Shown here: positions 1 to 64,000 of the stretch, piece by piece
Layout of the letters: each line of letters begins with the position of its first letter
Numbering within the stretch: position 1 is the stretch's first letter
Assembly (NCBI RefSeq): GCF_038593265.1
Contig: NZ_CP151979.1
Location: 1,054,001-1,118,000 of the forward strand
From: Ureibacillus sp. FSL W7-1570
GTDB taxonomy: Bacteria; Bacillota; Bacilli; Bacillales_A; Planococcaceae
Length of the DNA: 64,000 nt
Direction: 5' to 3'
The notes under the pieces: generated by a model
Database searches by the model: none
Told to the model about the DNA's origin: nothing
Seen by the model: only the letters and a program-made list of their open reading frames with translations
Made by a program: the position numbers and the translations under genes

Positions 1-1
1 G

Positions 2-106
2 AGGCGTTATGAAAAATGGAAACGATGGGACGGCCTAAAACAAAGGTTTTCTCTGAATATTGATGAGCATGGTAATCCTCCATTTTCATACGCTCCTCTC
101 CGGTAA
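2..106 (+). CDS. C-terminal tail of an unidentified protein, cut by the window edge
   Basis: An open frame runs in from the left edge and ends at a TAA at 104-106, giving a 34-residue tail that begins RRYEKWKRWDGL and ends FSYAPLR. The composition (aromatic and basic residues, no low complexity) looks like real protein, and no other frame is open here. I do not recognise the family. In B. subtilis the neighbour beyond the TPR gene is recD2, but that gene would lie on the opposite strand, so this is not simply its end. Confidence 0.45.
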   Translation, partial: RRYEKWKRWDGLKQRFSLNIDEHGNPPFSYAPLR

Positions 107-231
107 AATCTCTTAATATCATATCATTTTTAAGGACTTTGATAAAATAGAAACTTCCCCTTCTCGATAAAATGAGAGACCAATGTTATCATTGTAATAA
201 AAAAGAACAGTTGAAGGGATTCGTGAATGGA

Positions 232-978
232 ATGGAATTTAGACCTTGCATTGATTTACACGAAGGAAAAGTGAAGCAAATTGTCGGAAGCACTTTGGGT
301 CAAAAGGACGTGGTTGAAAACTTCATTTCGGAAAAAGATGCTTCCTATTATGCCGAGCTTTTTAAACGAGATGGCTTGAAGGGCGGACATGTCATCATGT
401 TGGGTCCTGGTAATGAAGAGCAGGCGAAACTTGCTTTAACTGCCTACCCTGGCGGCCTTCAAATCGGCGGGGGCATCCATGCGGACAATGCAAAGAAATG
501 GATTGACATGGGGGCCAGCCATGTCATCGTGACCTCTTACATATTCCACGATGGAAAACTGGATATGGAACGATTGGAGCGTCTTGTTGAAGCGATTGGA
601 AAGGAACATATCGTCCTTGACTTAAGCTGCCGGAAACGCGACGGGAAATGGTTTGTCGTGACAGATAAATGGACAAAATTCAGCGATTTTGAAGTGAATC
701 AGGCAAACATCTCCTTCCTGGAACAATATTGCGATGAATTTTTGATCCACGCTGTCGATGTGGAAGGGAAAAAAAGCGGCATGCAGGAAGAATTGGTTCA
801 AGATTTGGCGAAATGGACAAACATTCCGACCACTTATGCCGGAGGAGTCCGTTCCTTGGAGGATTTGGAACGATTTAAAGAATTATCCGGAGGGAAACTG
901 CACGTTACGATCGGCAGTGCGTTGGATATTTTTGGAGGAAGCCTGCCATATCGGGATGTTGTGGAATATTGCAAATAA
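232..978 (+). CDS. hisA: Eukaryotic-type (HIS6-like) phosphoribosylformimino-AICAR ribotide isomerase
   Basis: The product is an approximately 248-residue TIM barrel that would isomerise ProFAR to PRFAR in histidine biosynthesis. It matches yeast HIS6 better than bacterial HisA. It starts with a CIDLHEGKVKQIVG block carrying the N-terminal catalytic Asp, has DLSCRK near residue 140, FLIHAVDVEG near 175 with the second catalytic Asp, TYAGGVRS near 205, and the GSALDIFGG phosphate loop near 230. The ATG at 232 is preferred because HIS6 proteins begin just before this motif. An AAGGGA lies 12 bases upstream, and a GTG at 223 is a possible alternative. The gene stands alone, with no other his gene nearby, and is followed by its own terminator. 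The family match is from memory of HIS6. Confidence 0.88.
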   Translation: MEFRPCIDLHEGKVKQIVGSTLGQKDVVENFISEKDASYYAELFKRDGLKGGHVIMLGPGNEEQAKLALTAYPGGLQIGGGIHADNAKKWIDMGASHVIVTSYIFHDGKLDMERLERLVEAIGKEHIVLDLSCRKRDGKWFVVTDKWTKFSDFEVNQANISFLEQYCDEFLIHAVDVEGKKSGMQEELVQDLAKWTNIPTTYAGGVRSLEDLERFKELSGGKLHVTIGSALDIFGGSLPYRDVVEYCK

Positions 979-995
979 ATGGGATTGCAAAAATG

Positions 996-1032
996 GCGAA
1001 TGGAAATGCGGGAAATTTCCATTCGCTTTTTT
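996..1032 (+). terminator. Intrinsic terminator after hisA
   Basis: A GCGAATGGAAAT arm pairs with ATTTCCATTCGC across a short loop and is followed by a run of T. It sits 18 bases after the hisA stop codon. Confidence 0.85.
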
Positions 1033-1119
1033 ATATGTATCTTCCTTCCCATGCAAATGGAATAATCCATAATGGCCAAAGCGGACAATTTATTGGCCGA
1101 TCGTTATTTTTGCATGATC

Positions 1120-1164
1120 AAAAAAGCCGTATAGAAAGTCCCCGCTTTCTATACAGCTTTTTTT
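1120..1164 (-). terminator. Strong bidirectional terminator after the TPR gene
   Basis: GCCGTATAGAAAG pairs with CTTTCTATACAGC around a CCCCG loop, with A-runs on one side and T-runs on the other, so it can stop transcription from both strands. It lies just beyond the stop codon of the minus-strand TPR gene and also backs up the hisA terminator. Confidence 0.85.
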
Positions 1165-1174
1165 CATTCTCATC

Positions 1175-1843
1175 CTATTTTTCATTATTTAAACGCAGAC
1201 TTATCATATCATATATATACCTTGCCTGATCATGCTCCGGCTGGATGGTGAAGGCCTGCTCCAAATGATGGAGGGCCTTTTCCGCATCGTCTGTCGAAAG
1301 GGCGTAAAGCACCCCCAAATTATAATGGGCATCCGCGTTCTTTTCATCTTGCGCCAATACATATTCCAACTCTGTTTTTGCCAAATCAAACATTTCCAAC
1401 TTGCATAAAATAATGCCGTAGCTTAAACGGATTTGCAGATCGTCCGGCGCAAGTTCCGCCGCCCGCTGCATATATGGAAGGGCCAATTTCACCTGGTTTT
1501 CCTTCTCAAAACATTTTCCCAGCATGTAGTAGCTGTCGGCACCTTCAATTCCATACTCGATCGACTTCTGATAAAGTTTGGCCGCCTCCAAAAAGCGTTC
1601 CGAATTATAATACAAATTGGCGAGACCATAATAAGCCGTTGCCGCTTTTTCATCAAGGGTGATGGCTTTTTGGAAAAACCGTTCCGCCCGTTCAATCTCA
1701 TTCATGGCAGCCAATACATTTCCAAAGTTGATGTAGCCGACCGGATCTTCCGGATTTTGTTCGATGGCTTCTGTAAAGGCTTTTACGGCATCTTCATAGC
1801 GTTTTTCTTGCAGCGCTTTGATTCCTTCTTCATTATAGTTCAT
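1175..1843 (-). CDS. yrrB: TPR-repeat protein (YrrB-like)
   Basis: A 222-residue soluble protein made almost wholly of about six tetratricopeptide repeats; recurring signatures such as NFGNVLAAMN, YGLANLYYN and YNLGVLYALS are spaced about 34 residues apart. TPR solenoids bind other proteins, and the partner is unknown. The start is set at the ATG at 1843, which has GAGAGGTG at good spacing; a GTG three codons upstream would overlap that ribosome site. It follows mnmA by 44 bases, as yrrB does in B. subtilis, so it is probably the last gene of the cymR-iscS-mnmA group. Confidence 0.85.
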   Translation of the reverse strand: MNYNEEGIKALQEKRYEDAVKAFTEAIEQNPEDPVGYINFGNVLAAMNEIERAERFFQKAITLDEKAATAYYGLANLYYNSERFLEAAKLYQKSIEYGIEGADSYYMLGKCFEKENQVKLALPYMQRAAELAPDDLQIRLSYGIILCKLEMFDLAKTELEYVLAQDEKNADAHYNLGVLYALSTDDAEKALHHLEQAFTIQPEHDQARYIYDMISLRLNNEK

Positions 1844-1887
1844 CGTCTTCACCTCTCATGAAAAGAGGCGACCAAATCAGTCGCCCG

Positions 1888-3009
<1,122 letters not shown>

Positions 3010-3026
3010 TTATTCCTTCACCTTTT

Positions 3027-4178
3027 CTAATTCAATGAATTCGTCATTCTTTTTACTATTCTTGCTGTTCTTTCCGCAGCTTGTTGAATGTCTGCCTCTG
3101 TCAATCCCAACCCGAAACTGAATCGAATGGAATTGCGAAGTTCCGGAGCACCTTTTCCGTACATTGCGACAAGCACGTGAGACGGGTCGATGGAACCTGC
3201 CGTACAAGCAGATCCGCTGGAAGCATAAACTCCATCCATGTCCAAATTCACAAGGAATGATTCAACATCCATACCTGGAAAACTGATGTTCAAGATATGT
3301 TTAAGGAAATATTCCTCATGTCCATTCACTTTATAAGAAATTTGTTCCTGTTCCAAAACCTCCAAAAAGATTTTTCGGAATTGGAGATAGGTTTGCCGTT
3401 TTGTTTCCATTTCCCGTTGTGCAATTTCAACGGCTTTTGCAAAACCGACGGCAGCATGGACATTTTCCGTTCCCGCTCTCCGTTTTCTTTCCTGGGAACC
3501 TCCGTAAAAAGTGGCGGTGAAAGGCGTTTTTTCCCGTTGATATAGAAAGCCGATTCCCTTAGGCCCATTGATTTTATGGCTGGAAACGCTTAAAAGATCG
3601 ACATGCAGTTCATTCACATCGATTTTTTCCAGTCCATATGCCTGTACCGCATCCGTATGGAAAACCGCCTGATGGTTTTTCAGTAATTCCCCGATTTCTT
3701 TGATTGGTTGAATGGTACCCACTTCATTGTTTCCAAACATGATGGTCACTAAAATCGTATCTTCACGCAAAGCCTCTTTTACCGATTCCACCGAAATGCG
3801 ACCGGTTTCATCCACGGGCAAATAGGTTACTTCAAACCCCGCTTTTTCAAGCTGTTCACAACTGTGTAGTACTGCATGATGCTCCACTGCTGTCGTAATA
3901 ATATGTTTTCCTTTCGATTTTAAAGCTTGTGCCACCCCAAAGATGGCCGTGTTGTCCCCTTCTGTTCCTCCGCTTGTGAAAATGATTTCCGTATCTTTCG
4001 CACCGATGGATCGAGCCAATATGCTTCTCGCTTCATCCAAAACCTTTCTTGCATAGCGGCCTGCCGCATGGATGCTTGATGGATTGCCGTAAACATTCGT
4101 CATCGCTTCCGTCATTTTTTCAATCACTTCTGGGTGCACTGGTGAAGTTGCTGCGTGATCTAAATAAAAGGTTTGCAT
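3027..4178 (-). CDS. iscS: Cysteine desulfurase (IscS/NifS family)
   Basis: A PLP-dependent enzyme that takes sulfur from cysteine and passes it as a persulfide, here probably to the adjacent MnmA. The 383-residue product has the HAATSP start, the FTSGGTEGDN cofactor segment, the PLP-lysine motif SSHKINGPKG near residue 200, and the persulfide Cys in SSGSACTAGS near 327. The start ATG follows AAAGGAG. It sits between cymR and mnmA with short gaps (17 bases on each side), an operon common in Bacillales (yrvO in B. subtilis). Control by cysteine supply through CymR is plausible but not shown. Confidence 0.96.
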   Translation of the reverse strand: MQTFYLDHAATSPVHPEVIEKMTEAMTNVYGNPSSIHAAGRYARKVLDEARSILARSIGAKDTEIIFTSGGTEGDNTAIFGVAQALKSKGKHIITTAVEHHAVLHSCEQLEKAGFEVTYLPVDETGRISVESVKEALREDTILVTIMFGNNEVGTIQPIKEIGELLKNHQAVFHTDAVQAYGLEKIDVNELHVDLLSVSSHKINGPKGIGFLYQREKTPFTATFYGGSQERKRRAGTENVHAAVGFAKAVEIAQREMETKRQTYLQFRKIFLEVLEQEQISYKVNGHEEYFLKHILNISFPGMDVESFLVNLDMDGVYASSGSACTAGSIDPSHVLVAMYGKGAPELRNSIRFSFGLGLTEADIQQAAERTARIVKRMTNSLN

Positions 4179-4195
4179 TCCGATAAACTCCTTTA

Positions 4196-4615
4196 TTAAA
4201 TGTAAAACATATATCCGTCATATTCGGTATCTTCGCTGTAATTTGCCAAATCCTCAATGGTTGTTGTATCAAGCACTTGTTTTACTGCGTCGCGGATTCG
4301 GATCCAAAGTTGTTGTTGAGGCGGCTCTTCATCTTCTATCCCCTCAACCGGCTGGATTGGTCCTTCCAACACGCGGATCACATCCGCCGCGGAAATTTTG
4401 CTGGGCGGTATGGCAAGTAAATAGCCCCCATAAGCACCGCGGACACTTTTCACCAAACCGGCGATACGCAAAGGTGATACCAACTGCTCCAAGTATGCCT
4501 CTGAAAGATTTTTTTCTTCCGCAATTTTGCGCAGCGGAAGAGGTCCATCCCCATAATGTTTTGCCAACTCAATCATAATTGTTAACCCATATCTGCCTTT
4601 TGTTGATATTCTCAT
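4196..4615 (-). CDS. cymR: Rrf2-family cysteine metabolism repressor CymR
   Basis: A 139-residue Rrf2-type winged-helix regulator beginning MRISTKGRYGLTIMIELA, with the recognition-helix segment SEAYLEQLVSPLRIAGLV and the GGY wing after it. There is no cysteine at all, so it cannot carry the Fe-S cluster of IscR; this fits CymR, which represses cysteine and methionine uptake genes with CysK as partner. The ATG at 4615 is chosen because GAGGTG lies 8 bases upstream. It begins the minus-strand group with iscS and mnmA and diverges from rarA. Confidence 0.92.
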   Translation of the reverse strand: MRISTKGRYGLTIMIELAKHYGDGPLPLRKIAEEKNLSEAYLEQLVSPLRIAGLVKSVRGAYGGYLLAIPPSKISAADVIRVLEGPIQPVEGIEDEEPPQQQLWIRIRDAVKQVLDTTTIEDLANYSEDTEYDGYMFYI

Positions 4616-4744
4616 CTTATACACCTCAAATTTCTATTTCCGATATTCTTAGTCAAGTATACCATAACACCTTTTATTCCACTTGGAAAAGGTCTATTAT
4701 AATTTTATATGAAAACTTTTTATTAGTTCATCGGAGGATATACC

Positions 4745-6040
4745 ATGCATAACGAACCTTTAGCTTTCCGAATGCGACCAAGAAATTTGGACGAAGTGGT
4801 TGGACAACAGCATATCGTCGGAAAAGATACCGTTTTATATAAAATGGTTCAAAACGGCTATGTGCCATCAATGTTATTATACGGTGAACCGGGAACCGGG
4901 AAAACTTCCATCGCTTATGCAATTGCGGGAAGCACAAAACTCCCTTTTTTTCCACTCAACGCGACAATTGCCGGAAAAAAGGATGTCGAACAAATTGTAT
5001 CAGAAGCAAGGCTCAGTGGAAAAGTCCTATTATTTTTAGATGAGATCCATAGGTTCAATAAACTGCAACAAGATACATTATTACCCCATGTAGAAAACGG
5101 GTCAATCATTTTGATTGGGGCTACAACGGAAAATCCTTACCATGATGTGAATCCGGCCATCCGTTCCCGTTGCGGGGAGATTTTTCAATTAAAACGGCTG
5201 ATCCCTGAAGAATTGGTGCAATTATTAAAAAGGGCACTGGCAGATGAAGAGCGGGGTTTAGGAAAATATTCCATCGACATTTCGGATGAACAATTGACGG
5301 ACATTGCGATCGCTTCCAATGGTGATGCCCGGAAAGCCCTGACCCTATTGGAATCGGTCTTTCATGCTTCCGAAGAAATGGACGGTACGGTGAAAGTGGA
5401 AGACCGCATAATTGAACAATTGTCAAAACGCATAGGAGTATATGGGGATAAAGCCGGTTCCCATTTTTATAATCTATTGTCCGCTTTGCAAAAATCGGTC
5501 AGGGGCAGCGATGTAAATGCCAGCTTATACTATTTGGCTAATCTGCTTGAGTCGGGGGATTTGATCGCAGTATGCAGGAGATTGCTTGTGATGGCCTATG
5601 AAGATATCGGACTGGCAAATCCCCACGTGGGGGCCCATGTCTATGCCGCAACGGAAGCGGCAAAAGTGCTCGGTTTGCCTGAAGCAAGAATTCCGCTGGC
5701 CAATGCAGTGATTGAAATGTGCCTGTCGGAAAAATCCAATTCGGCATACAAAGCGTTGGACGCAGCCATTCAAGCAATCCATGAAGGAAAAACCGGCGAC
5801 ATTCCGATGCATTTGAGGGATGCCCATTACGCGGGAGCGAAAACGCTCGGCCATGTCGGTTATCAGTATCCCCACGACCACCCTATCGGCACTTTTGGCG
5901 GATGGGTCAACCAGCAATATTTGCCTGACAATCTTCAGAATGCGGAATTTTATCACCCGGTGATTGCCGGTGAAGAGAAGCGGATGGCGTCAATCTATGA
6001 AAAATTGAAGGCATTAAAAAAATCGAATGAAGAAAAGTGA
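4745..6040 (+). CDS. rarA: Replication-associated recombination ATPase RarA (MgsA)
   Basis: A AAA+ ATPase of the clamp-loader/RuvB-like group acting at stalled replication forks. The 431-residue protein has Walker A GEPGTGKTS near residue 50, Walker B FLDEIHRFN near 100, sensor 1 GATTEN near 125, the arginine-finger region SRCGEIFQL, and the C-terminal tetramerisation domain with GDIPMHLRDAHYAGA. A GGAGG lies upstream of the ATG. It diverges from cymR, as yrvN does in B. subtilis, and ends with its own terminator. Confidence 0.95.
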   Translation: MHNEPLAFRMRPRNLDEVVGQQHIVGKDTVLYKMVQNGYVPSMLLYGEPGTGKTSIAYAIAGSTKLPFFPLNATIAGKKDVEQIVSEARLSGKVLLFLDEIHRFNKLQQDTLLPHVENGSIILIGATTENPYHDVNPAIRSRCGEIFQLKRLIPEELVQLLKRALADEERGLGKYSIDISDEQLTDIAIASNGDARKALTLLESVFHASEEMDGTVKVEDRIIEQLSKRIGVYGDKAGSHFYNLLSALQKSVRGSDVNASLYYLANLLESGDLIAVCRRLLVMAYEDIGLANPHVGAHVYAATEAAKVLGLPEARIPLANAVIEMCLSEKSNSAYKALDAAIQAIHEGKTGDIPMHLRDAHYAGAKTLGHVGYQYPHDHPIGTFGGWVNQQYLPDNLQNAEFYHPVIAGEEKRMASIYEKLKALKKSNEEK

Positions 6041-6106
6041 TGCCTCCGTTCATTCCGATGAAAAGTGCCCCATTGCCGCAAGATGGTTTTATTTCCCCAC
6101 AAAAAA

Positions 6107-6166
6107 ACCCCTAATTTGGTAAATGGATTTTCTCTCATTCATCTACCAATTAGGGGAATTTTTTTC
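6107..6166 (+). terminator. Intrinsic terminator after rarA
   Basis: CCCCTAATTTGGTA pairs with TACCAATTAGGGG around a longer loop and is followed by AATTTTTTT. It stops rarA transcription before the convergent gene at 6229. Confidence 0.85.
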
Positions 6167-6228
6167 GGGTAATCTTCTATTCTTCTCATAAGACTTCAAA
6201 CTCATTAACCGTCATTGTTACACGTCAA

Positions 6229-6741
6229 TCAATTTAGTACTTTTTGAACGCAATATGCTTTGAAATTTTCCAAACAATCAGCCAATCCATTATTTTTATC
6301 AAAATAATATTTTTCAAAATGAGCATTTTCATTGAATAATAAATCGTAAGTTTGACTGATTTCCTGCAAAAATTCGAAATTGCGCCCTTGCACATGAGGA
6401 AGGCAGCCTGCCGCATCATGCAATGCACTTTTGATCAGTTCTTTTTGTTCTTCGGTCATGTCTTTTTGGAGATTCATATATGCAACGGTTTTAAAATACA
6501 AGATCCTGCTGACATTGTCTATGAACAATGACCAGTACATTTCATTGTCCGGCAATCTTCCATCGTGTTCTTGAAGATAATTTTTGAAATAAGCGGTGAG
6601 TTCATCCAGCAGTTCTTTTAACTCCTCATACGCTTTATCCCATTTTTGTGACGTATCGATATAATTGAAAAGTATCCCATCCAATTCCTCTTGAAGCTGG
6701 AATAAATTTAAGATGCCATTCGTCACCTGAATTCTTGGCAT
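6229..6741 (-). CDS. Hypothetical helical protein, 170 residues
   Basis: I do not recognise this family. The product starts MPRIQVTNGILN after a strong GGGGG ribosome site. It looks mostly alpha-helical, with charged heptad-like stretches (KAYEELKELLDELTAYFKNY, EEQKELIKSALHDA), two cysteines near the end and no signal peptide or membrane segment. It stands alone between rarA and tcdA, convergent with rarA, where B. subtilis has no obvious counterpart. Codon use resembles its neighbours, so there is no clear sign of recent transfer. An upstream frame extension reaches 6894 but has no ribosome site. Confidence 0.75.
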   Translation of the reverse strand: MPRIQVTNGILNLFQLQEELDGILFNYIDTSQKWDKAYEELKELLDELTAYFKNYLQEHDGRLPDNEMYWSLFIDNVSRILYFKTVAYMNLQKDMTEEQKELIKSALHDAAGCLPHVQGRNFEFLQEISQTYDLLFNENAHFEKYYFDKNNGLADCLENFKAYCVQKVLN

Positions 6742-6969
6742 AAAATACCCCCTTTGTTTGTGGTTGAAGCTATTATAAATATAACAATAAAACTCTTCTT
6801 TTATTTGCTGAAATAATAAAACGTGAAAAAAATGTATTAAGTCTGGTCTTTTATCTTCATTAGTAACAATTTTCGGAATTTGGGGGTATTTCAAAAAAAT
6901 GCATCAAGAAGCATTGGATTTGAATCTGAAATTCAAAAATTGCGCTTGAAAAAACGGCACTTTGGCAGC

Positions 6970-7731
6970 TTATTGATTTACCCGCTTAATTGGAATATCT
7001 TTTAAAATCGAATTGATTACCCAGCTTGCACAAATCAGACCACAAACGGACGGACAATAAGCATTGGATGAAGGGGGCATTTTGGCTTTTCGGATTGGCG
7101 CATCGGGATTCCCCACTTCTTCCACAACATCAGGTCTGATCACAATTGGGGATTCATCGGAAAAGACAACCGTAATCCCTTTTTTGATGCCTTCTTTTCT
7201 CAATTTCGTACGGATCACTTTTGCCATTGGATCTGTATGGGTTTTTGAAATGTCTGCAATACGGAATCTTGTCGGATCCGTTTTATTTGCGGCTCCCATG
7301 CTGGAAATGATCGGAATATTCCGTTTTAAACATTCTTTCATTAAATGAATTTTATAACTGATGGTGTCAGAAGCATCGATGACATAATCAATGTCATATT
7401 CAAACAGTTTTTCATAAGTTTCTTCGTTATAAAACATATGCAGGTGGATGACTTCACAATCCGGATTGATGTCCGCAATCCGTTCTTTCATCACTTCCGC
7501 TTTCGGTCTTCCAATCGTCGATAAATAAGCGACCAACTGGCGGTTAATATTGGTGATGTCGACCACATCTTTATCCACTAGAATAATGCGGCCGATGCCG
7601 CTGCGGGCGCATGCTTCCGCAGCAAAGGAACCTACTCCGCCAATTCCCAAAATGGCGACGGTTGTATTTTTCAACTTTTGCAATCCTTCTTTACCAATAG
7701 CCAATTCATTTCTTGAAAATTGATGTAACAT
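6970..7731 (-). CDS. tcdA: tRNA threonylcarbamoyladenosine dehydratase TcdA
   Basis: A ThiF/E1-like adenylating enzyme that dehydrates t6A37 of tRNA to the cyclic ct6A form. The 253-residue protein has the nucleotide-binding GIGGVGSFAAEACARSG near residue 30, the NINRQ motif near 62, an acidic adenylation site around DASDTI, and two cysteines in CPSVCGLICASW near the end. It lies next to the 6S RNA and aspS as yrvM does in B. subtilis. The alternative annotation, MoeB/ThiF, is less likely because no sulfur-carrier gene is present. Confidence 0.93.
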   Translation of the reverse strand: MLHQFSRNELAIGKEGLQKLKNTTVAILGIGGVGSFAAEACARSGIGRIILVDKDVVDITNINRQLVAYLSTIGRPKAEVMKERIADINPDCEVIHLHMFYNEETYEKLFEYDIDYVIDASDTISYKIHLMKECLKRNIPIISSMGAANKTDPTRFRIADISKTHTDPMAKVIRTKLRKEGIKKGITVVFSDESPIVIRPDVVEEVGNPDAPIRKAKMPPSSNAYCPSVCGLICASWVINSILKDIPIKRVNQ

Positions 7732-7828
7732 ACCTTTCTGCCTCTCATTCTAATTTTTCTCATCGGAATTATAACATAACATAATGTTAATAGGGTATAC
7801 GTTTCTATTTCCAATTGATTTTGTTCAA

Positions 7829-7859
7829 AATAAAAACTCCCCCATCTACATGGAGGAGT
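7829..7859 (-). terminator. Intrinsic terminator between 6S RNA and tcdA
   Basis: On the minus strand ACTCCTCCATG pairs imperfectly with CATGGGGGAGT-type bases around a short loop and is followed by TTTTTA. It may backstop 6S RNA transcription ahead of tcdA. Confidence 0.65.
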
Positions 7860-7893
7860 CATATTCCCGATTCGATTTTTTCAAGAGAATCCC

Positions 7894-8109
7894 AAAAAAA
7901 CGGACGAATCCCGAAAGTGCCGTAGTGCGTAATTAACACTGTTTTGAACCCGCAGCTCGGCAGGTGGGTGCCCTCACTGACTCTTTAAACGTCCCCTGTA
8001 TGGCGTTCAAATGGGGCATGTTTGCCAAGCCAGGATTTGGGCTCCCTATTTATAGGTGTTCGGTCAAAACTGTTAATGTAGCGCATTCACGCACACTTCA
8101 GGATTCGTT
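7894..8109 (-). ncRNA. ssrS: 6S RNA (bsrA/ssrS type)
   Basis: A noncoding transcript of about 205-215 nt that would bind the sigma-A RNA polymerase holoenzyme as a promoter mimic. On the minus strand it begins near TCCTGAAGTGTGCGTG and ends near CACTTTCGGGA, which pair as the closing stem. Internally it has the Firmicute 6S signatures TTTTGACCGAACACC, TATAAATAGGGAGCC and GAGGGCACCCACCTG, and it ends with CGTCCG followed by seven T. The position between aspS and tcdA is that of 6S-1 RNA in B. subtilis. The ends are estimates (about plus or minus 6 bases). Confidence 0.9.
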
Positions 8110-8116
8110 TGATTTT

Positions 8117-8145
8117 ATGATAACATCCATTAACCAATATTGCAA
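8117..8145 (-). promoter_or_regulatory. Sigma-A promoter of the 6S RNA
   Basis: On the minus strand TTGCAA (8140-8145) and TATCAT (8117-8122) are separated by 17 bases. The predicted start, 7-8 bases downstream, falls at the 5' end of the 6S RNA. Confidence 0.65.
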
Positions 8146-8227
8146 TGAATATGAAATGGAATACATTATTTTTTTGCTACTATTGTTAATAATCTGATTA
8201 TTTTTTTGATTATTATTGCCATATAAA

Positions 8228-8297
8228 AGAGGCTGGGACAAAAGATAAAAAAACCTTTTTGCAGCTCGTTCACTTTATTAGTTATGTCCCAGCCTCT
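8228..8297 (-). repeat. Long inverted repeat acting as aspS terminator
   Basis: AGAGGCTGGGACA at 8228 is exactly complementary to TGTCCCAGCCTCT at 8285, with a 44-base interior containing T-runs. It follows the aspS stop codon by 10 bases and has TTTTAT on its far side. The same 5'-AGAGGCTG motif recurs at 31711 and, inverted, near 37166, so it belongs to a dispersed family and is not only a simple terminator. Confidence 0.75.
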
Positions 8298-8307
8298 TTA
8301 TCTTCAT

Positions 8308-10074
8308 TTATTCTGGAAGATCGACTTTGATGTGCAATTCTTTCAATTGTTTTGGCGATACCGGGCTTGGCGCTTCCGTCAACAAGCAGCTGGCTGTGGC
8401 TGTTTTCGGGAAGGCAATCGTATCTCTCAAGTTGTTGCGGCCTGCCAGAATCATCACTAAACGGTCAAGGCCCATTGCGATTCCGCCATGAGGAGGCACG
8501 CCGTATTCAAAGGCTTCAAGCAAGAATCCGAATTGTTCTTGGGCTTGTTCTTTCGTAAATCCTAATAGTTGGAACATTTTTTCTTGCAAGTCTCTTTCGA
8601 AAATCCGCAATGAACCTCCGCCCAATTCGTACCCGTTCAACACGATATCGTAAGCTTGGGCGCGTACTTTTCCAGGATCCGTATCCATCAATTCGATATC
8701 TTCATCAAATGGACGAGTGAATGGATGGTGGGCCGCTGTATAACGTTTTTCCTCTTCATCCCATTCAAGCAATGGCCAATCTGTCACCCAAAGGAAGGCA
8801 AATTGGGATTCATCGATTAAGCCTAACTCTTTTCCTAGTTTGTTGCGCAATGCGCCAAGAGAAGCGGCAACGATGGAAGCATCATCTGCTCCGAACAATA
8901 ATAAGTCTCCAGGTTCTGCATCTGTTGCTTTCTTAATATCTTCTACAATTTGGCCTTCAAAGAATTTAGCGATAGGGCCAGTAAATCCTTCTTCCGTCAC
9001 TTTGATCCAAGCCAATCCTTTGGCACCGTAAATCGCAACAAATTCAGTCAACGCATCGATATCTTTGCGGGTAAACTTGTCATTTGCACCTTTGACGTTA
9101 ATGGCTTTGACAACGCCGCCTTTTTCAACCGCACTTGTAAATACTTTAAAGTTGCAATCTTTTACAATGTCAGTGAGGTTGATTAATTCCAAGCCAAAGC
9201 GAACATCCGGTTTGTCGGAACCGAAACGATCCATCGCTTCTTGGTAAGTCATGCGCGGGAATGGCGTTTGCACTTCAATGCCTTTTACTTCTTTCATCAC
9301 CGCAGCCAGCATGCGTTCCGTCATATCGATAATCTCATCCATGGACATGAAAGAAGTTTCGATATCCACTTGGGTAAATTCCGGTTGACGGTCTGCACGC
9401 AAGTCTTCATCACGGAAACAGCGGGCGATTTGGAAATATTTTTCAAATCCTGCCACCATCAATAATTGTTTGAATAATTGCGGTGATTGTGGAAGGGCGT
9501 AAAATTCCCCTTCATGCACACGGGATGGAACTAAATAGTCACGTGCACCTTCAGGAGTGGATTTTGTCAAAATCGGTGTTTCCACTTCCAAGAATCCGTC
9601 ATTTTGCAAGAAGTTGCGGATTGTACGGGTTACATCCGAACGCAATTTGAATGTGTTGTACATCACAGGTCTTCTTAAATCCAAATAACGGTATTTTAAA
9701 CGGACATCTTCGTTGATATCCACGTAATCCTCAATGGCAAATGGAGGAGTTTTTGACGTGTTGATGATATGGATGTTTGATGCAACGACTTCGATATTTC
9801 CTGTTTTAATGTTTGGGTTGACTTGGCTTGGGTCGCGAAGCACAACTTGTCCTTCTATTTCCACTACATATTCATTTCTGATTTTATCCGCAATTTCACG
9901 GGCTTCAGGGGCTTCATCGCCAAATACCACTTGCACGATGCCCGTACGGTCGCGAACATCAACGAAAATCAGGCTTCCCAAATCTCTGCGGCGTTGTACC
10001 CAACCTTTTAAAACCACCTGCTGTCCATGATGTTCTTCTCTCAATTCTCCACAATAATGTGTTCTTTGTGCCAT
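8308..10074 (-). CDS. aspS: Aspartyl-tRNA synthetase
   Basis: A class II synthetase charging tRNA Asp. The 588-residue protein has the N-terminal OB-fold anticodon domain ([19 protein letters not shown]), motif 2 [16 protein letters not shown] near residue 220, the bacterial GAD insertion domain (about 290-410), and motif 3 [15 protein letters not shown] near 545. Length is standard for bacterial AspRS. It lies 25 bases after hisS and shares its T-box leader. Charging may be non-discriminating if the genome uses GatCAB for Asn, which cannot be judged here. Confidence 0.97.
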
Positions 10075-10099
10075 TTTAAATCCTCCAATTCTTTGCTTC

Positions 10100-11371
10100 T
10101 TAACTTAATTGTTGTTTTAAGAAATTAACAATTTCATTGATTTGGACTTTTTCTTGATTGCCGGTTTCCATATGTTTCACTACCACTATGCCTTCTTCAA
10201 GCTCTTCCTCGCCAATGATGACAACAAATTTCGCTTGCAGACGGTCCGCGGATTTCATTTGCGCTTTCATTTTGCGCATCATGTAGTCCATATCCGCCGA
10301 AATCCCTTTTAACCGGAAGGAGCTGATAAGTTCCACCGCTTTCAGTTTCGCTTCATCTCCAAGGGCAACGATGTAGGCATCAAGCCCATCATTGACTTCC
10401 AATTCCACACCCTCTGCTTCCAAAGCGAGGAGCAACCGTTCAATGGATAAGGCAAATCCGATTCCCGGAACACTTGGCCCTCCGATTTCTTCCACAAGGC
10501 CATTATATCTTCCGCCTCCGCATAAGGTTGTAATGGCGCCAAATCCTTCTGCAGTGCTCATAATTTCAAAGGCGGTATGGTTGTAATAATCCAATCCGCG
10601 CACCAGATTTGGATCAACCTCATATTCGATGCCCAATACATCCAAATACTTTTTCACTTGATCAAAATACTCTTTTGATGGCGGTGTCAAATAATCCGTC
10701 AATTTCGGAGCTGTTTCCATCAGTGGATGCTCCCGGTCCACTTTGCAGTCCAAAATGCGCAATGGATTTTTTTCCAATCGGTTTTTACAGTCATCGCAAA
10801 ATTCATGGATGCTTGGTTTGAAATGGTTGATGAGCGCTGTTCTGTGGGCATCTCTCGTTTCTTTGTCCCCTAAAGAATTGATGACCAATTTTAAATCTTT
10901 TAATCCCAATGTTTGATAAATATCCATTGCAAATGAGATGATTTCCGCATCGATGGCAGGATCTGCGCTTCCGATGGCTTCAACGCCAAATTGTACAAAC
11001 TGGCGGTATCGTCCTGCCTGCTGACGCTCATAGCGGAACATCGGCCCCATGTATGACAGTTTCACCGGCTGTTCCGGAGCACCATACATTTTATGTTCCA
11101 CATAGGCGCGAACCGTGGAAGCTGTTCCTTCCGGCCGCAATGTCAATGAACGGCCGCCCCGGTCTTCAAAGGTATACATTTCCTTTTGAACGATATCCGT
11201 CGTATCCCCTACACTCCGTTGAAAAAGTTCCGTATGTTCAAAGATTGGTGTCCGTATTTCTTTATATCGATAAACACGTGCCAATTCCCGTAAAACGGAC
11301 TCGATTTTTTGCCACTTTGGCGTTTGTTCCGGCAAAATATCCTGTGTTCCTCTAGGTACTTTAAAAGCCAT
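10100..11371 (-). CDS. hisS: Histidyl-tRNA synthetase
   Basis: A class II synthetase charging tRNA His. The 423-residue product starts [16 protein letters not shown] with GGAAGGAGA upstream of the ATG at 11371. It has motif 2 [17 protein letters not shown] near residue 110, the histidine-specific [13 protein letters not shown] near 257, motif 3 [15 protein letters not shown] near 310, and the C-terminal anticodon domain. It is the first gene of hisS-aspS and is controlled by the T-box at 11401-11676. A longer upstream frame lies inside that leader and is not coding. Confidence 0.97.
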
Positions 11372-11400
11372 TTTGTATCTCCTTCCTGCAAACAAAATTT

Positions 11401-11676
11401 GGAACAAAAAAATGCTCTCATCCCTCATTACAAGGGACGAAAGCATATCACTTCCGCGGTTCCACCCTAGTTGACGTGCAGCATACACGTCCACTCAATA
11501 CGGATAACGGCCGTTTCCGTTTTTCCCTACTCATTTTCAGGAAAAAGCCTCTCAAGTGTTCTTCACAAAAACCGTCAGTAGGAAAGATTTCAGCCTATGT
11601 CTTTCCCTCTCTGGACTTCAGGCAATTGCTACTCTCTTGGTCATGGGCTTTCGACAACATTTTCACATTACTTTTT
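11401..11676 (-). promoter_or_regulatory. T-box leader of hisS-aspS, histidine specifier CAC
   Basis: The minus strand carries the T-box AGGGTGGAACCGCGG (11454-11468), a stem I with AGAGAG and a GGCTGAAA distal loop, and a terminator hairpin at 11406-11446 followed by T7. Folding stem I by eye puts GAA-CAC-TTGAG opposite the AGTA bulge, so the specifier codon is probably CAC (His) at 11556-11558. Uncharged tRNA His would favour the antiterminator and allow hisS-aspS expression. The specifier is my reading, not a computed fold. Confidence 0.92.
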
Positions 11677-11705
11677 ATCATAATTGTGGAATGAAAAGTT
11701 GTCAA
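11677..11705 (-). promoter_or_regulatory. Sigma-A promoter of hisS-aspS
   Basis: On the minus strand a perfect TTGACA (11700-11705) and TATGAT (11677-11682) are separated by 17 bases, immediately upstream of the T-box leader. Confidence 0.8.
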
Positions 11706-11791
11706 CCATTTTCAAAAAAGTATAGATTTATGCCACACATACATTTTACAATAAAAAAGAGAATTCAACATTTATTGTCATTGAAAGTTGG

Positions 11792-13330
11792 ATGTTTATG
11801 AAGCGAACATTATTTTTTCTCTGCATCATGCTAATCGTTACAAGCTTAACTACATATCTTCCATCCTTTGTTTCAGCGGACAATAAAGAAAACCGCATTG
11901 TCCATGCTGAAAAATTGCATTTGCGGGAAGGTCCCGGTTTATCCTACCCAATCCTCGATACCCTTGAACAAAATGAAAAGTTGAAGGTGTTGGATTCCGA
12001 GGGGGATTGGCTTTACGTCGAAACCGGCGGGAAGAAAGGCTGGGTGGCTTCCTGGTTGACACAAAAAGAGCAAAATCGGGATGCAAAAAAATATGCGGTT
12101 ATCCAAGTCGATCACTTAAATATTCGGCTGGAACCATCCCTTGATTCTCCAGTGATCGGACAACTATTTACAGGAGAGCAGGTGGCCGTGCAAGACGAGA
12201 GGGATCAATGGGTTCAAATCCAGTATCAGCAATCCACCGGTTGGGTTTCTTCGGATTTTATTACGATAAAAGAAGAAAAGTATGAAGAAAGCAATAACGC
12301 GACTGAAGAACCCGAAAGAATCGAAGCAGAGGAAGCGGATCATTTCACAATCACCGTCGATGCGGTCATCGTGCGAAAAAAACCGAATTTAAAATCGAAA
12401 AAACTGGGTATTGCGAATAAAGGCGAGGAATATACAGTCCTGGATCGGGATCACCATTGGCTTCAAATCGATTTTCACGGCAAAAAAGGATGGATTTACA
12501 GCTTTTACGGATCTTTTGACTCGGCAGCAAAGGATGAAGACAATCAATCGAATCGGATTACAATCATTTACAATGGTACAAATATCCGAGAAGAACCCAG
12601 CACTTCATCCAATGTGTTAATGAATGCCCAAGCCGGTGAGCAATATGATGTCATAACCGTAGATGGCGATTGGTACAAAATTCAGCTTCCGAATGATGAA
12701 ATCGGGTATGTGGCTGGTTGGGTCGTTTCCACCAATGGACAACCACAATTGGAGGAAAAGAAAGAGAAACGGAAAAAAGGGACATTGAATGGTGTTACCA
12801 TCGTGCTTGACCCTGGACATGGCGGGAACGACCAGGGAACCGCCGGACTCCGAAACACCATTGAAAAAGAAATCACTTTAAAAACCGCTGAACTGTTAAG
12901 ATCCAAATTGCAGCAAGCGGGGGCAAACGTGTATTTAACCCGGGAATCCGATGTGTACGTCGGGCTCCAAAAGAGGGTGGCAATGGCCCATCAGCAGGCG
13001 GCGGACGCCTTCATCAGCATCCATTATGATGCCAGTGAAGACCGCACCATCTCGGGATTTACAACCTATTATTACCACTCTTATCAGGAATCCCTTGCCC
13101 AATATGTGCACGAAGGGGTGGCAAAGCAGTTGTCATTGCGTGACCGTGGCGTGCAGAAAGGGAATTATTTAGTCTTGAGGGAAAATAAACAAAATGCCGT
13201 TTTGCTGGAGTTGGGCTATTTAAGCAATCCTGGCGAAGAGAAAGTGATCAATACAGACCGCTTCCGTGAACAGGCAACCATGGGCATTTATGAAGGAATA
13301 TTAAAATATTTTGATGATCAGTTAAAATAA
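11792..13330 (+). CDS. yrvJ: Secreted N-acetylmuramoyl-L-alanine amidase with four SH3b repeats
   Basis: A 512-residue exported cell-wall hydrolase. It begins with a signal peptide (MKRTLFFLCIMLIVTS then a hydrophobic stretch, cut probably near VSA-D), then has four bacterial SH3 repeats at about 35-95, 105-160, 188-245 and 255-310, each with an N/LxxR-E-P core, a KEKRKKG linker, and an Amidase_3 domain from about 330. Zinc and catalytic residues are visible in LDPGHGGND, the ISIHYDA strand and LLELGYLSN. The start is either the ATG at 11792 or the one at 11798; neither has a strong ribosome site. The position next to hisS matches B. subtilis yrvJ. Confidence 0.93.
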   Translation: MFMKRTLFFLCIMLIVTSLTTYLPSFVSADNKENRIVHAEKLHLREGPGLSYPILDTLEQNEKLKVLDSEGDWLYVETGGKKGWVASWLTQKEQNRDAKKYAVIQVDHLNIRLEPSLDSPVIGQLFTGEQVAVQDERDQWVQIQYQQSTGWVSSDFITIKEEKYEESNNATEEPERIEAEEADHFTITVDAVIVRKKPNLKSKKLGIANKGEEYTVLDRDHHWLQIDFHGKKGWIYSFYGSFDSAAKDEDNQSNRITIIYNGTNIREEPSTSSNVLMNAQAGEQYDVITVDGDWYKIQLPNDEIGYVAGWVVSTNGQPQLEEKKEKRKKGTLNGVTIVLDPGHGGNDQGTAGLRNTIEKEITLKTAELLRSKLQQAGANVYLTRESDVYVGLQKRVAMAHQQAADAFISIHYDASEDRTISGFTTYYYHSYQESLAQYVHEGVAKQLSLRDRGVQKGNYLVLRENKQNAVLLELGYLSNPGEEKVINTDRFREQATMGIYEGILKYFDDQLK

Positions 13331-13361
13331 AAAAGTACGAAGTAGATTCGCACTTTTTTAT
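13329..13361 (+). terminator. Intrinsic terminator after the amidase gene
   Basis: An AAAAAAGT..GAA arm pairs with TTC..ACTTTTTT around a short loop, directly after the amidase stop codon. Confidence 0.75.
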
Positions 13362-13394
13362 TTTTGGCATTCTCCTTCTCACTTTTTATGGTGA

Positions 13395-13440
13395 AAAAGA
13401 TAAAGCTGCCCGGAAAAGAACTTTCCAAGCAGCCTTTTTA
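13395..13440 (-). terminator. Intrinsic terminator after dtd
   Basis: On the minus strand GGCTGCTTGGAAAG pairs with CTTTTCCGGGCAGC and is followed by TTTATCTTTTT. It lies immediately downstream of the dtd stop codon and ends the relA-dtd unit. Confidence 0.75.
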
Positions 13441-13442
13441 TA

Positions 13443-13883
13443 TTACTTTGATTCCAGAATGATTGTCACCGGGCCATCATTGACAAGGGACACTTCCATC
13501 ATGGCACCGAAAATGCCCGTTGCCACTTTTAACCCTTGTTCCCGCAATGCTTCATTAAAAGCGTTCCATAGGGGTTCCGCCTGCTCCGGCCGGGCAGCTT
13601 CCACAAAGCTCGGCCTTCTCCCCTTTTTCGTTTCAGCATACAAAGTGAATTGGGAGACGGATAAAATTTCCCCTCCATGCTCTTTAATGGAATGGTTCAT
13701 TTTCCCTTGTTCATCTTCCCAAAGACGGATTTCCGCCACTTTCTTCGCTAAATAGTTCGCATCGTCCATTGTATCCGAATGGGTAATGCCGACAAGCAAT
13801 ACATATCCTTTTTCGATTTGCCCTGTCACTTTTCCATCCACTGTCACTTTTGCTTCTTTGCTGCGTTGCAAAACAACTCTCAT
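13443..13883 (-). CDS. dtd: D-aminoacyl-tRNA deacylase
   Basis: DTD removes D-amino acids, and glycine from mis-charged tRNA Ala, from tRNAs. The 146-residue protein starts [13 protein letters not shown] and has the cross-subunit active-site motifs [10 protein letters not shown] near residue 78 and NDGPVTI near the C-terminus, the latter holding the conserved Gly-cisPro. The ATG at 13883 has GAGGTG upstream and gives the usual family length; a start four codons earlier would overlap the ribosome site. It follows relA by 22 bases, as in B. subtilis. Confidence 0.96.
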
Positions 13884-13905
13884 CGACAAACACACCTCAA
13901 AACGA

Positions 13906-16101
13906 CTAATTTATCACCCGTTGCACAGAATAAATATCCGGCATTTGTTTTATTTTTTCAACCACTTTATGCAATACGGAAATGTTCGAAATTGCCAAAG
14001 TCAAATGAAGCGTTGCAATCTTATCATGGGCCGCGCGACCGGAAACCGCCAAAATATTCACTTTCGTTTCTGTCACGGCATGCATGACGTCATTTAAAAT
14101 TCCAGGCCGGTCAAATGCGGAAATTTCAATATCGACAGGATATTCTTTTTTCATGGATGTGTCGCTATGTTCCCATTCCACTTCAATCAAACGGTCTTCA
14201 CAGCCGGATTGCACGTTCGGACAATCTTTGCGGTGAACGGAGACCCCCCTGCCTTTTGTAATGAATCCGACGATTTCGTCTCCAGGGACCGGCGTACAGC
14301 ATCGGGATAATCGGACCAATAAATTGTCGATCCCTTTGACAACAACGCCCATTTCCCCGCTGCTTTTCTTCTGTTTCTGGCTTTGCATCTCTTTTTGAAG
14401 TTTTTCAAGAGCTTCTTCCTTTTCACGCTCTCTTCGTTTTTTCTCGGCAAGGCGGTTCACCACCTGCTGAGGAGTGATTCCCCCGACGCCGACCGCAGCA
14501 TATAAATCTTCTTCATTGGCAAAATTCAATTTATTTAAAACCCGTTGCAAATTCTCTTCGGATAGAACTTCTTTTACATCAAATTCTTGGGCTTTTATTT
14601 CTTTTTCAATCAATTCTTTTCCTTTTAGCACATTTTCTTCGCGCAAGTGCTTTTTGAAGAATTGTTTGATTTTGTTTCGCGCCTGGGAACTTTGCGCAAT
14701 TTTCAACCAGTCCCTGCTTGGGCCAAAGGATTGTTTGGATGTCAATATTTCAACAATATCGCCCGTTTTCAGCGGCGTATCAAGAGGCACCATTTTACCA
14801 TTCACTTTGGCGCCGATGGTACGGTTTCCAACCTCCGTATGCACACGATACGCAAAATCGATTGGAACGCTGCCTGCAGGCAATTCAATGACATCCCCTT
14901 TTGGCGTAAACACATAAACCATATCGGAAAATAAATCCAATTTGAGCGCTTCCATAAACTCTTCCGCATTGGAAGATTCGTTTTGGAACTCCAAAATTTC
15001 ACGGAACCAAGTGAGTTTTTGGTCGATGCTTTCCTTATTTGGATTGACCGTTTTCCCTTCTTTATATGCCCAGTGCGCAGCAATCCCGTATTCCGCGATT
15101 TTGTGCATTTCTTTCGTGCGGATTTGCACTTCCAACGGATCCCCATATGGACCAATGACCGTCGTATGAAGGGATTGATACAAGTTCTGTTTCGGCATGG
15201 CGATATAATCTTTGAAACGGCCAGGCATCGGCTTCCAAAGGGTATGAACAATCCCTAAAACCGCATAGCAATCTTTGATGCTATCAACAATGATACGGAC
15301 AGCCAATAAATCATAAATTTCATTGAACTCTTTATTTTGCAGAACCATTTTCCGATAAATACTATAAATATGTTTCGGACGGCCGTAGATTTCTGCTTCA
15401 ATATTGACTTCTTTTAATTGGGAGCGGATTTCTGCCATGACATTTTCCAAATACGCTTCCCGTTCCGTACGTTTTCTTTTCATTAAGCTGACGATTCGAT
15501 AATATTGCTGAGGATTTAAATAGCGGAGAGCCGTATCTTCCAACTCCCATTTCACCTTCGAAATTCCGAGGCGATGGGCAAGAGGAGCGAAAATTTCCAA
15601 CGTTTCTTGGGAAATCCGACGCTGCTTTTCTGCGGATAAATGCTTTAACGTACGCATATTGTGAAGGCGGTCAGCTAATTTAATCAAAATGACACGAATA
15701 TCCTGTGCCATTGCAACAAACATTTTTCGATGATTTTCTGCTTGCTGCTCTTCTTTTGATAAATATTTAATTTTTCCTAATTTTGTGACACCATCGACGA
15801 GCATGGCCACTTCTTCCCCAAACTCGGCCACCAAATCTTCCCGGGTAACCGAAGTATCTTCCACCACATCATGAAGGAAGCCTGCAGCCACCGTTTCCGG
15901 ATCCATTTGGAGATCCGCCAAAATTCCCGCCACTTGAATTGGATGAATGATATATGGTTCTCCCGATTTACGAGTTTGTTCCTTATGCGCTTCTTTTGCC
16001 ACCTCATAAGCTTTTTTCACAAATTCGACGTGCTCATCATTCATATAAGTTTTTACTTTTGCGAATACATCTTCGGGCGTCAAAATTTGCTCCTTCGCCA
16101 T
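13906..16101 (-). CDS. relA: Bifunctional (p)ppGpp synthetase/hydrolase Rel
   Basis: The long RelA/SpoT enzyme that makes and degrades the stringent-response alarmone. The 731-residue protein has the HD hydrolase domain ([10 protein letters not shown] near residue 75, intact HD pair), the synthetase domain (IYSIYRKM near 245, [12 protein letters not shown] near 325), the TGS domain (about 395-455), a zinc-finger/helical region with RCCTPVPGD near 575, and a C-terminal ACT domain (about 655-725). Intact hydrolase residues argue for a bifunctional enzyme. The ATG at 16101 follows AAGGTGG. A frame extension to 16203 lacks a ribosome site. Confidence 0.97.
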
Positions 16102-16275
16102 GATTTGTCCACCTTCAAAAAATTTTCTGTTTAATAGTATAAGATTAATTTTATAAAAAAAATATATAAAATGTAAAGTCAAGTCTTCGAATATTGCTTT
16201 CAATCAACATTTTAGAATACTGTCGGAATTTGTCAAAATTTTTCTGCTGTAATGGATTTCTTTAAATTATATAGT

Positions 16276-16317
16276 AAAAGAATTCGCACCGCTTTTATTT
16301 CGTGCGAATTCTTCAAT
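16276..16317 (-). terminator. Terminator between apt and relA
   Basis: On the minus strand AAGAATTCGCAC pairs with GTGCGAATTCTT around an AT-rich loop and is followed by TTACTAT. It ends recJ-apt transcription, so relA probably has its own promoter in 16102-16275, an AT-rich stretch in which I see no other feature. Confidence 0.75.
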
Positions 16318-16322
16318 GGAAA

Positions 16323-16835
16323 TCAATATTGGATCAATGTTTTGATAGGATAATTTCCAATTCTTTCGCGGCCATTTAATTCTGTCAGCTCAATGAGAAA
16401 TGCACAACCAACCACTTTGCCTCCAAGTTTTTCAACGATTTGGATCGTTGCATCCACCGTGCCGCCAGTTGCAAGCAAATCATCAATGATTAACACTTTT
16501 TGGCCGGGTGAAACGGCATCTTTGTGCATGGCAAGAACATTCGTCCCATATTCCAAATCATATTCCACACTCACGACTTCCCTTGGCAATTTTCCTGGTT
16601 TACGAACCGGCGCAAAACCGATGTTCAAAGCGTATGCCACTGGGCAGCCGATAATGAATCCCCGCGCTTCCGGTCCAACGATGATTTCCGCTTCGACCTC
16701 TTTTGCAAATTCAACAATTTTGTCAACCGCATATTTGAATGCCGCCCCATTATCCATCAATGGTGTAATATCTTTAAAGCTGATCCCTTCTTTTGGAAAG
16801 TCTTCCACAATCGCAATATATTCTTTTAAATCCAT
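16323..16835 (-). CDS. apt: Adenine phosphoribosyltransferase
   Basis: Salvages adenine to AMP with PRPP. The 170-residue protein has the type I PRTase fold with the adenine/PRPP segment [11 protein letters not shown] near residue 58 and the PRPP loop [13 protein letters not shown] near 115, which holds the two acidic residues. Full length, with AAGGAGG ahead of the ATG. It lies 13 bases after recJ and is followed by a terminator; the recJ-apt-relA order is the same as in B. subtilis. Confidence 0.97.
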
Positions 16836-16848
16836 TCAAATTTCCTCC

Positions 16849-19170
16849 TTAGGAATATGAAAAATCCTTGATTCGTTCATTAAACCATTGCTTCAACTCA
16901 GAATAAGTGGAATACAAAAACTGTTGTTCCAATTCGATTTGCTGTTTGCGCAATTGATATGTGGCCGCTTCTGCAAGGGAGCGTTTTTCGGCAAATTGAT
17001 TCACTGTAATCAAACCATTTTCTATTGTAACAAAACCGAGTTCAAAAAACACCTTTGTCATAAATTTAATGTTTTCCCCATTCAATCCCAGATGTCTAGA
17101 TAAATGGGGGATATGCTCGTTCAAGTCAACAAATGGACGGCTCTTTAGCAACGTGTAATAATGCGCAAAATGTTTGCGTGTCGGCATCCCGTTAAAGAAC
17201 AGAGAATTTGGTGTATAAAAAAATGCATAAATCCGCTTTGGTTTGACGTTTTCAATCAGCATTTCCATTTCATGAAGCTGTTTTGGCAAGTCCAGTAACA
17301 CCAGATACGGCGAAACGGAATCAGAGATCCCATCCCCGATGAACTGTACGGATGGCAGCATTCCGCGGAAGTACTGGACCGTTTCCTCCCGAAAAGCCAC
17401 AAAGGCAGATTCCATGGGGATCGTTTTCAACAATTGATTCACATTTGCTTTTCCCCGATAATCGAATAATTGCCACTCGGAAGTTTGGACATCCGAAATG
17501 AAAAATTGCGCCTTTTTCCGGCCTTGCCATTCGTTGATTTGCAAATCTCCGGCAACGGACAATTTAACGCCATAAGTGATTTCATTATACAAATGGCCTT
17601 TGTTGAATCCGACCGCATCAATGATTCCATGGGCATTTTCCAGTTCCATTTTAATATGATCTTCGTTCGCCCCGATTTTTCGCATCGATCGGACAGAAAC
17701 TTGCTGAATCGCAAATATCGGCTTTTCAAACCCGACGCCAAAGGGTTTCAATGCCTGCACTTCTTCAATGGCTTCCACCGTAGCCTCACTTAAATCGACC
17801 AGCACATCTATCGACAACTTTGGAGTCAACAATTCTTCGGTCAAACATTCCGATGCTTGCTGATGGAGACGATTCCGCAATTCATCGATATTGTCAACGG
17901 ATAATGTCATCCCGGCAGCCATCGGGTGGCCCCCAAAATGAGGGAGAATATCCCGGTTTTTCGCAAGTTCATTGTAAAGATGGAATCCGTCGATGCTTCT
18001 TGCGGAGCCTTTCGCAAGGCCGGTCTCCGGATCGATGGATAAGACAATCGTTGGTTTGTAATATTTCTCCACCAAACGGGAAGCAACAATCCCAATGACG
18101 CCCGCATGCCACCCTTCCTTTGCAACGACCAGCACTAAGGAGTTCCCTATTTCAGGATTGTTTTCAATGATCTCAATGGCTTCTTTGGTTATCTCATTGA
18201 CAAAGTCTTTCCGTTCATTATTTTTTTGATTTAATAATTTTGCACCAACCGCAGCGCTTTGCATATCCTCACTCATTAAAAATTCCACGCCGGGTTTTGC
18301 ATCATCCAAACGGCCAATCGCATTTAAACGGGGGCCAAAATAAAATCCGATGACCTCTTCATCGATTTCATGCTGTTTCACACCTGAGACCTCACATAAT
18401 GCCTGAACCCATGGCCGGTTTGAATGCCGGATATATTCAATCCCCTTTTTTGCAAGGTACCGATTTTCCCCTCTCAATGGCACCAAATCCGCAATGGTAC
18501 CAATTGCCACATACTCGAATAAATGTTCAGGCACTTCTCCATATAAAGCGTGAGCCAGTTTAAATGCCACTCCTACCCCCGCCAATTCGCCAAAAGGATA
18601 ATGCCCTTCCGGAATTCTCGGATGAACGATAACGTCTGCAGGTGGAAGCTCATCCCCCGGTTCATGATGGTCCGTTACAATGACATCCATGCCAAGCTCT
18701 TTCGCCAGCCGAATCGGTTCAATCCCGCTAATCCCATTATCGACGGTAATAATCAATTGAATTCCATTTTCATGGGCCTTTCTGAACAATTCTTCATGCG
18801 GGCCGTAGCCATGGACAAAGCGGTTCGGGATTTCGTAGTCAACATCCGCTCCCAAATCAAGCAGCACATTGAGCATGACCGTTGTACTTGTAATACCGTC
18901 TGCATCATAATCTCCGTAGATCAATATTTTTTCTCCCCGTTCCAGGGCGAGCTCAATGCGTTCCACCGCTTCTTTCATTCCCGATAACAAATAAGGGTTA
19001 TGTAAATGATCGTCATCTGTATAGAAAATATCCTTCGCTTCATCAATATTTTGGACTCTTGAAGCCAATATTTTTGCAGCTAAACTGGAAATGTCCAATT
19101 CCTTTTGAAGTTGTTGAACAAACATTTCATCGGGTCTCTGAATCTTCCACGTTTTCGTAGACTCTATCAT
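16849..19170 (-). CDS. recJ: Single-strand-specific 5'-3' exonuclease RecJ
   Basis: A DHH-family nuclease used in recombination and repair. The 773-residue product has DHH motifs YGDYDADGITST near residue 88, TVDNGISG near 142 and VTDHHEPG near 163, the DHHA1 motif GGHPMAAGMTL near 410, an OB-fold region, and the extra C-terminal domain found in Bacillus RecJ. The ATG at 19170 is chosen because GAGGAAG lies 8 bases upstream; an upstream ATG at 19212 has no ribosome site. It sits between secDF, whose terminator precedes it, and apt. Confidence 0.96.
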   Translation of the reverse strand: MIESTKTWKIQRPDEMFVQQLQKELDISSLAAKILASRVQNIDEAKDIFYTDDDHLHNPYLLSGMKEAVERIELALERGEKILIYGDYDADGITSTTVMLNVLLDLGADVDYEIPNRFVHGYGPHEELFRKAHENGIQLIITVDNGISGIEPIRLAKELGMDVIVTDHHEPGDELPPADVIVHPRIPEGHYPFGELAGVGVAFKLAHALYGEVPEHLFEYVAIGTIADLVPLRGENRYLAKKGIEYIRHSNRPWVQALCEVSGVKQHEIDEEVIGFYFGPRLNAIGRLDDAKPGVEFLMSEDMQSAAVGAKLLNQKNNERKDFVNEITKEAIEIIENNPEIGNSLVLVVAKEGWHAGVIGIVASRLVEKYYKPTIVLSIDPETGLAKGSARSIDGFHLYNELAKNRDILPHFGGHPMAAGMTLSVDNIDELRNRLHQQASECLTEELLTPKLSIDVLVDLSEATVEAIEEVQALKPFGVGFEKPIFAIQQVSVRSMRKIGANEDHIKMELENAHGIIDAVGFNKGHLYNEITYGVKLSVAGDLQINEWQGRKKAQFFISDVQTSEWQLFDYRGKANVNQLLKTIPMESAFVAFREETVQYFRGMLPSVQFIGDGISDSVSPYLVLLDLPKQLHEMEMLIENVKPKRIYAFFYTPNSLFFNGMPTRKHFAHYYTLLKSRPFVDLNEHIPHLSRHLGLNGENIKFMTKVFFELGFVTIENGLITVNQFAEKRSLAEAATYQLRKQQIELEQQFLYSTYSELKQWFNERIKDFSYS

Positions 19171-19248
19171 TTTCCTCACTTCCTCACGAAGTTCATTATA
19201 CCGAAATTTCAATAGAATTGGATATGAATTTTATAGAAGCCGGCAGAC

Positions 19249-19284
19249 AAAAAAAGATGCTCCCAAAGTACGGGAGCATCTTAT
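19249..19284 (-). terminator. Terminator after secDF
   Basis: On the minus strand GATGCTCCC pairs with GGGAGCATC around CGTACTTT, followed by T7. It lies just after the secDF stop codon. Confidence 0.9.
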
Positions 19285-19295
19285 TCAAACGGTCA

Positions 19296-21563
19296 TTAAA
19301 CAACCGGCTCGTCTGAACCCCATTGTTTTTTCTCTTTTTTCTTCAACGTTGTACCTTTCTTGTCCATTTCTCTTGATTTAAGCGTATACCAAATCTGTGC
19401 CGCGATACAAATGGATGAATACATACCCGTTACCAAACCGATCAGCAAGGCAATCGAGAAGTTTCGGATAGCCGGCGCCCCGAAGATCAAGAGTGCAACG
19501 ACAACGACAATGACCGTCAACACCGTGTTCACGGAACGTCCCATTGTTTGGCGGAGAGATTTATTAACAATGTCCGCAAGCGCTTCTTTTGTTTTGATTT
19601 CACCTTTATGGTCGACATTTTCACGGATACGGTCGAAGGTAACAATCGTATCGTTGATGGAATAACCGACAATCGTCAAGATCGCGGCGATAAACGTAAT
19701 GTCAACTTCTATACGGAACACACTAAAAATCGCAACCATGAAGAATACGTCATGGAGCAATGAAGCAATCGCACCAACCCCCATTCTCCATTCGAAGCGT
19801 ACAGCCACATAAATGATAATTCCTATGGCAGCGATGGCTAATGCTTTAATCGCATTTTTCACCAATTCCCGGCCAACCGTTGGGGAAACGGTGCTGACAT
19901 TTGGTTCATGGCCATAGTCATCCATGATCGCCTTTTTCAAATCCAATGTTTCTTGTTGTGTGAAGTCTTTTTTATACGTTGCAACAGCGGTATCGCTGTT
20001 TTCTCCGCTGATGACCAATTCATCCGGAGCAAATCCGATTTTATCCAAATAATCGGCCATTTTTTCCTGAGTTGTCGGTTCATTTGTCAAAATTTCCACA
20101 CGCGTACCGCTGGAGAAATCGATGCCCAAGTTCAACCGGAAAATGCCAATCATGATAGCCCCAAGTATGATGATGACCAACGAAATGGCATAGAATTTTT
20201 TGCGGTTATGAACAAAGTCGAAACGGTCAAAATTCGTGGACAAATCTAATGTTTCCACGCCTTCTGAAGGATCGTGAATTTTTGATTTGCGAACGCCATA
20301 GAAGAATGGATTTTCGAATTTGCCGCTTTTCACAAGCAATCCTAGCAGCACACGGGACAACCAGACAGAAGTTAAGAAACTCAATAAGATGGAAATGATT
20401 AACGTTGTTGCAAATCCTTTAACAGAACTTGTACCGAAGTAGAATAATACAACCGCAGCAAGCAAAGTTGTGAGCTGCGCATCAATAATCGCGCTCAAGG
20501 ATACTTTGGATCCGATTTTAAATGCTTCTTCTGCGGATTTTCCGACCCGGAGTTCCTCCCGTATCCGCTCGGCCGTCAAAATGTTCGCATCCACGGCCAT
20601 CCCGATACCGAGCACGAGCGCGGCAATCCCCGGCAACGTCAACACGGCACCAATCCAATTTTGGATGAGGAGCACCAAGTATGAGAATACCGTTAACGTG
20701 ATGATGGAAATGAATCCAGGCAAACGGTAGTAAAGCAACATGAAGATGAAGATTAATGCTACGCCGACGATGCTGGCGAATACTGTGCTTTGTAATGCTT
20801 GTTCACCAAACTGAGCGCCCACGGATGTCGCATAAATTTCCGTCAATTTTACCGGTAGCGCCCCTGCATTTAAGATACTTGCCAAGTTTTTTGTTTCCTC
20901 AACGGTAAAATTACCGGAAATCATGACGTCCGTTGTATTTAATGTTTGATTTACCGATGCTGCCGAAATGTATTTTGGATCAGGTTTTGCCGCTTCTTTT
21001 TTGAAAGAATCTTTTCCTTCTTCAAAGTCCATCCAAATTACAAGCAGATTTTCCCCTTGCGGCATTTTGGAAATTTTCGAAGTGATTTCAGCAAATTTTT
21101 GCGCGTCTTTCAAAGTTAATGTTACAATCGGCCGGTTTTGATTGTCGAAAGAAGCCGCCGCACCGCCCTCTTTCAAATCCGAACCGTCCAATAATAAATT
21201 ATCGTTGACGTCACGGAATGTTAAATTCGCCGTACTTGATAACATTTCCCGTGCAGACGATTGATCGTCAATTCCTGCAAGCTGAACGCGGATGCGGTTT
21301 TCCCCTTCAACCTGTATGCTTGGCTCACTTACACCGAAAGCGTCAATCCGCTTTGATAAGGCGGTCGTCGTATCCGCAACGATATCATGGGTAATTTTTT
21401 GCCCATCTTTCAAAGGTTGTACTTCATATAAAACTTCGAATCCGCCTTGCAAGTCAAGCCCTAGTTTTACATCTTCCAAAACGCCTTTTACTGTATAACC
21501 CATCGCTCCAAATAGGACGACAACAGCCACAATAAAGGCTATGATACGGCTTTTTGAATTCAT
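19296..21563 (-). CDS. secDF: Fused protein-export membrane protein SecDF
   Basis: A proton-driven accessory of the Sec translocon that helps pull secreted proteins out. The 755-residue protein is a SecD-SecF fusion with about 12 membrane spans: SecD half with the TM near residue 8, the extracytoplasmic P1 domain (GLDLQGGFEVLYEV near 35), then the RND-type bundle with GIGMAVDANILTAERIREEL; SecF half from about 455 with LGIDFSSGTRVE and IVGYSINDTIVTFDRIREN. Fusion and length match B. subtilis SecDF. The 240 bases upstream to comN show no gene. Confidence 0.97.
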   Translation of the reverse strand: MNSKSRIIAFIVAVVVLFGAMGYTVKGVLEDVKLGLDLQGGFEVLYEVQPLKDGQKITHDIVADTTTALSKRIDAFGVSEPSIQVEGENRIRVQLAGIDDQSSAREMLSSTANLTFRDVNDNLLLDGSDLKEGGAAASFDNQNRPIVTLTLKDAQKFAEITSKISKMPQGENLLVIWMDFEEGKDSFKKEAAKPDPKYISAASVNQTLNTTDVMISGNFTVEETKNLASILNAGALPVKLTEIYATSVGAQFGEQALQSTVFASIVGVALIFIFMLLYYRLPGFISIITLTVFSYLVLLIQNWIGAVLTLPGIAALVLGIGMAVDANILTAERIREELRVGKSAEEAFKIGSKVSLSAIIDAQLTTLLAAVVLFYFGTSSVKGFATTLIISILLSFLTSVWLSRVLLGLLVKSGKFENPFFYGVRKSKIHDPSEGVETLDLSTNFDRFDFVHNRKKFYAISLVIIILGAIMIGIFRLNLGIDFSSGTRVEILTNEPTTQEKMADYLDKIGFAPDELVISGENSDTAVATYKKDFTQQETLDLKKAIMDDYGHEPNVSTVSPTVGRELVKNAIKALAIAAIGIIIYVAVRFEWRMGVGAIASLLHDVFFMVAIFSVFRIEVDITFIAAILTIVGYSINDTIVTFDRIRENVDHKGEIKTKEALADIVNKSLRQTMGRSVNTVLTVIVVVVALLIFGAPAIRNFSIALLIGLVTGMYSSICIAAQIWYTLKSREMDKKGTTLKKKEKKQWGSDEPVV

Positions 21564-21804
21564 CTAAAATCCTCCTCGATGCAATATGTACAAATGCTTG
21601 TACATACATAAACACATGAAAGCATATCTTTACAATAATCTTTCGAACAAGGGACGCTGAAAAATTTTTCGTGATATTCCCGGACCCTGCGGAATAGACT
21701 TGAAATGAAAAATCATCGTTCGAAATAATTGTAAAAATATACCTTTCCATTTCCTATGTAACAAACTAATTATGGAACACGAAAGTCAAGCTGTCAAACT
21801 GATT

Positions 21805-22134
21805 CTAGTTGTTTTCTGTGTCAGAATTGTTATGTTTTGCAGGATTTAACAGTTCTTTCAATTCATCCTGATTCAATTCGGAAAACCAGTTCGTCGATTG
21901 AAACTGCTGTATTTGCAAATGACTGACAATTTCTGAAGCCCTTAAAGAAAAAATCGTCGAAACCACCTCATGAATCCGGATTTCAGCCAAGTTTTTCTTC
22001 CGCCATTTCTTTTGGAGGCAAAAATTCCAAAGATCTTCGATTGCAATACCTTCATAACCATTTAACTTTATTTCTTCCAATTTACTGTTCAACACCGGCA
22101 AGACCTGCTTAAATAAGCGCTCATGTTCGACCAT
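21805..22134 (-). CDS. comN: ComN-type post-transcriptional regulator
   Basis: A small soluble protein of 109 residues with the conserved core EEIKLNGYEGIAIEDLWNFCLQ-like segment and the helical RIHEVVSTIFSLRASEIVSHLQI that match the post-transcriptional regulator family; in B. subtilis ComN controls comE mRNA at the division site and pole through DivIVA. The start is set at the ATG at 22134, which gives the family length, although the nearest GGAG lies about 13 bases upstream. The frame extends to 22302 without support. It diverges from spoVB, as in B. subtilis. Confidence 0.82.
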   Translation of the reverse strand: MVEHERLFKQVLPVLNSKLEEIKLNGYEGIAIEDLWNFCLQKKWRKKNLAEIRIHEVVSTIFSLRASEIVSHLQIQQFQSTNWFSELNQDELKELLNPAKHNNSDTENN

Positions 22135-22231
22135 CGTTATTTCATCACTCCACCGTTCTGTTTTAACTGAATATTTGAAAGCATACAAATATTGTAACGA
22201 AAAAAACATTACTTGAGAAGGGACTGTAGGA

Positions 22232-23749
22232 ATGGCATCTTTTGTTAGAGGGACAATTTTTCTCACCGTTGTCATTTTCTTATCAAAACTTTTCGGATTC
22301 ATATATAGAATGCAATTTATGAGAGTGGCAGGGGAAGAAGCTGTCGGAGTTTATATGACGGCCTATCCCGCGTATATCTTTTTCGTTTCCGTTTTGCAGC
22401 TTGGCATTCCGATCGCGGTGGCAAAAGTGATTGCGGAACTGTATGCGAAACGTCAAATGGGACAACTTCATTCGGTCATGAAAACCGCTTCAGTTTGGTC
22501 CGTTTTATCCATCATTTTATTTACGCCCGTTTTAATCATTTTCATCCCATTTTTAGCAGAAACCCTTTTACATAATGAAGGAACAAAAATTACCCTGTAT
22601 ATAGCTTTAGGTGCTGTTCCGATCATCGTTTTTTCAGGTCTGATCCGGGGATTCTTGCAAGGCATCGCCATCATTTCGGCAACTGCCTGGTCCCAAATGA
22701 TCGAACAATTGGTGCGCATCGTATTGATTACCTTGGCATTGCCTTTTTTTGTCGTGCCGGACAACCCTGAATTGACTGCAGCCTATGCAATGGCAATTAC
22801 CGCCATTGGCGAATTGATCTCATTCATCTATTTATACATCCACTATGTAACAAAAAAAGGGAAACTGAAAAAACCATCTTCCACCAAACCTTATCCTGCA
22901 ATGCCTTTACTGCGAATCGCCATTCCCAGTGCCGGGAGCAGATTGTTTGGAACGTTCACCTGGTTTTTGGAACCAATCGTCTTTTTGAAAGCCTTGACAT
23001 TGGCCGGACTGACTGCGGCAGGTGCAACAACCCTGTACGGAATCATTTCCGGCGTACATGTACCTTTATTGTTATTCCCTTCTTTCATTCCGAATGCATT
23101 GGCCATTGTGCTGATTCCTGCGGTAAGTGATGCGGTGGCAAGAAACAATCACAGGTTATTGAACGATCGCATCGGAGTAAGTTTGCGCCTTTCATCCATT
23201 ATCGGTGCATATGCGGCCACTTATTTTTTCCTCCATGGCGATGAACTCGCAATGCGCCTCTTTCACTTGGAGGAAAACCGCGGTTTTATGAAGATCCTGG
23301 CGCCGATTTTCTATTTCTACTATATACAAAGCCCTCTCCATTCCATTTTGCAGGCAATTGATGAAGCCAGACCGGCGATGATGAACTCCATTTACGGAGG
23401 GATCGGAAAATTATTTGTCATGTTTGTACTGGCTTCCCAACCATTTATTCAAGAATACGGAGCGATTATCGCCATCGGATTCGGAGTATTGGTGACATCG
23501 TTTTTACATATGGCAACACTCAGAGGGCATAAAATGATCAGTTCCGGGTTCCGGTTTTTTGCCATTCCTTACGTGATTTTTATCATTACTTGTTTCATCC
23601 AAAATTATTTGCTCAGTAAAATCTCATTTGGCTTTTGGAAAGACAGTGCATTGACAATCCTGTTGTTGACGTTCCTTCTGCTTCTGACAAATCAATTTAA
23701 ATGGAGCGATTTTCGATATTTACGATCCGTTTTTGGTCGCAGATTTTAA
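22232..23749 (+). CDS. spoVB: Stage V sporulation protein B (MVF/MATE-type flippase)
   Basis: A polytopic membrane protein needed for spore cortex formation, a MATE/MVF-superfamily protein linked to moving lipid-linked cortex precursors across the forespore outer membrane. The 505-residue protein has about 14 membrane spans starting at FVRGTIFLTVVIFLSKLFGF, a conserved GSRLFGTFTWFLEPIVFLKAL segment near residue 230, and PNALAIVLIPAVSDAVA near 290. The ATG follows GAAGGGA. Its last 30 bases overlap the end of the convergent DUF421 gene. Confidence 0.92.
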   Translation: MASFVRGTIFLTVVIFLSKLFGFIYRMQFMRVAGEEAVGVYMTAYPAYIFFVSVLQLGIPIAVAKVIAELYAKRQMGQLHSVMKTASVWSVLSIILFTPVLIIFIPFLAETLLHNEGTKITLYIALGAVPIIVFSGLIRGFLQGIAIISATAWSQMIEQLVRIVLITLALPFFVVPDNPELTAAYAMAITAIGELISFIYLYIHYVTKKGKLKKPSSTKPYPAMPLLRIAIPSAGSRLFGTFTWFLEPIVFLKALTLAGLTAAGATTLYGIISGVHVPLLLFPSFIPNALAIVLIPAVSDAVARNNHRLLNDRIGVSLRLSSIIGAYAATYFFLHGDELAMRLFHLEENRGFMKILAPIFYFYYIQSPLHSILQAIDEARPAMMNSIYGGIGKLFVMFVLASQPFIQEYGAIIAIGFGVLVTSFLHMATLRGHKMISSGFRFFAIPYVIFIITCFIQNYLLSKISFGFWKDSALTILLLTFLLLLTNQFKWSDFRYLRSVFGRRF

Positions 23750-24370
23750 TTGAATATGCAAATCATAATTTTCATAACAACAGTAAAAAATTTCCTCGGG
23801 ATTGTCATACCCTTTCTTTTTTAAGGTTTCCAACAGCCATTCCCTGTCTTTTTCAATAAATTGCAAATGCCGGTCCACAATATAGCCGTCCACGATCAAT
23901 GGGAAAACTACCGGTTCATCGTCTCTTAAAAAGATTGATAGTTTACCGGACGGTTCCAGAAATGCATATTTGATTTGTTGGACGGATGAAATGCGCTGTT
24001 CACGCATTTGCTGGAACAAGTCATCCAAATTGTAGCGCTGCTTTTTCATTTCCTCTTGATTGATGACGCCGTCTTCCACAATAATCGATGGATCTCCATC
24101 GATTAAATCGCGCAGTTTTTTACTTTTTAATGCAAGCATTGAATTTAAATATTGAATGCCTAATAAAATCAAAATTGGAAAAACATTCTCAAATATGGGC
24201 TTTTCCAACTCATCTATAGAGAAAGCCACACATTCTGCAATCAGCACAAAAACGACCAAATCCATGATGCTCAATTCGCCGACTTCCCGTTTTCCCATCA
24301 GGCGAAAGACGATTAAAACAAGAATATATAAAAAAACGGTTCGGAAAAGGATCTGCAAATATATTTCCAT
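23720..24370 (-). CDS. yrbG: DUF421 membrane protein (YrbG/YetF-like)
   Basis: A 216-residue protein with two or three N-terminal membrane helices (MEIYLQILFRTVFLYILVLIV, LSIMDLVVFVLIAECVAFSI, NVFPILILLGIQYL) followed by a DUF421 cytoplasmic domain from about residue 85 (DGDPSIIVEDGVINQEEMKKQR). Its function is not established. The ATG at 24370 is chosen because membrane helix 1 begins there; the upstream AAGGGTG is a moderate ribosome site. It is convergent with spoVB, overlapping by 30 bases, the same pairing as in B. subtilis. Confidence 0.88.
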   Translation of the reverse strand: MEIYLQILFRTVFLYILVLIVFRLMGKREVGELSIMDLVVFVLIAECVAFSIDELEKPIFENVFPILILLGIQYLNSMLALKSKKLRDLIDGDPSIIVEDGVINQEEMKKQRYNLDDLFQQMREQRISSVQQIKYAFLEPSGKLSIFLRDDEPVVFPLIVDGYIVDRHLQFIEKDREWLLETLKKKGYDNPEEIFYCCYENYDLHIQLKSATKNGS

Positions 24371-24428
24371 ACACCCACACCCTTTCTTTTCTATTGTTTG
24401 CGAAGTGCCCATCAACTATGCAAAATAA

Positions 24429-24468
24429 AAAAGGTTTACCTTTATAGGAAACAGGTAAACCTTTTTCT
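24429..24468 (-). terminator. Terminator after yajC
   Basis: AAAAAGGTTTACCT pairs with AGGTAAACCTTTTT around a TATAGGAAAC loop. It lies just past the yajC stop codon and ends the ruvA-ruvB-queA-tgt-yajC run. Confidence 0.9.
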
Positions 24469-24490
24469 TCATTTTTTCTATTCCACTTGA

Positions 24491-24751
24491 TTAATCGTTG
24501 ATTACTCGTCCAATTGCTTGACGTTCAAATTTTAAGCGGGTTTTCCCATCTACAAGAAGATAAACCACTGAATCTTCCAAAGACTCGACTTCTCCGTGAA
24601 GCCCCCCGATTGTCACCACTTTATCTCCGCGTTTTAAATTATTTTGCATTTCTTGCGTAGCTTTTTGGCGCTTTTGGGCTGGACGAATCAAAATGAACCA
24701 CATCGCCACAAACATAATGATGATCGGTAGTAAATTATATAATGTTTCCAC
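24491..24751 (-). CDS. yajC: Sec translocase accessory subunit YajC
   Basis: An 86-residue single-span membrane protein. The start is a GTG at 24751 with AAAGGGGAG upstream. The membrane helix (LLPIIIMFVAMWFILI, residues 7-22) is followed by the family hallmark RPAQKRQK and a cytoplasmic domain with GDKVVTIGGLHGEV. YajC associates with SecDF, encoded 5 kb downstream. It follows tgt by 122 bases, as in B. subtilis (yrbF). Confidence 0.95.
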   Translation of the reverse strand: METLYNLLPIIIMFVAMWFILIRPAQKRQKATQEMQNNLKRGDKVVTIGGLHGEVESLEDSVVYLLVDGKTRLKFERQAIGRVIND

Positions 24752-24873
24752 TTGTTGACTCCCCTTTCTGATTCTCACTTCATAAGTATAGTATAAAACA
24801 TTGGTAAAAATCGATTTTATTTTCTAATTTATTTAAAAAAACTCGTTTTTTTCAATCTTTCATTTTTTATGCA

Positions 24874-26034
<1,161 letters not shown>

Positions 26035-26072
26035 TCATCTAAAGTATAAACAGTACTTCGATTGATTGAGTT

Positions 26073-27110
26073 CTATTGTTTCGGTCTGATGTACATCGCA
26101 TCCCCGAAACTGAAGAAACGGTACCGCTCTTTGATCGCTTCACTGTATGCATGGAAAATCGTTTCTTTTCCGGCCAATGCGCTGACAAGCATGACAAGGG
26201 TGGATTTAGGCAGATGGAAGTTTGTAACAAGTCCGTCAATGCATTTAAATTCATAGCCCGGATAAATAAAAATATCCGTCCATCCCTGTTCCGCCTTGAT
26301 TTTCCCATCATATTTGGAAGCGACGGTTTCAAGGGTTCTTGTGGATGTGGTGCCGACAGCAATCACTTTTCCGCCGTTCGCCTTCACGCGGTTGATCGTT
26401 TCAGCGGCGCTTTCACTGATGCTGTAAAATTCTGAATGCATCTTGTGTTCCTCGATTGTATCGCTTGTCACCGGACGGAAAGTGCCCAATCCAACATGAA
26501 GGGTGATGAAGACAATTTCCACCCCTTTATTCCGGATCTGTTCCAGCAGTTCTTCCGTGAAATGAAGTCCCGCAGTGGGCGCCGCAGCCGAACCGACTTC
26601 TTTTGCATAAACCGTCTGGTAGCGTTCTTTATCTTCCAACTTTTCATGAATATATGGTGGCAGCGGCATTTCTCCGAGCTTGTCCAGCACTTCATAAAAA
26701 ATGCCGTCATAATGGAACTCGAAAACCCGTCCGCCGTGTTCGAGGATGTCCGTGCAGGTCGCTTTCATCCGTCCATCCCCAAAGGTGATGGTTGTGCCGA
26801 TTTTTACCCTTTTGGCCGGTTTGACCAATGTCTCCCACTTGTCATCTTCCAATTGTTTTAATAACAATACTTCCACGTGCGCCCCTGTTTCTTCCTTCAC
26901 GCCAAAAAGCCGTGCAGGCATCACGCGGGTATCATTCAACACAAGACAATCACCGGGATTCAGCTCATTTATAATATGCGAAAATTGATGATGTTCAATC
27001 TCCTTTGTAAAAGGTGTCACCACAAGAAGTCTGCTTGCGGCGCGATCCTCGAGCGGTGTTTGGGCAATCAATTCTTCAGGTAAATCAAAATCAAATTCTT
27101 CTATTTTCAT
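26073..27110 (-). CDS. queA: S-adenosylmethionine:tRNA ribosyltransferase-isomerase
   Basis: Converts preQ1-tRNA to epoxyqueuosine-tRNA using the ribosyl group of SAM. The 345-residue protein opens [18 protein letters not shown] and contains [15 protein letters not shown] near residue 55, the [10 protein letters not shown] motif near 180 and [10 protein letters not shown] near 205, all hallmarks of QueA. Full length, ribosome site AAGGAAG. It lies between ruvB (14 bases) and tgt in one operon. Confidence 0.97.
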
Positions 27111-27124
27111 ACTTAAACTTCCTT

Positions 27125-28126
27125 TTACTTAGTTTCATGATAAGTATAACCAAGATGTTCAAAAGCTAGTTTTGTCGCAACCCGGCCACGTGGCGTCCGT
27201 TGAATAAATCCGATTTGCATCAAGTAAGGTTCGTACACATCTTCAATGGTGATGCGTTCTTCGCCGATCGAAGCAGCCAACGTATCGAGTCCGACCGGTC
27301 CCCCGTTGAATTGGACAATCATGCTTTGCAGCAATTTATGGTCAATCTGATCCAATCCAAAACGGTCCACTTGAAGCAGTTCCAAAGCCTGTTTGGCAAT
27401 GTCAAGGGTAATCCATCCGTTCCCGATCACTTGCGCATAATCCCGCACCCGTTTCAGCAAGCGATTGGCAATCCGGGGAGTCCCGCGGGAGCGTCTCGCA
27501 ATCTCCTCTGCCGCTTTGTCATCAATATCCACTTCAAACAGTTTACTACTTCTTTTGACAATTTCAATCAAAGATTCTTCATCATAAAAATCCAGTCTCA
27601 ATAATACGCCGAAACGATCCCTTAAAGGTGCTGACAATGAGCCGACCCTTGTTGTCGCCCCCACCAATGTGAAAGGCGGCAAGTCCAATCGGATGGATCG
27701 CGCTTCAGGTCCCTTTCCGACGACGATATCAAGACAAAAATCTTCCATCGCGGGATAAAGCACTTCTTCTATTGCCCGGGAAAGCCGGTGTATTTCATCA
27801 ATAAAAAGAACATCCCCCGGTTCCAATGAATTGACAATGGCCGCCAAGTCACCCGGCCGTTCAATGGCAGGACCGCTCGTAAGCCGTATATTGACCCCCA
27901 ATTCATTGGCAATGATATTGGCCAATGTGGTTTTCCCGAGTCCTGGGGGGCCATACAGCAGCACATGGTCCAAGGACTCTTTCCTCATTTTTGCCGCTTC
28001 AATAAAAATCTTTAAATTCTCTTTCACTTGTTGTTGCCCGATATATTGGGACAACCATTGGGGTCTGAGGGAAAGCTCGTATTGTTGTTCCGATTCATTT
28101 GCTTCGCTAGATACGATCCGATCCAC
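27125..28126 (-). CDS. ruvB: Holliday junction branch-migration ATPase RuvB
   Basis: The AAA+ motor that drives branch migration with RuvA. The 333-residue protein has the N-terminal [12 protein letters not shown], Walker [10 protein letters not shown] near residue 60, Walker [10 protein letters not shown] near 108, sensor 1 GATTRVG near 156, and a C-terminal winged helix ending with [11 protein letters not shown]. It lies 15 bases after ruvA. Confidence 0.98.
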
Positions 28127-28141
28127 TTGCCGCCCTCCTTG

Positions 28142-28762
28142 TTACTTCGTGTTTAACAACAGTTTTAATGCATATTTCATATAGTGTTCGGTTGTTTCCA
28201 AATCTTCTTTGGCTTTTAATTCCGGCAGGATTTTTGCCAATTCTTTTTCAGAATAACCCAATGCCTTAAGGGCCAACACGGCCTCATCCAACTCTTGTTG
28301 ATGGGAATTGCCCCCGAATAACGGCAGTTCATCCTGGGCGCTTGGAAGTTCCACATGTTCAAGAAGTGAACCAAGTTTTCCTTTTAAATCAAGAATCATT
28401 TGTCTTGCGGTTTTCTTGCCAACGCCAGGAAACTTCACTAAAAATGCCTCATCTTCCATTTCAATCGCGGCAACAACTTGCGATGGATTGCCGCTCGCCA
28501 AGATGGACAAAGCGCTTTTCGGACCAATGCCGGACACTTGAATCAGCTTCCGGAAAAGTTCCCGCTGTTCCAATGTTTTAAAACCGAACAACTGATGCGC
28601 ATCTTCACGGATATGCATATGTATAAAGATTTTTTGATTTTCATTATTTACTCTAAAGGCATATGGATTTGGCGTCATCACTGCATAGCCAATCCCGCTT
28701 TGCTCCAACACGATGTATTCCGGGGTGATTCGCGTCACCTGTCCGATGATATAATCATACAT
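28142..28762 (-). CDS. ruvA: Holliday junction DNA-binding protein RuvA
   Basis: Tetrameric junction-binding partner of RuvB. The 206-residue protein has the N-terminal OB fold (IIGQVTRITPEYIVLEQ), two helix-hairpin-helix motifs (VSGIGPKSALSILAS near 75 and FPGVGKKTARQMILDL near 110) and the C-terminal RuvB-binding three-helix domain. The start is set at the second ATG (28762), which is 6 bases from GAGGA; the ATG two codons upstream directly abuts it. Confidence 0.96.
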   Translation of the reverse strand: MYDYIIGQVTRITPEYIVLEQSGIGYAVMTPNPYAFRVNNENQKIFIHMHIREDAHQLFGFKTLEQRELFRKLIQVSGIGPKSALSILASGNPSQVVAAIEMEDEAFLVKFPGVGKKTARQMILDLKGKLGSLLEHVELPSAQDELPLFGGNSHQQELDEAVLALKALGYSEKELAKILPELKAKEDLETTEHYMKYALKLLLNTK

Positions 28763-28811
28763 GTTCATTCCTCACAATCACCCGTGTTTATTCAATAAAC
28801 ACTTTATAGAA

Positions 28812-28843
28812 AACAAAAGAAAGACCGTCTTATGATGACGGTC
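28812..28843 (-). terminator. Terminator after the safA-kinase unit
   Basis: On the minus strand GACCGTCATC pairs with the facing GACGGTC arm and is followed by TTTCTTTTG. It separates the spore-coat genes from ruvA. Confidence 0.75.
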
Positions 28844-28886
28844 ACCTATTTTCTATTTCCATTCTATATTATCATAATCTCGTAGT

Positions 28887-29747
28887 TTATCCCACTTCAA
28901 ACATTTCCTGAATTTTTTCCGTTGTTGCGATGAATTCAGGCCAATGTCTTAACGCGTTTTCCGTAAACGGCATTATATATTCTAAAAAAGCATCTTTTTC
29001 ATGATCCCCCAGATACAAAACATATTGCCATTCTCTCAATAGTTCGTTTGGGTATTGCAAGTAGTGTAATTTTGGGAGGCAAATCTCTCTTAAATATTTA
29101 TTTTCTTGTAATAATGTTTCAATGTCATAATCCATATTTGGAAGTGCCCGGTGCATCCACAAAATCATTTCCTCCGCCGCATCGCCAACGACCGCCAAAT
29201 CGAAATCGATCAATTTCATTCCATTCTTTGTGATTAAGAAATTATGATGAACCACATCCCCATGGAGCAGGCTCAATCGGTTCGGAGTTGGTCCCGGTTT
29301 TTGACGAATCTTTTTCAACGCTTTGTTTGCGTAAAGGACAATATCATAAAAGTGGTGGCGCAAATATTTTACCAGCTCATTTTCTTGCAGTAAGAAACGT
29401 TCCAACCTTGCATTCCACTTTTGTATTAGATTGAGTTTTGGAATGACGGAATAACGACTCCACTCGATCAGATGATTCGTTTCATGGAGCTCTTTTAGAA
29501 TTTTCACCGCTTTCCTGCGATGTTTCGCTTTGGCAAAATCCGCGCTGTAACTGTTCTTTTGCCAACCTTGAACAAGTGAATAAGGTTCATTTGATTTTTT
29601 TAAAGGAATGATGTGGGGAAACTGAATTTTTTCCAATTCTTCGTGAATAAGTGCCACTTTTTCAAATACGTGAATTTGATCGTACTTTTTTATGAACAAT
29701 GTTTCATTCCCTTTATGTTGCTTCCGAATATTATTTTTGATTTGCAT
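28887..29747 (-). CDS. Aminoglycoside-phosphotransferase-fold kinase, spore coat (CotS/YsxE) type
   Basis: A 286-residue protein kinase-like (APH fold) enzyme. The catalytic loop LLHGDVVHHNFLI is near residue 160 and the metal-binding IDFDLAVVGD near 180, both intact. The N-terminal lobe is short, and there is no signal peptide. It starts directly at the safA stop codon (TAA then ATG), so translation is probably coupled and the pair is probably co-expressed during sporulation. Context suggests a spore-coat kinase of the CotS/YsxE group. In B. subtilis, ysxE accompanies spoVID, not safA. The substrate is unknown; an antibiotic-modifying role is unlikely. Confidence 0.72.
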   Translation of the reverse strand: MQIKNNIRKQHKGNETLFIKKYDQIHVFEKVALIHEELEKIQFPHIIPLKKSNEPYSLVQGWQKNSYSADFAKAKHRRKAVKILKELHETNHLIEWSRYSVIPKLNLIQKWNARLERFLLQENELVKYLRHHFYDIVLYANKALKKIRQKPGPTPNRLSLLHGDVVHHNFLITKNGMKLIDFDLAVVGDAAEEMILWMHRALPNMDYDIETLLQENKYLREICLPKLHYLQYPNELLREWQYVLYLGDHEKDAFLEYIMPFTENALRHWPEFIATTEKIQEMFEVG

Positions 29748-30980
29748 TTAATATGACCACGGTTTAAATTGTGGTGCACAAGGATTCATACCCGCTGGAT
29801 ATTGCTGAAAATATGGATGCGTCCCCTGTTCGAAATGCGGATACATTGGTTGCGGCATGTATTGATTGGCTGGTGGATAATATCCTTGTTCCATTGGGAA
29901 AAAGCCTTGTGGAATTTGAGCATAATCATATGAAGGCAATGTTGCTTGTTCAAAACCTTTATAATCCTGATATTGTTCCTGGGATTGGCTATAATCTTCA
30001 CTGATTGTCACCTGCTCTTTTGTTTCTTCCCCTTCCGAAGCGGAGTCGTACAGCCAATCTGCATCATCTTGCACTTCTTCAATAGTTGCATCCATTTGCG
30101 GCAACGCTCCGGCATATTGCTGGTGTTCGTAGTCCAACTCCTGTGTCGGCAGAACTCCATATGGCATTCCAAATCCTTGCGGCATCATCTGATACTGCAT
30201 TTGCGAATAGTCCGGGCAAGGCGGCAACATGTGTGGGCCCGCGAAATATGGTTGAGCATGGTGGTGAACATGTTCAGGTTCCCTGCAACCGCAGTGTTCC
30301 ACTCTTCGCGGTTTGCAATGGCAAGGATGAACTTGCTGTGGAATGCAAGGGATATAGATTGGTTGCGGCACAGGAACATATTCAACATGTGTCTGAGGCA
30401 CCGGTATATATTCCACTTCTTTTTCAATCACTTTTTCCTTCTCTTCTTCCTTTTTCTCTGCTTGTGGTGCTTGTTGAGGGATTTCTATAAAAATCGGCTG
30501 CGGCATCACCGGTTGCGGAATTGGCATGAATTGCGGCTGTGCCATGTGGCGCTGTATGTTTAAATGCGGAGAAAAATCCAAATGGAATTCCGTCTTTTCA
30601 TGTGGATGCACTTGTTGAGGAATTGGCACAATTTGTGGCACTGGCGGTGTCGGTGGAATTTCCGGCAATTTCATTTCCTTTTCCACCGGCTGTTTTTTCT
30701 CCGGTAATACAATTTCTTTTGCCTTTGGCGGAGTCTCCGCTTTCTTTTCCTTTTTCGGCACTTCAACCGTTTTTGCTTTTTCAGGCAACTCTTTTTGGAC
30801 TTGCGACGGTTTCCGAATGGAATGGTCATCTGGTAAAATAATTTCCATACCAGGCACAATGTAATCCGGATTTGCTAAATGGGAATTTAGTCTTTTTAAC
30901 TCCTCAAAATCGATTCCATATTGCTTGGCAATTTTCCAAAGTGTATCTCCTTTTTGTACAATGTGTGTTCGCACAAACAT
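29748..30980 (-). CDS. safA: SafA-like spore coat morphogenetic protein with N-terminal LysM
   Basis: An inner-coat organiser. The 410-residue protein opens with a LysM domain (residues 3-50, HIVQKGDTLWKIAKQYGI to PGMEIILP), followed by a Lys/Glu/Pro-rich region (55-110), a low-complexity Pro/Gln/Met region, a Cys/His-rich patch near 215-245 (repeated C-x-C and HHH), and a Tyr/Gln/Pro-rich tail. LysM anchors SafA to cortex peptidoglycan; the Tyr-, Cys- and Lys-rich parts suit cross-linking. The tail is conserved in composition only. It diverges from niaR as in B. subtilis. Confidence 0.88.
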   Translation of the reverse strand: MFVRTHIVQKGDTLWKIAKQYGIDFEELKRLNSHLANPDYIVPGMEIILPDDHSIRKPSQVQKELPEKAKTVEVPKKEKKAETPPKAKEIVLPEKKQPVEKEMKLPEIPPTPPVPQIVPIPQQVHPHEKTEFHLDFSPHLNIQRHMAQPQFMPIPQPVMPQPIFIEIPQQAPQAEKKEEEKEKVIEKEVEYIPVPQTHVEYVPVPQPIYIPCIPQQVHPCHCKPRRVEHCGCREPEHVHHHAQPYFAGPHMLPPCPDYSQMQYQMMPQGFGMPYGVLPTQELDYEHQQYAGALPQMDATIEEVQDDADWLYDSASEGEETKEQVTISEDYSQSQEQYQDYKGFEQATLPSYDYAQIPQGFFPMEQGYYPPANQYMPQPMYPHFEQGTHPYFQQYPAGMNPCAPQFKPWSY

Positions 30981-31117
30981 CCTCCTTCTCTCGTTTTATA
31001 ATATGTCGGTTAAACAAAAAGGTCACAAAAATATGCGCTTACATCCACCTCGTGTTAAACTATGTTTTGAAGGCTTATCCGTATACACATAATTTGTTGA
31101 TTAGAAGGTGTTGCTCT

Positions 31118-31648
31118 ATGAAAAAAATGCTTGGGGAAGAACGAAGAAATGAATTATTGAATTTGTTAAAGGATGCAAAAAAACCGATTACCGGAACTCA
31201 ATTAGCAAAATATGCAAACGTCAGCCGGCAAGTGATTGTGAACGATATGAATTTGTTGAAGGCCCGCAATTTGCCAATCATTTCAACCAGTCAAGGGTAT
31301 TTATATTTGAGTCAGGAAGATACCGATTCGCTCATTGAAAAGAAAATAGTATGTATACATACAGCGGAAGAGGCGGAGGATGAAATGATGACGATCGTTG
31401 ATTGCGGGGTGACGATCAAGAACGTCATTGTCGAACATCCGGTATACGGGGAAATTACCGCTTCGATGATGTTGTCATCCCGGATAGACGTGGAAAATTT
31501 TCTGAATAAAGTGGAAGAAACGAAGGCAACTTACCTTTCCGTCTTAACTAACGGCACGCATCTGCATGTCATTTCCGCTCCAACGATCGAACAAATCGAA
31601 GAAGCTGAAAGAAGACTTCGGGAAAAGGGATATTTGGTGGAGGAATGA
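31118..31648 (+). CDS. niaR: NAD biosynthesis transcriptional repressor NiaR (YrxA)
   Basis: A nicotinate-responsive repressor. The 176-residue protein has an N-terminal winged helix (GTQLAKYANVSRQVIVNDMNLL near residue 25) and the C-terminal 3H ligand/metal domain with its conserved histidines (CIHTAEEAEDE, VEHPVYGEI, THLHVIS). AAGGTG precedes the ATG at 31118; a longer upstream frame has no ribosome site and runs antisense to safA. In B. subtilis the gene sits beside nadBCA-nifS; those targets are not in this window. Confidence 0.92.
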   Translation: MKKMLGEERRNELLNLLKDAKKPITGTQLAKYANVSRQVIVNDMNLLKARNLPIISTSQGYLYLSQEDTDSLIEKKIVCIHTAEEAEDEMMTIVDCGVTIKNVIVEHPVYGEITASMMLSSRIDVENFLNKVEETKATYLSVLTNGTHLHVISAPTIEQIEEAERRLREKGYLVEE

Positions 31649-31690
31649 TTTCAAAACAATCTCCATTTATTTATAAAGTAATTAGGCGGA

Positions 31691-31726
31691 ACTGTCTGAA
31701 AAAGAAAAAAAGAGGCTGAGGCAAAA
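31691..31726 (+). repeat. Left copy of a dispersed repeat bounding the biotin region
   Basis: This stretch contains ACTGTC, an A-rich spacer, then AAAGAGGCTGAGGCAAAA. A related copy in inverted orientation lies at 37166-37197 (AAAGAGGCTAAGACAAAA when read on the minus strand, preceded by GGCTGTC). The pair brackets the IS remnants and the biotin operon. Confidence 0.6.
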
Positions 31727-31762
31727 ACAAATAATTAAAGAGGTTGCAGAAGTAATTGAACT

Positions 31763-32326
31763 GCTTCCTGTCAAGTAGACAGTGTAAAAAATAAAAATGT
31801 TACTAAGCGGCTTGAGCCCTGTATTCTAAGGGACTTAAGCCGTTTAATTTTTTCTGATAACGGAAATGGTTATAAAAATAAATATATTCATCAATCGATT
31901 GTTTCCGTGCTTGATATGAATCATAGGTATTCAAATGATATTTTTCACATTTGAATTTACTCCAAAAGGATTCAATTGAGCGTTATCGATGCATTGACCC
32001 ACACGAGACATACTTTGTGTTCATTGTGCCTCGTCTATGATCTCCTTATATTTTTTGGATGTATATTGGAATCCTCGATCGCTATGTACGAGTGGATGTT
32101 CGTCAGGTTTCAGGGCTTGGATTGCTTTTGAAATCACCTGTTCAACACGTAGCTGAAAATCGATTAAATCGCGAGTTTACTGCAGAAAAGCCCAATATGA
32201 AATGGTGTACAGATGTAACGGAGCTGAAATATGGGAACGGAAAAAAAGCCTATTTAAGTGCCATTATTGATTTGCATGATGGTTCTAATGTGAGTTATGA
32301 ATTGGGTCATTCCAATAATAAACATG
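31763..32326. mobile_element. Rearranged remnant of an IS3-family (IS150-like) insertion sequence
   Basis: Two halves of one IS3-type orfB are present in opposite orientation: the C-terminal half on the minus strand (31804-32142) and the central part on the plus strand (from about 32138). They meet at about 32140, as if the 3' half had been inverted. A likely terminal sequence lies near 31763-31785 (TGTCAAGTAGACAGTG), before the orfB stop. Both parts are disrupted, so the element cannot transpose by itself. The orfA part and the other end are not found. Confidence 0.8.
31804..32142 (-). pseudogene. C-terminal fragment of IS3-family transposase OrfB, frameshifted
   Basis: On the minus strand translation gives EQVISKAIQALKPDEHPL then HSDRGFQYTSKKYKE (second Asp of the DDE triad), an in-frame stop near 32030, SMSRVGQCIDNA, a one-base loss, then IESFWSKFKCEKYHLN (containing the DDE-region Glu) and the typical ending YIYFYNHFRYQKKLNGLSPL. 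The stop and the frameshift make it non-functional. Confidence 0.85.
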
Positions 32327-32544
32327 TTATTCTTTTTATGTATTGTACTGTTAAATACTTAGAGGAACAAGGTTATTCAATACCTTTTAACTCAGATATA
32401 GATGATAGTAAAATTAAATTAGGTATGACTTATGAAGATGTATATGAAATAGTTAAGAAAAAAGTATTTTCAATGGATAATTCCAGAATTTATACTAATG
32501 AAAGTCGCAATAATACTAAAGTTACTACGGACTTATATATTTGA
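32138..32544 (+). pseudogene. Central fragment of IS3-family OrfB joined to unrelated AT-rich coding debris
   Basis: Residues from the QHVAENRLNREF start to YELGHSNN are the classic IS3 OrfB middle region, with the first DDE Asp in MKWCTDVTELKYG. After HSNNKHV (about 32326) the match ends and the frame continues into a different, AT-rich sequence containing IKLGMTYEDVYEIV, which resembles the repeat of small SmpA/DUF-type lipoproteins, and stops at 32544. It is read as chimeric debris, not a gene. There is no usable start. Confidence 0.75.
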
Positions 32545-32615
32545 AAGTAAATATTCAGCTGTCTTTACGTGATGAGGAATTCTTAAATTCCCTCAAAAAA
32601 ATTTTTGCTCTAAAA

Positions 32616-32701
32616 TAGTAAACTTAATCCAAAAATAGGTTGACATAAATGTAGATTACGAGGTAAATTTATGTCAACCTATTTTATGTTTTGGTTTACT
32701 A
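32616..32701 (+). promoter_or_regulatory. Two biotin-repressor (BirA)-like operators around the bioY promoter
   Basis: A 35-base inverted repeat (32616-32650 and 32667-32701; 30 of 35 positions pair; inner 19 perfect, AAAATAGGTTGACATAAAT). Each arm is itself a BirA-like site: TAGTAAACT-N13-GGTTGACAT at 32616-32646 and ATGTCAACC-N13-GGTTTACTA at 32671-32701. A promoter is embedded: TTGACA at 32640-32645 and TAAATT at 32664-32669 (18 apart), so one operator covers the -35 and the other the start region. This predicts repression by biotinyl-AMP-bound BirA. The operator identity is inferred from the half-site pattern known for Bacillus biotin genes. Confidence 0.75.
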
Positions 32702-32715
32702 AAGGGGATGTAAGA

Positions 32716-33291
32716 ATGAAAATTAAAGAGATTACTTATGTTGCATTGTTTGCGGGAATCATGGGAATTTTGGGATTGGTTCCACCTATTACATTGGGGT
32801 TCACTCCTGTACCAATTACTTTACAAACGTTAGGTGTGATCTTGGCAGGAGGTATACTCGGTGCTCGGCTTGGTTCGTTGAGCATCATTGTCTTTTTATT
32901 GATCGTAGCAGCAGGAATGCCGCTTTTACCCGGTGGACGCGGTGGAATTGGAGTCTTTTTCGGTCCGAGCGGCGGCTATTTAATAGGATATGTAATTGCT
33001 GCTTTTAGCATCGGCCTTATTTTTTCTAAAATTCAAACGTTGAAATTTAAACATATTATCGCAACAAATTTAACGGTTGGCATTTTTTCTGTCTATTTAA
33101 CAGGTATTCCTGTGCAGGCTTTTGTAATGAACCTTCCAATACTTGAAACGATTAAATTGAGTCTTGTTTATATTCCAGGAGATTTCATAAAAGCAATTAT
33201 TGCTTCAATCCTTGTTTACAAATTACAGAAATACCCGATTATTGCCCAAAACTTTGTTAAATCGTCTACAGCACAAGTAAGGGAGGGATAA
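32716..33291 (+). CDS. bioY: Biotin ECF-transporter substrate component BioY
   Basis: A 191-residue membrane protein with six spans that binds biotin and works alone or with the ECF ATPase module. It has the family segments GFTPVPITLQTLGVILAGGILGARLG near residue 25 and GRGGIGVFFGPSGGYLIGY near 75. The ATG at 32716 has AAAGGGG upstream; an in-frame ATG at 32671 would lie inside the operator. It is the first gene of a five-gene plus-strand unit. This arrangement resembles B. subtilis yhfU-yhfT-yhfS, which is under BirA control. Confidence 0.95.
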   Translation: MKIKEITYVALFAGIMGILGLVPPITLGFTPVPITLQTLGVILAGGILGARLGSLSIIVFLLIVAAGMPLLPGGRGGIGVFFGPSGGYLIGYVIAAFSIGLIFSKIQTLKFKHIIATNLTVGIFSVYLTGIPVQAFVMNLPILETIKLSLVYIPGDFIKAIIASILVYKLQKYPIIAQNFVKSSTAQVREG

Positions 33292-33294
33292 GGT

Positions 33295-34803
33295 GTGATT
33301 ACTTCTCCCTATTCAAAGCATGCAAAGCTTTTTCCCAATAAAGCTGCACTAATAACGAAAGATGGAGTTTTAACATACCGTGAATGGGATAAAGCGGTAC
33401 GGAAAACGGCCACATGGTTTCAGGCAATGGATTCCCATCATAAAACAGTTGGCATCCATTTGCCGAATGGAATTCCGTTTTTGCAGGTTTTTGCAGGGGC
33501 AGCTGCTGCCGGATGGAAGGCAGTTCCCCTTGATTTAAAATGGAAGAAAGAAGAACTGCAAAAACGTATTGAACTTGCCCAACCTGATGTCATCATTACT
33601 ACAACAAATCTTTTTTCAAAAGAAATAGGGTTTAATCAGAATGTATGGATTTGGGAAGAATGCAAAGAAAAAATTGCGGAAATGCCACCAAAGAAAAACT
33701 TTCCGGATTTAGACGATTCGCTTCCGTTTTATCTTGGATTTACATCAGGCTCAACCGGTTCGCCAAAGGCTTTTATCCGTTCGCACTTGTCTTGGATAGA
33801 AAGTTTTGTGTGCACTCGCCGTGAATTTGGCATCAAGGAAAACGACCACGTGCTGATTCCCGGTCCGCTTTTTCATTCCCATTCGTTATTTGGAGCGATG
33901 AGTACTTTGTTTATCGGTGGAACCGTGTATGTATTGGACAAATTTTCCCCTGAAAAAATGTTTTCAGTTATCAGGGATCATCCGGTTTCAGTAGTGTATA
34001 TTGTTCCGACGATGGCTGAGGCGCTTCTTAAAAAAAACACATCGGTGAAGCAACCGTTGAAATTAATTTCTTCTGGGGCGAAATTAGAGGTACATACGAG
34101 AAATAGAATCCGCTCAATGTTTCCAAACCTGATATTGTTTGAGTTTTATGGTGCGGGTGAGCTTAGTTTTGTTTCATTTTCTAATAATGAAAGAAAGCCA
34201 GATTCTGTTGGCAGGCCGTTTCATAATGTGAAGGTTCAGATTCGCCGCCATAATGGAGAAATTGCCGGTGTCGGAGAAATCGGGAAAATCTATGTACGCA
34301 GCCCTATGACATTTATTGGTTATATCACAGAACCGGGTGGATACGCGAAATCAATTGCAGATGAACAAGGGTGGGTGACGGTCAATGATATGGGATGGAT
34401 CGACGAGGAAGGTTATCTCTATGTCGCGGGCCGGGAGAATAATATGATTTTGTATGGTGGTATAAATCTTTTCCCTGAGGAAATCGAAGCTGTTTTGACG
34501 AAGCATCCGAAAGTGGAAAAAGCGGCTGTGGTTGGATTAAGCGATCCGTATTGGGGGCAAATTGCGGTAGGTATTATACAGGGAGATGTATCTGAACTGG
34601 AATTAAAGCGGTATTGCAAAACGCATTTGGCTTCATATAAAGTGCCGCGCAAATGGTATTTTACAGAAGAAATGCCTATGACTACCAGCGGGAAAATCGC
34701 CCGTGGAGAGCTTCTGAGGTTGCTGGAGAAAAGACTGGTGAATGCCACTTCGATTAATGATTGTAAACACCCCATGATAGAAAGGGATGAGCTGCCGCGG
34801 TAA
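33295..34803 (+). CDS. yhfT: AMP-dependent acyl-CoA ligase (YhfT-like)
   Basis: An ANL-superfamily acyl-CoA synthetase of 502 residues. It has the AMP/phosphate loop FTSGSTGSPKAF near residue 147, GAGELSF near 285, the hinge region YVAGRENNMILYGGINLFPEEIEAVL near 380, and the C-terminal catalytic Lys in TTSGKIARGELL near 465. It starts at a GTG three bases after the bioY stop, with GGGAGGG upstream, so it is tightly coupled to bioY. The acid substrate cannot be read from sequence. Its place in a biotin-controlled operon suggests a mono- or dicarboxylate used toward biotin, which is inference. Confidence 0.88.
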   Translation: MITSPYSKHAKLFPNKAALITKDGVLTYREWDKAVRKTATWFQAMDSHHKTVGIHLPNGIPFLQVFAGAAAAGWKAVPLDLKWKKEELQKRIELAQPDVIITTTNLFSKEIGFNQNVWIWEECKEKIAEMPPKKNFPDLDDSLPFYLGFTSGSTGSPKAFIRSHLSWIESFVCTRREFGIKENDHVLIPGPLFHSHSLFGAMSTLFIGGTVYVLDKFSPEKMFSVIRDHPVSVVYIVPTMAEALLKKNTSVKQPLKLISSGAKLEVHTRNRIRSMFPNLILFEFYGAGELSFVSFSNNERKPDSVGRPFHNVKVQIRRHNGEIAGVGEIGKIYVRSPMTFIGYITEPGGYAKSIADEQGWVTVNDMGWIDEEGYLYVAGRENNMILYGGINLFPEEIEAVLTKHPKVEKAAVVGLSDPYWGQIAVGIIQGDVSELELKRYCKTHLASYKVPRKWYFTEEMPMTTSGKIARGELLRLLEKRLVNATSINDCKHPMIERDELPR

Positions 34804-34834
34804 AGAGAAGTAGGTGCGAAAGGAGAATGATGAC

Positions 34835-35938
34835 ATGAGAGATGCGGTAATTGTTGCAGCGAAAAGAACTCCGATTGCCCGTGAAAACGGGGCTTTATGT
34901 CATCTGCAGGCACATCAATTAGCGGCGCCGCTTCTTTCTTTTTTAGCCAAGGGAATCGAGGAGAAGATTAATGACGTCATACTTGGCAATGTTGTTGGTC
35001 CTGGAGGCAATATCGCACGTTTATCAGCTTTAGAGGCAGGTCTTCCCTTCTCTGTGCCCGGAATCACTATTGACCGTCAGTGTTCTGCAGGACTTGAGGC
35101 TATTCGCATGGCTTGTCTTTTTGTTCGTGCAGGTGCCGGATCGTGCTATATGGCAGGAGGAGTTGAAAGCGTCAGCACCTCTCCCTTCCCGAAGCGTGCC
35201 CGGTTTTCACCAGAGAGAATCGGGGATCCGGATATGGGAGTGGCTGCGGAATATGTAGCTGAGAAGTTTGGCATTACAAGAAAAATGCAGGATGAGTATG
35301 TTTTGTTAAGCTGGACGCGAAGCCGGAATGCTTACAGCAATGGAATCTATGATGAGGAAATCTTTCCTGTAGACGGCTTGGAATGTGATGAAATATGGCA
35401 GCGTAAACGGAATATGGAGAAGATAGTGAAACGAGCGAATCCCGTTTTTGTGAAAAATGGAACGGTAACAGCGGCAAATAGCTGCGGAATTCATGATGGT
35501 GCAAGTGCAGTTCTTGTCATGGAAGCTGGTCTGGCGGAAAAACTTGGATATAAACCGCTGCTTCGTTATGTCGACAGCCAAGTGTCGGGTGTGCATCCTT
35601 TTTACCCTGGATTTGCTCCGGTGCCTGCGATCAAAGAATTGCTTGAACGAAATACTTTGACGATTGATGATATTGATCTTATTGAAATAAATGAAGCGTT
35701 TGCGTCCAAAATTGTTGCTTGTACTCAGGAGCTGTCGATTCCATTGGAAAAAATAAATGTTCATGGTGGTGCACTTGTGATTGGCCACCCATACGGTGCA
35801 TCGGGTGCGGTTTTAGTAACAAGATTATTTTATGAAGTTCAACGGCATCCAAGGACTAGATATGTCCTTGCTGCTATCGGCAGTGGCGGAGGCGTAGGGG
35901 TGGCAATGTTGTTTGAAGCAATTGGAGAACAGGAATGA
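34835..35938 (+). CDS. yhfS: Thiolase-family acyltransferase (YhfS-like) lacking the usual second catalytic cysteine
   Basis: A 367-residue thiolase-fold protein. The nucleophile Cys is present in DRQCSAGLEAIRMA near residue 85, and the NEAF (INEAFASKIV) and GHPYGASGA His motifs are intact. The C-terminal motif, normally C-x-G-G-G, reads AIGSGGGVGVAMLFE, so the second active-site Cys that acts as acid/base in classical thiolases is missing. The start ATG at 34835 follows AAAGGAGAA. It sits 31 bases after the ligase. It may condense or cleave 3-oxoacyl-CoA, or use a modified mechanism. Confidence 0.85.
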   Translation: MRDAVIVAAKRTPIARENGALCHLQAHQLAAPLLSFLAKGIEEKINDVILGNVVGPGGNIARLSALEAGLPFSVPGITIDRQCSAGLEAIRMACLFVRAGAGSCYMAGGVESVSTSPFPKRARFSPERIGDPDMGVAAEYVAEKFGITRKMQDEYVLLSWTRSRNAYSNGIYDEEIFPVDGLECDEIWQRKRNMEKIVKRANPVFVKNGTVTAANSCGIHDGASAVLVMEAGLAEKLGYKPLLRYVDSQVSGVHPFYPGFAPVPAIKELLERNTLTIDDIDLIEINEAFASKIVACTQELSIPLEKINVHGGALVIGHPYGASGAVLVTRLFYEVQRHPRTRYVLAAIGSGGGVGVAMLFEAIGEQE

Positions 35939-36027
35939 ACTATGTCCCACCGAGCGGTCAAATGGTTGGCATAGAAGAACAGGGACATATTATATCAAAG
36001 TACCTCTTAAATAAATGAGGTGATAAA

Positions 36028-36438
36028 TTGAAATCGGAGAGTTATGCAGTTTGTTTTACAAAAGAAGAAATTCTTCGTTATACCGAATTAGCCGGAGTGA
36101 AAAATCCGATCTTTCGCAATATGGAAGCGGCATTGGAGCAGGGGTATAAAGGGATACCTGTGCCACCGGCGATGGCGATGATTGCCTACCGCCACATTAA
36201 ATTACCTTGGAAGCTTTCCGAACCGGTCATTCTCAGGAAACAGGAATGCCGGCTGTACAGAATCATGTATGCGGATGAAATTTATACCGGTACCGTTAAA
36301 ATATCAAAGCATTCATTCCGTCATAATAAACTATTTATACTTCAGGAATTGGAAATATTTGATCAGCAGAATCATCTCTGTTTTAACGGAATCTCTCATT
36401 TGATAGCAGGTGGTGTAATTGAAAAAAATACAGTTTGA
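36028..36438 (+). CDS. HadA-like non-catalytic half of a hot-dog hydroxyacyl dehydratase
   Basis: A 136-residue MaoC_dehydrat_N/FAS1-like single hot-dog protein. The region equivalent to the catalytic loop reads GVKNPIFRN, so the D and H of the D-x-N-P-x-H signature are replaced and this half is probably non-catalytic, as in mycobacterial HadA/HadC. The following PVPPAMAMIAYRH segment is typical of the family. The start is a TTG after GAGGTGATAAA. Its last 20 bases overlap the next gene, implying translational coupling and a 1:1 complex. It follows the thiolase by 89 bases. Confidence 0.82.
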   Translation: MKSESYAVCFTKEEILRYTELAGVKNPIFRNMEAALEQGYKGIPVPPAMAMIAYRHIKLPWKLSEPVILRKQECRLYRIMYADEIYTGTVKISKHSFRHNKLFILQELEIFDQQNHLCFNGISHLIAGGVIEKNTV

Positions 36439-36742
36439 AGTGACAGAAAAGGATATCGAAGGTTATGCAGAGTTGTCAGAAGATTATAATCCGATTCATC
36501 TTGACAATGAATATGCCAAGGCTCACGGCTTTTCGGGAAAAATGGCCCATGGGATGCTATCTTTGGCGAAAGTATGGGGCATTTTAGCCAATGAATTAGA
36601 AATCATGCAATTTCCAGCTGAATTCCATTTGCAATTCCAATCGCCTGTCTATGTTGGGGAACAGGTAGAATTGAACATTATGGAAAAAGACAATGTTGTC
36701 ACAATCACCGGCAAAGTTATGAAAGGCAGGGTGTCGTGGTGA
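36419..36742 (+). CDS. HadB-like catalytic MaoC-type (R)-3-hydroxyacyl dehydratase/enoyl hydratase
   Basis: A 107-residue single hot-dog protein with an intact hydratase-2 signature SEDYNPIHLDNEYAKAHGF near residue 20, carrying the catalytic Asp and His, followed by KMAHGMLSLA. It should pair with the preceding protein to form a HadAB-type dehydratase acting on 3-hydroxyacyl thioesters. The start is a TTG inside the upstream gene, with AGGTGG ahead of it. It is the last gene of the bioY unit and is followed by a terminator. CoA versus ACP preference cannot be decided. Confidence 0.88.
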   Translation: MKKIQFEVTEKDIEGYAELSEDYNPIHLDNEYAKAHGFSGKMAHGMLSLAKVWGILANELEIMQFPAEFHLQFQSPVYVGEQVELNIMEKDNVVTITGKVMKGRVSW

Positions 36743-36818
36743 CGTCTTAATTTACACCTTCAATTGATCGTTTGTACACATATGATTTGATCAAGCACCT
36801 CTTGAGACGTTTTTAAAA

Positions 36819-36852
36819 CCTTACAGTCAATATTGGCTGTAGGGATTTTTTT
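36819..36852 (+). terminator. Intrinsic terminator of the bioY operon
   Basis: CCTTACAGTC pairs with GGCTGTAGGG around an AATATT loop and is followed by ATTTTTTT. It lies about 75 bases after the last gene of the unit. Confidence 0.85.
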
Positions 36853-36975
36853 CGTGAATTAAAAATTGGATGTTTAATAAAAAATTTCTTACTTGAATCG
36901 TATAGATTCTTAGTTCTTTGTCAAATGGTGTTGGTGATAAGTTTAAGTGACTTTTCAGGTATGATGTAATCGTAC

Positions 36976-37197
36976 GGGGGCTGTCCAGAAAGTCGAACAC
37001 TTTCGGAAACAGCCTTACTTCTTATAGGAATGTTCTCTTAAAAACTTTCCCTGCGGTGGTCACAAAACGCGCCTCCTCGTCCGCAATTTATCTGCGGCAA
37101 AAACTCTAGCGACAGCCGCAAAGGGGGCATCTTGAAATGACTTTTCAGCCCCCCTTTTTTTTAGATTTTGTCTTAGCCTCTTTACTTTTGACAGCCT
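36976..37197. repeat. MITE-like noncoding element with GGCTGTC terminal repeats
   Basis: The stretch between the bioY operon and the DUF393 gene is not coding. It starts GGGGGCTGTCCAGAAAGT and ends, inverted, with ACTTTTGACAGCC. It contains the internal hairpin GGCTGTCCAGAAAGT / ACTTTCGGAAACAGCC at 36979-37015 and a GGGGGC / GCCCCC hairpin followed by T8 at 37124-37161. A frame here reading KSFQDAPFAAVARVFAADKL is a repeat-derived translation seen in many Bacillaceae, in my recollection. The ends resemble IS1182-type termini. No transposase is present. Confidence 0.6.
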
Positions 37198-37207
37198 AGT
37201 CCCTCTA

Positions 37208-37585
37208 TTAGAAAAGAAATCGTTCTGCCTCTTCTGGGCTCGGCAATTGGCAGACAGCTTTCCCGCCAAGAAGATAACGATATTTGGCCACACCATCATA
37301 AATCAAATCTCGAAGAAAAGAGGGAAGCATTATGAACAAATAAAAAACTTTCCAAAAGCCGTCAAGCTTCCGGCAAATTCGCAAAACGGCAGAAGACTTT
37401 GCATAATATCGTCCATTTTCTATAAGAATTAAACTGTCCATATCAGCCGGAACTCGGTAATCTCTGCATAACCCTTTGCCTGTTTCACTTTCCAACGAAG
37501 CAAACTGAAAAAGCTTTCGGGAATCTCTTTTTATAATGAATTGTACGCCGCGATGGCAAAATCCGCATTCCCCATCAAACAGCAC
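37208..37585 (-). CDS. DCC family thiol-disulfide oxidoreductase-like protein (DUF393), possible 5' frameshift
   Basis: A small thioredoxin-like protein of about 125 residues beginning FDGECGFCHRGVQFI, which carries the C-x-x-C active site, with IKRDSR and the DSLILIENGRYYAKSSAVLRI core. Its function is unknown. The only in-frame start is a GTG at 37585 that would give just two residues before FDGEC, with no good ribosome site. A GGAG-preceded ATG at about 37605 reads MNAEK in another frame and would join correctly if one base were added in an A6 run, so a frameshift or sequencing error is possible. Confidence 0.75.
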   Translation of the reverse strand: MLFDGECGFCHRGVQFIIKRDSRKLFQFASLESETGKGLCRDYRVPADMDSLILIENGRYYAKSSAVLRICRKLDGFWKVFYLFIMLPSFLRDLIYDGVAKYRYLLGGKAVCQLPSPEEAERFLF

Positions 37586-37604
37586 AAAATTTTTTCAGCA
37601 TTCA

Positions 37605-38480
37605 TCACTCCGATGCATTATATGTATAATAAGTTCCGAGTGATTTGACGGTGCATCCGAGCGATTGCAATTCCTCCAAAGCCCATTTCATCATCGGTTC
37701 ATTTTCATCCGCGAGCACATCAATGATAAAGAAATAGTTGCCCAAACCCGTTTTCAACGGACGGGATTCAATTTTGCTCAAGTTCAATTTTCTCCAGGCA
37801 AAAACGGAAAGCACTTGATGCAAGGCTCCCGAATCATCATGAGGCAGCGTCAGCATCAGCATCGTTTTCGGCTGGCCATCCGAATTTTCGATCGGCAAGC
37901 GGGTATTGTGCTTGGATAAAATCACAAAGCGGGTATGGTTGAAATGGAAATCATGGATATTTTCCTCAACGATTTCCAAACCGTACTTTTCCGCAGAAGA
38001 GGCATTCCCAATGGCCGCAATGCATTTATCAGGGTTTTCCGCCACCATCTTTGCCGCTTCCGCCGTGGAGGTTGTTTGGTGCAACGGCACATGGCTAAAG
38101 CGATAAAATAAATATTTATGGCATTGAGCCAATGCATGGGGATGGGAATAGATCCCTTCAATTTTTTCCCAATTATCTTTTTGCGCTTTATTCACCATTA
38201 AATGCTGCTGGATTTTTAGTTTGATTTCCCCAATAATATATAAATTGGCTTCATGGAATAAGTAATCGATCGTCAGTGGCACCGTGCCTTCCAAAGCGTT
38301 TTCCAAGGGCACAACGGCATAATCCACCATATCATTCGTTACAGCGTCAATGCATTCCGGAATTGTTCTATAAGCAATGATCCATTCATTTGGGAATACA
38401 TCCCTTGTTGCCAGATACGTAAAAGAAGCTTCCGGCCCTAAATAGGCAACCCGGTACTTCCATTCATTGTTCGTCACCAT
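37605..38480 (-). CDS. pheA: Prephenate dehydratase
   Basis: Converts prephenate to phenylpyruvate in phenylalanine synthesis. The 291-residue protein has the catalytic PDT domain (YLGPEASFTYLA near residue 11, VPLENALEGTV near 68, then NHTRFVIL near 175) and a C-terminal ACT domain with GALHQVLSVFAWRKLNLSKIESRPLK for Phe feedback; the TRF motif is intact. The ATG at 38480 is preceded by AGGAGG. It follows pheB by 47 bases. The frame extends to 38531 without support. Confidence 0.95.
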   Translation of the reverse strand: MVTNNEWKYRVAYLGPEASFTYLATRDVFPNEWIIAYRTIPECIDAVTNDMVDYAVVPLENALEGTVPLTIDYLFHEANLYIIGEIKLKIQQHLMVNKAQKDNWEKIEGIYSHPHALAQCHKYLFYRFSHVPLHQTTSTAEAAKMVAENPDKCIAAIGNASSAEKYGLEIVEENIHDFHFNHTRFVILSKHNTRLPIENSDGQPKTMLMLTLPHDDSGALHQVLSVFAWRKLNLSKIESRPLKTGLGNYFFIIDVLADENEPMMKWALEELQSLGCTVKSLGTYYTYNASE

Positions 38481-38527
38481 TAAGCCTCCTATCAACCATT
38501 CATGACACCATTTATCCGCAGAATTTA

Positions 38528-38983
38528 TCATAAAGCTCCAGAGCTTATGACTTCTGCTGATTCAACAAATTCCAAATCGTTCATCTTTTTGATCAGTTCA
38601 TGCAAATCCATGATCATGCTCGTTACATCCAAGGAAAGGGTTACGTTGGCCCGGCCTTGAATCGGAATCGTTTGATGGATTGTCAAAATATTGCAATGGG
38701 CTTCTGTAATAATTTCCAATACTTTGGCCAATGTCCCCTTTTGATCCTGCAATTGGATAATCATGGTCAATATTCTCTCTTTTACGATGGAGTGAAAGGG
38801 AAAGACGGCATCCCGATATTTATAAAAGGCGCTTCTTGAAAGATCCACTTGTTTCACCGCATCCCATATCGAGTTGACCTTGCCCGATTCCAATAACCGC
38901 TTTGCCTCCAATGTTTTTTGCATCGCATCGGTCAGCACATCTTCCCGCACCAGATAATAGCGTTGTTCAGCAACATTTTTCAT
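38528..38983 (-). CDS. pheB: ACT-domain protein PheB
   Basis: A 151-residue protein with an N-terminal helix-turn-helix-like region (WDAVKQVDLSRSAFYKYRDAVFPF, residues 40-65) and a C-terminal ACT domain (LQDQKGTLAKVLEIITEAHCNILTIHQTIPIQGRANVTLSLD). Once described as chorismate mutase, its function is now uncertain; it is probably regulatory for aromatic amino acids. The ATG at 38983 is chosen because GGGGG lies 6 bases upstream. It lies between obg and pheA as in B. subtilis. Confidence 0.9.
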   Translation of the reverse strand: MKNVAEQRYYLVREDVLTDAMQKTLEAKRLLESGKVNSIWDAVKQVDLSRSAFYKYRDAVFPFHSIVKERILTMIIQLQDQKGTLAKVLEIITEAHCNILTIHQTIPIQGRANVTLSLDVTSMIMDLHELIKKMNDLEFVESAEVISSGAL

Positions 38984-38998
38984 CTCCATCCCCCCCAA

Positions 38999-40871
<1,873 letters not shown>

Positions 40872-40907
40872 TCGTATTTCTTCTTTCAGACCGACTTTTT
40901 TTAAATA

Positions 40908-40938
40908 TAAAAAAGGACTGCACGTTTGCAGTCCTTTC
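40908..40938 (-). terminator. Terminator or attenuator between rpmA and spo0B
   Basis: On the minus strand AAAGGACTGC pairs with GCAGTCCTTT around AAACGT and is followed by TTTTATA. It would separate the ribosomal protein genes from spo0B-obg-pheB-pheA, leaving partial read-through or a separate promoter for the latter. Confidence 0.88.
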
Positions 40939-40951
40939 AAATCCGTTCACA

Positions 40952-41604
<653 letters not shown>

Positions 41605-41615
41605 CCGGCCACCTC

Positions 41616-41924
41616 TTATGCATTGATTGATTCGATGACTAATTTTGTGTATGGTTGACGGTGACCTTGTTTACGACGATAGTTTTTCTTAGGTTTGTAT
41701 TTGAAAACAGTGATTTTTTTGCCGCGGCCTTCTTTCACCACTTTCGCAGTTACAGTTGCGCCTTCTACTGTTGGAGTACCAACTTTCACTGTTTCGCCAC
41801 CTACGAAAAGAACTTTATCGAAAGTTACTGTTTCGTTAGGCTCAACACCTAATTTTTCTACGTAGATTTCTTGTCCAGCTTCAACTTTGTACTGTTTACC
41901 ACCAGTTTCAATAATAGCGTACAT
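41616..41924 (-). CDS. rplU: Ribosomal protein bL21
   Basis: A 102-residue 50S protein that binds 23S rRNA. It begins [18 protein letters not shown] and ends with the family signature [35 protein letters not shown] precedes the ATG. It is the first gene of rplU-prp-rpmA and is preceded by a structured leader. Confidence 0.98.
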
Positions 41925-41929
41925 TTCAT

Positions 41930-42020
41930 TGCACCTCCTCTAGTCTAAGACTCGCCTGTGGAAAGGTGATCAAAAGATGCTTAAAAACCCTCCCAGAGCG
42001 GTTGTAGCACAGGTGCTACA
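41930..42020 (-). promoter_or_regulatory. Ribosomal protein L21 leader RNA
   Basis: The about 90 bases between spoIVFB and rplU form several hairpins on the minus strand: GTAGCAC / GTGCTAC (42004-42019), AACC / GGGTT, and a TCACC..GGCGA-type stem close to the ribosome site. This matches the place and size of the L21 leader of low-GC Gram-positives, thought to mediate autoregulation. A TTGAGT..TTATGT promoter lies just upstream. No covariance check was possible. Confidence 0.6.
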
Positions 42021-42051
42021 TAACAAATGAAATGTTATCACACTCAATGGG

Positions 42052-42690
42052 TTAAGTCAATCGATTCAATACATATTTTTCAAAAGCAATCCGGTATTTC
42101 CGATACCGCCATTCTTGAATCACCTTGATCCAAAGAAAGATGGCTAGAATAAAGAGAAAGATCGTTTTGGGCAGCAATACAAAAGTGATGATGACCGACA
42201 ACGTGATCAGTATGAAAGAAATGGCTAGAAACAATTCGTACGTTTTCGCCTTTTTCGAGAAGATCAAAATGAGGGAAAAAACGATTCTTCCCCCGTCAAG
42301 CGGCCAGACAGGAATCAAATTAATCAGCAAAAGCACCATTTGAATTTTGATCAACGGCTTGGCCAACAAAGGATCCAAAAAGGGAGCCATCAACATGCAG
42401 CAGAATGTGGCGACGGGTCCGCCTATACTGATGAGAAGTTGCTTGTGTGGGGATAAAGCATAACCGCCCTTCAATTCTATTTCCCCACCATACGGCATGA
42501 TGACGCAACGTTCCACCTTTACCCCCAGAAGCCAAGCGACAAGAAGATGCCCCAGTTCATGAATCAGCAATGAAGATAAAATGAGGGCATAATAGGAAAC
42601 ATTCCCATACAGGATCAACCCGAATAAAAGGGGTAAAAATAATGGATGAATGGTCATACGCATCATGGCCGCATATGCTCTTTCATCCAT
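42052..42690 (-). CDS. spoIVFB: SpoIVFB intramembrane metalloprotease, short form without the CBS domain
   Basis: A site-2-protease family enzyme that cleaves pro-sigma-K in the mother cell. The 212-residue protein has six membrane spans, the zinc motif HELGH near residue 45 and the third ligand region IPVWPLDGGRI near 127. The B. subtilis protein is about 288 residues and ends with a CBS domain; this one stops right after the last membrane helix (WRYRKYRIAFEKYVLNRLT), so the ATP-sensing domain is absent. GGAAGAG precedes the ATG, and its start overlaps spoIVFA by 28 bases. Confidence 0.9.
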   Translation of the reverse strand: MDERAYAAMMRMTIHPLFLPLLFGLILYGNVSYYALILSSLLIHELGHLLVAWLLGVKVERCVIMPYGGEIELKGGYALSPHKQLLISIGGPVATFCCMLMAPFLDPLLAKPLIKIQMVLLLINLIPVWPLDGGRIVFSLILIFSKKAKTYELFLAISFILITLSVIITFVLLPKTIFLFILAIFLWIKVIQEWRYRKYRIAFEKYVLNRLT

Positions 42691-43232
42691 AATAATGTCT
42701 CTTCCAAGTTTAAAATGTTCCCATCCTTTTCCACTTGAATGTACAAATCTCCCGGTTCTTTCTTGCCGATCGTACTTCCTCGTTCGATCGATGTATAAGG
42801 CAGCAATGAGAAAGAATCCACATTGCCATAAGTCACTGTCGTATCATCTTCATAATAGACTGAAATCGTTTTCCCCGTATCTTTGGAATATCCCGTGTAG
42901 ACGACGAGTCCATGGTCGATGGCAACCAGTGGCACCGATTCCTCATAGGTGAACAGATAGCCTTTGTAATAGGGCTTAACTTGTACAAAGGTCAGCAGTT
43001 CCTGATTAATCGGCTCTGAAGAAACAGCGATTGTGTCTTTTGAATCTTTATCAAAAATCTCCCGAAGCATGTTGCGCATGAAGGTCAAATCTTCAGAGCT
43101 GTACACGATTCTTTTCACATCAACCGGAATCTTCCCGGTCTCCTGGAGATGGTTGCCGGCGAGCACACAGATACAAAGGAACAATGCTGCAATCCATTTC
43201 CACTTTTTAGCCATACCCTCATCCATTCCCAT
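42663..43232 (-). CDS. spoIVFA: SpoIVFA-like inhibitor/regulator of SpoIVFB
   Basis: A 189-residue membrane protein with one N-terminal span (WKWIAALFLCICVLAG, near residues 12-27) and a degenerate LytM/M23-type domain with VVYTGYSKDTGKTISVYYEDDTTVTYGNVD, lacking the zinc ligands. SpoIVFA holds SpoIVFB with BofA until the forespore signal (SpoIVB) arrives. It is shorter than B. subtilis SpoIVFA (about 264). The start (MGMDEGMAKKWK) is approximate; the second or third Met is possible. Confidence 0.85.
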   Translation of the reverse strand: MGMDEGMAKKWKWIAALFLCICVLAGNHLQETGKIPVDVKRIVYSSEDLTFMRNMLREIFDKDSKDTIAVSSEPINQELLTFVQVKPYYKGYLFTYEESVPLVAIDHGLVVYTGYSKDTGKTISVYYEDDTTVTYGNVDSFSLLPYTSIERGSTIGKKEPGDLYIQVEKDGNILNLEETLLWMKEHMRP

Positions 43233-43295
43233 TTTTCCTTATTATATGAACGAGATGAAAATACGATTCTATTTGTTGAAAAATGAGAATGGGAG

Positions 43296-43390
43296 GAAAA
43301 CAGAAAAAGACTGTCCAAAAGTAACGCCCGCTTTGCCGGTATTTTGTCCAACAACAAAGCGACGAATCTTTTATACAGCCTTTTTATAGG
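43296..43390 (-). repeat. Inverted repeat of the GACTGTCCAAAAG family, doubling as minD terminator
   Basis: AAAAAGACTGTCCAAAAG at 43304 pairs imperfectly with the CTTTTATACAGCCTTTTT arm at 43373, with an inner pair CGCTTTG / CAAAGCG. On the minus strand it follows the minD stop codon and ends in T-rich sequence, so it can terminate minD. The arm sequence is shared with the element at 36976. Confidence 0.6.
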
Positions 43391-43397
43391 AATCCCA

Positions 43398-44195
43398 TTA
43401 TTTTGAAAAAATCGAAATCAGTCTTCTGAATACACCTTTTTGCCCTTCATCCAACGTCATTAATGGCACCGATTCACCCAATATTCTCCGCGCAATGTTG
43501 CGATAGCCCAATGAAGCTTTATTATTCGGATCCATGACAATCGGTTCCCCTTTATTGGATGAGGCAATGACATCCTCGTTATCAACAATAATACCTAATA
43601 GATCAATAGAAAGATGGGTGGTAATTTCATTGATGTCCATGCAATCGCCCTGATTGATCAAATCTTTTCGAACCCGGTTGATGATCAGCTTTGGTGGATT
43701 GATTTCCTCTTGTTCAAGTAAACCGATGATTCGGTCGGCATCCCGCACGGCAGAAATTTCAGGTGTAGTGACCACAATGGCGCTATCTGCACCGGCAACG
43801 GCATTTCGGTATCCTTGTTCAATTCCTGCCGGACAATCGATCAGAACATATTCAAATTCCCGTTTCAGTTCGTCAATCAATGCTTTCATCTGTTCAGGTG
43901 TCACTGCATTTTTATCCGTCGTTTGGGCAGCAGGCAACAAAAACAACTTATCATCAACGCGTTTATCTTTCACTAATGCTTGATGAATTTTACAGCGCCC
44001 TTCCACTACATCCACCAAATCATAGATGATTCGATTATCGAGGCCAAGTACGAGATCCAAATTTCTTAGACCGATATCTGTATCCACCAAGCACACTTTT
44101 TTGCCTTGAAGTGCCAAAGCTGTACCTAGGTTAGCTGTTGTTGTTGTTTTTCCAACTCCGCCTTTACCTGAAGTGATTACAATCGCTTCCCCCAC
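43398..44195 (-). CDS. minD: Septum-site determining ATPase MinD
   Basis: A ParA/MinD-type ATPase that places MinC at the membrane near poles. The 265-residue protein has the deviant Walker A SGKGGVGKTTTTANLG near residue 9, DTDIGLRNLD near 38, DCPAGIEQG near 119, and the C-terminal amphipathic membrane anchor FRRLISIFSK. Length is normal. It lies one base after minC. Confidence 0.98.
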   Translation of the reverse strand: MGEAIVITSGKGGVGKTTTTANLGTALALQGKKVCLVDTDIGLRNLDLVLGLDNRIIYDLVDVVEGRCKIHQALVKDKRVDDKLFLLPAAQTTDKNAVTPEQMKALIDELKREFEYVLIDCPAGIEQGYRNAVAGADSAIVVTTPEISAVRDADRIIGLLEQEEINPPKLIINRVRKDLINQGDCMDINEITTHLSIDLLGIIVDNEDVIASSNKGEPIVMDPNNKASLGYRNIARRILGESVPLMTLDEGQKGVFRRLISIFSK

Positions 44196-44196
44196 A

Positions 44197-44862
44197 TTAG
44201 CTACCTCCTTTTGTGTTTAGTAATGGCCGTATTTTTCGCACTTCTTGTAATCGGTCATATGAAATAATTCCTTTTGTATTTATATATGCAAATAATTGCT
44301 CCGCATGTTCTCTTACAATCGGTTTTTCATTCGTCATCACTTCGATGACATCCGCTATGTAAATATGGGTCGGCTCGAACCAGGAAGCGGCGATAATCGC
44401 ATCCCGGTTTCCGCCAATTCCTGCGTGAGCAATCCCTTTTAATTTCCCAAGCACATAAATGTTTCCGCCAGCTTCAATCTTGCCATTCGGATTCACATCG
44501 CCGATGACAATGATATCCCCTGGCGCCTGAATAATTTGCCCTGAGCGTACAATGCCTACGTATGTATCGCATTGATTCCCTTGGTTTTTTGCATCGTTTT
44601 CTTCCACTGTAATGACATTGCTAAACACTTTTGATACGACCATTTTTCCGGGGTGTTCAATAATATTGATCAATTCTTGCTTTTGCGGTTCGAGAAGGTA
44701 GCGATAGCCTAAATCGAGAGAGACATTCACTCTACCATCGATTCCACCTTCTGACACTTTTCGCTCGAGTTCTTCAACTAAGTCGCTGTAGGCGCACTGA
44801 TCATCAAGCCGAAGCACTAAGCCGTCTTTTGTCCCTTTCATATGGACAAGCTGTTTTTTCAT
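44197..44862 (-). CDS. minC: Septum inhibitor MinC
   Basis: Blocks FtsZ polymer assembly away from midcell. The 221-residue protein has an N-terminal FtsZ-interacting domain (residues 1-100) and the C-terminal beta-helix that dimerises and binds MinD, with GDVNPNGKIEAGGNIYVLGKLKGIAHAG as its recognisable core. GAGGTG precedes the ATG. It joins mreD (27-base gap) and minD. Confidence 0.95.
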   Translation of the reverse strand: MKKQLVHMKGTKDGLVLRLDDQCAYSDLVEELERKVSEGGIDGRVNVSLDLGYRYLLEPQKQELINIIEHPGKMVVSKVFSNVITVEENDAKNQGNQCDTYVGIVRSGQIIQAPGDIIVIGDVNPNGKIEAGGNIYVLGKLKGIAHAGIGGNRDAIIAASWFEPTHIYIADVIEVMTNEKPIVREHAEQLFAYINTKGIISYDRLQEVRKIRPLLNTKGGS

Positions 44863-44889
44863 AAGAGTGACACCTCTCGCTTGGTTAAA

Positions 44890-45417
44890 TTAAGAAAGTT
44901 CACGAATCTTTTGCAACACTCTCGCATCTATTAAATATTTAAAGGCCCAGCCAAGCATCATCAAGTAAAGAAAATTAGCCAAAATTGAAGGGATTAATCG
45001 ATTCATGAAAAATTCCATAAATGGCAAATTTGTGAATTGAATTAAAAGGAAGAAATAATATAATACCATTTCCATTAAAGCAACCAATAATACGGATAAA
45101 ATGGTTGTAATCGTCAAATGTTGATGGATATATTTTACAGACCAACTGGCAATATAACAAACGAGCGGGTACAACACAGTGTATAAACCAATGATATCAA
45201 TGTAAAACACATCGTACAAGAGTCCAAAAATCAAACCATATAATACCGCGCGTTTTGGATTGTAATAAATGGAAAGAAAAATCAAATAAAGGATAAGAAA
45301 ACGGGGCACAAAATAAAAGAGTTCCCCGTTCCATTCAATCGGTGAGAACAATGCAAATTCGGGCTCCAATAAAAATAATATGATGGCTGTCAATGGAATC
45401 ATTAAACGGATCCACAT
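44890..45417 (-). CDS. mreD: Rod shape-determining membrane protein MreD
   Basis: A 175-residue protein with five or six membrane spans and no soluble domain, part of the elongasome that guides side-wall synthesis. Recognised by size, hydrophobicity, the FGLLYDVFYIDIIGLYTVLYPLV segment (typical G-x-x-x-D), and its place after mreC, with whose stop its start overlaps by one base. Confidence 0.93.
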   Translation of the reverse strand: MWIRLMIPLTAIILFLLEPEFALFSPIEWNGELFYFVPRFLILYLIFLSIYYNPKRAVLYGLIFGLLYDVFYIDIIGLYTVLYPLVCYIASWSVKYIHQHLTITTILSVLLVALMEMVLYYFFLLIQFTNLPFMEFFMNRLIPSILANFLYLMMLGWAFKYLIDARVLQKIRELS

Positions 45418-46334
45418 TATTCTTCTTCACCCTCACCCGGAATGCCCGTATTATTTGTCAAATCTGCATTTGTTCCTTCACCATCAGATCCATCGATCAC
45501 TGTTGCACTGCGTTTGGCAACGATTACTTTCTCCAGCATTGAAAAATCAGCTGCCGGTTTAATATAGGCCATTTTCGTCAAACCAAAATCTTCAGTCGTC
45601 ACTTCTGTAATTTCCCCGATGAGAATGCCTTTCGGGAAGATGCCTCCCAAACCGGAAGTCACCACTTTATCGCCTTTATTAATTTCCAAACTGGAATCAA
45701 TCCGTTTTAATATTAATTCATTACGCTCTTCGTCATATCCTTCTATCAATCCGTAAGCGACATTTTTTTCACTTTGAACCACTGCTGAAACCCGGAAATT
45801 TGGATTATTCGTATACAATAATTCCACTTCTGATGTAAATGGGGTAACTAGGCTGATTTTACCAATTAATCCTTTTGTCGTAATAACGGCCATATTTTTC
45901 TCAACCCCATGGGTAGATCCTTTGTTGATGATGATTTTTTCTTCCCATTGATCAGGATTTCTTGCGATGACAGTCGCACGAAGCGGCTCATAGTCTCTTA
46001 AACTATCTTCATTGTTTAATAGCTCACGCAATTGTTCATTTTCCGACTTCAGTGTATTCACTTCTGCCTGTAAGACAGCAAAATCTTCCAATCTCGTTTT
46101 TAACCGCTGATTTTCTTCATACGTGTTCAGAAGGGATTGGATATTTTGGAATATTCCAGTTATGTAGTTAGCCGGCTTGGCGACAATGCTTTGTGCCAAG
46201 CCAACTGAATCTTTGATGAATTGTTCGGGGAGAGTCGCATTTTGACGATCGCGTAATGAAAAACTGATCAATGCCACAAGTAAAATTGTACCAACCAAAA
46301 GTACAATGATTTTTTTATTTGTAAAATGTGGCAT
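45417..46334 (-). CDS. mreC: Rod shape-determining protein MreC
   Basis: A 305-residue extracytoplasmic scaffold of the elongasome. It has a short cytoplasmic start, one membrane helix (IIVLLVGTILLVALISF, residues 9-25), a coiled coil at about 62-105 (LKTRLEDFAVLQAEVNTLKSENEQLREL), and the MreC beta-domain (ATVIARNPDQWEEKIIINKGSTHGV, then GDKVVTSGLGGIFPKGI). The acidic tail (GEGTNADLTN..EEE) is typical. It lies 12 bases after mreB. Confidence 0.97.
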   Translation of the reverse strand: MPHFTNKKIIVLLVGTILLVALISFSLRDRQNATLPEQFIKDSVGLAQSIVAKPANYITGIFQNIQSLLNTYEENQRLKTRLEDFAVLQAEVNTLKSENEQLRELLNNEDSLRDYEPLRATVIARNPDQWEEKIIINKGSTHGVEKNMAVITTKGLIGKISLVTPFTSEVELLYTNNPNFRVSAVVQSEKNVAYGLIEGYDEERNELILKRIDSSLEINKGDKVVTSGLGGIFPKGILIGEITEVTTEDFGLTKMAYIKPAADFSMLEKVIVAKRSATVIDGSDGEGTNADLTNNTGIPGEGEEE

Positions 46335-46346
46335 TGCTATCCCCCC

Positions 46347-47366
46347 TTATTTTTTTATCTGTTGAGATCGGATCAGATCAATATGCTCCAATGCTTTACC
46401 AGTACCGATTGCCACGCAGTCCAATGGATTTTCCGCAATAAATACCGGCATTTTCGTTTCATCGCTGATCACTTTATCAAGATTTCTTAAAAGTGCCCCA
46501 CCGCCTGTGAGGACAATCCCTCTTTCCATTACGTCCGCTGAAAGTTCAGGTGGAGTTTTTTCCAACGTTTTCTTCACGCCATCAATAATGGCTGCAATCG
46601 CTTCTTTCAACGATTCGGAAATTTCGCTTGCCGAAATTTCGATTGTTTTTGGCAAGCCTGTCAAAAGGTCTCTGCCTCGGATTTCCATCGTTTCATCCAC
46701 ATCATCCACACGGGCAGTACCAATTTCCATTTTGATTTGTTCTGCCGTTCTTTCCCCGATCGTTAAGTTATACGTTTTGCGAATGTAACTGATGATTGCC
46801 TGATCCATCGCGTCTCCGGCAATGCGGACCGATTCGCTTGTCACAATGCCTCCCAAGGAAATAACAGCGACTTCGGTTGTTCCGCCACCAATGTCGACAA
46901 CCATCGAACCGGTAGGATCCCAAACCGGAAGATCTGCACCAATGGCAGCCGCAAATGGTTCTTCAATCGTAAAGGCTTCTTTTGCACCCGCTTGACGGGC
47001 TGCATCAATCACCGCACGCTGCTCGACAGAAGTGATGCCATATGGGACACAAATCATGACATTCGGTTTTTTCCAATTCGATCCTGAATTTTTTAACGCT
47101 TGTTTTAAATAGTATTGAATCATTGCAGTGGTAATGTCGAAATCTGCAATAACTCCGTCTTTCATTGGCCGTATGGCTACAATGGAACCTGGTGTACGGC
47201 CGATCATATTTTTAGCATCATTACCAACTGCAACAATATCCCCCGTTTTTGTATTTTTCGCGACTACGGACGGTTCACGTAATACGATTCCTTTTCCTTT
47301 GACAAAAACTAATGTATTTGCTGTACCGAGATCAATACCTACGTCTTTATTACCTAATCCAAACAA
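46347..47366 (-). CDS. mreB: Actin-like rod shape protein MreB
   Basis: The bacterial actin that organises cell-wall elongation. The 339-residue protein has phosphate 1 [19 protein letters not shown] near residue 10, phosphate 2 [14 protein letters not shown] near 157, and the adenosine motif [14 protein letters not shown] near 285. Full length. It starts mreB-mreC-mreD-minC-minD, an arrangement common in Bacillales. Confidence 0.98.
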
Positions 47367-47516
47367 ATTTTGTACTTCCTTTCTATTACGGCTTTGTTTC
47401 TCTAAGACTGTCCAAAATCATAAATTTTATTATAGCGGATTACGTCGAAAAATTATAGTGTCAGGGATAGTTTTCCCAATCATTTTCATGTAACACCTAC
47501 ATTTTTCGCATTTATC

Positions 47517-47545
47517 ATTGTATTGCTAAATAGTTGATGACACAA
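47517..47545 (-). promoter_or_regulatory. Possible promoter of mreBCD-minCD
   Basis: The gap 47367-47716 holds no gene. On the minus strand TTGTGT (47540-47545) and TACAAT (47517-47522) are 17 bases apart; the -35 is weak. The start would leave a leader of about 140 bases, in which CTCTAAGACTGTCCAAAA near 47400 echoes the dispersed repeat family. Confidence 0.4.
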
Positions 47546-47642
47546 CGAAAAATTTCTTGTTATAATTTACAATCCCATTACAAATCCACTCAATACAAGA
47601 CGAATTTTACGGATTTTGGTTCACTGAAATATGCTTGTCATG

Positions 47643-47686
47643 AAAAAAGCCGAAAATCCAAAAAATAGGGGACTTTCGACTTTTTT
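47643..47686 (-). terminator. Terminator after radC
   Basis: On the minus strand AAAAAAGTCGAAAGTCC pairs with GGATTTTCGGCTTTTTT around CCTATTTTTT. It lies about 30 bases after the radC stop and separates maf-radC from mreB. Confidence 0.85.
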
Positions 47687-47716
47687 GGAATCAGCATGTC
47701 ATAATTGACACATTCA

Positions 47717-48415
47717 TTAAATATAGCCTTGCTCTTTTAAACTATAGTATTGATGATCGCCTATGATGATGTGGTCAATTAATTCAATACCGATGATAAA
47801 ACCGGCTTCCTGAAGCCTTTTTGTCACTTCAATATCTTCCGGGCTCGGCGCCGCATTTCCGCTTGGATGGTTATGGGCGCAAATGATCGAAGCCGCCGAA
47901 CGTTTCACCGCTTCTTTAAAGATTTCGCGGGGATGGACAATCGATGAATTCAAGCTGCCGATAAAAATCGTCTGCTTATGGATCACTTGATTTTTCACGT
48001 TCAAATACAACGCCACAAAATGCTCCTGTTGCAAAGAAGCCATTTCGGGCATCAAAAAAGACGCGGCATCTTTCGGAGAGCGAATCGTAAAACGGGACTC
48101 CACCTGCTTTTGGGAAAGCCTCCTCCCCAGCTCAATCGCCGCAAGCAACTGCACCGCTTTCGCCTGTCCAATCCCTTTGATCGACATGATTTCTTCCAAA
48201 GTGGCGTGTTTTAATTCATGCAATTTTTCAAAATAAATCAGCACCCGATTGGCCAAGGATAGAACGGATTCCCGCTTTGTGCCCGTTCTCAGCAAAATGG
48301 CGATGAGCTCCTGGTTGGATAAACTTTGAGGTCCTTGTTTAATTAACCTTTCCCTTGGACGATCATCGACGTGCAAATCGCGAATCAACAAATCAGGAAA
48401 AGTGCCGATGGACAT
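47717..48415 (-). CDS. radC: RadC family protein (JAB/MPN domain)
   Basis: A 232-residue protein with an N-terminal helix-hairpin-helix region (LEEIMSIKGIGQAKAVQLLAAIELG, residues 60-85) and a C-terminal JAB1/MPN metalloprotease-like domain with the motif AHNHPSGNAAPSPEDI near residue 182. Despite the name a direct DNA-repair role is doubtful. AAGGCG-type sites upstream are weak. It lies 16 bases after maf. Confidence 0.94.
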   Translation of the reverse strand: MSIGTFPDLLIRDLHVDDRPRERLIKQGPQSLSNQELIAILLRTGTKRESVLSLANRVLIYFEKLHELKHATLEEIMSIKGIGQAKAVQLLAAIELGRRLSQKQVESRFTIRSPKDAASFLMPEMASLQQEHFVALYLNVKNQVIHKQTIFIGSLNSSIVHPREIFKEAVKRSAASIICAHNHPSGNAAPSPEDIEVTKRLQEAGFIIGIELIDHIIIGDHQYYSLKEQGYI

Positions 48416-48431
48416 GAATCAAGCATACCCC

Positions 48432-49019
48432 CTACAGTTCGATGATATTGAGTTCCACCAACTTTTCAAAAAGTGATGCAATCGGCAGTCCGACAACTGT
48501 ATTGTAGTCGCCTTCAATCCGGTCGATAAATAAGGCGCCACCTGTTTGGATTCCATAACCACCAGCTTTGTCAAAGGGGTCTTTCGTCTCGACATATTTT
48601 TCAATCAATGGTCTTGGAAGATGTTTAAAATACACATCGGTCACTTCCACAAAGGATTCCGCCTGACGATCTTTTGTAATGATAGCCACGGCCGTCATCA
48701 CTTGATGGCGATTCGATGATAGTTTTTCCAAATGTTGAATCGCTTCTTCCTTCGTTTTCGGCTTATGAAGAAGCTCATCATTGAACACGACAATCGTATC
48801 TGCACCAATCACCGTTTTCCCGGGACAAAGAGTCGCCACATCCTGCGTTTTCAATAGCGCTACTTTTTGGACATAGTCTTTGAAATCCGTTGCTTGGACA
48901 GATGTTTCCTCCACACTGCTGGCAATGACTTCGAACGGGACTCCCAACTTCGAAAACAGTTCTTTTCTTCTTGGTGAGGCTGACGCTAAAACGAGTTGAT
49001 GTGTTGTTGTAAATTTCAT
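48432..49019 (-). CDS. maf: Nucleoside triphosphate pyrophosphatase Maf
   Basis: A 195-residue house-cleaning enzyme hydrolysing dTTP/UTP and modified nucleotides; in B. subtilis it also affects septum formation. It starts MKFTTTHQLVLASASPRRKELF, carries the phosphate-binding SASPRR, GADTIVVFND near residue 70 and KAGGYGIQTGGALFIDRIEGDYNTVVGLP near 150. The ATG at 49019 is chosen because AGGAGG lies 7 bases upstream; in-frame upstream codons lack a site. Confidence 0.96.
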   Translation of the reverse strand: MKFTTTHQLVLASASPRRKELFSKLGVPFEVIASSVEETSVQATDFKDYVQKVALLKTQDVATLCPGKTVIGADTIVVFNDELLHKPKTKEEAIQHLEKLSSNRHQVMTAVAIITKDRQAESFVEVTDVYFKHLPRPLIEKYVETKDPFDKAGGYGIQTGGALFIDRIEGDYNTVVGLPIASLFEKLVELNIIEL

Positions 49020-49113
49020 TTCCATTCCTCCTATACATAATATAGCCGAGGAATGGCATTTTGAAAAATGCATCGAACGACAGGATTTTTACAATTTGCC
49101 CATTTTTTGCCCG

Positions 49114-49749
49114 TTAAAATTTGATTTTCAAACAGTCGTTTCCGGTGAAATAATGGGCTAAAAGATGCATCCGAACCACCGATGAATCGCTTGAAATGCT
49201 TGATAATGCATAGGTGATCGTCTCCCAGTCGGAAGGCATTTTTTCCTCTTTTTCGTCCCCTTGAAAATTTATTTTTGAAGGATCCTTATTTTTTAATAGA
49301 GACGGAATGTTTTGTAATTCCGGCTTTTTGCATCCTGCGGCGGATAAAGTAAAGGGCTTGACAAAAGATGGGGGATCCTCCGATAGCACAACCCCTTCTT
49401 TCGTCGTAGCAACGCTGGACCAGACATAAAAACTTCCGTCAATTTCAACAACGGCGCTCGTATTTAGACTTGGATAGCCGTACACAAACTCCGTCGCTTT
49501 TTCAAAAGTGGAAAATACACCGTGCTGGTTGGCAAAAAATTGCTCAGTAAAACGCTCTTCTTCACCCGTTTTTTCCGTATTTTGGGAACTTACAGGAATC
49601 AAATCATTCTGTTTAGTTTTTTCGGTATAAGTTGAATCCATCGAATTCAAAATGAGAATAAATACGAGAACGCCTACCAATCCCGTAATAGAGCCTAATA
49701 GAGCCGCCCGCATCATTTCCCGCCGCCCAATGATATGTGGAAATTTCAT
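49114..49749 (-). CDS. spoIIB: SpoIIB-like membrane protein
   Basis: A 211-residue protein with a cytoplasmic start (MKFPHIIGRREMMR), one membrane helix near residues 15-36 (LLGSITGLVGVLVFILIL), and an outside domain with FFANQHGVFSTFEKATEFVYGYPSLNTSAVVEIDGSFYVWSSV, which resembles a SPOR-like fold. Position between maf and folC matches B. subtilis spoIIB, which helps septal peptidoglycan thinning during engulfment. Sequence similarity is only suggestive. GGGTG precedes the ATG at 49749. Confidence 0.65.
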   Translation of the reverse strand: MKFPHIIGRREMMRAALLGSITGLVGVLVFILILNSMDSTYTEKTKQNDLIPVSSQNTEKTGEEERFTEQFFANQHGVFSTFEKATEFVYGYPSLNTSAVVEIDGSFYVWSSVATTKEGVVLSEDPPSFVKPFTLSAAGCKKPELQNIPSLLKNKDPSKINFQGDEKEEKMPSDWETITYALSSISSDSSVVRMHLLAHYFTGNDCLKIKF

Positions 49750-49913
49750 CGAATCACCCTTTTCAATCACGAATCCGTACGATTTTTGGCCGAACAACGC
49801 CCATATTATTTCTTATGTTTATGTTTTATTGAAAATGAGCATTCAAGGTTATTTATTCGCATCAATTCTTCTGAAAAGGGTTTATCGTTTTCTATCAATC
49901 GGCAGGCTCGAAT

Positions 49914-51179
49914 CTATGACTCATGCGTAGCATCGATCAGCCCATTCCGGATTTCAGCCAGCAAATAAAGAGAACCGGTGACAAACGTTATTCCGTCAAA
50001 ATTTCCGGCCGATTGGATAAAAGGAATGATTTCCTGCAATTTTTCCTTCTTCTTCGCATGGGACAAACACAGTAAATCTTCCGCTTTCGCCGCCCGGGGA
50101 TTTTCGAAATCGACAAAATAAAATTCATCGCCAACCGATTCCAATAATCGCAGCACTTGCTCAATGTCTTTATCTTTCACCATTCCAACAACAAAGCGGA
50201 TGGTGTCATCAGGAAAACGCCGCTTAATGGTTTCGACAAGTTTTTCGACGCTTGCAGGATTATGGGCTCCATCAAAATATACGTTTGGTAACACCCGCTC
50301 AAACCGTCCTGCCAGGCTTGTCATTTCCACTCCCTTACGAATGGATTCCTTCGATACTTCCAATTGGAAGATTTTCGCCACTTCCAAAAAAGCGGAAATC
50401 GCCAATGCCATATTCACTTTCTGATGTTCCCCTGCCATCTTTCTTGCCAGGCGATCGATCATGACTTCTTCCTGCTTGTGCACATACACTTCTCCCTGCA
50501 TATCGTCTTGAACATAAAAGGAGTCGCCATAAACGTATAATGGAGCCTTTTCAGCAGTCGCCTTCCGCTTTACGACGGAAAAGGCTTCTTCCGGCAAACT
50601 TCCGGCAATGACAGGTTTGCCGCATTTAATGATGCCCGCTTTATGATAAGCGATTTGTTCAATGGTATTGCCCAAAATTCGGGTATGGTCATATGCAATG
50701 CTTGTAATGACGGAAACCAGTGGAGTCACCACATTTGTGCTGTCTTCCAATCCGCCTAATCCGGTTTCCAACAGAACCAGATCCACTTTTTCATTTGCAA
50801 AATGGAGAAAAGCCGCGCAGGTAAGCAGCTCAAAATCCGTTAAGAGGCCGCTCACCCCCGCTTTTTTCATTTGCTGAAATACAATGTCCATTTGTTCTTG
50901 AGTGATCGGCTTGCCATTCACTTGAATTTGGTCATGCACATCCACAATGCAAGGGGATGTGAATTTTCCCACTGAAAGCCCGTGATGAAGGGCAATTTGT
51001 TCCAGAAAGGCAATGGTGGAGCCTTTCCCGTTCGTCCCTGCCAAGTGGACAACCCGGAGATGCTTGTGAGGGTTTTGTAAAAGGGTCAACGCTTTTTTCA
51101 TTCCCTCCAATCCCGGTTTAATGGCAGGGTCGCTTTCCACATTCCATTTTTCTTTATATTGGTCAAAGTTCAATATCAT
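49914..51179 (-). CDS. Second, diverged FolC-type Mur ligase family protein
   Basis: A 421-residue paralogue of folylpolyglutamate synthase. The P-loop AGTNGKGST near residue 48 and the DGAHNP motif near 300 are intact. Two conserved FolC places differ: TSPHL reads TSPCI, and GGRxDxTN reads GGLEDSTN, replacing the conserved Arg. It overlaps the upstream folC by four bases (ATGA), so the two are co-translated. It may be a specialised polyglutamylase or dihydrofolate synthase, or have another substrate. Confidence 0.85.
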   Translation of the reverse strand: MILNFDQYKEKWNVESDPAIKPGLEGMKKALTLLQNPHKHLRVVHLAGTNGKGSTIAFLEQIALHHGLSVGKFTSPCIVDVHDQIQVNGKPITQEQMDIVFQQMKKAGVSGLLTDFELLTCAAFLHFANEKVDLVLLETGLGGLEDSTNVVTPLVSVITSIAYDHTRILGNTIEQIAYHKAGIIKCGKPVIAGSLPEEAFSVVKRKATAEKAPLYVYGDSFYVQDDMQGEVYVHKQEEVMIDRLARKMAGEHQKVNMALAISAFLEVAKIFQLEVSKESIRKGVEMTSLAGRFERVLPNVYFDGAHNPASVEKLVETIKRRFPDDTIRFVVGMVKDKDIEQVLRLLESVGDEFYFVDFENPRAAKAEDLLCLSHAKKKEKLQEIIPFIQSAGNFDGITFVTGSLYLLAEIRNGLIDATHES

Positions 51180-52468
51180 AAGCTTCTTTCCTTCGCTTTT
51201 AGAAATTTCCGCACTTCCGCGATAAAAAAGATGGACCCCGTCACAATCAGCAGTTCATCCTTTTGAAGCTTTTCCATTTCTTTTGCCACCAGCTCCTTCC
51301 AGTTTTCATTCACCACTACGGAAGGATGTTTTGAATGGCTGGCCAATTCCTTTGCCTTTGCAGACCGCGGTATGGGAAGTTCCGTGAAAAAGATGGCATG
51401 GGCCGCTTCATCCAAAATCGAGATACTCCCGATATAATCTTTATCACTCATCACAGAGTAGATGAACTTATACTTTTGGTTCGGGTATTGCCTGATAAGG
51501 GTGTCGATTAAGGCTTGTGTCCCTTCCGGATTATGGGAACCGTCCAAAATGATTTGCCCGCCAATTTGTTCGAAACGCCCCGGCCAAAAGGCATTTTCCA
51601 ATGCGGATTGAATCCGTTGATCGGTAAAACGGGTAAATCCCATGCTTCTTAAAATCGTTGCAGCGGTCAAAGCGCAACTAGCATTGGCAATTTGATGCGC
51701 CCCCAGCATTTGTAAAGCAACATTGTATTTCACATTTCCTAATTGGTATGTAAAATGCTGCTTATTATTCAACATGCGAATATCTGTGGCAAAGAAATCT
51801 TCTCCGTAGATGAAAAGGGGTGCGTTTTTTTGTTCCGCTTCAAGTTGAATGACTTCCAATGCATCTTTGTCAGTTACAGCAGTCACCACCGGAACATTTC
51901 TTTTAATGATGCCCGCCTTTTGATAGGCAATTTCTTTATGCGTGTTCCCCAGTATGTGGGTGTGATCGAGCGACACCGTTGTAATGATGGAGCAAAGGGG
52001 CGTGATGACATTTGTGCAGTCAAAACGGCCGCCAATTCCCGCTTCAATAAGTGCGATATCTGTCTGTTCTTCCGCAAAGTACATGAAAGCAATGAGCGTC
52101 ATCAATTCAAAAAAGCTCGGATATTCTCCGTCGATTTGTTCAATGATTTGAAATAAATGATTGGCAAGGGCTAAAAACCGTTCATCCGAAATTTCCTCCC
52201 CATTGATTGTAATGCGTTCATTCACCCTTTCCAAATGGGGGGATGTAAAAGCTCCAACTTTATATCCTGCCTGCTGCAGCATCTCTCTTAAATAATTGAC
52301 GGTGGAACCTTTTCCATTGGAACCGGCGATATGAATAAAAGGCACCTTTTCATGCGGATTGTTGAGCTCAGGCAAAATTTTGTTCATCGCATGAAAAGGC
52401 TCCCCTTTATGTATTTCTGCCCGTAAGCCGTACATAAACTTTATGCATTCTTCCATTGATGTAAACAA
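51176..52468 (-). CDS. folC: Folylpolyglutamate synthase/dihydrofolate synthase
   Basis: Adds glutamate to dihydropteroate and to reduced folates. The 430-residue Mur ligase family protein has P-loop AGSNGKGSTVNYL near residue 48, TSPHLERVNERI near 76, GIGGRFDCTNV near 145, SLDHTHILGNT near 170, and DGSHNPEGTQ near 308, all intact. Same length as B. subtilis FolC and in the same place after valS. It is followed with a four-base overlap by a diverged copy. Confidence 0.95.
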   Translation of the reverse strand: MFTSMEECIKFMYGLRAEIHKGEPFHAMNKILPELNNPHEKVPFIHIAGSNGKGSTVNYLREMLQQAGYKVGAFTSPHLERVNERITINGEEISDERFLALANHLFQIIEQIDGEYPSFFELMTLIAFMYFAEEQTDIALIEAGIGGRFDCTNVITPLCSIITTVSLDHTHILGNTHKEIAYQKAGIIKRNVPVVTAVTDKDALEVIQLEAEQKNAPLFIYGEDFFATDIRMLNNKQHFTYQLGNVKYNVALQMLGAHQIANASCALTAATILRSMGFTRFTDQRIQSALENAFWPGRFEQIGGQIILDGSHNPEGTQALIDTLIRQYPNQKYKFIYSVMSDKDYIGSISILDEAAHAIFFTELPIPRSAKAKELASHSKHPSVVVNENWKELVAKEMEKLQKDELLIVTGSIFFIAEVRKFLKAKERSL

Positions 52469-52629
52469 AATGAATCCGCCTCCTAACCTCCCCTTATTTT
52501 ACTCCAAAAGCGGTGGTGTGGCATTAAAAATGGTAAGACTGATGCCATCTCATACGCGAATGACGCTCATCTTTTTTGGGTGATTCGCCTCTTTTGAAAA
52601 TATTTCATTGATCGGACGGTTTGATCCCC

Positions 52630-52762
52630 GGATTTGTGCGGATGCAGCTTGATCGGTTAATTTCTCCTGCTTTCGCGGATGGTTCTTTTGCTTGCTCGGA
52701 TGACTACCCTGCTTGCTCAGATAATTCCTCCTCTTTTGCTCGGATGACTCACTTGATCGGCT
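52630..52762. repeat. Degenerate 21-bp tandem repeats between folC and valS
   Basis: The 447-base gap between folC and valS has no gene. Within it CGGATG-centred units recur at 52639, 52676, 52697, 52718 (as CAGATA) and 52741, mostly 21-23 bases apart, with flanking TTGCT and ACTCCC-like pieces (TTGCTCGGATGACT is the clearest unit). GATCGG also repeats at 52610, 52651 and 52755. No open frame or hairpin explains it. Confidence 0.6.
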
Positions 52763-52861
52763 AACCCACAGTTCCTAGTATAATTCCCCCGCTCACCCAA
52801 ATGGCTATCCAATGACCCAAAATCCAAGGGACTTATCCAATACCGCCGTTCATCCAACAAA

Positions 52862-52899
52862 AATTCGCCAAACCGATGTTTCCATCGATCCGGCGAATT
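52862..52899 (-). terminator. Terminator after valS
   Basis: On the minus strand ATTCGCCGGATCGATG pairs with CATCGGTTTGGCGAAT around GAAA and is followed by TTTTTG. It lies 17 bases past the valS stop, so folC downstream needs its own promoter. Confidence 0.88.
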
Positions 52900-52915
52900 T
52901 CAATTCAACACGGCT

Positions 52916-55564
52916 TTATTTCATGTTTTTTAACTCATCCAAACGTTTTTTCACTGTATCGTATTTTTCTTGGTAATCCGCAAGTTTTTCGCGTTCTTTC
53001 GCAACGAGCGCTTCCGGTGCCTTTTTCACGAAATTCTCATTGGAAAGTTTGCCGGATACCAATTTCACTTCTTTCGCCCATTTATCCAATTCTTTTTCGA
53101 GGCGGGCAATTTCTTCTTCCAAATTGATTAATCCTGCAAGCGGCAAGAACAATTCCGCTCCGGTAACAACGGCTGTCATCGCTTTTTCAGGGGCTTCCAC
53201 TTCCACCCCGATCACCAATTGATCAGGATTGCAGAATCTTTCAATATACGCTTTATTATCTTCCAGGATTTTTACCGTTTCCGCATCTTTCGCTTTAATG
53301 AATAGCGACACTTTTTTACTGATTGGCGTATTCACTTCTGCACGGATATTGCGCACGGAACGTATAATGTCCATAAGAAGTTTCATATGGCCGGACTCTT
53401 CTTTGAAATCAAATTCCGGTCTCACTTTTGGCCATTCGGCAACGGCAATGGATTCGCCTTCATGCGGAAGATGTTGCCAAATTTCTTCCGTAATAAATGG
53501 CATCATTGGATGAAGCAGACGCATCGTGTTGTCAAGCACATAAGCCAATACTGAACGGGTCGTGAGTTTAGCCGCTTCATCATCGCCATATAAAGGAAGT
53601 TTCGCCATTTCAATATACCATGAACAGAAGTCGTCCCAGATGAAGTTATACAATTCACGTCCCACTTCACCAAATTCATAACGTTCCGCCAAATCCGTCA
53701 CTTTCTCAATCGTTTCATTCAAACGGGTTAAAATCCATTTATCGCTGACATTTAATTCGCCTGTCAAATCGATTTCTTCGTATTTCAAACCGTTCATGTT
53801 CATAAGCGCAAAACGGGATGCGTTCCAAATTTTGTTCGCAAAATTCCAGATTGCTTCCACTTTTTCGTTTGTGTAACGGAGGTCTTGGCCTGGTGTAGAA
53901 CCTGTTGCCAAGAAGTAGCGTAAAGAGTCCGCACCGTACTGATCAATAACATCCATTGGGTCAACACCGTTTCCAAGGGATTTACTCATTTTTCGCCCTT
54001 CGCCGTCACGAACCAAACCGTGGATGAGCACATCTTTGAATGGTCGTTTGCCGGTAAATTCAATACCTTGGAAAATCATGCGGGCAACCCAGAAGAAAAT
54101 GATGTCATAACCTGTCACTAACGTATCTGTCGGATAGTAACGTTGATACAATTTGTTGTTTGTATCCGGCCAGCCCATTGTGGAGAATGGCCATAAGGCA
54201 CTTGAGAACCACGTATCCAATACATCCGGATCTTGCGTCCAATTTTCCGCATCTTTTGGCGGTTCTTTGCCAACGTAAATTTCGCCCGTTTCATTATGAT
54301 ACCAAGCCGGAATTTGATGGCCCCACCAAAGCTGACGGGAAATGCACCAGTCACGGATGTTTTCCAACCAATGAAGATACGTATTTTCAAATCGTGGCGG
54401 TACAAAATTCACTTTATTTTCTTCGTCTTGTTGCAATTTCAATGCTGCCTCCGCAAGCGGCTTCATTTTCACGAACCATTGTTTTGACAAGTAAGGCTCT
54501 ACAATTGCACCTGTACGCTCAGAGTGGCCAACAGAATGCACATGCTCTTCGATTTTAATTAAGTATCCTTGCGCTTTTAAATCTTCCACGATTTGTTTGC
54601 GGCATTCGAAGCGGTCCAATCCTTGATATTTGCCCGCTTTTTCATTCATTGTACCGTCTTCGTTCATCACTAAAATGCGCTCCAAATTGTGGCGGTTGCC
54701 CACTTCAAAGTCGTTCGGGTCATGGGCAGGCGTAATTTTCACAACCCCTGTACCAAATTCCATGTCCACATATTCATCGGCCACAATTGGAATTTCACGA
54801 TTTACAAGCGGTAAAATGACTGTTTTGCCAATATACTGTTTGTAACGTTCGTCTTCAGGGTGAACCGCTACCGCCGTATCTCCAAGCATTGTTTCAGGGC
54901 GTGTTGTCGCCACTTCCAAGTAGCCGGAACCGTCGGCAAGCGGATATTTCATGTGATAGAAGGCTCCAGGGATTTCTTTATAAATTACTTCGATATCGGA
55001 TAAAGCGGTTTTTGCTTCCGGATCCCAGTTGATGATGCGTTCGCCGCGGTAAATCAATCCTTTTTCATAAAGACGTACAAACACTTCTTTTACAGCATCG
55101 GATAAACCTTCATCCAAAGTAAACCGCTCTTTTGTATAGTCCAAAGACAATCCTAATTTCGCCCATTGTTCGCGAATATGGCTTGCGTATTCTTCCTTCC
55201 ATTCCCATGTTTTTTCAAGGAATTTCTCGCGTCCTAAATCGTAGCGGCTGATTCCTTGTTCGCGAAGTTTGGCTTCCACTTTTGCTTGTGTCGCAATTCC
55301 CGCATGGTCCATTCCCGGAAGCCAAAGGGCATCATATCCTTGCATGCGTTTCATGCGGATGATGATATCTTGCAATGTTGTATCCCAAGCGTGGCCAAGA
55401 TGCAGCTTCCCGGTTACGTTTGGAGGCGGAATTACAATGGTATACGGTTTTTTATCGCTGTTTGGTTGTGATTCGAAAAATTTTCCTTCCAACCACCATT
55501 TGTAACGACCTTGCTCAACAGACTTCGGGTCGTACTTTGTCGGCATTGACACGTTTTCTGTCAT
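52916..55564 (-). CDS. valS: Valyl-tRNA synthetase
   Basis: A class I synthetase with editing activity. The 882-residue protein has the HIGH-type motif [16 protein letters not shown] near residue 45, the CP1 editing domain (about 150-350, [17 protein letters not shown]), the KMSKS motif [14 protein letters not shown] near 525, and a C-terminal coiled coil ([19 protein letters not shown], from about 815) typical of ValRS. The ATG at 55564 follows AAAGGAGG; an upstream frame lies in the T-box leader. Confidence 0.98.
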
Positions 55565-55603
55565 GACTGTTCCTCCTTTAGTTGAATCAAATTTTGGCAA
55601 AAA

Positions 55604-55857
55604 GAAAAACTCCTTTATCCGAAAAGGACGAAGGAGTTCGCGGTACCACCTTTTTTCCATTTAGACCATAAAACGTCTAAACAGCTCTCATTCCGATAAC
55701 GGTGTTTAACCGGCTTTTACTACTGGATTCATAAAAGCTGCTCCATGGCTACCTTCAAATGATTGCATGCGGAAACTTCTCAGCTGCCGTTTCCTCTCTG
55801 TGGCATGCATCATCATTCTACTCTTCCAATTCATTGCATCCGCATATTCAACTGCTT
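55604..55857 (-). promoter_or_regulatory. T-box leader of valS, valine specifier GUA
   Basis: The minus strand carries the T-box AAGGTGGTACCGCGA (about 55637-55651), AGAGAG and AGTAG stem I elements, and a terminator AACTCCTTCGTCC / GGATAAAGGAGTT with T5 at 55606-55639. The likely specifier loop reads TTTGAAG-GTA-GCC, giving GUA (Val) at 55750-55752. Uncharged tRNA Val would turn valS on. The fold was done by eye. Confidence 0.92.
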
Positions 55858-55862
55858 AAATC

Positions 55863-55891
55863 ATTGTATAAAATTTAACAGCAGTTTTCAA
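55863..55891 (-). promoter_or_regulatory. Sigma-A promoter of valS
   Basis: On the minus strand TTGAAA (55886-55891) and TACAAT (55863-55868) are separated by 17 bases, directly upstream of the T-box leader. Confidence 0.78.
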
Positions 55892-55920
55892 GTTTCAGGG
55901 AAATGAAAGGAGTGATTTCC

Positions 55921-56130
55921 ATGTCTTTTTTAAAAAAAAGAAGAAAATGTTATAATCCCTGGCTATTACCCCCTTGGCTCCGAAAAGTGCGTTTTTACGC
56001 AAAACACATTTGCATTCCGATCACCGTGTTTCACGCCATTCACACGCTCTTCGTCCCAACGACGGGCGATGTGCTGCTGCTTTTCATTCTCGCACTCATT
56101 TCATGGTTGTTATGGACAGATATTATTTAA
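55921..56130 (+). CDS. Small membrane protein of unknown function
   Basis: A 69-residue protein, not recognised. It starts MSFLKKRRKCYNPWLLPPWLRK after AAAGGAG at good spacing, has a very basic, Trp/Pro-rich N-terminus, then two hydrophobic helices (HICIPITVFHAIHTLFV and VLLLFILALISWLLW) with a short turn. It is the only plus-strand gene between the valS leader and the haem genes, and its 3' end overlaps the spoVID stop by 8 bases. No clear promoter was seen. Confidence 0.72.
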   Translation: MSFLKKRRKCYNPWLLPPWLRKVRFYAKHICIPITVFHAIHTLFVPTTGDVLLLFILALISWLLWTDII

Positions 56131-56980
56131 ATTTCAAAAGGCTATAGGATTCGGAAAGTTCGTTGTAAAAATCATCCGTATCTGAAGGGATCTTGAATTT
56201 TTCATCAATCATGATTTTGCTGGAAGACTCATTAACATGTATCACTTCATTCTCTTCTTTGCGGATTTTTTTGGCTTCTTCCACAAAGTGGGAATGTCCG
56301 ATTGGTTCCCCTTGAATAGAATTGCTTTCATTTGCCGATTCATCCAACGGTCTGATGAAATCTACGTAATTTGATAACGATTCATCTTCAATAGCTTCCG
56401 AGAAATTTGGTGCACTTTCCTGCACTTTATTCAATTCTTCATTCACCAGTGGATGTTCCAATGTGGCAGGGGGCTGGTCGGTTTTGGCTCTTTCCAAAAC
56501 TTCCCCCGTATTCGCGGCCACTACGGCTACCCGTTCCGCCACTTTCTCTTCGGATTCCACTTGGAATAAAGCGCCTGCCACCGGCTCGTCAAAAGTGCAG
56601 TTCACTTCCCATTTAAAGGTGCAGCTTGAGCCATCGTATACAAAAAAGGATATATCCTCAACATGCAATTCCGGCTGAGAAGTTTGCGCAACTTTCTCCT
56701 TTGGCAAATCCACTTCTAAAGGCAATGAATATTCAAAATATCCTTCATCGCCTTGCAAATCAATATATTCGATCAATGTACCTTCGCTGAAATTCGGTTT
56801 GATCGCAGGATTGAATCTCACCGTCGACTTGATATGATAAATGCCCGTCAAACGAATGGAATCTTCCGTCTCTTCCTGTTGCCAACGGGGGATGACTTGG
56901 ACCGATACAACTTCTTCGACAATCCCGTATTCTTTTGAAAAGATAAACTGCGTCATCATTTCCCAATTAATTTTTGCCAT
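56123..56980 (-). CDS. spoVID: SpoVID-like spore coat protein, short form without a LysM domain
   Basis: Coat encasement protein. The 285-residue product has the N-terminal SpoVID domain of beta-strands (VVSVQVIPRWQQEETEDSIRLTGIYHIK, EYSLPLEVDLP, VEDISFFVYD, residues 20-125), then an acidic, low-complexity linker and a short conserved-looking C-terminus FYNELSESYSLLKFK, a candidate SpoIVA-binding tail. B. subtilis SpoVID is about 575 residues and ends in LysM; none is present here. The place beside hemL supports the identity. ysxE is missing from its usual place next to it. Confidence 0.82.
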   Translation of the reverse strand: MAKINWEMMTQFIFSKEYGIVEEVVSVQVIPRWQQEETEDSIRLTGIYHIKSTVRFNPAIKPNFSEGTLIEYIDLQGDEGYFEYSLPLEVDLPKEKVAQTSQPELHVEDISFFVYDGSSCTFKWEVNCTFDEPVAGALFQVESEEKVAERVAVVAANTGEVLERAKTDQPPATLEHPLVNEELNKVQESAPNFSEAIEDESLSNYVDFIRPLDESANESNSIQGEPIGHSHFVEEAKKIRKEENEVIHVNESSSKIMIDEKFKIPSDTDDFYNELSESYSLLKFK

Positions 56981-57051
56981 GTGTTTCCCTCCCGTACTAC
57001 TCTATGCCCGAAAAATCGAAGTATGATAAATGGCATTTCAAAAATTTTGAC

Positions 57052-57094
57052 AAAAAAAGAGCGTCTTTCCCTTCATTAAAGGAAAAGACACTCT
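57052..57094 (-). terminator. Terminator of the hem operon
   Basis: On the minus strand AGAGTGTCTTTTCC pairs with GGGAAAGACGCTCT around TTTAATGAA and is followed by T7. It lies directly after the hemL stop codon. Confidence 0.92.
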
Positions 57095-57099
57095 GATCA

Positions 57100-58389
57100 T
57101 CAGCGGGCCAATTTGGCAAACACTTTATGGAATGCATCAATGGTTTTCGCGATATGTTCTTCTGTATGGGCAGTGGAAATAAACAATCCTTCAAATTGGG
57201 AAGGCGGCAAGTAAACCCCTTCTTCAAGCATGAGACGATGATATTCTGCAAACAGTTCCAAATCGGATGTTTGGGCGGATCTAAAATCAACGACATCCTC
57301 ATTTGTTAAGAATAAACCGATCATGCTGCCTGCACGGTTCACTGTATGCGGGATGTTGTATTTTGTTGCCGCTTCACGGATTCCTTCTTCCAGCATGTCT
57401 CCCAGCTTTTTAAAATATTCGTAACTCTCAGGAGTTAAACGGGATAAGGTTTCAATCCCCGCAGTCATCGCCAATGGGTTTCCGGATAATGTACCAGCTT
57501 GATAGACCGGTCCGCTTGGCGCCACTTTTTCCATGATTTCCCGTTTTCCTGCATAAGCACCAACAGGTAGTCCTCCGCCAACCACTTTACCTAAGCATGT
57601 CAAATCCGGTTCAATGCCATAATAGCCTTGGGCACAATGATAATCCACTCGGAATCCTGTCATCACTTCATCAAAGATAAGAAGCGCGCCATATTGTTTC
57701 GTAATTTCACGCAATCCTTCCAAGAAACCTGGTTTTGGCGGAACAACCCCCATGTTTCCGGCAACCGGCTCCACAATCACCGCCGCAATTTGGTCGCCCA
57801 ATTTTTCAAATGTCGCTTTTACAGCTTCCAAATCGTTATAAGGAGCCGTTGTCGTATTTTTTGCCACATCCGCCGGTACCCCTGGGCTGTCTGGCAAGCC
57901 GAGCGTTGCAACACCAGAACCGGCTTTGATCAATAAAGAGTCCCCATGGCCATGGTAAGAACCTTCAAATTTCATGATAATATCCCGTCCAGTGTAGCCG
58001 CGGGCAAGACGGAGCGCAGCCATCGTCGCTTCCGTACCGGATGAAACGAAGCGCACCATCTCCACGGAAGGAACCCGCTCTATGACAATTTCGGCAAGCT
58101 TATTTTCAAGTAAAGTTGGAGCACCGAATGAAGTACCTTTTGCCGCTTGCTCCTGAATAGCTTTCACCACATCCGGATGGGAGTGTCCCAAAATCAACGG
58201 ACCCCAGCTAAGTACATAGTCGATATATTCATTGCCGTCAATGTCGCGGATAATGGCGCCTTCTCCGGATTCGATAAATACCGGATCTCCATTGACGGAT
58301 TTAAAAGCTCGTACAGGGCTGTTCACCCCGCCTGGCATTAAATTGACAGCTTCTTTAAATGCTTTGATTGATTTTTCATACGTACGCAT
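57100..58389 (-). CDS. hemL: Glutamate-1-semialdehyde 2,1-aminomutase
   Basis: A PLP enzyme that makes 5-aminolevulinate from glutamate-1-semialdehyde. The 429-residue protein has [15 protein letters not shown] near residue 120, FDEVMTGFR near 238, and the PLP-Lys in [19 protein letters not shown] near 265. Full length. It is the last gene of hemAXCDBL, one base after hemB. Confidence 0.97.
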
Positions 58390-58390
58390 A

Positions 58391-59371
58391 TTATTTCTCC
58401 TCCAACCAACGAGCTACATCTTTTGCATGATAAGTGATGATTAAATCCGCACCGGCACGCTTCATTCCCACCAATGTTTCCAATACAACGGATTTTTCGT
58501 CAATCCAGCCGTTCAAAGCCGCCGCTTTTACCATTGAATATTCTCCGGAAACATTGTAAGCCACCACCGGAACCGGATAACGGTTTTTCACATCGCGAAT
58601 AATATCCATATACGCAAGGGCAGGTTTCACAATTAAGAAATCGGCTCCTTCTTCAATGTCGGATTCCGCTTCACGGAACGCTTCCAAACGGTTGGCCGGA
58701 TCCATTTGATACGTTTTTCGGTCGCCGAATTTTGGCGCTCCTTCCGCCGCATCACGAAACGGACCGTAATAGCTGGAAGCGTATTTTACGGCATAGGACA
58801 TGATCGGCACGTCCTGGAATCCCGCTTCATCCAAAGCTTTGCGGATAGCCGCAACAAATCCGTCCATCATATTGGAAGGGGCGATGATATCCGCACCCGC
58901 TTTTGCTTGGGAAACCGCTGTACGGGCCAATACATCAAGGGAAGGATCATTCAAAATTTTGTCTCCTTCCACTAGACCGCAATGGCCATGATCCGTAAAT
59001 TCACATAGACATGTATCCGCAATGACCATCAGTTCAGGATAACGTTCTTTGATTTGTTTTGTCGCTTTCTGCACGATGCCATGATCATGGAAAGCTCCAG
59101 TTCCTACAGCATCTTTTTCGGCAGGAATTCCGAATAAAATCACCGCAGGAATTCCAAGGGATACCACTTCGTCAATTTCGGCATCCAAATTGTCCAATGA
59201 AAGTTGATAAACACCCGGCATGGATTTTACAGGATTTTTGATGTTTTCCCCTTCAATGACAAAAATCGGGTAAATTAAATCTTCCTTATGCAAATGGTTC
59301 TCCCTTACCATTGAACGAATGGTCGCATTTGAGCGTAGTCTACGATGTCTTCTGAATTCTAATTCTGACAT
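58391..59371 (-). CDS. hemB: Porphobilinogen synthase (5-aminolevulinate dehydratase)
   Basis: Joins two aminolevulinates into porphobilinogen. The 326-residue TIM barrel has the zinc cysteines in [15 protein letters not shown] near residue 120, the first catalytic Lys near 197 ([17 protein letters not shown]) and the second in [14 protein letters not shown] near 250. The zinc cysteines mark a zinc-dependent type. Its start overlaps the hemD stop by one base. Confidence 0.97.
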
Positions 59372-60123
59372 TACATTTCCTCTCCTTTTGCAATCGCTTC
59401 TATGACAGACTGCATTGTATATTTTTGTGGAAAATATGTAACGTGGGCACCATATTTTTCAACGGCGCCTTTTGTTATATGACCAATGCAAGCAATTTTT
59501 GCCTGGTTCCAGCCGATTTCAGGCACTGCATATTTATGGAAACAATCCACCGCCGATGGGCTGGCGAAAATGAGGATCGGCTGTCTGCTGTTTCGGACCG
59601 TTTCTACGATTTTGTCAATGGATTCCTTGTTTTCAACGGTAGTATAAACCGTCCATTCATCAATCGGAAAAGGCAGCCCTTTTTTTAATGTATCCTTTGC
59701 CAATCCCCCCCGAATAAATAGACATTTGGGGGATTCGCCACTGACGGAAGGAAATTCTTTTACAAAGGTGTCAGCGCTGAAGATGGAGGGCATGAAATGG
59801 ACTGTGAATCCATATCGCTCCAGCAACGCGGCGGTCTTTTCGCCTACAGCTGCAATTTTACCGGAAAGCTGCGACAAATTGAATTGATGCCGCTCTATTT
59901 TTTTCCAAAAAAACTCGACTCCATTTTGGCTGGTAAAAATAAGCCAATCATAATGCTTGCAGGAAGCCAATCGTTCATAATCATCCGCTTCCGTCACTTC
60001 CACAGTTCTAATGAGCGGACAAACGACCGCTTCCCCGCCCTGTTGGACAATCGTGTCAACAATCGATTGTGTTTTTTTGGAACCGGTTAATAAGATTGTC
60101 TTTCCTTCCAACGGCTTATGCAT
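59371..60123 (-). CDS. hemD: Uroporphyrinogen-III synthase
   Basis: Closes and flips ring D of hydroxymethylbilane. A 250-residue two-domain protein with the family's weak signature: [12 protein letters not shown] at the start, [19 protein letters not shown] near 58, [17 protein letters not shown] near 88, and [17 protein letters not shown] near 175. Poor sequence conservation is usual; identity rests also on its place between hemC (8-base overlap) and hemB. Confidence 0.93.
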
Positions 60124-61042
60124 TTTCCGCTTTCACCTTTTCAATTAAATCATAGGCACCTTGCTCTGTTAAAATATGGGCAAGTTTTTTGCCAACTTCT
60201 TCAGGATTTTGTCCTTTCACTGTTTCTTTATAACAAATGGAACCATCTGGAGAAGCAACTAAACCGGTCATCTTCACTTCTTCCCCATCCACCGTCGCAT
60301 AACCGGCAATCGGCACTTGACAGCCGCCATCCATCGCCGCTAAAAAGGCGCGCTCGGCAATCACCGCTTTTTTCGTATTTTCATCCGTTAATTTTGCAAG
60401 TTCCGTCAAAAGTTCTTCGTCATCTTCACGGCACTCGATGCCCAGTGCCCCCTGAGCGACAGCAGGAAGACAAATGGTTGTGTCCAGATATTCCGTTACC
60501 ACATCCTTTGACCAACCCATGCGGTTCAAACCTGCCGCGGCAAGAATGATGGCATCAAAATCTTCCGTTTCAAGTTTTCTCAAGCGGGTATCGATGTTTC
60601 CGCGAATCCATTTGATTTCAAGGTCCGGACGCACCTGTAAAAGCTGTGCACTGCGCCGTAATGAACTTGTTCCAACAACGGCACCTTCCGGCAAATCTTT
60701 AAATTTCACATGATTTTTTGAAATCAGTGCATCCCGAGGGTCTTCCCTTAGCGGTATGCAGCCAACCGTCAATCCGTCAGGCAATACTGCCGGCATATCT
60801 TTCATCGAATGCACGGCAAAATCGATTTCTTTCTCAAGGAGCGCCTTTTCGATCTCCTTGACAAATAATCCCTTCCCGCCGACTTTCGACAACTGCACAT
60901 CCAAAATTTTATCACCTTTTGTCACGATTTCTTTGACTTCAAATTCGAACGGCATTCCGGCTTTTTTGCATTCGTTGATGAACCAGTTAGTTTGTGTCAG
61001 TGCCAATTTGCTTTTTCGAGAACCTACAATAATTTTTCTCAT
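60116..61042 (-). CDS. hemC: Hydroxymethylbilane synthase (porphobilinogen deaminase)
   Basis: Polymerises four porphobilinogens. The 308-residue protein has [16 protein letters not shown] at the start, the catalytic Asp region [10 protein letters not shown] near residue 80, [11 protein letters not shown] near 125, [11 protein letters not shown] near 147, and the dipyrromethane-cofactor Cys in [15 protein letters not shown] near 240. Full length; 18 bases after hemX. Confidence 0.98.
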
Positions 61043-61060
61043 GATGGACCTACCTTTCTG

Positions 61061-61882
61061 CTAATACCATAAGTGGAAATGTGATAATTTGCTTCCTAAA
61101 AAGAAATTGATTAATACAACAAAATAAGCATATATTTGAATCCATGCAAAAGAAGTGCCGGTTATTTTTCCCCTCTGCTTTAACAGCAGCACAACGACAT
61201 AGATGATAAGAATAACGAAAGAACCGACAATTTTTGCATCAAAAATCGAAACAGAATCCACCTTCATAAATGCAGATTCCAACCCGAGCAATATACTGAT
61301 GACCAAGATTGGGATGCCGATGATGATGGAGTAGTTCATCCATTGGGTCATTTGGGTCAAAGAAGGCAGCCGGGACCAAATCTTGGTATATTTCTTCTTT
61401 TTCAATAAACGATAAAGAACTAAATATAATATTGAAAAAACAAAAGAAATGGAAAATGCTGCATAGGCAAATATGGCAAAACTTATATGTATAAACAGCA
61501 TTTCTGATTCTAATGTTTTTAATACAGGGTTCAAATTATTTGGCGCAAATAACCGGATGGTCATAAAAACAAATCCGAGGATATTGACGAAAAACACCGG
61601 CAAATCGACTCTTGCAATGCAATGCAAAAAAATCGACAAGGTTACAAGCAGCCAGGCGTAAAAATATATTCCTTCAGAAAGGGACAGAATCGGGAAACGT
61701 TTCGTTTCAAAAATATTTATTATAATAAAGGCCGTCTGCATCACCCATACAATGGAAATCAGCCAAAAAGCGGAACGACGGATGAAATCCTTTTTATAAA
61801 AATAATCTGTAAAATACAACATAATACTGATTGCATAAAGGACAACCATCATTTGATAAAGGTTGGACATCACTTCAGTCAT
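61061..61882 (-). CDS. hemX: HemX, CcsA-like membrane protein of the haem operon
   Basis: A 273-residue cytochrome c assembly/CcsA-superfamily protein with eight membrane spans that lowers HemA amounts in B. subtilis. Visible features are the repeated helices (MVVLYAISIMLYFTDYFY, FAYAAFSISFVFSILYLVLY) and the LSEGIYFYAWLLVTLSIFLHCI segment. The ATG at 61882 is chosen because AAGGG precedes it. It lies between hemA and hemC. Confidence 0.92.
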   Translation of the reverse strand: MTEVMSNLYQMMVVLYAISIMLYFTDYFYKKDFIRRSAFWLISIVWVMQTAFIIINIFETKRFPILSLSEGIYFYAWLLVTLSIFLHCIARVDLPVFFVNILGFVFMTIRLFAPNNLNPVLKTLESEMLFIHISFAIFAYAAFSISFVFSILYLVLYRLLKKKKYTKIWSRLPSLTQMTQWMNYSIIIGIPILVISILLGLESAFMKVDSVSIFDAKIVGSFVILIIYVVVLLLKQRGKITGTSFAWIQIYAYFVVLINFFLGSKLSHFHLWY

Positions 61883-61924
61883 ACGAAACCCTTCTCCATC
61901 CAATACGTCTTAATCTCCAAACTA

Positions 61925-61970
61925 AAAGCGTTTCCGTATCAATAGTTTACCACATAGATACGAAAACGCC
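61925..61970 (-). terminator. Hairpin between hemA and hemX
   Basis: On the minus strand GGCGTTTTCGTATC pairs with GATACGGAAACGC around a 16-base loop and is followed by TTTTAG. It may act as a partial terminator that lowers hemX-L expression relative to hemA. Confidence 0.65.
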
Positions 61971-61983
61971 TTAAATTTCTTGC

Positions 61984-63342
61984 TTAAAATGATAATTTTG
62001 GTTGATTTTGAATATCTTGAACAGGTTCCTTTTCTGCGGCTGCCTTCAATTGTTGATTGCGAACTTCTTCTTGAACAAGTTCTTCGATTCCAAAAATTTG
62101 TTGATACAATTGAAGATTTTGGTTTGCTTTTGGCGAGTTGGCAATTTCCTTCGCCTGAAGGATTGGTTCCTTTAACAATTGATTGATGATGGATTTCGTA
62201 TGCTTATTTAAAATTTTACGTTCCCGTTCTGTTAAATTTGGCATTTTATTTTCGATGCTTTTCATCGTTTCTTGCTGGATCATATCCGCTTTTTTGCGCA
62301 ATGCCGCGATAATCGGCACTACACCCAGCGTTGCGATCCAGTCTTTAAATTCGTCAATCTCCTGTTCAATCATTCTTTCGATTTGTTGGGCGGCTTGTTT
62401 TCGTTCTGCCAGGTTTGCTTCCACAATTCCCTGCAAGTCATCGATATCGTATAAGAACACATTTGGCAAATCGCCGACTTTCGGATCGATATCCCTTGGA
62501 ACAGCGATATCAACCAAAAATAACGGTTTCCCTTTACGCAAAGACTCCACAAATTGCATCAATTCATAGTCGATGACATATTGCGGCGAACCTGTTGAAC
62601 TGATTAAAATGTCCGTATCCAGTAAAGTGCATTGCAATTCCTTGATCGATTTTGCTTGTCCATGGAATTTTTCCGCTAGCGACACCGCTTTTTCAAAGGT
62701 GCGATTCAATACCGTTACTTTACCTACACCGTTCCCATAAAGATTTTCCATTGCCAGCTCGCCCATTTTACCGGCACCTAAAATCGTTACGTGCTTATGT
62801 TTCAATGAACCAAAGATTTTCTTGGCAAGTTCGACAGCAGCATATGAAACAGAAACGGCATTTTCGTTGATTGTCGTTTCTTTATGCGCTTTTTTCGCAA
62901 AGGTGATGGCTTGTTTGAACAATCGGTTAAAAATCGTTCCCGTTGCACCGATTTCTTGCGCCTCAAGAAAACTTTTCTTCACTTGTCCCAAAATTTGCGT
63001 TTCGCCAAGAATCATCGAATCGATTCCTGCAGTTACGCGGAAAAGATGTTCCAAAGACTCTTCGCTTTCACGTATATATAAATATTGTTCGAACTCTTCA
63101 ATCGGGATGTTGAACCAGTTTGATAAAAAACGTTTTATATAATAACGGCCTGTATGCAACTGATCAACGACCGCATATATTTCCGTTCTGTTACAAGTTG
63201 ATACGATCACATCTTCAAGTATGCTCTTTTCTTTTTTCAACGCAGCCATCGCTTGTGCTAATTCACTTTCAATGAACGACAATTTTTCGCGAATTTCGAC
63301 TGGCGCAGTTCGATAATTCAAGCCGACAACAAGTGTGTGCAT
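61984..63342 (-). CDS. hemA: Glutamyl-tRNA reductase
   Basis: First committed step of haem synthesis: reduces glutamyl-tRNA Glu to glutamate-1-semialdehyde with NADPH. The 452-residue protein has [21 protein letters not shown] at the start, the catalytic Cys in [13 protein letters not shown] near residue 50, the conserved QILGQVK near 120, the NADPH fold [13 protein letters not shown] near 190, and the C-terminal dimerisation helices. The ATG at 63342 follows AGAGGTG. It leads hemAXCDBL. The 277 bases upstream to engB are AT-rich and hold only the engB terminator and presumably the hem promoter. Confidence 0.97.
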
Positions 63343-63560
63343 GAACTTAACACCTCTCACGAACTATTTCATAACTTTAATTCTATCACAAAGAAAGCGC
63401 TATCCAAACGCAAATTGTGAAAAAGTTATGAAAAATATTTTTAATTTAAAATTATTCTAATGTAAGAATAACAAAATTCAGGCCCATTTTCAATGATAAT
63501 AAACTTCAGGGTTAGTATTCATCAAATTTCGACAATTTACACTTTTGAATACATAAATAA

Positions 63561-63599
63561 AGAGCAATTTGGAAAATATAACGTTTTCCAACTTGCTCT
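63561..63599 (-). terminator. Terminator after engB
   Basis: On the minus strand AGAGCAAGTTGGAAAA pairs with TTTTCCAAATTGCTCT around CGTTATA and is followed by TTATTTAT. It separates engB from the hem operon. Confidence 0.85.
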
Positions 63600-63619
63600 G
63601 TTGTGAACTATGTATGGAA

Positions 63620-64000
63620 TCACATGAACTTTTGAATTACAGCCCATGTTTCTTCCACTCCTACCCCAGTTTCCGCTGAGAACAGGATGAGAGGTTCTTC
63701 TTTATCCATTTCCAGCGTCTCTCTAACAACTTTTTTATGTTTATCCCACTTGCCTTTTGGAATTTTATCCGCTTTTGTTGCAACGACGATGGTTGGAATA
63801 TTGTAGTACTTTAAAAAGTCATACATCATGCGGTCGTCTCCGGTAGGCGGATGCCGCAAATCCACAATCAATACGACCGCTTTCAAAACGCTGCGGCCGG
63901 TCAAATATCGTTCGATCATTTTGCCCCAGGCCTCGCGCTCTTTTTTGGAAACTTTGGCGTAGCCGTAGCCTGGAACATCCACGAAAAACAGCTCATTGTT
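63620..64000 (-). CDS. engB: Ribosome biogenesis GTPase EngB (YsxC), 5' part cut by the window edge
   Basis: An essential TrmE/Era-type GTPase of 50S assembly. The last 126 residues are present, beginning [21 protein letters not shown] (G3 motif DVPGYG), with [13 protein letters not shown], the G4 motif [11 protein letters not shown] and the G5 region [12 protein letters not shown]. The P-loop lies beyond the right edge. It is next to hemA, as in B. subtilis. Confidence 0.96.

Follow-up and report, generated by a model that had tools for sequence, protein, structure and literature searches.

A putative BirA-controlled bioY operon with candidate genes for two-carbon modification of an acyl chain in Ureibacillus

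Genes and control region of the operon

In the window, a stretch of 64,000 nucleotides from Ureibacillus sp. FSL W7-1570 (NZ_CP151979.1, assembly GCF_038593265.1; genome of 3.28 Mb, family Planococcaceae), we found five consecutive genes on the + strand. The first, bioY (32716..33291), encodes the substrate-binding component of a biotin ECF transporter (PF02632, 123.6 bits). The start of a longer reading frame (32671-33291) overlaps the second operator described below; the conserved start, supported by the aligned starts in relatives, is the ATG at 32716. The next two genes encode a YhfT-type AMP-forming acyl ligase (33295..34803; NF005797, 621 bits, cut-off 518) with the motif TSGSTGSPK, and a YhfS-type thiolase-fold condensing enzyme (34835..35938; NF005212, 604 bits, cut-off 498), whose start is either 34814 or the ATG at 34835. 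They are followed by genes for a HadA-like hot-dog subunit without the catalytic His (36028..36438) and for a HadB-like MaoC hot-dog dehydratase with an Asp22/His27 pair in the motif SEDYNPIH (36419..36742; PF01575, 75 bits). A preliminary description had listed these genes in the same order on one strand, with gaps of 3, 31, 89 and -20 bases, all of which we could confirm when the gap of 31 is counted from the ATG at 34835. The terminator it placed at the end is borne out in part: a hairpin resembling an intrinsic terminator, with an 11-pair stem and a T run, lies 3' of the last gene (36819..36844, + strand), but the three terminator-like sites in the region are not more than expected from shuffled sequences (mean 4.2).

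A sigma-A-like promoter (TTGACA-18-TAAATT, 32640..32669, + strand), sharing 10 of 12 bases with the consensus, is flanked by two pattern matches to the BirA operator. Operator O1, AGTAAACTTAATCCAAAAATAGGTTGAC (32617..32644, + strand), overlaps the -35 box, and operator O2, TGTCAACCTATTTTATGTTTTGGTTTAC (32672..32699, + strand), comes right after the -10 box. Between 32637 and 32680, the palindrome AGGTTGAC...GTCAACCT consists of the inner halves of O1 and O2 and is not a single operator. In the entire genome only four sites match the pattern, O1 and O2 included, all of them ahead of biotin genes. These four are not independent, since the pattern was built partly from them (sites of this genome together with G046, G047, G125 and G080). 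Independent support comes from the related named loci, where an operator precedes bioY in 56 of 79, or in 53 of 76 when the three loci used for building the pattern are left out; in this survey, only one strand was considered for matches at other places, and the start of bioY was the one given by the profile. A reversed control pattern gave seven forward and three reverse matches in the genome, compared with four and four for the operator pattern, so it is the location of the operators that is significant and not their number. As the genome also encodes a BirA with an N-terminal HTH, the operon appears to be BirA-controlled and switched on at biotin shortage, as far as this can be read from the DNA. 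A search for structured RNA upstream (31500-37200) gave no Rfam match at the gathering score.

The B. subtilis operon bioY-yhfT-yhfS (yhfU-yhfT-yhfS) and its S. aureus counterpart with yhfT-yhfS (vraABC) share with the operon in the window the gene order, the ligase and thiolase equivalogs and a BirA operator. The homology proposed earlier is thus supported, and the window differs by the added hadA-hadB pair and by having two operators. In assays, BirA of S. aureus bound to the yhfS-yhfT promoter and repressed it (PMC6391492; see also PMC7235819). The literature consulted gives the role of the known yhfT-yhfS targets as putative only.

Distribution and longer sister operons

A search with an alignment of a thiolase segment yielded 276 relatives, and counts were made on the best 80, here called the named loci. 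The genes for BioY, ligase and thiolase occur together in 78 of these 80, and hadA-hadB follow them in 24. Since the operon recurs in other genera, the gene set is not a product of chance. Neither hadA nor hadB was found in 55 of the 80 loci, 53 of which contain bioY-ligase-thiolase, while one lacks the ligase and one is cut before bioY; in these loci, dehydration steps would have to be provided from elsewhere. The hadA and hadB counts were taken from a six-frame search, because several hadA genes are otherwise masked by longer overlapping reading frames. The HadA-like protein as a single query gave no match against the genome contigs. In G078, HadA was assigned by position alone (a reading frame of 104 residues without an HMM match), and in G068 on a weak score of 28. 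One locus without hadA and hadB, L160, ends soon after the thiolase gene, and in G080 bioY lies about 640 bases upstream of the ligase gene.

A longer operon is present in ten genomes of this family, with the order bioY-ligase-thiolase-hadA-hadB-ketoreductase-ecfA-ecfA'-ecfT (gene families checked on one example, L111). The enzymes are thus placed inside a complete biotin transporter operon, and their position between bioY and the ecf genes in all ten ties them to the imported compound. The sister operons differ from bioY-yhfT-yhfS by this FabG-like ketoreductase and the ECF energising module. They share bioY, ecfA, ecfA' and ecfT with the known BioMNY and ECF-BioY operons, but have five enzyme genes that separate bioY from the energising module. 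The operon in the window contains no ecfA, ecfA' or ecfT. No operator match was found in the sister operons L111, L114 and L240, even with a relaxed pattern. The expectation that reductases come from elsewhere holds for the operon in the window, which has none, and the sister operons themselves supply a ketoreductase. In none of the operons examined did we see an enoyl reductase. The bioY-yhfT-yhfS core is already known, and the open-licence PMC search listings viewed yielded no description of the longer operon.

Among 13 regions outside the family, bioY leads in nine and is missing in four (L125, L126, L128 and L129). The clade of thiolases to which the enzyme belongs, characterised below by a Gly residue in the active site, is therefore not always tied to bioY.

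Active sites of the condensing enzyme and the dehydratase

The condensing enzyme consists of the Pfam domains Thiolase_N and Thiolase_C, and the 50 best PDB matches listed for it are thiolases or acetyl-CoA acetyltransferases. Its nucleophile Cys83, Asn286 and His318, corresponding to the Cys89, Asn316 and His348 motifs, are invariant in 45 of 45 aligned sequences. The position of Cys378 (Zoogloea thiolase numbering) is occupied by Gly in 79 of the best 80 named loci, the remaining one being truncated, and in all 83 aligned rows, some of them duplicates; in contrast, 12 of 12 ordinary thiolases of the same family have Cys. A C378G mutant of the Zoogloea enzyme has reportedly been studied. In the native thiolase, Cys378 has been described as the base that abstracts the proton, and thiolase-like proteins without a catalytic cysteine, such as mycobacterial TLP1, have been described (PMC3406046). 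Without its second catalytic cysteine, the YhfS-type clade is unlikely to perform ordinary thiolase chemistry, but could still catalyse a decarboxylating condensation. This undercuts the thiolase-type reverse beta-oxidation proposed in the preliminary description, and condensation of two acyl-CoAs in the ordinary way is disfavoured. The more general proposal of a set that modifies a chain by two carbons agrees with the sequences.

The loss of this base also bears on a possible lipid response, in which, on failure of the biotin-dependent acetyl-CoA carboxylase and hence of fatty acid synthesis, the set would activate and extend fatty acids. BirA senses biotin, HadAB-type dehydratases serve fatty acid synthesis, and part of the Gly clade has no link to bioY. 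Moreover, YhfT of B. subtilis reportedly forms acyl-AMP, but no CoA esters, and feeds surfactin synthesis (PMC10988940), which suggests fatty acids at least as side substrates. However, the thiolase lacks the base for a malonyl-free condensation, malonyl supply is exactly what fails under these conditions, and the long operons interleave the genes with a vitamin transporter rather than with lipid genes. We therefore consider a lipid response unlikely.

For the HadA-like protein, the PF13452 score (20.5 bits) lies below the cut-off of 22, so that the assignment rests on structure. The predicted model (pLDDT 93.9) has its best PDB matches among chains of mycobacterial HadAB, HadBC and HadBD (Z 15-16). 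In HadB, the Asp and His of the Asp-x-Asn-Pro-x-His motif are invariant in 22 of 22 sequences, and the catalytic His is missing from HadA in 21 of 21. The same division, one hot-dog subunit with Asp/His and a partner without His, is found in HadAB and ChsH1-ChsH2, the closest solved folds, although identity is only about 15%, the genomic setting is another and the dimer is putative here. The addition of a HadA/HadB pair to bioY-ligase-thiolase, as claimed before, is supported by these features. Among the structural neighbours is ChsH1-ChsH2 in complex with 3-OPC-CoA, a steroid and thus a ring-bearing side-chain thioester. Such a dehydratase might also act on an alpha,beta-unsaturated thioester, and together with the transporter linkage this would suit the modification or detoxification of another acid imported by BioY, such as a dicarboxylate or a natural biotin antimetabolite like alpha-dehydrobiotin. 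We regard this as quite improbable, since induction at biotin shortage suits supply more than detoxification, and detoxification needs no condensing enzyme.

Biotin genes and the candidate substrate

The preliminary description favoured a route to pimeloyl-CoA. In a search for biotin genes we found bioD-bioA-bioY-bioB in the genome, but no match for BioW and no BioF above the cut-off. One protein falls just short of the BioF cut-off (423.6 against 426.45 bits), but is of the glycine C-acetyltransferase type (NF005394, 561 bits, cut-off 460). Of the 18 genomes of the family that carry the set, ten have no bioA (nothing above the TIGR00508 cut-off of 405 bits; best scores 269 to 366 bits, against 553 to 590 in the eight with bioA), and two of these ten also lack bioB. 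BioW is present in 2 of 18 carriers and in 10 of 133 set-free genomes (Fisher p 0.64, phylogeny ignored). Pimeloyl-CoA could thus not be converted into biotin by the known route in the genomes without bioA, it would be useless to most carriers, and its synthesis as a general role is rejected for most carriers in the family.

A reverse-beta-oxidation or BioZ-like route from glutarate to pimeloyl-CoA for de novo precursor supply nevertheless has several points in its favour. The ligase, condensing enzyme and dehydratase could yield a C7 diacid thioester, BirA operators are present, and bioB is commoner in genomes with the set (16 of 18) than in those without it (81 of 133; Fisher p 0.02, phylogeny ignored). 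According to PMC11089781, it is unknown where the free pimelate of B. subtilis comes from, and BioZ joins glutaryl-CoA with malonyl-ACP (PMC7645780). The alphaproteobacterial BioZ pathway is alike in logic: a primer thioester undergoes decarboxylating condensation, followed by reduction, dehydration and reduction. However, BioZ is a FabH-type 3-ketoacyl-ACP synthase, whereas the enzyme in the window has the thiolase fold, and the pathway needs BioF or BioA downstream, not found in many carriers. Given the missing biotin genes, we hold this route to be very improbable. The alternative half of the earlier proposal, scavenging of a biotin precursor, survives.

We suggest, with a probability of little more than one third, that the operon is repressed by BirA and serves, at biotin shortage, to add two carbons to a carboxylic acid imported by BioY, most plausibly a shortened biotin. 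BioY, identified by sequence, would import the acid, and the YhfT-type ligase may convert it via acyl-AMP to a CoA or ACP thioester. The YhfS-type enzyme would then load the acyl group onto its one catalytic Cys and join it to a malonyl thioester, the carbanion coming from decarboxylation of the latter; such a reaction would explain the clade-wide absence of the second, proton-abstracting cysteine. The ketoreductase, encoded in the operon in sister genomes and otherwise perhaps the housekeeping FabG, the HadA/HadB dehydratase and a housekeeping enoyl reductase would complete a single elongation round. The substrate is most plausibly a biotin vitamer shortened by beta-oxidation, i.e. bisnorbiotin or perhaps bisnordethiobiotin, giving biotin or dethiobiotin. 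Doubtful as a whole is the complete version of such a side-chain repair, in which bisnorbiotin or its dethio form is imported and its five-carbon side chain rebuilt by one fatty-acid-like round, with a thiolase turned into a decarboxylating synthase by loss of Cys and with the longest form of the set inside its own ECF operon.

Vitamer elongation is favoured because it needs no BioW, BioF or BioA, BioY could bind the vitamer, and the product is wanted when BirA derepresses; the persistence of the set in carriers without bioA or bioB is in line with it, and so is the ring-bearing thioester bound by ChsH1-ChsH2. Bisnorbiotin is a common biotin metabolite and makes up 13-23% of the biotin that human urine contains (PMC9106636). 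No sequence feature names bisnorbiotin as the substrate, which is our inference. Since a biotin enzyme produces the malonyl donor, vitamer elongation needs residual biotin. The enrichment of bioB speaks against a pure bisnorbiotin route, which would not need this gene. Elongation as such is opposed by the 55 of 80 loci without hadA and hadB, by the lack of an enoyl reductase in the operons seen, by the part of the Gly clade without bioY, and by the reported action of B. subtilis YhfT on the way to surfactin without formation of CoA esters.

The opposite direction, beta-oxidation of biotin or azelate, is disfavoured, as the operators mark a biotin-shortage set and thiolysis needs the second cysteine; azelate would again need BioF. 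Should vitamer elongation prove correct, products of biotin breakdown can serve as a source of the vitamin, and decarboxylating condensation is carried out by an enzyme with the thiolase fold. The longer operons, with a nearly complete reaction set, the link to the transporter and the active-site clue, would allow a specific and cheap experiment. Salvage of vitamers is also suggested by the pairing of bioB with another bioY in seven of the eight genomes that have bioB only.

Gene content and operon forms

The five genes listed in the preliminary description, encoding BioY, a YhfT-type acyl ligase, a YhfS-type thiolase and HadA- and HadB-like proteins, are present in the window (32616-36742, plus strand) with the order and spacing given there. 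The bioY start is probably 32716, which relatives have in common. Using profile searches, we found that the ligase and the thiolase score above the NCBIfam equivalog cut-offs of NF005797 and NF005212, respectively. The HadB-like protein has a clear MaoC match in Pfam, and the HadA-like protein scores below the cut-off. The best Foldseek matches of its AlphaFold model (pLDDT 93.9) are chains of the mycobacterial HadAB, HadBC and HadBD dehydratases (Z 15-16 and an rmsd of about 2 over 124-134 aligned residues). Asp22, Asn24 and His27 are kept in HadB in 22 of 22 aligned proteins, while the catalytic-histidine position of HadA is occupied by Tyr, Phe, another residue or a gap in 21 of 21, so that the pair looks like a heterodimer with a single catalytic subunit. 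By eye, an inverted repeat (ATGTCCC...GGGACAT) is visible in the 89-base gap between the thiolase gene and hadA (35939-36027). An IS3-family transposase remnant (32059-32544; partial NF033516 match, 62 bits vs a cut-off of 160) lies immediately upstream of the operon; part of this ORF also occurs in the near relative G010 (L027 5473-5772).

Within the Planococcaceae, the NF005212 cut-off was exceeded in 8 of 151 genomes, each with the five genes in identical order, bioY being separated from the rest by about 640 bases in genome G080. The next ten thiolase matches of the family (377-443 bits) belong to longer sister operons, all reading bioY-ligase-thiolase-hadA-hadB-ketoreductase-ecfA-ecfA'-ecfT, with hadA weakly scoring or assigned by position in two of the ten. 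Their ketoreductase is FabG-like and carries the TGxxxGxG and YxxxK motifs. A small CHY zinc-finger gene is the last gene in nine of the ten (L111 13983-14291 and kin) and also adjoins some short operons. The next weaker matches inspected, 12 thiolases at 348-362 bits, belong to the ordinary type.

There were 276 named relatives, and in 78 of the best 80 bioY, ligase and thiolase occur together, the exceptions being a cut contig and a locus without ligase. A hadA-hadB pair comes next in 24 of the 80, and one has hadA only. In 13 regions outside the family, bioY leads in nine and was not found beside the clade's thiolase in L125, L126, L128 and L129, so the link to the transporter is usual, not universal. 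Genome G318 (L125 6228-12834) has the long form from ligase to ecfT without bioY in front, and the upstream neighbour of its ligase is a Vut_1-family transporter gene.

Predicted BirA control

Two predicted BirA operators of the form WGTNAACYNW-N11-DGTTNAC (32617-32644 and 32672-32699) flank a promoter-like site (32640-32669), in line with the BirA-like operators described previously. This pattern has only four sites in the whole 3.28-Mb genome: ahead of another bioY (586680), two at the window's operon, and ahead of bioD-bioA-bioY-bioB (1463654). Since a reversed control pattern gave seven forward and three reverse matches, the locations count and not the number of sites. The pattern was derived from these sites and four relatives, and the named loci therefore provide an independent test. 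Where bioY could be read there, the pattern lies within -250 to +20 of the bioY profile start in 56 of 79 loci (53 of 76 with three pattern-building loci removed), and nowhere else in the 1,232,789 bases scanned on one strand. A strict match precedes bioY in all eight five-gene operons of the family; of the ten long operons, six have a strict match, one more a relaxed one and three neither. The genome encodes a BirA with an N-terminal HTH domain, and each of its three bioY genes is in a unit behind a predicted operator. The core operon was known before, as was its control by BirA; S. aureus BirA is reported to bind and repress the yhfS-yhfT promoter (PMC6391492, PMC7235819).

Biotin genes and the route towards pimeloyl-CoA

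It had been suggested that the set might lead towards pimeloyl-CoA. The genome search proposed at that time recovered bioD, bioA and bioB, in a bioD-bioA-bioY-bioB operon (L025 5713-9326; genome 1463712-1467325) with its own predicted BirA operator and neither bioF nor bioW beside it. BioW had no match in the genome by profile search and BioF none over the cut-off; the near miss for BioF is a glycine C-acetyltransferase-type protein, which may have BioF side activity. Of 18 set-bearing family genomes, eight have bioA and bioB over the cut-off, eight bioB without bioA, and G080 and G150 (each 100% complete by estimate, two contigs) neither. Where bioB occurs without bioA, it adjoins another bioY in seven of eight genomes and stands alone in one (G047). 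Such bacteria would import dethiobiotin or biotin, and by the known route pimeloyl-CoA would lead nowhere in them. When the list was widened to 37 genomes with thiolases of this kind, 15 had bioA over the cut-off. Carriers of the set show no enrichment of BioW (2/18 vs 10/133, p 0.64) and a mild one of bioB (16/18 vs 81/133, p 0.02, uncorrected for kinship). With no BioW match and no BioF over the cut-off in this genome, and no bioA over the cut-off in 10 of 18 carriers, the suggested route is not supported. BioW together with BioF occurs only in G021 and G064 of the 18, where both are preceded by a 166-residue protein (regions L082 7249-9663 and L083 7076-9490), membrane-like by eye and without a Pfam match in L082.

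The thiolase and a possible two-carbon elongation

The thiolase model has a thiolase fold (pLDDT 93.2), and each of the 50 PDB matches listed is either a thiolase or an acetyl-CoA acetyltransferase. In the clade, the nucleophilic Cys, the NEAF Asn and the GHP His are all kept. The position of Zoogloea Cys378, however, is occupied by Gly in 79 of the 80 best among 276 named loci, the remaining one being an incomplete sequence. Gly also stands there in all 83 rows of a larger set, in which some sequences are repeated, whereas the 12 ordinary thiolases of the same family all have Cys. Cys378 is described as the base abstracting the substrate proton (PMC3406046). From enzymology, its absence should badly impair the condensation of two acyl-CoAs and thiolysis. 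Work on a C378G mutant reportedly bears on this loss. Decarboxylating condensation, as in ketoacyl synthases, requires no such base, and we infer that the clade's thiolase performs this reaction.

The set could carry out one elongation round of activation, condensation, reduction and dehydration, the final reduction being left to a housekeeping enzyme. Because the enzyme genes of the long operons lie between those for the binding subunit and the motor of the transporter, the enzymes most likely act on the compound that is imported. Bisnorbiotin or bisnordethiobiotin would be an acid that BioY might bind and that two added carbons would convert to biotin or dethiobiotin. ChsH1-ChsH2 with 3-OPC-CoA, which is among the structural matches of the HadA-like protein, is a precedent for a two-subunit MaoC enzyme that handles a bulky ring compound at its short side chain. 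Bisnorbiotin is a normal breakdown product and makes up 13-23% of the biotin in human urine (PMC9106636). Against a bisnorbiotin route, no dehydratase genes lie beside the thiolase in 55 of the best 80 of 276 named relatives. The malonyl donor, moreover, is itself made via a biotin enzyme. B. subtilis YhfT has also been tied to surfactin and is reported to form acyl-AMP, which it passes to a carrier protein, and no CoA ester (PMC10988940). Either the acceptor of YhfT may be a carrier protein, or its true acid may not have been supplied.

In open-licence papers, which are part of the literature, we did not find the HadA-HadB extension, the ketoreductase- and ECF-containing form, the clade's missing second cysteine or the retention of the set in genomes that lack a biotin pathway. 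At L129 (7501-10612), in a genome that may be Staphylococcus judging by its size and genes, a ligase and a thiolase with Gly at the Cys378 position precede two small ORFs that match nothing in Pfam, with no bioY; we take these genes to be possibly vraABC.
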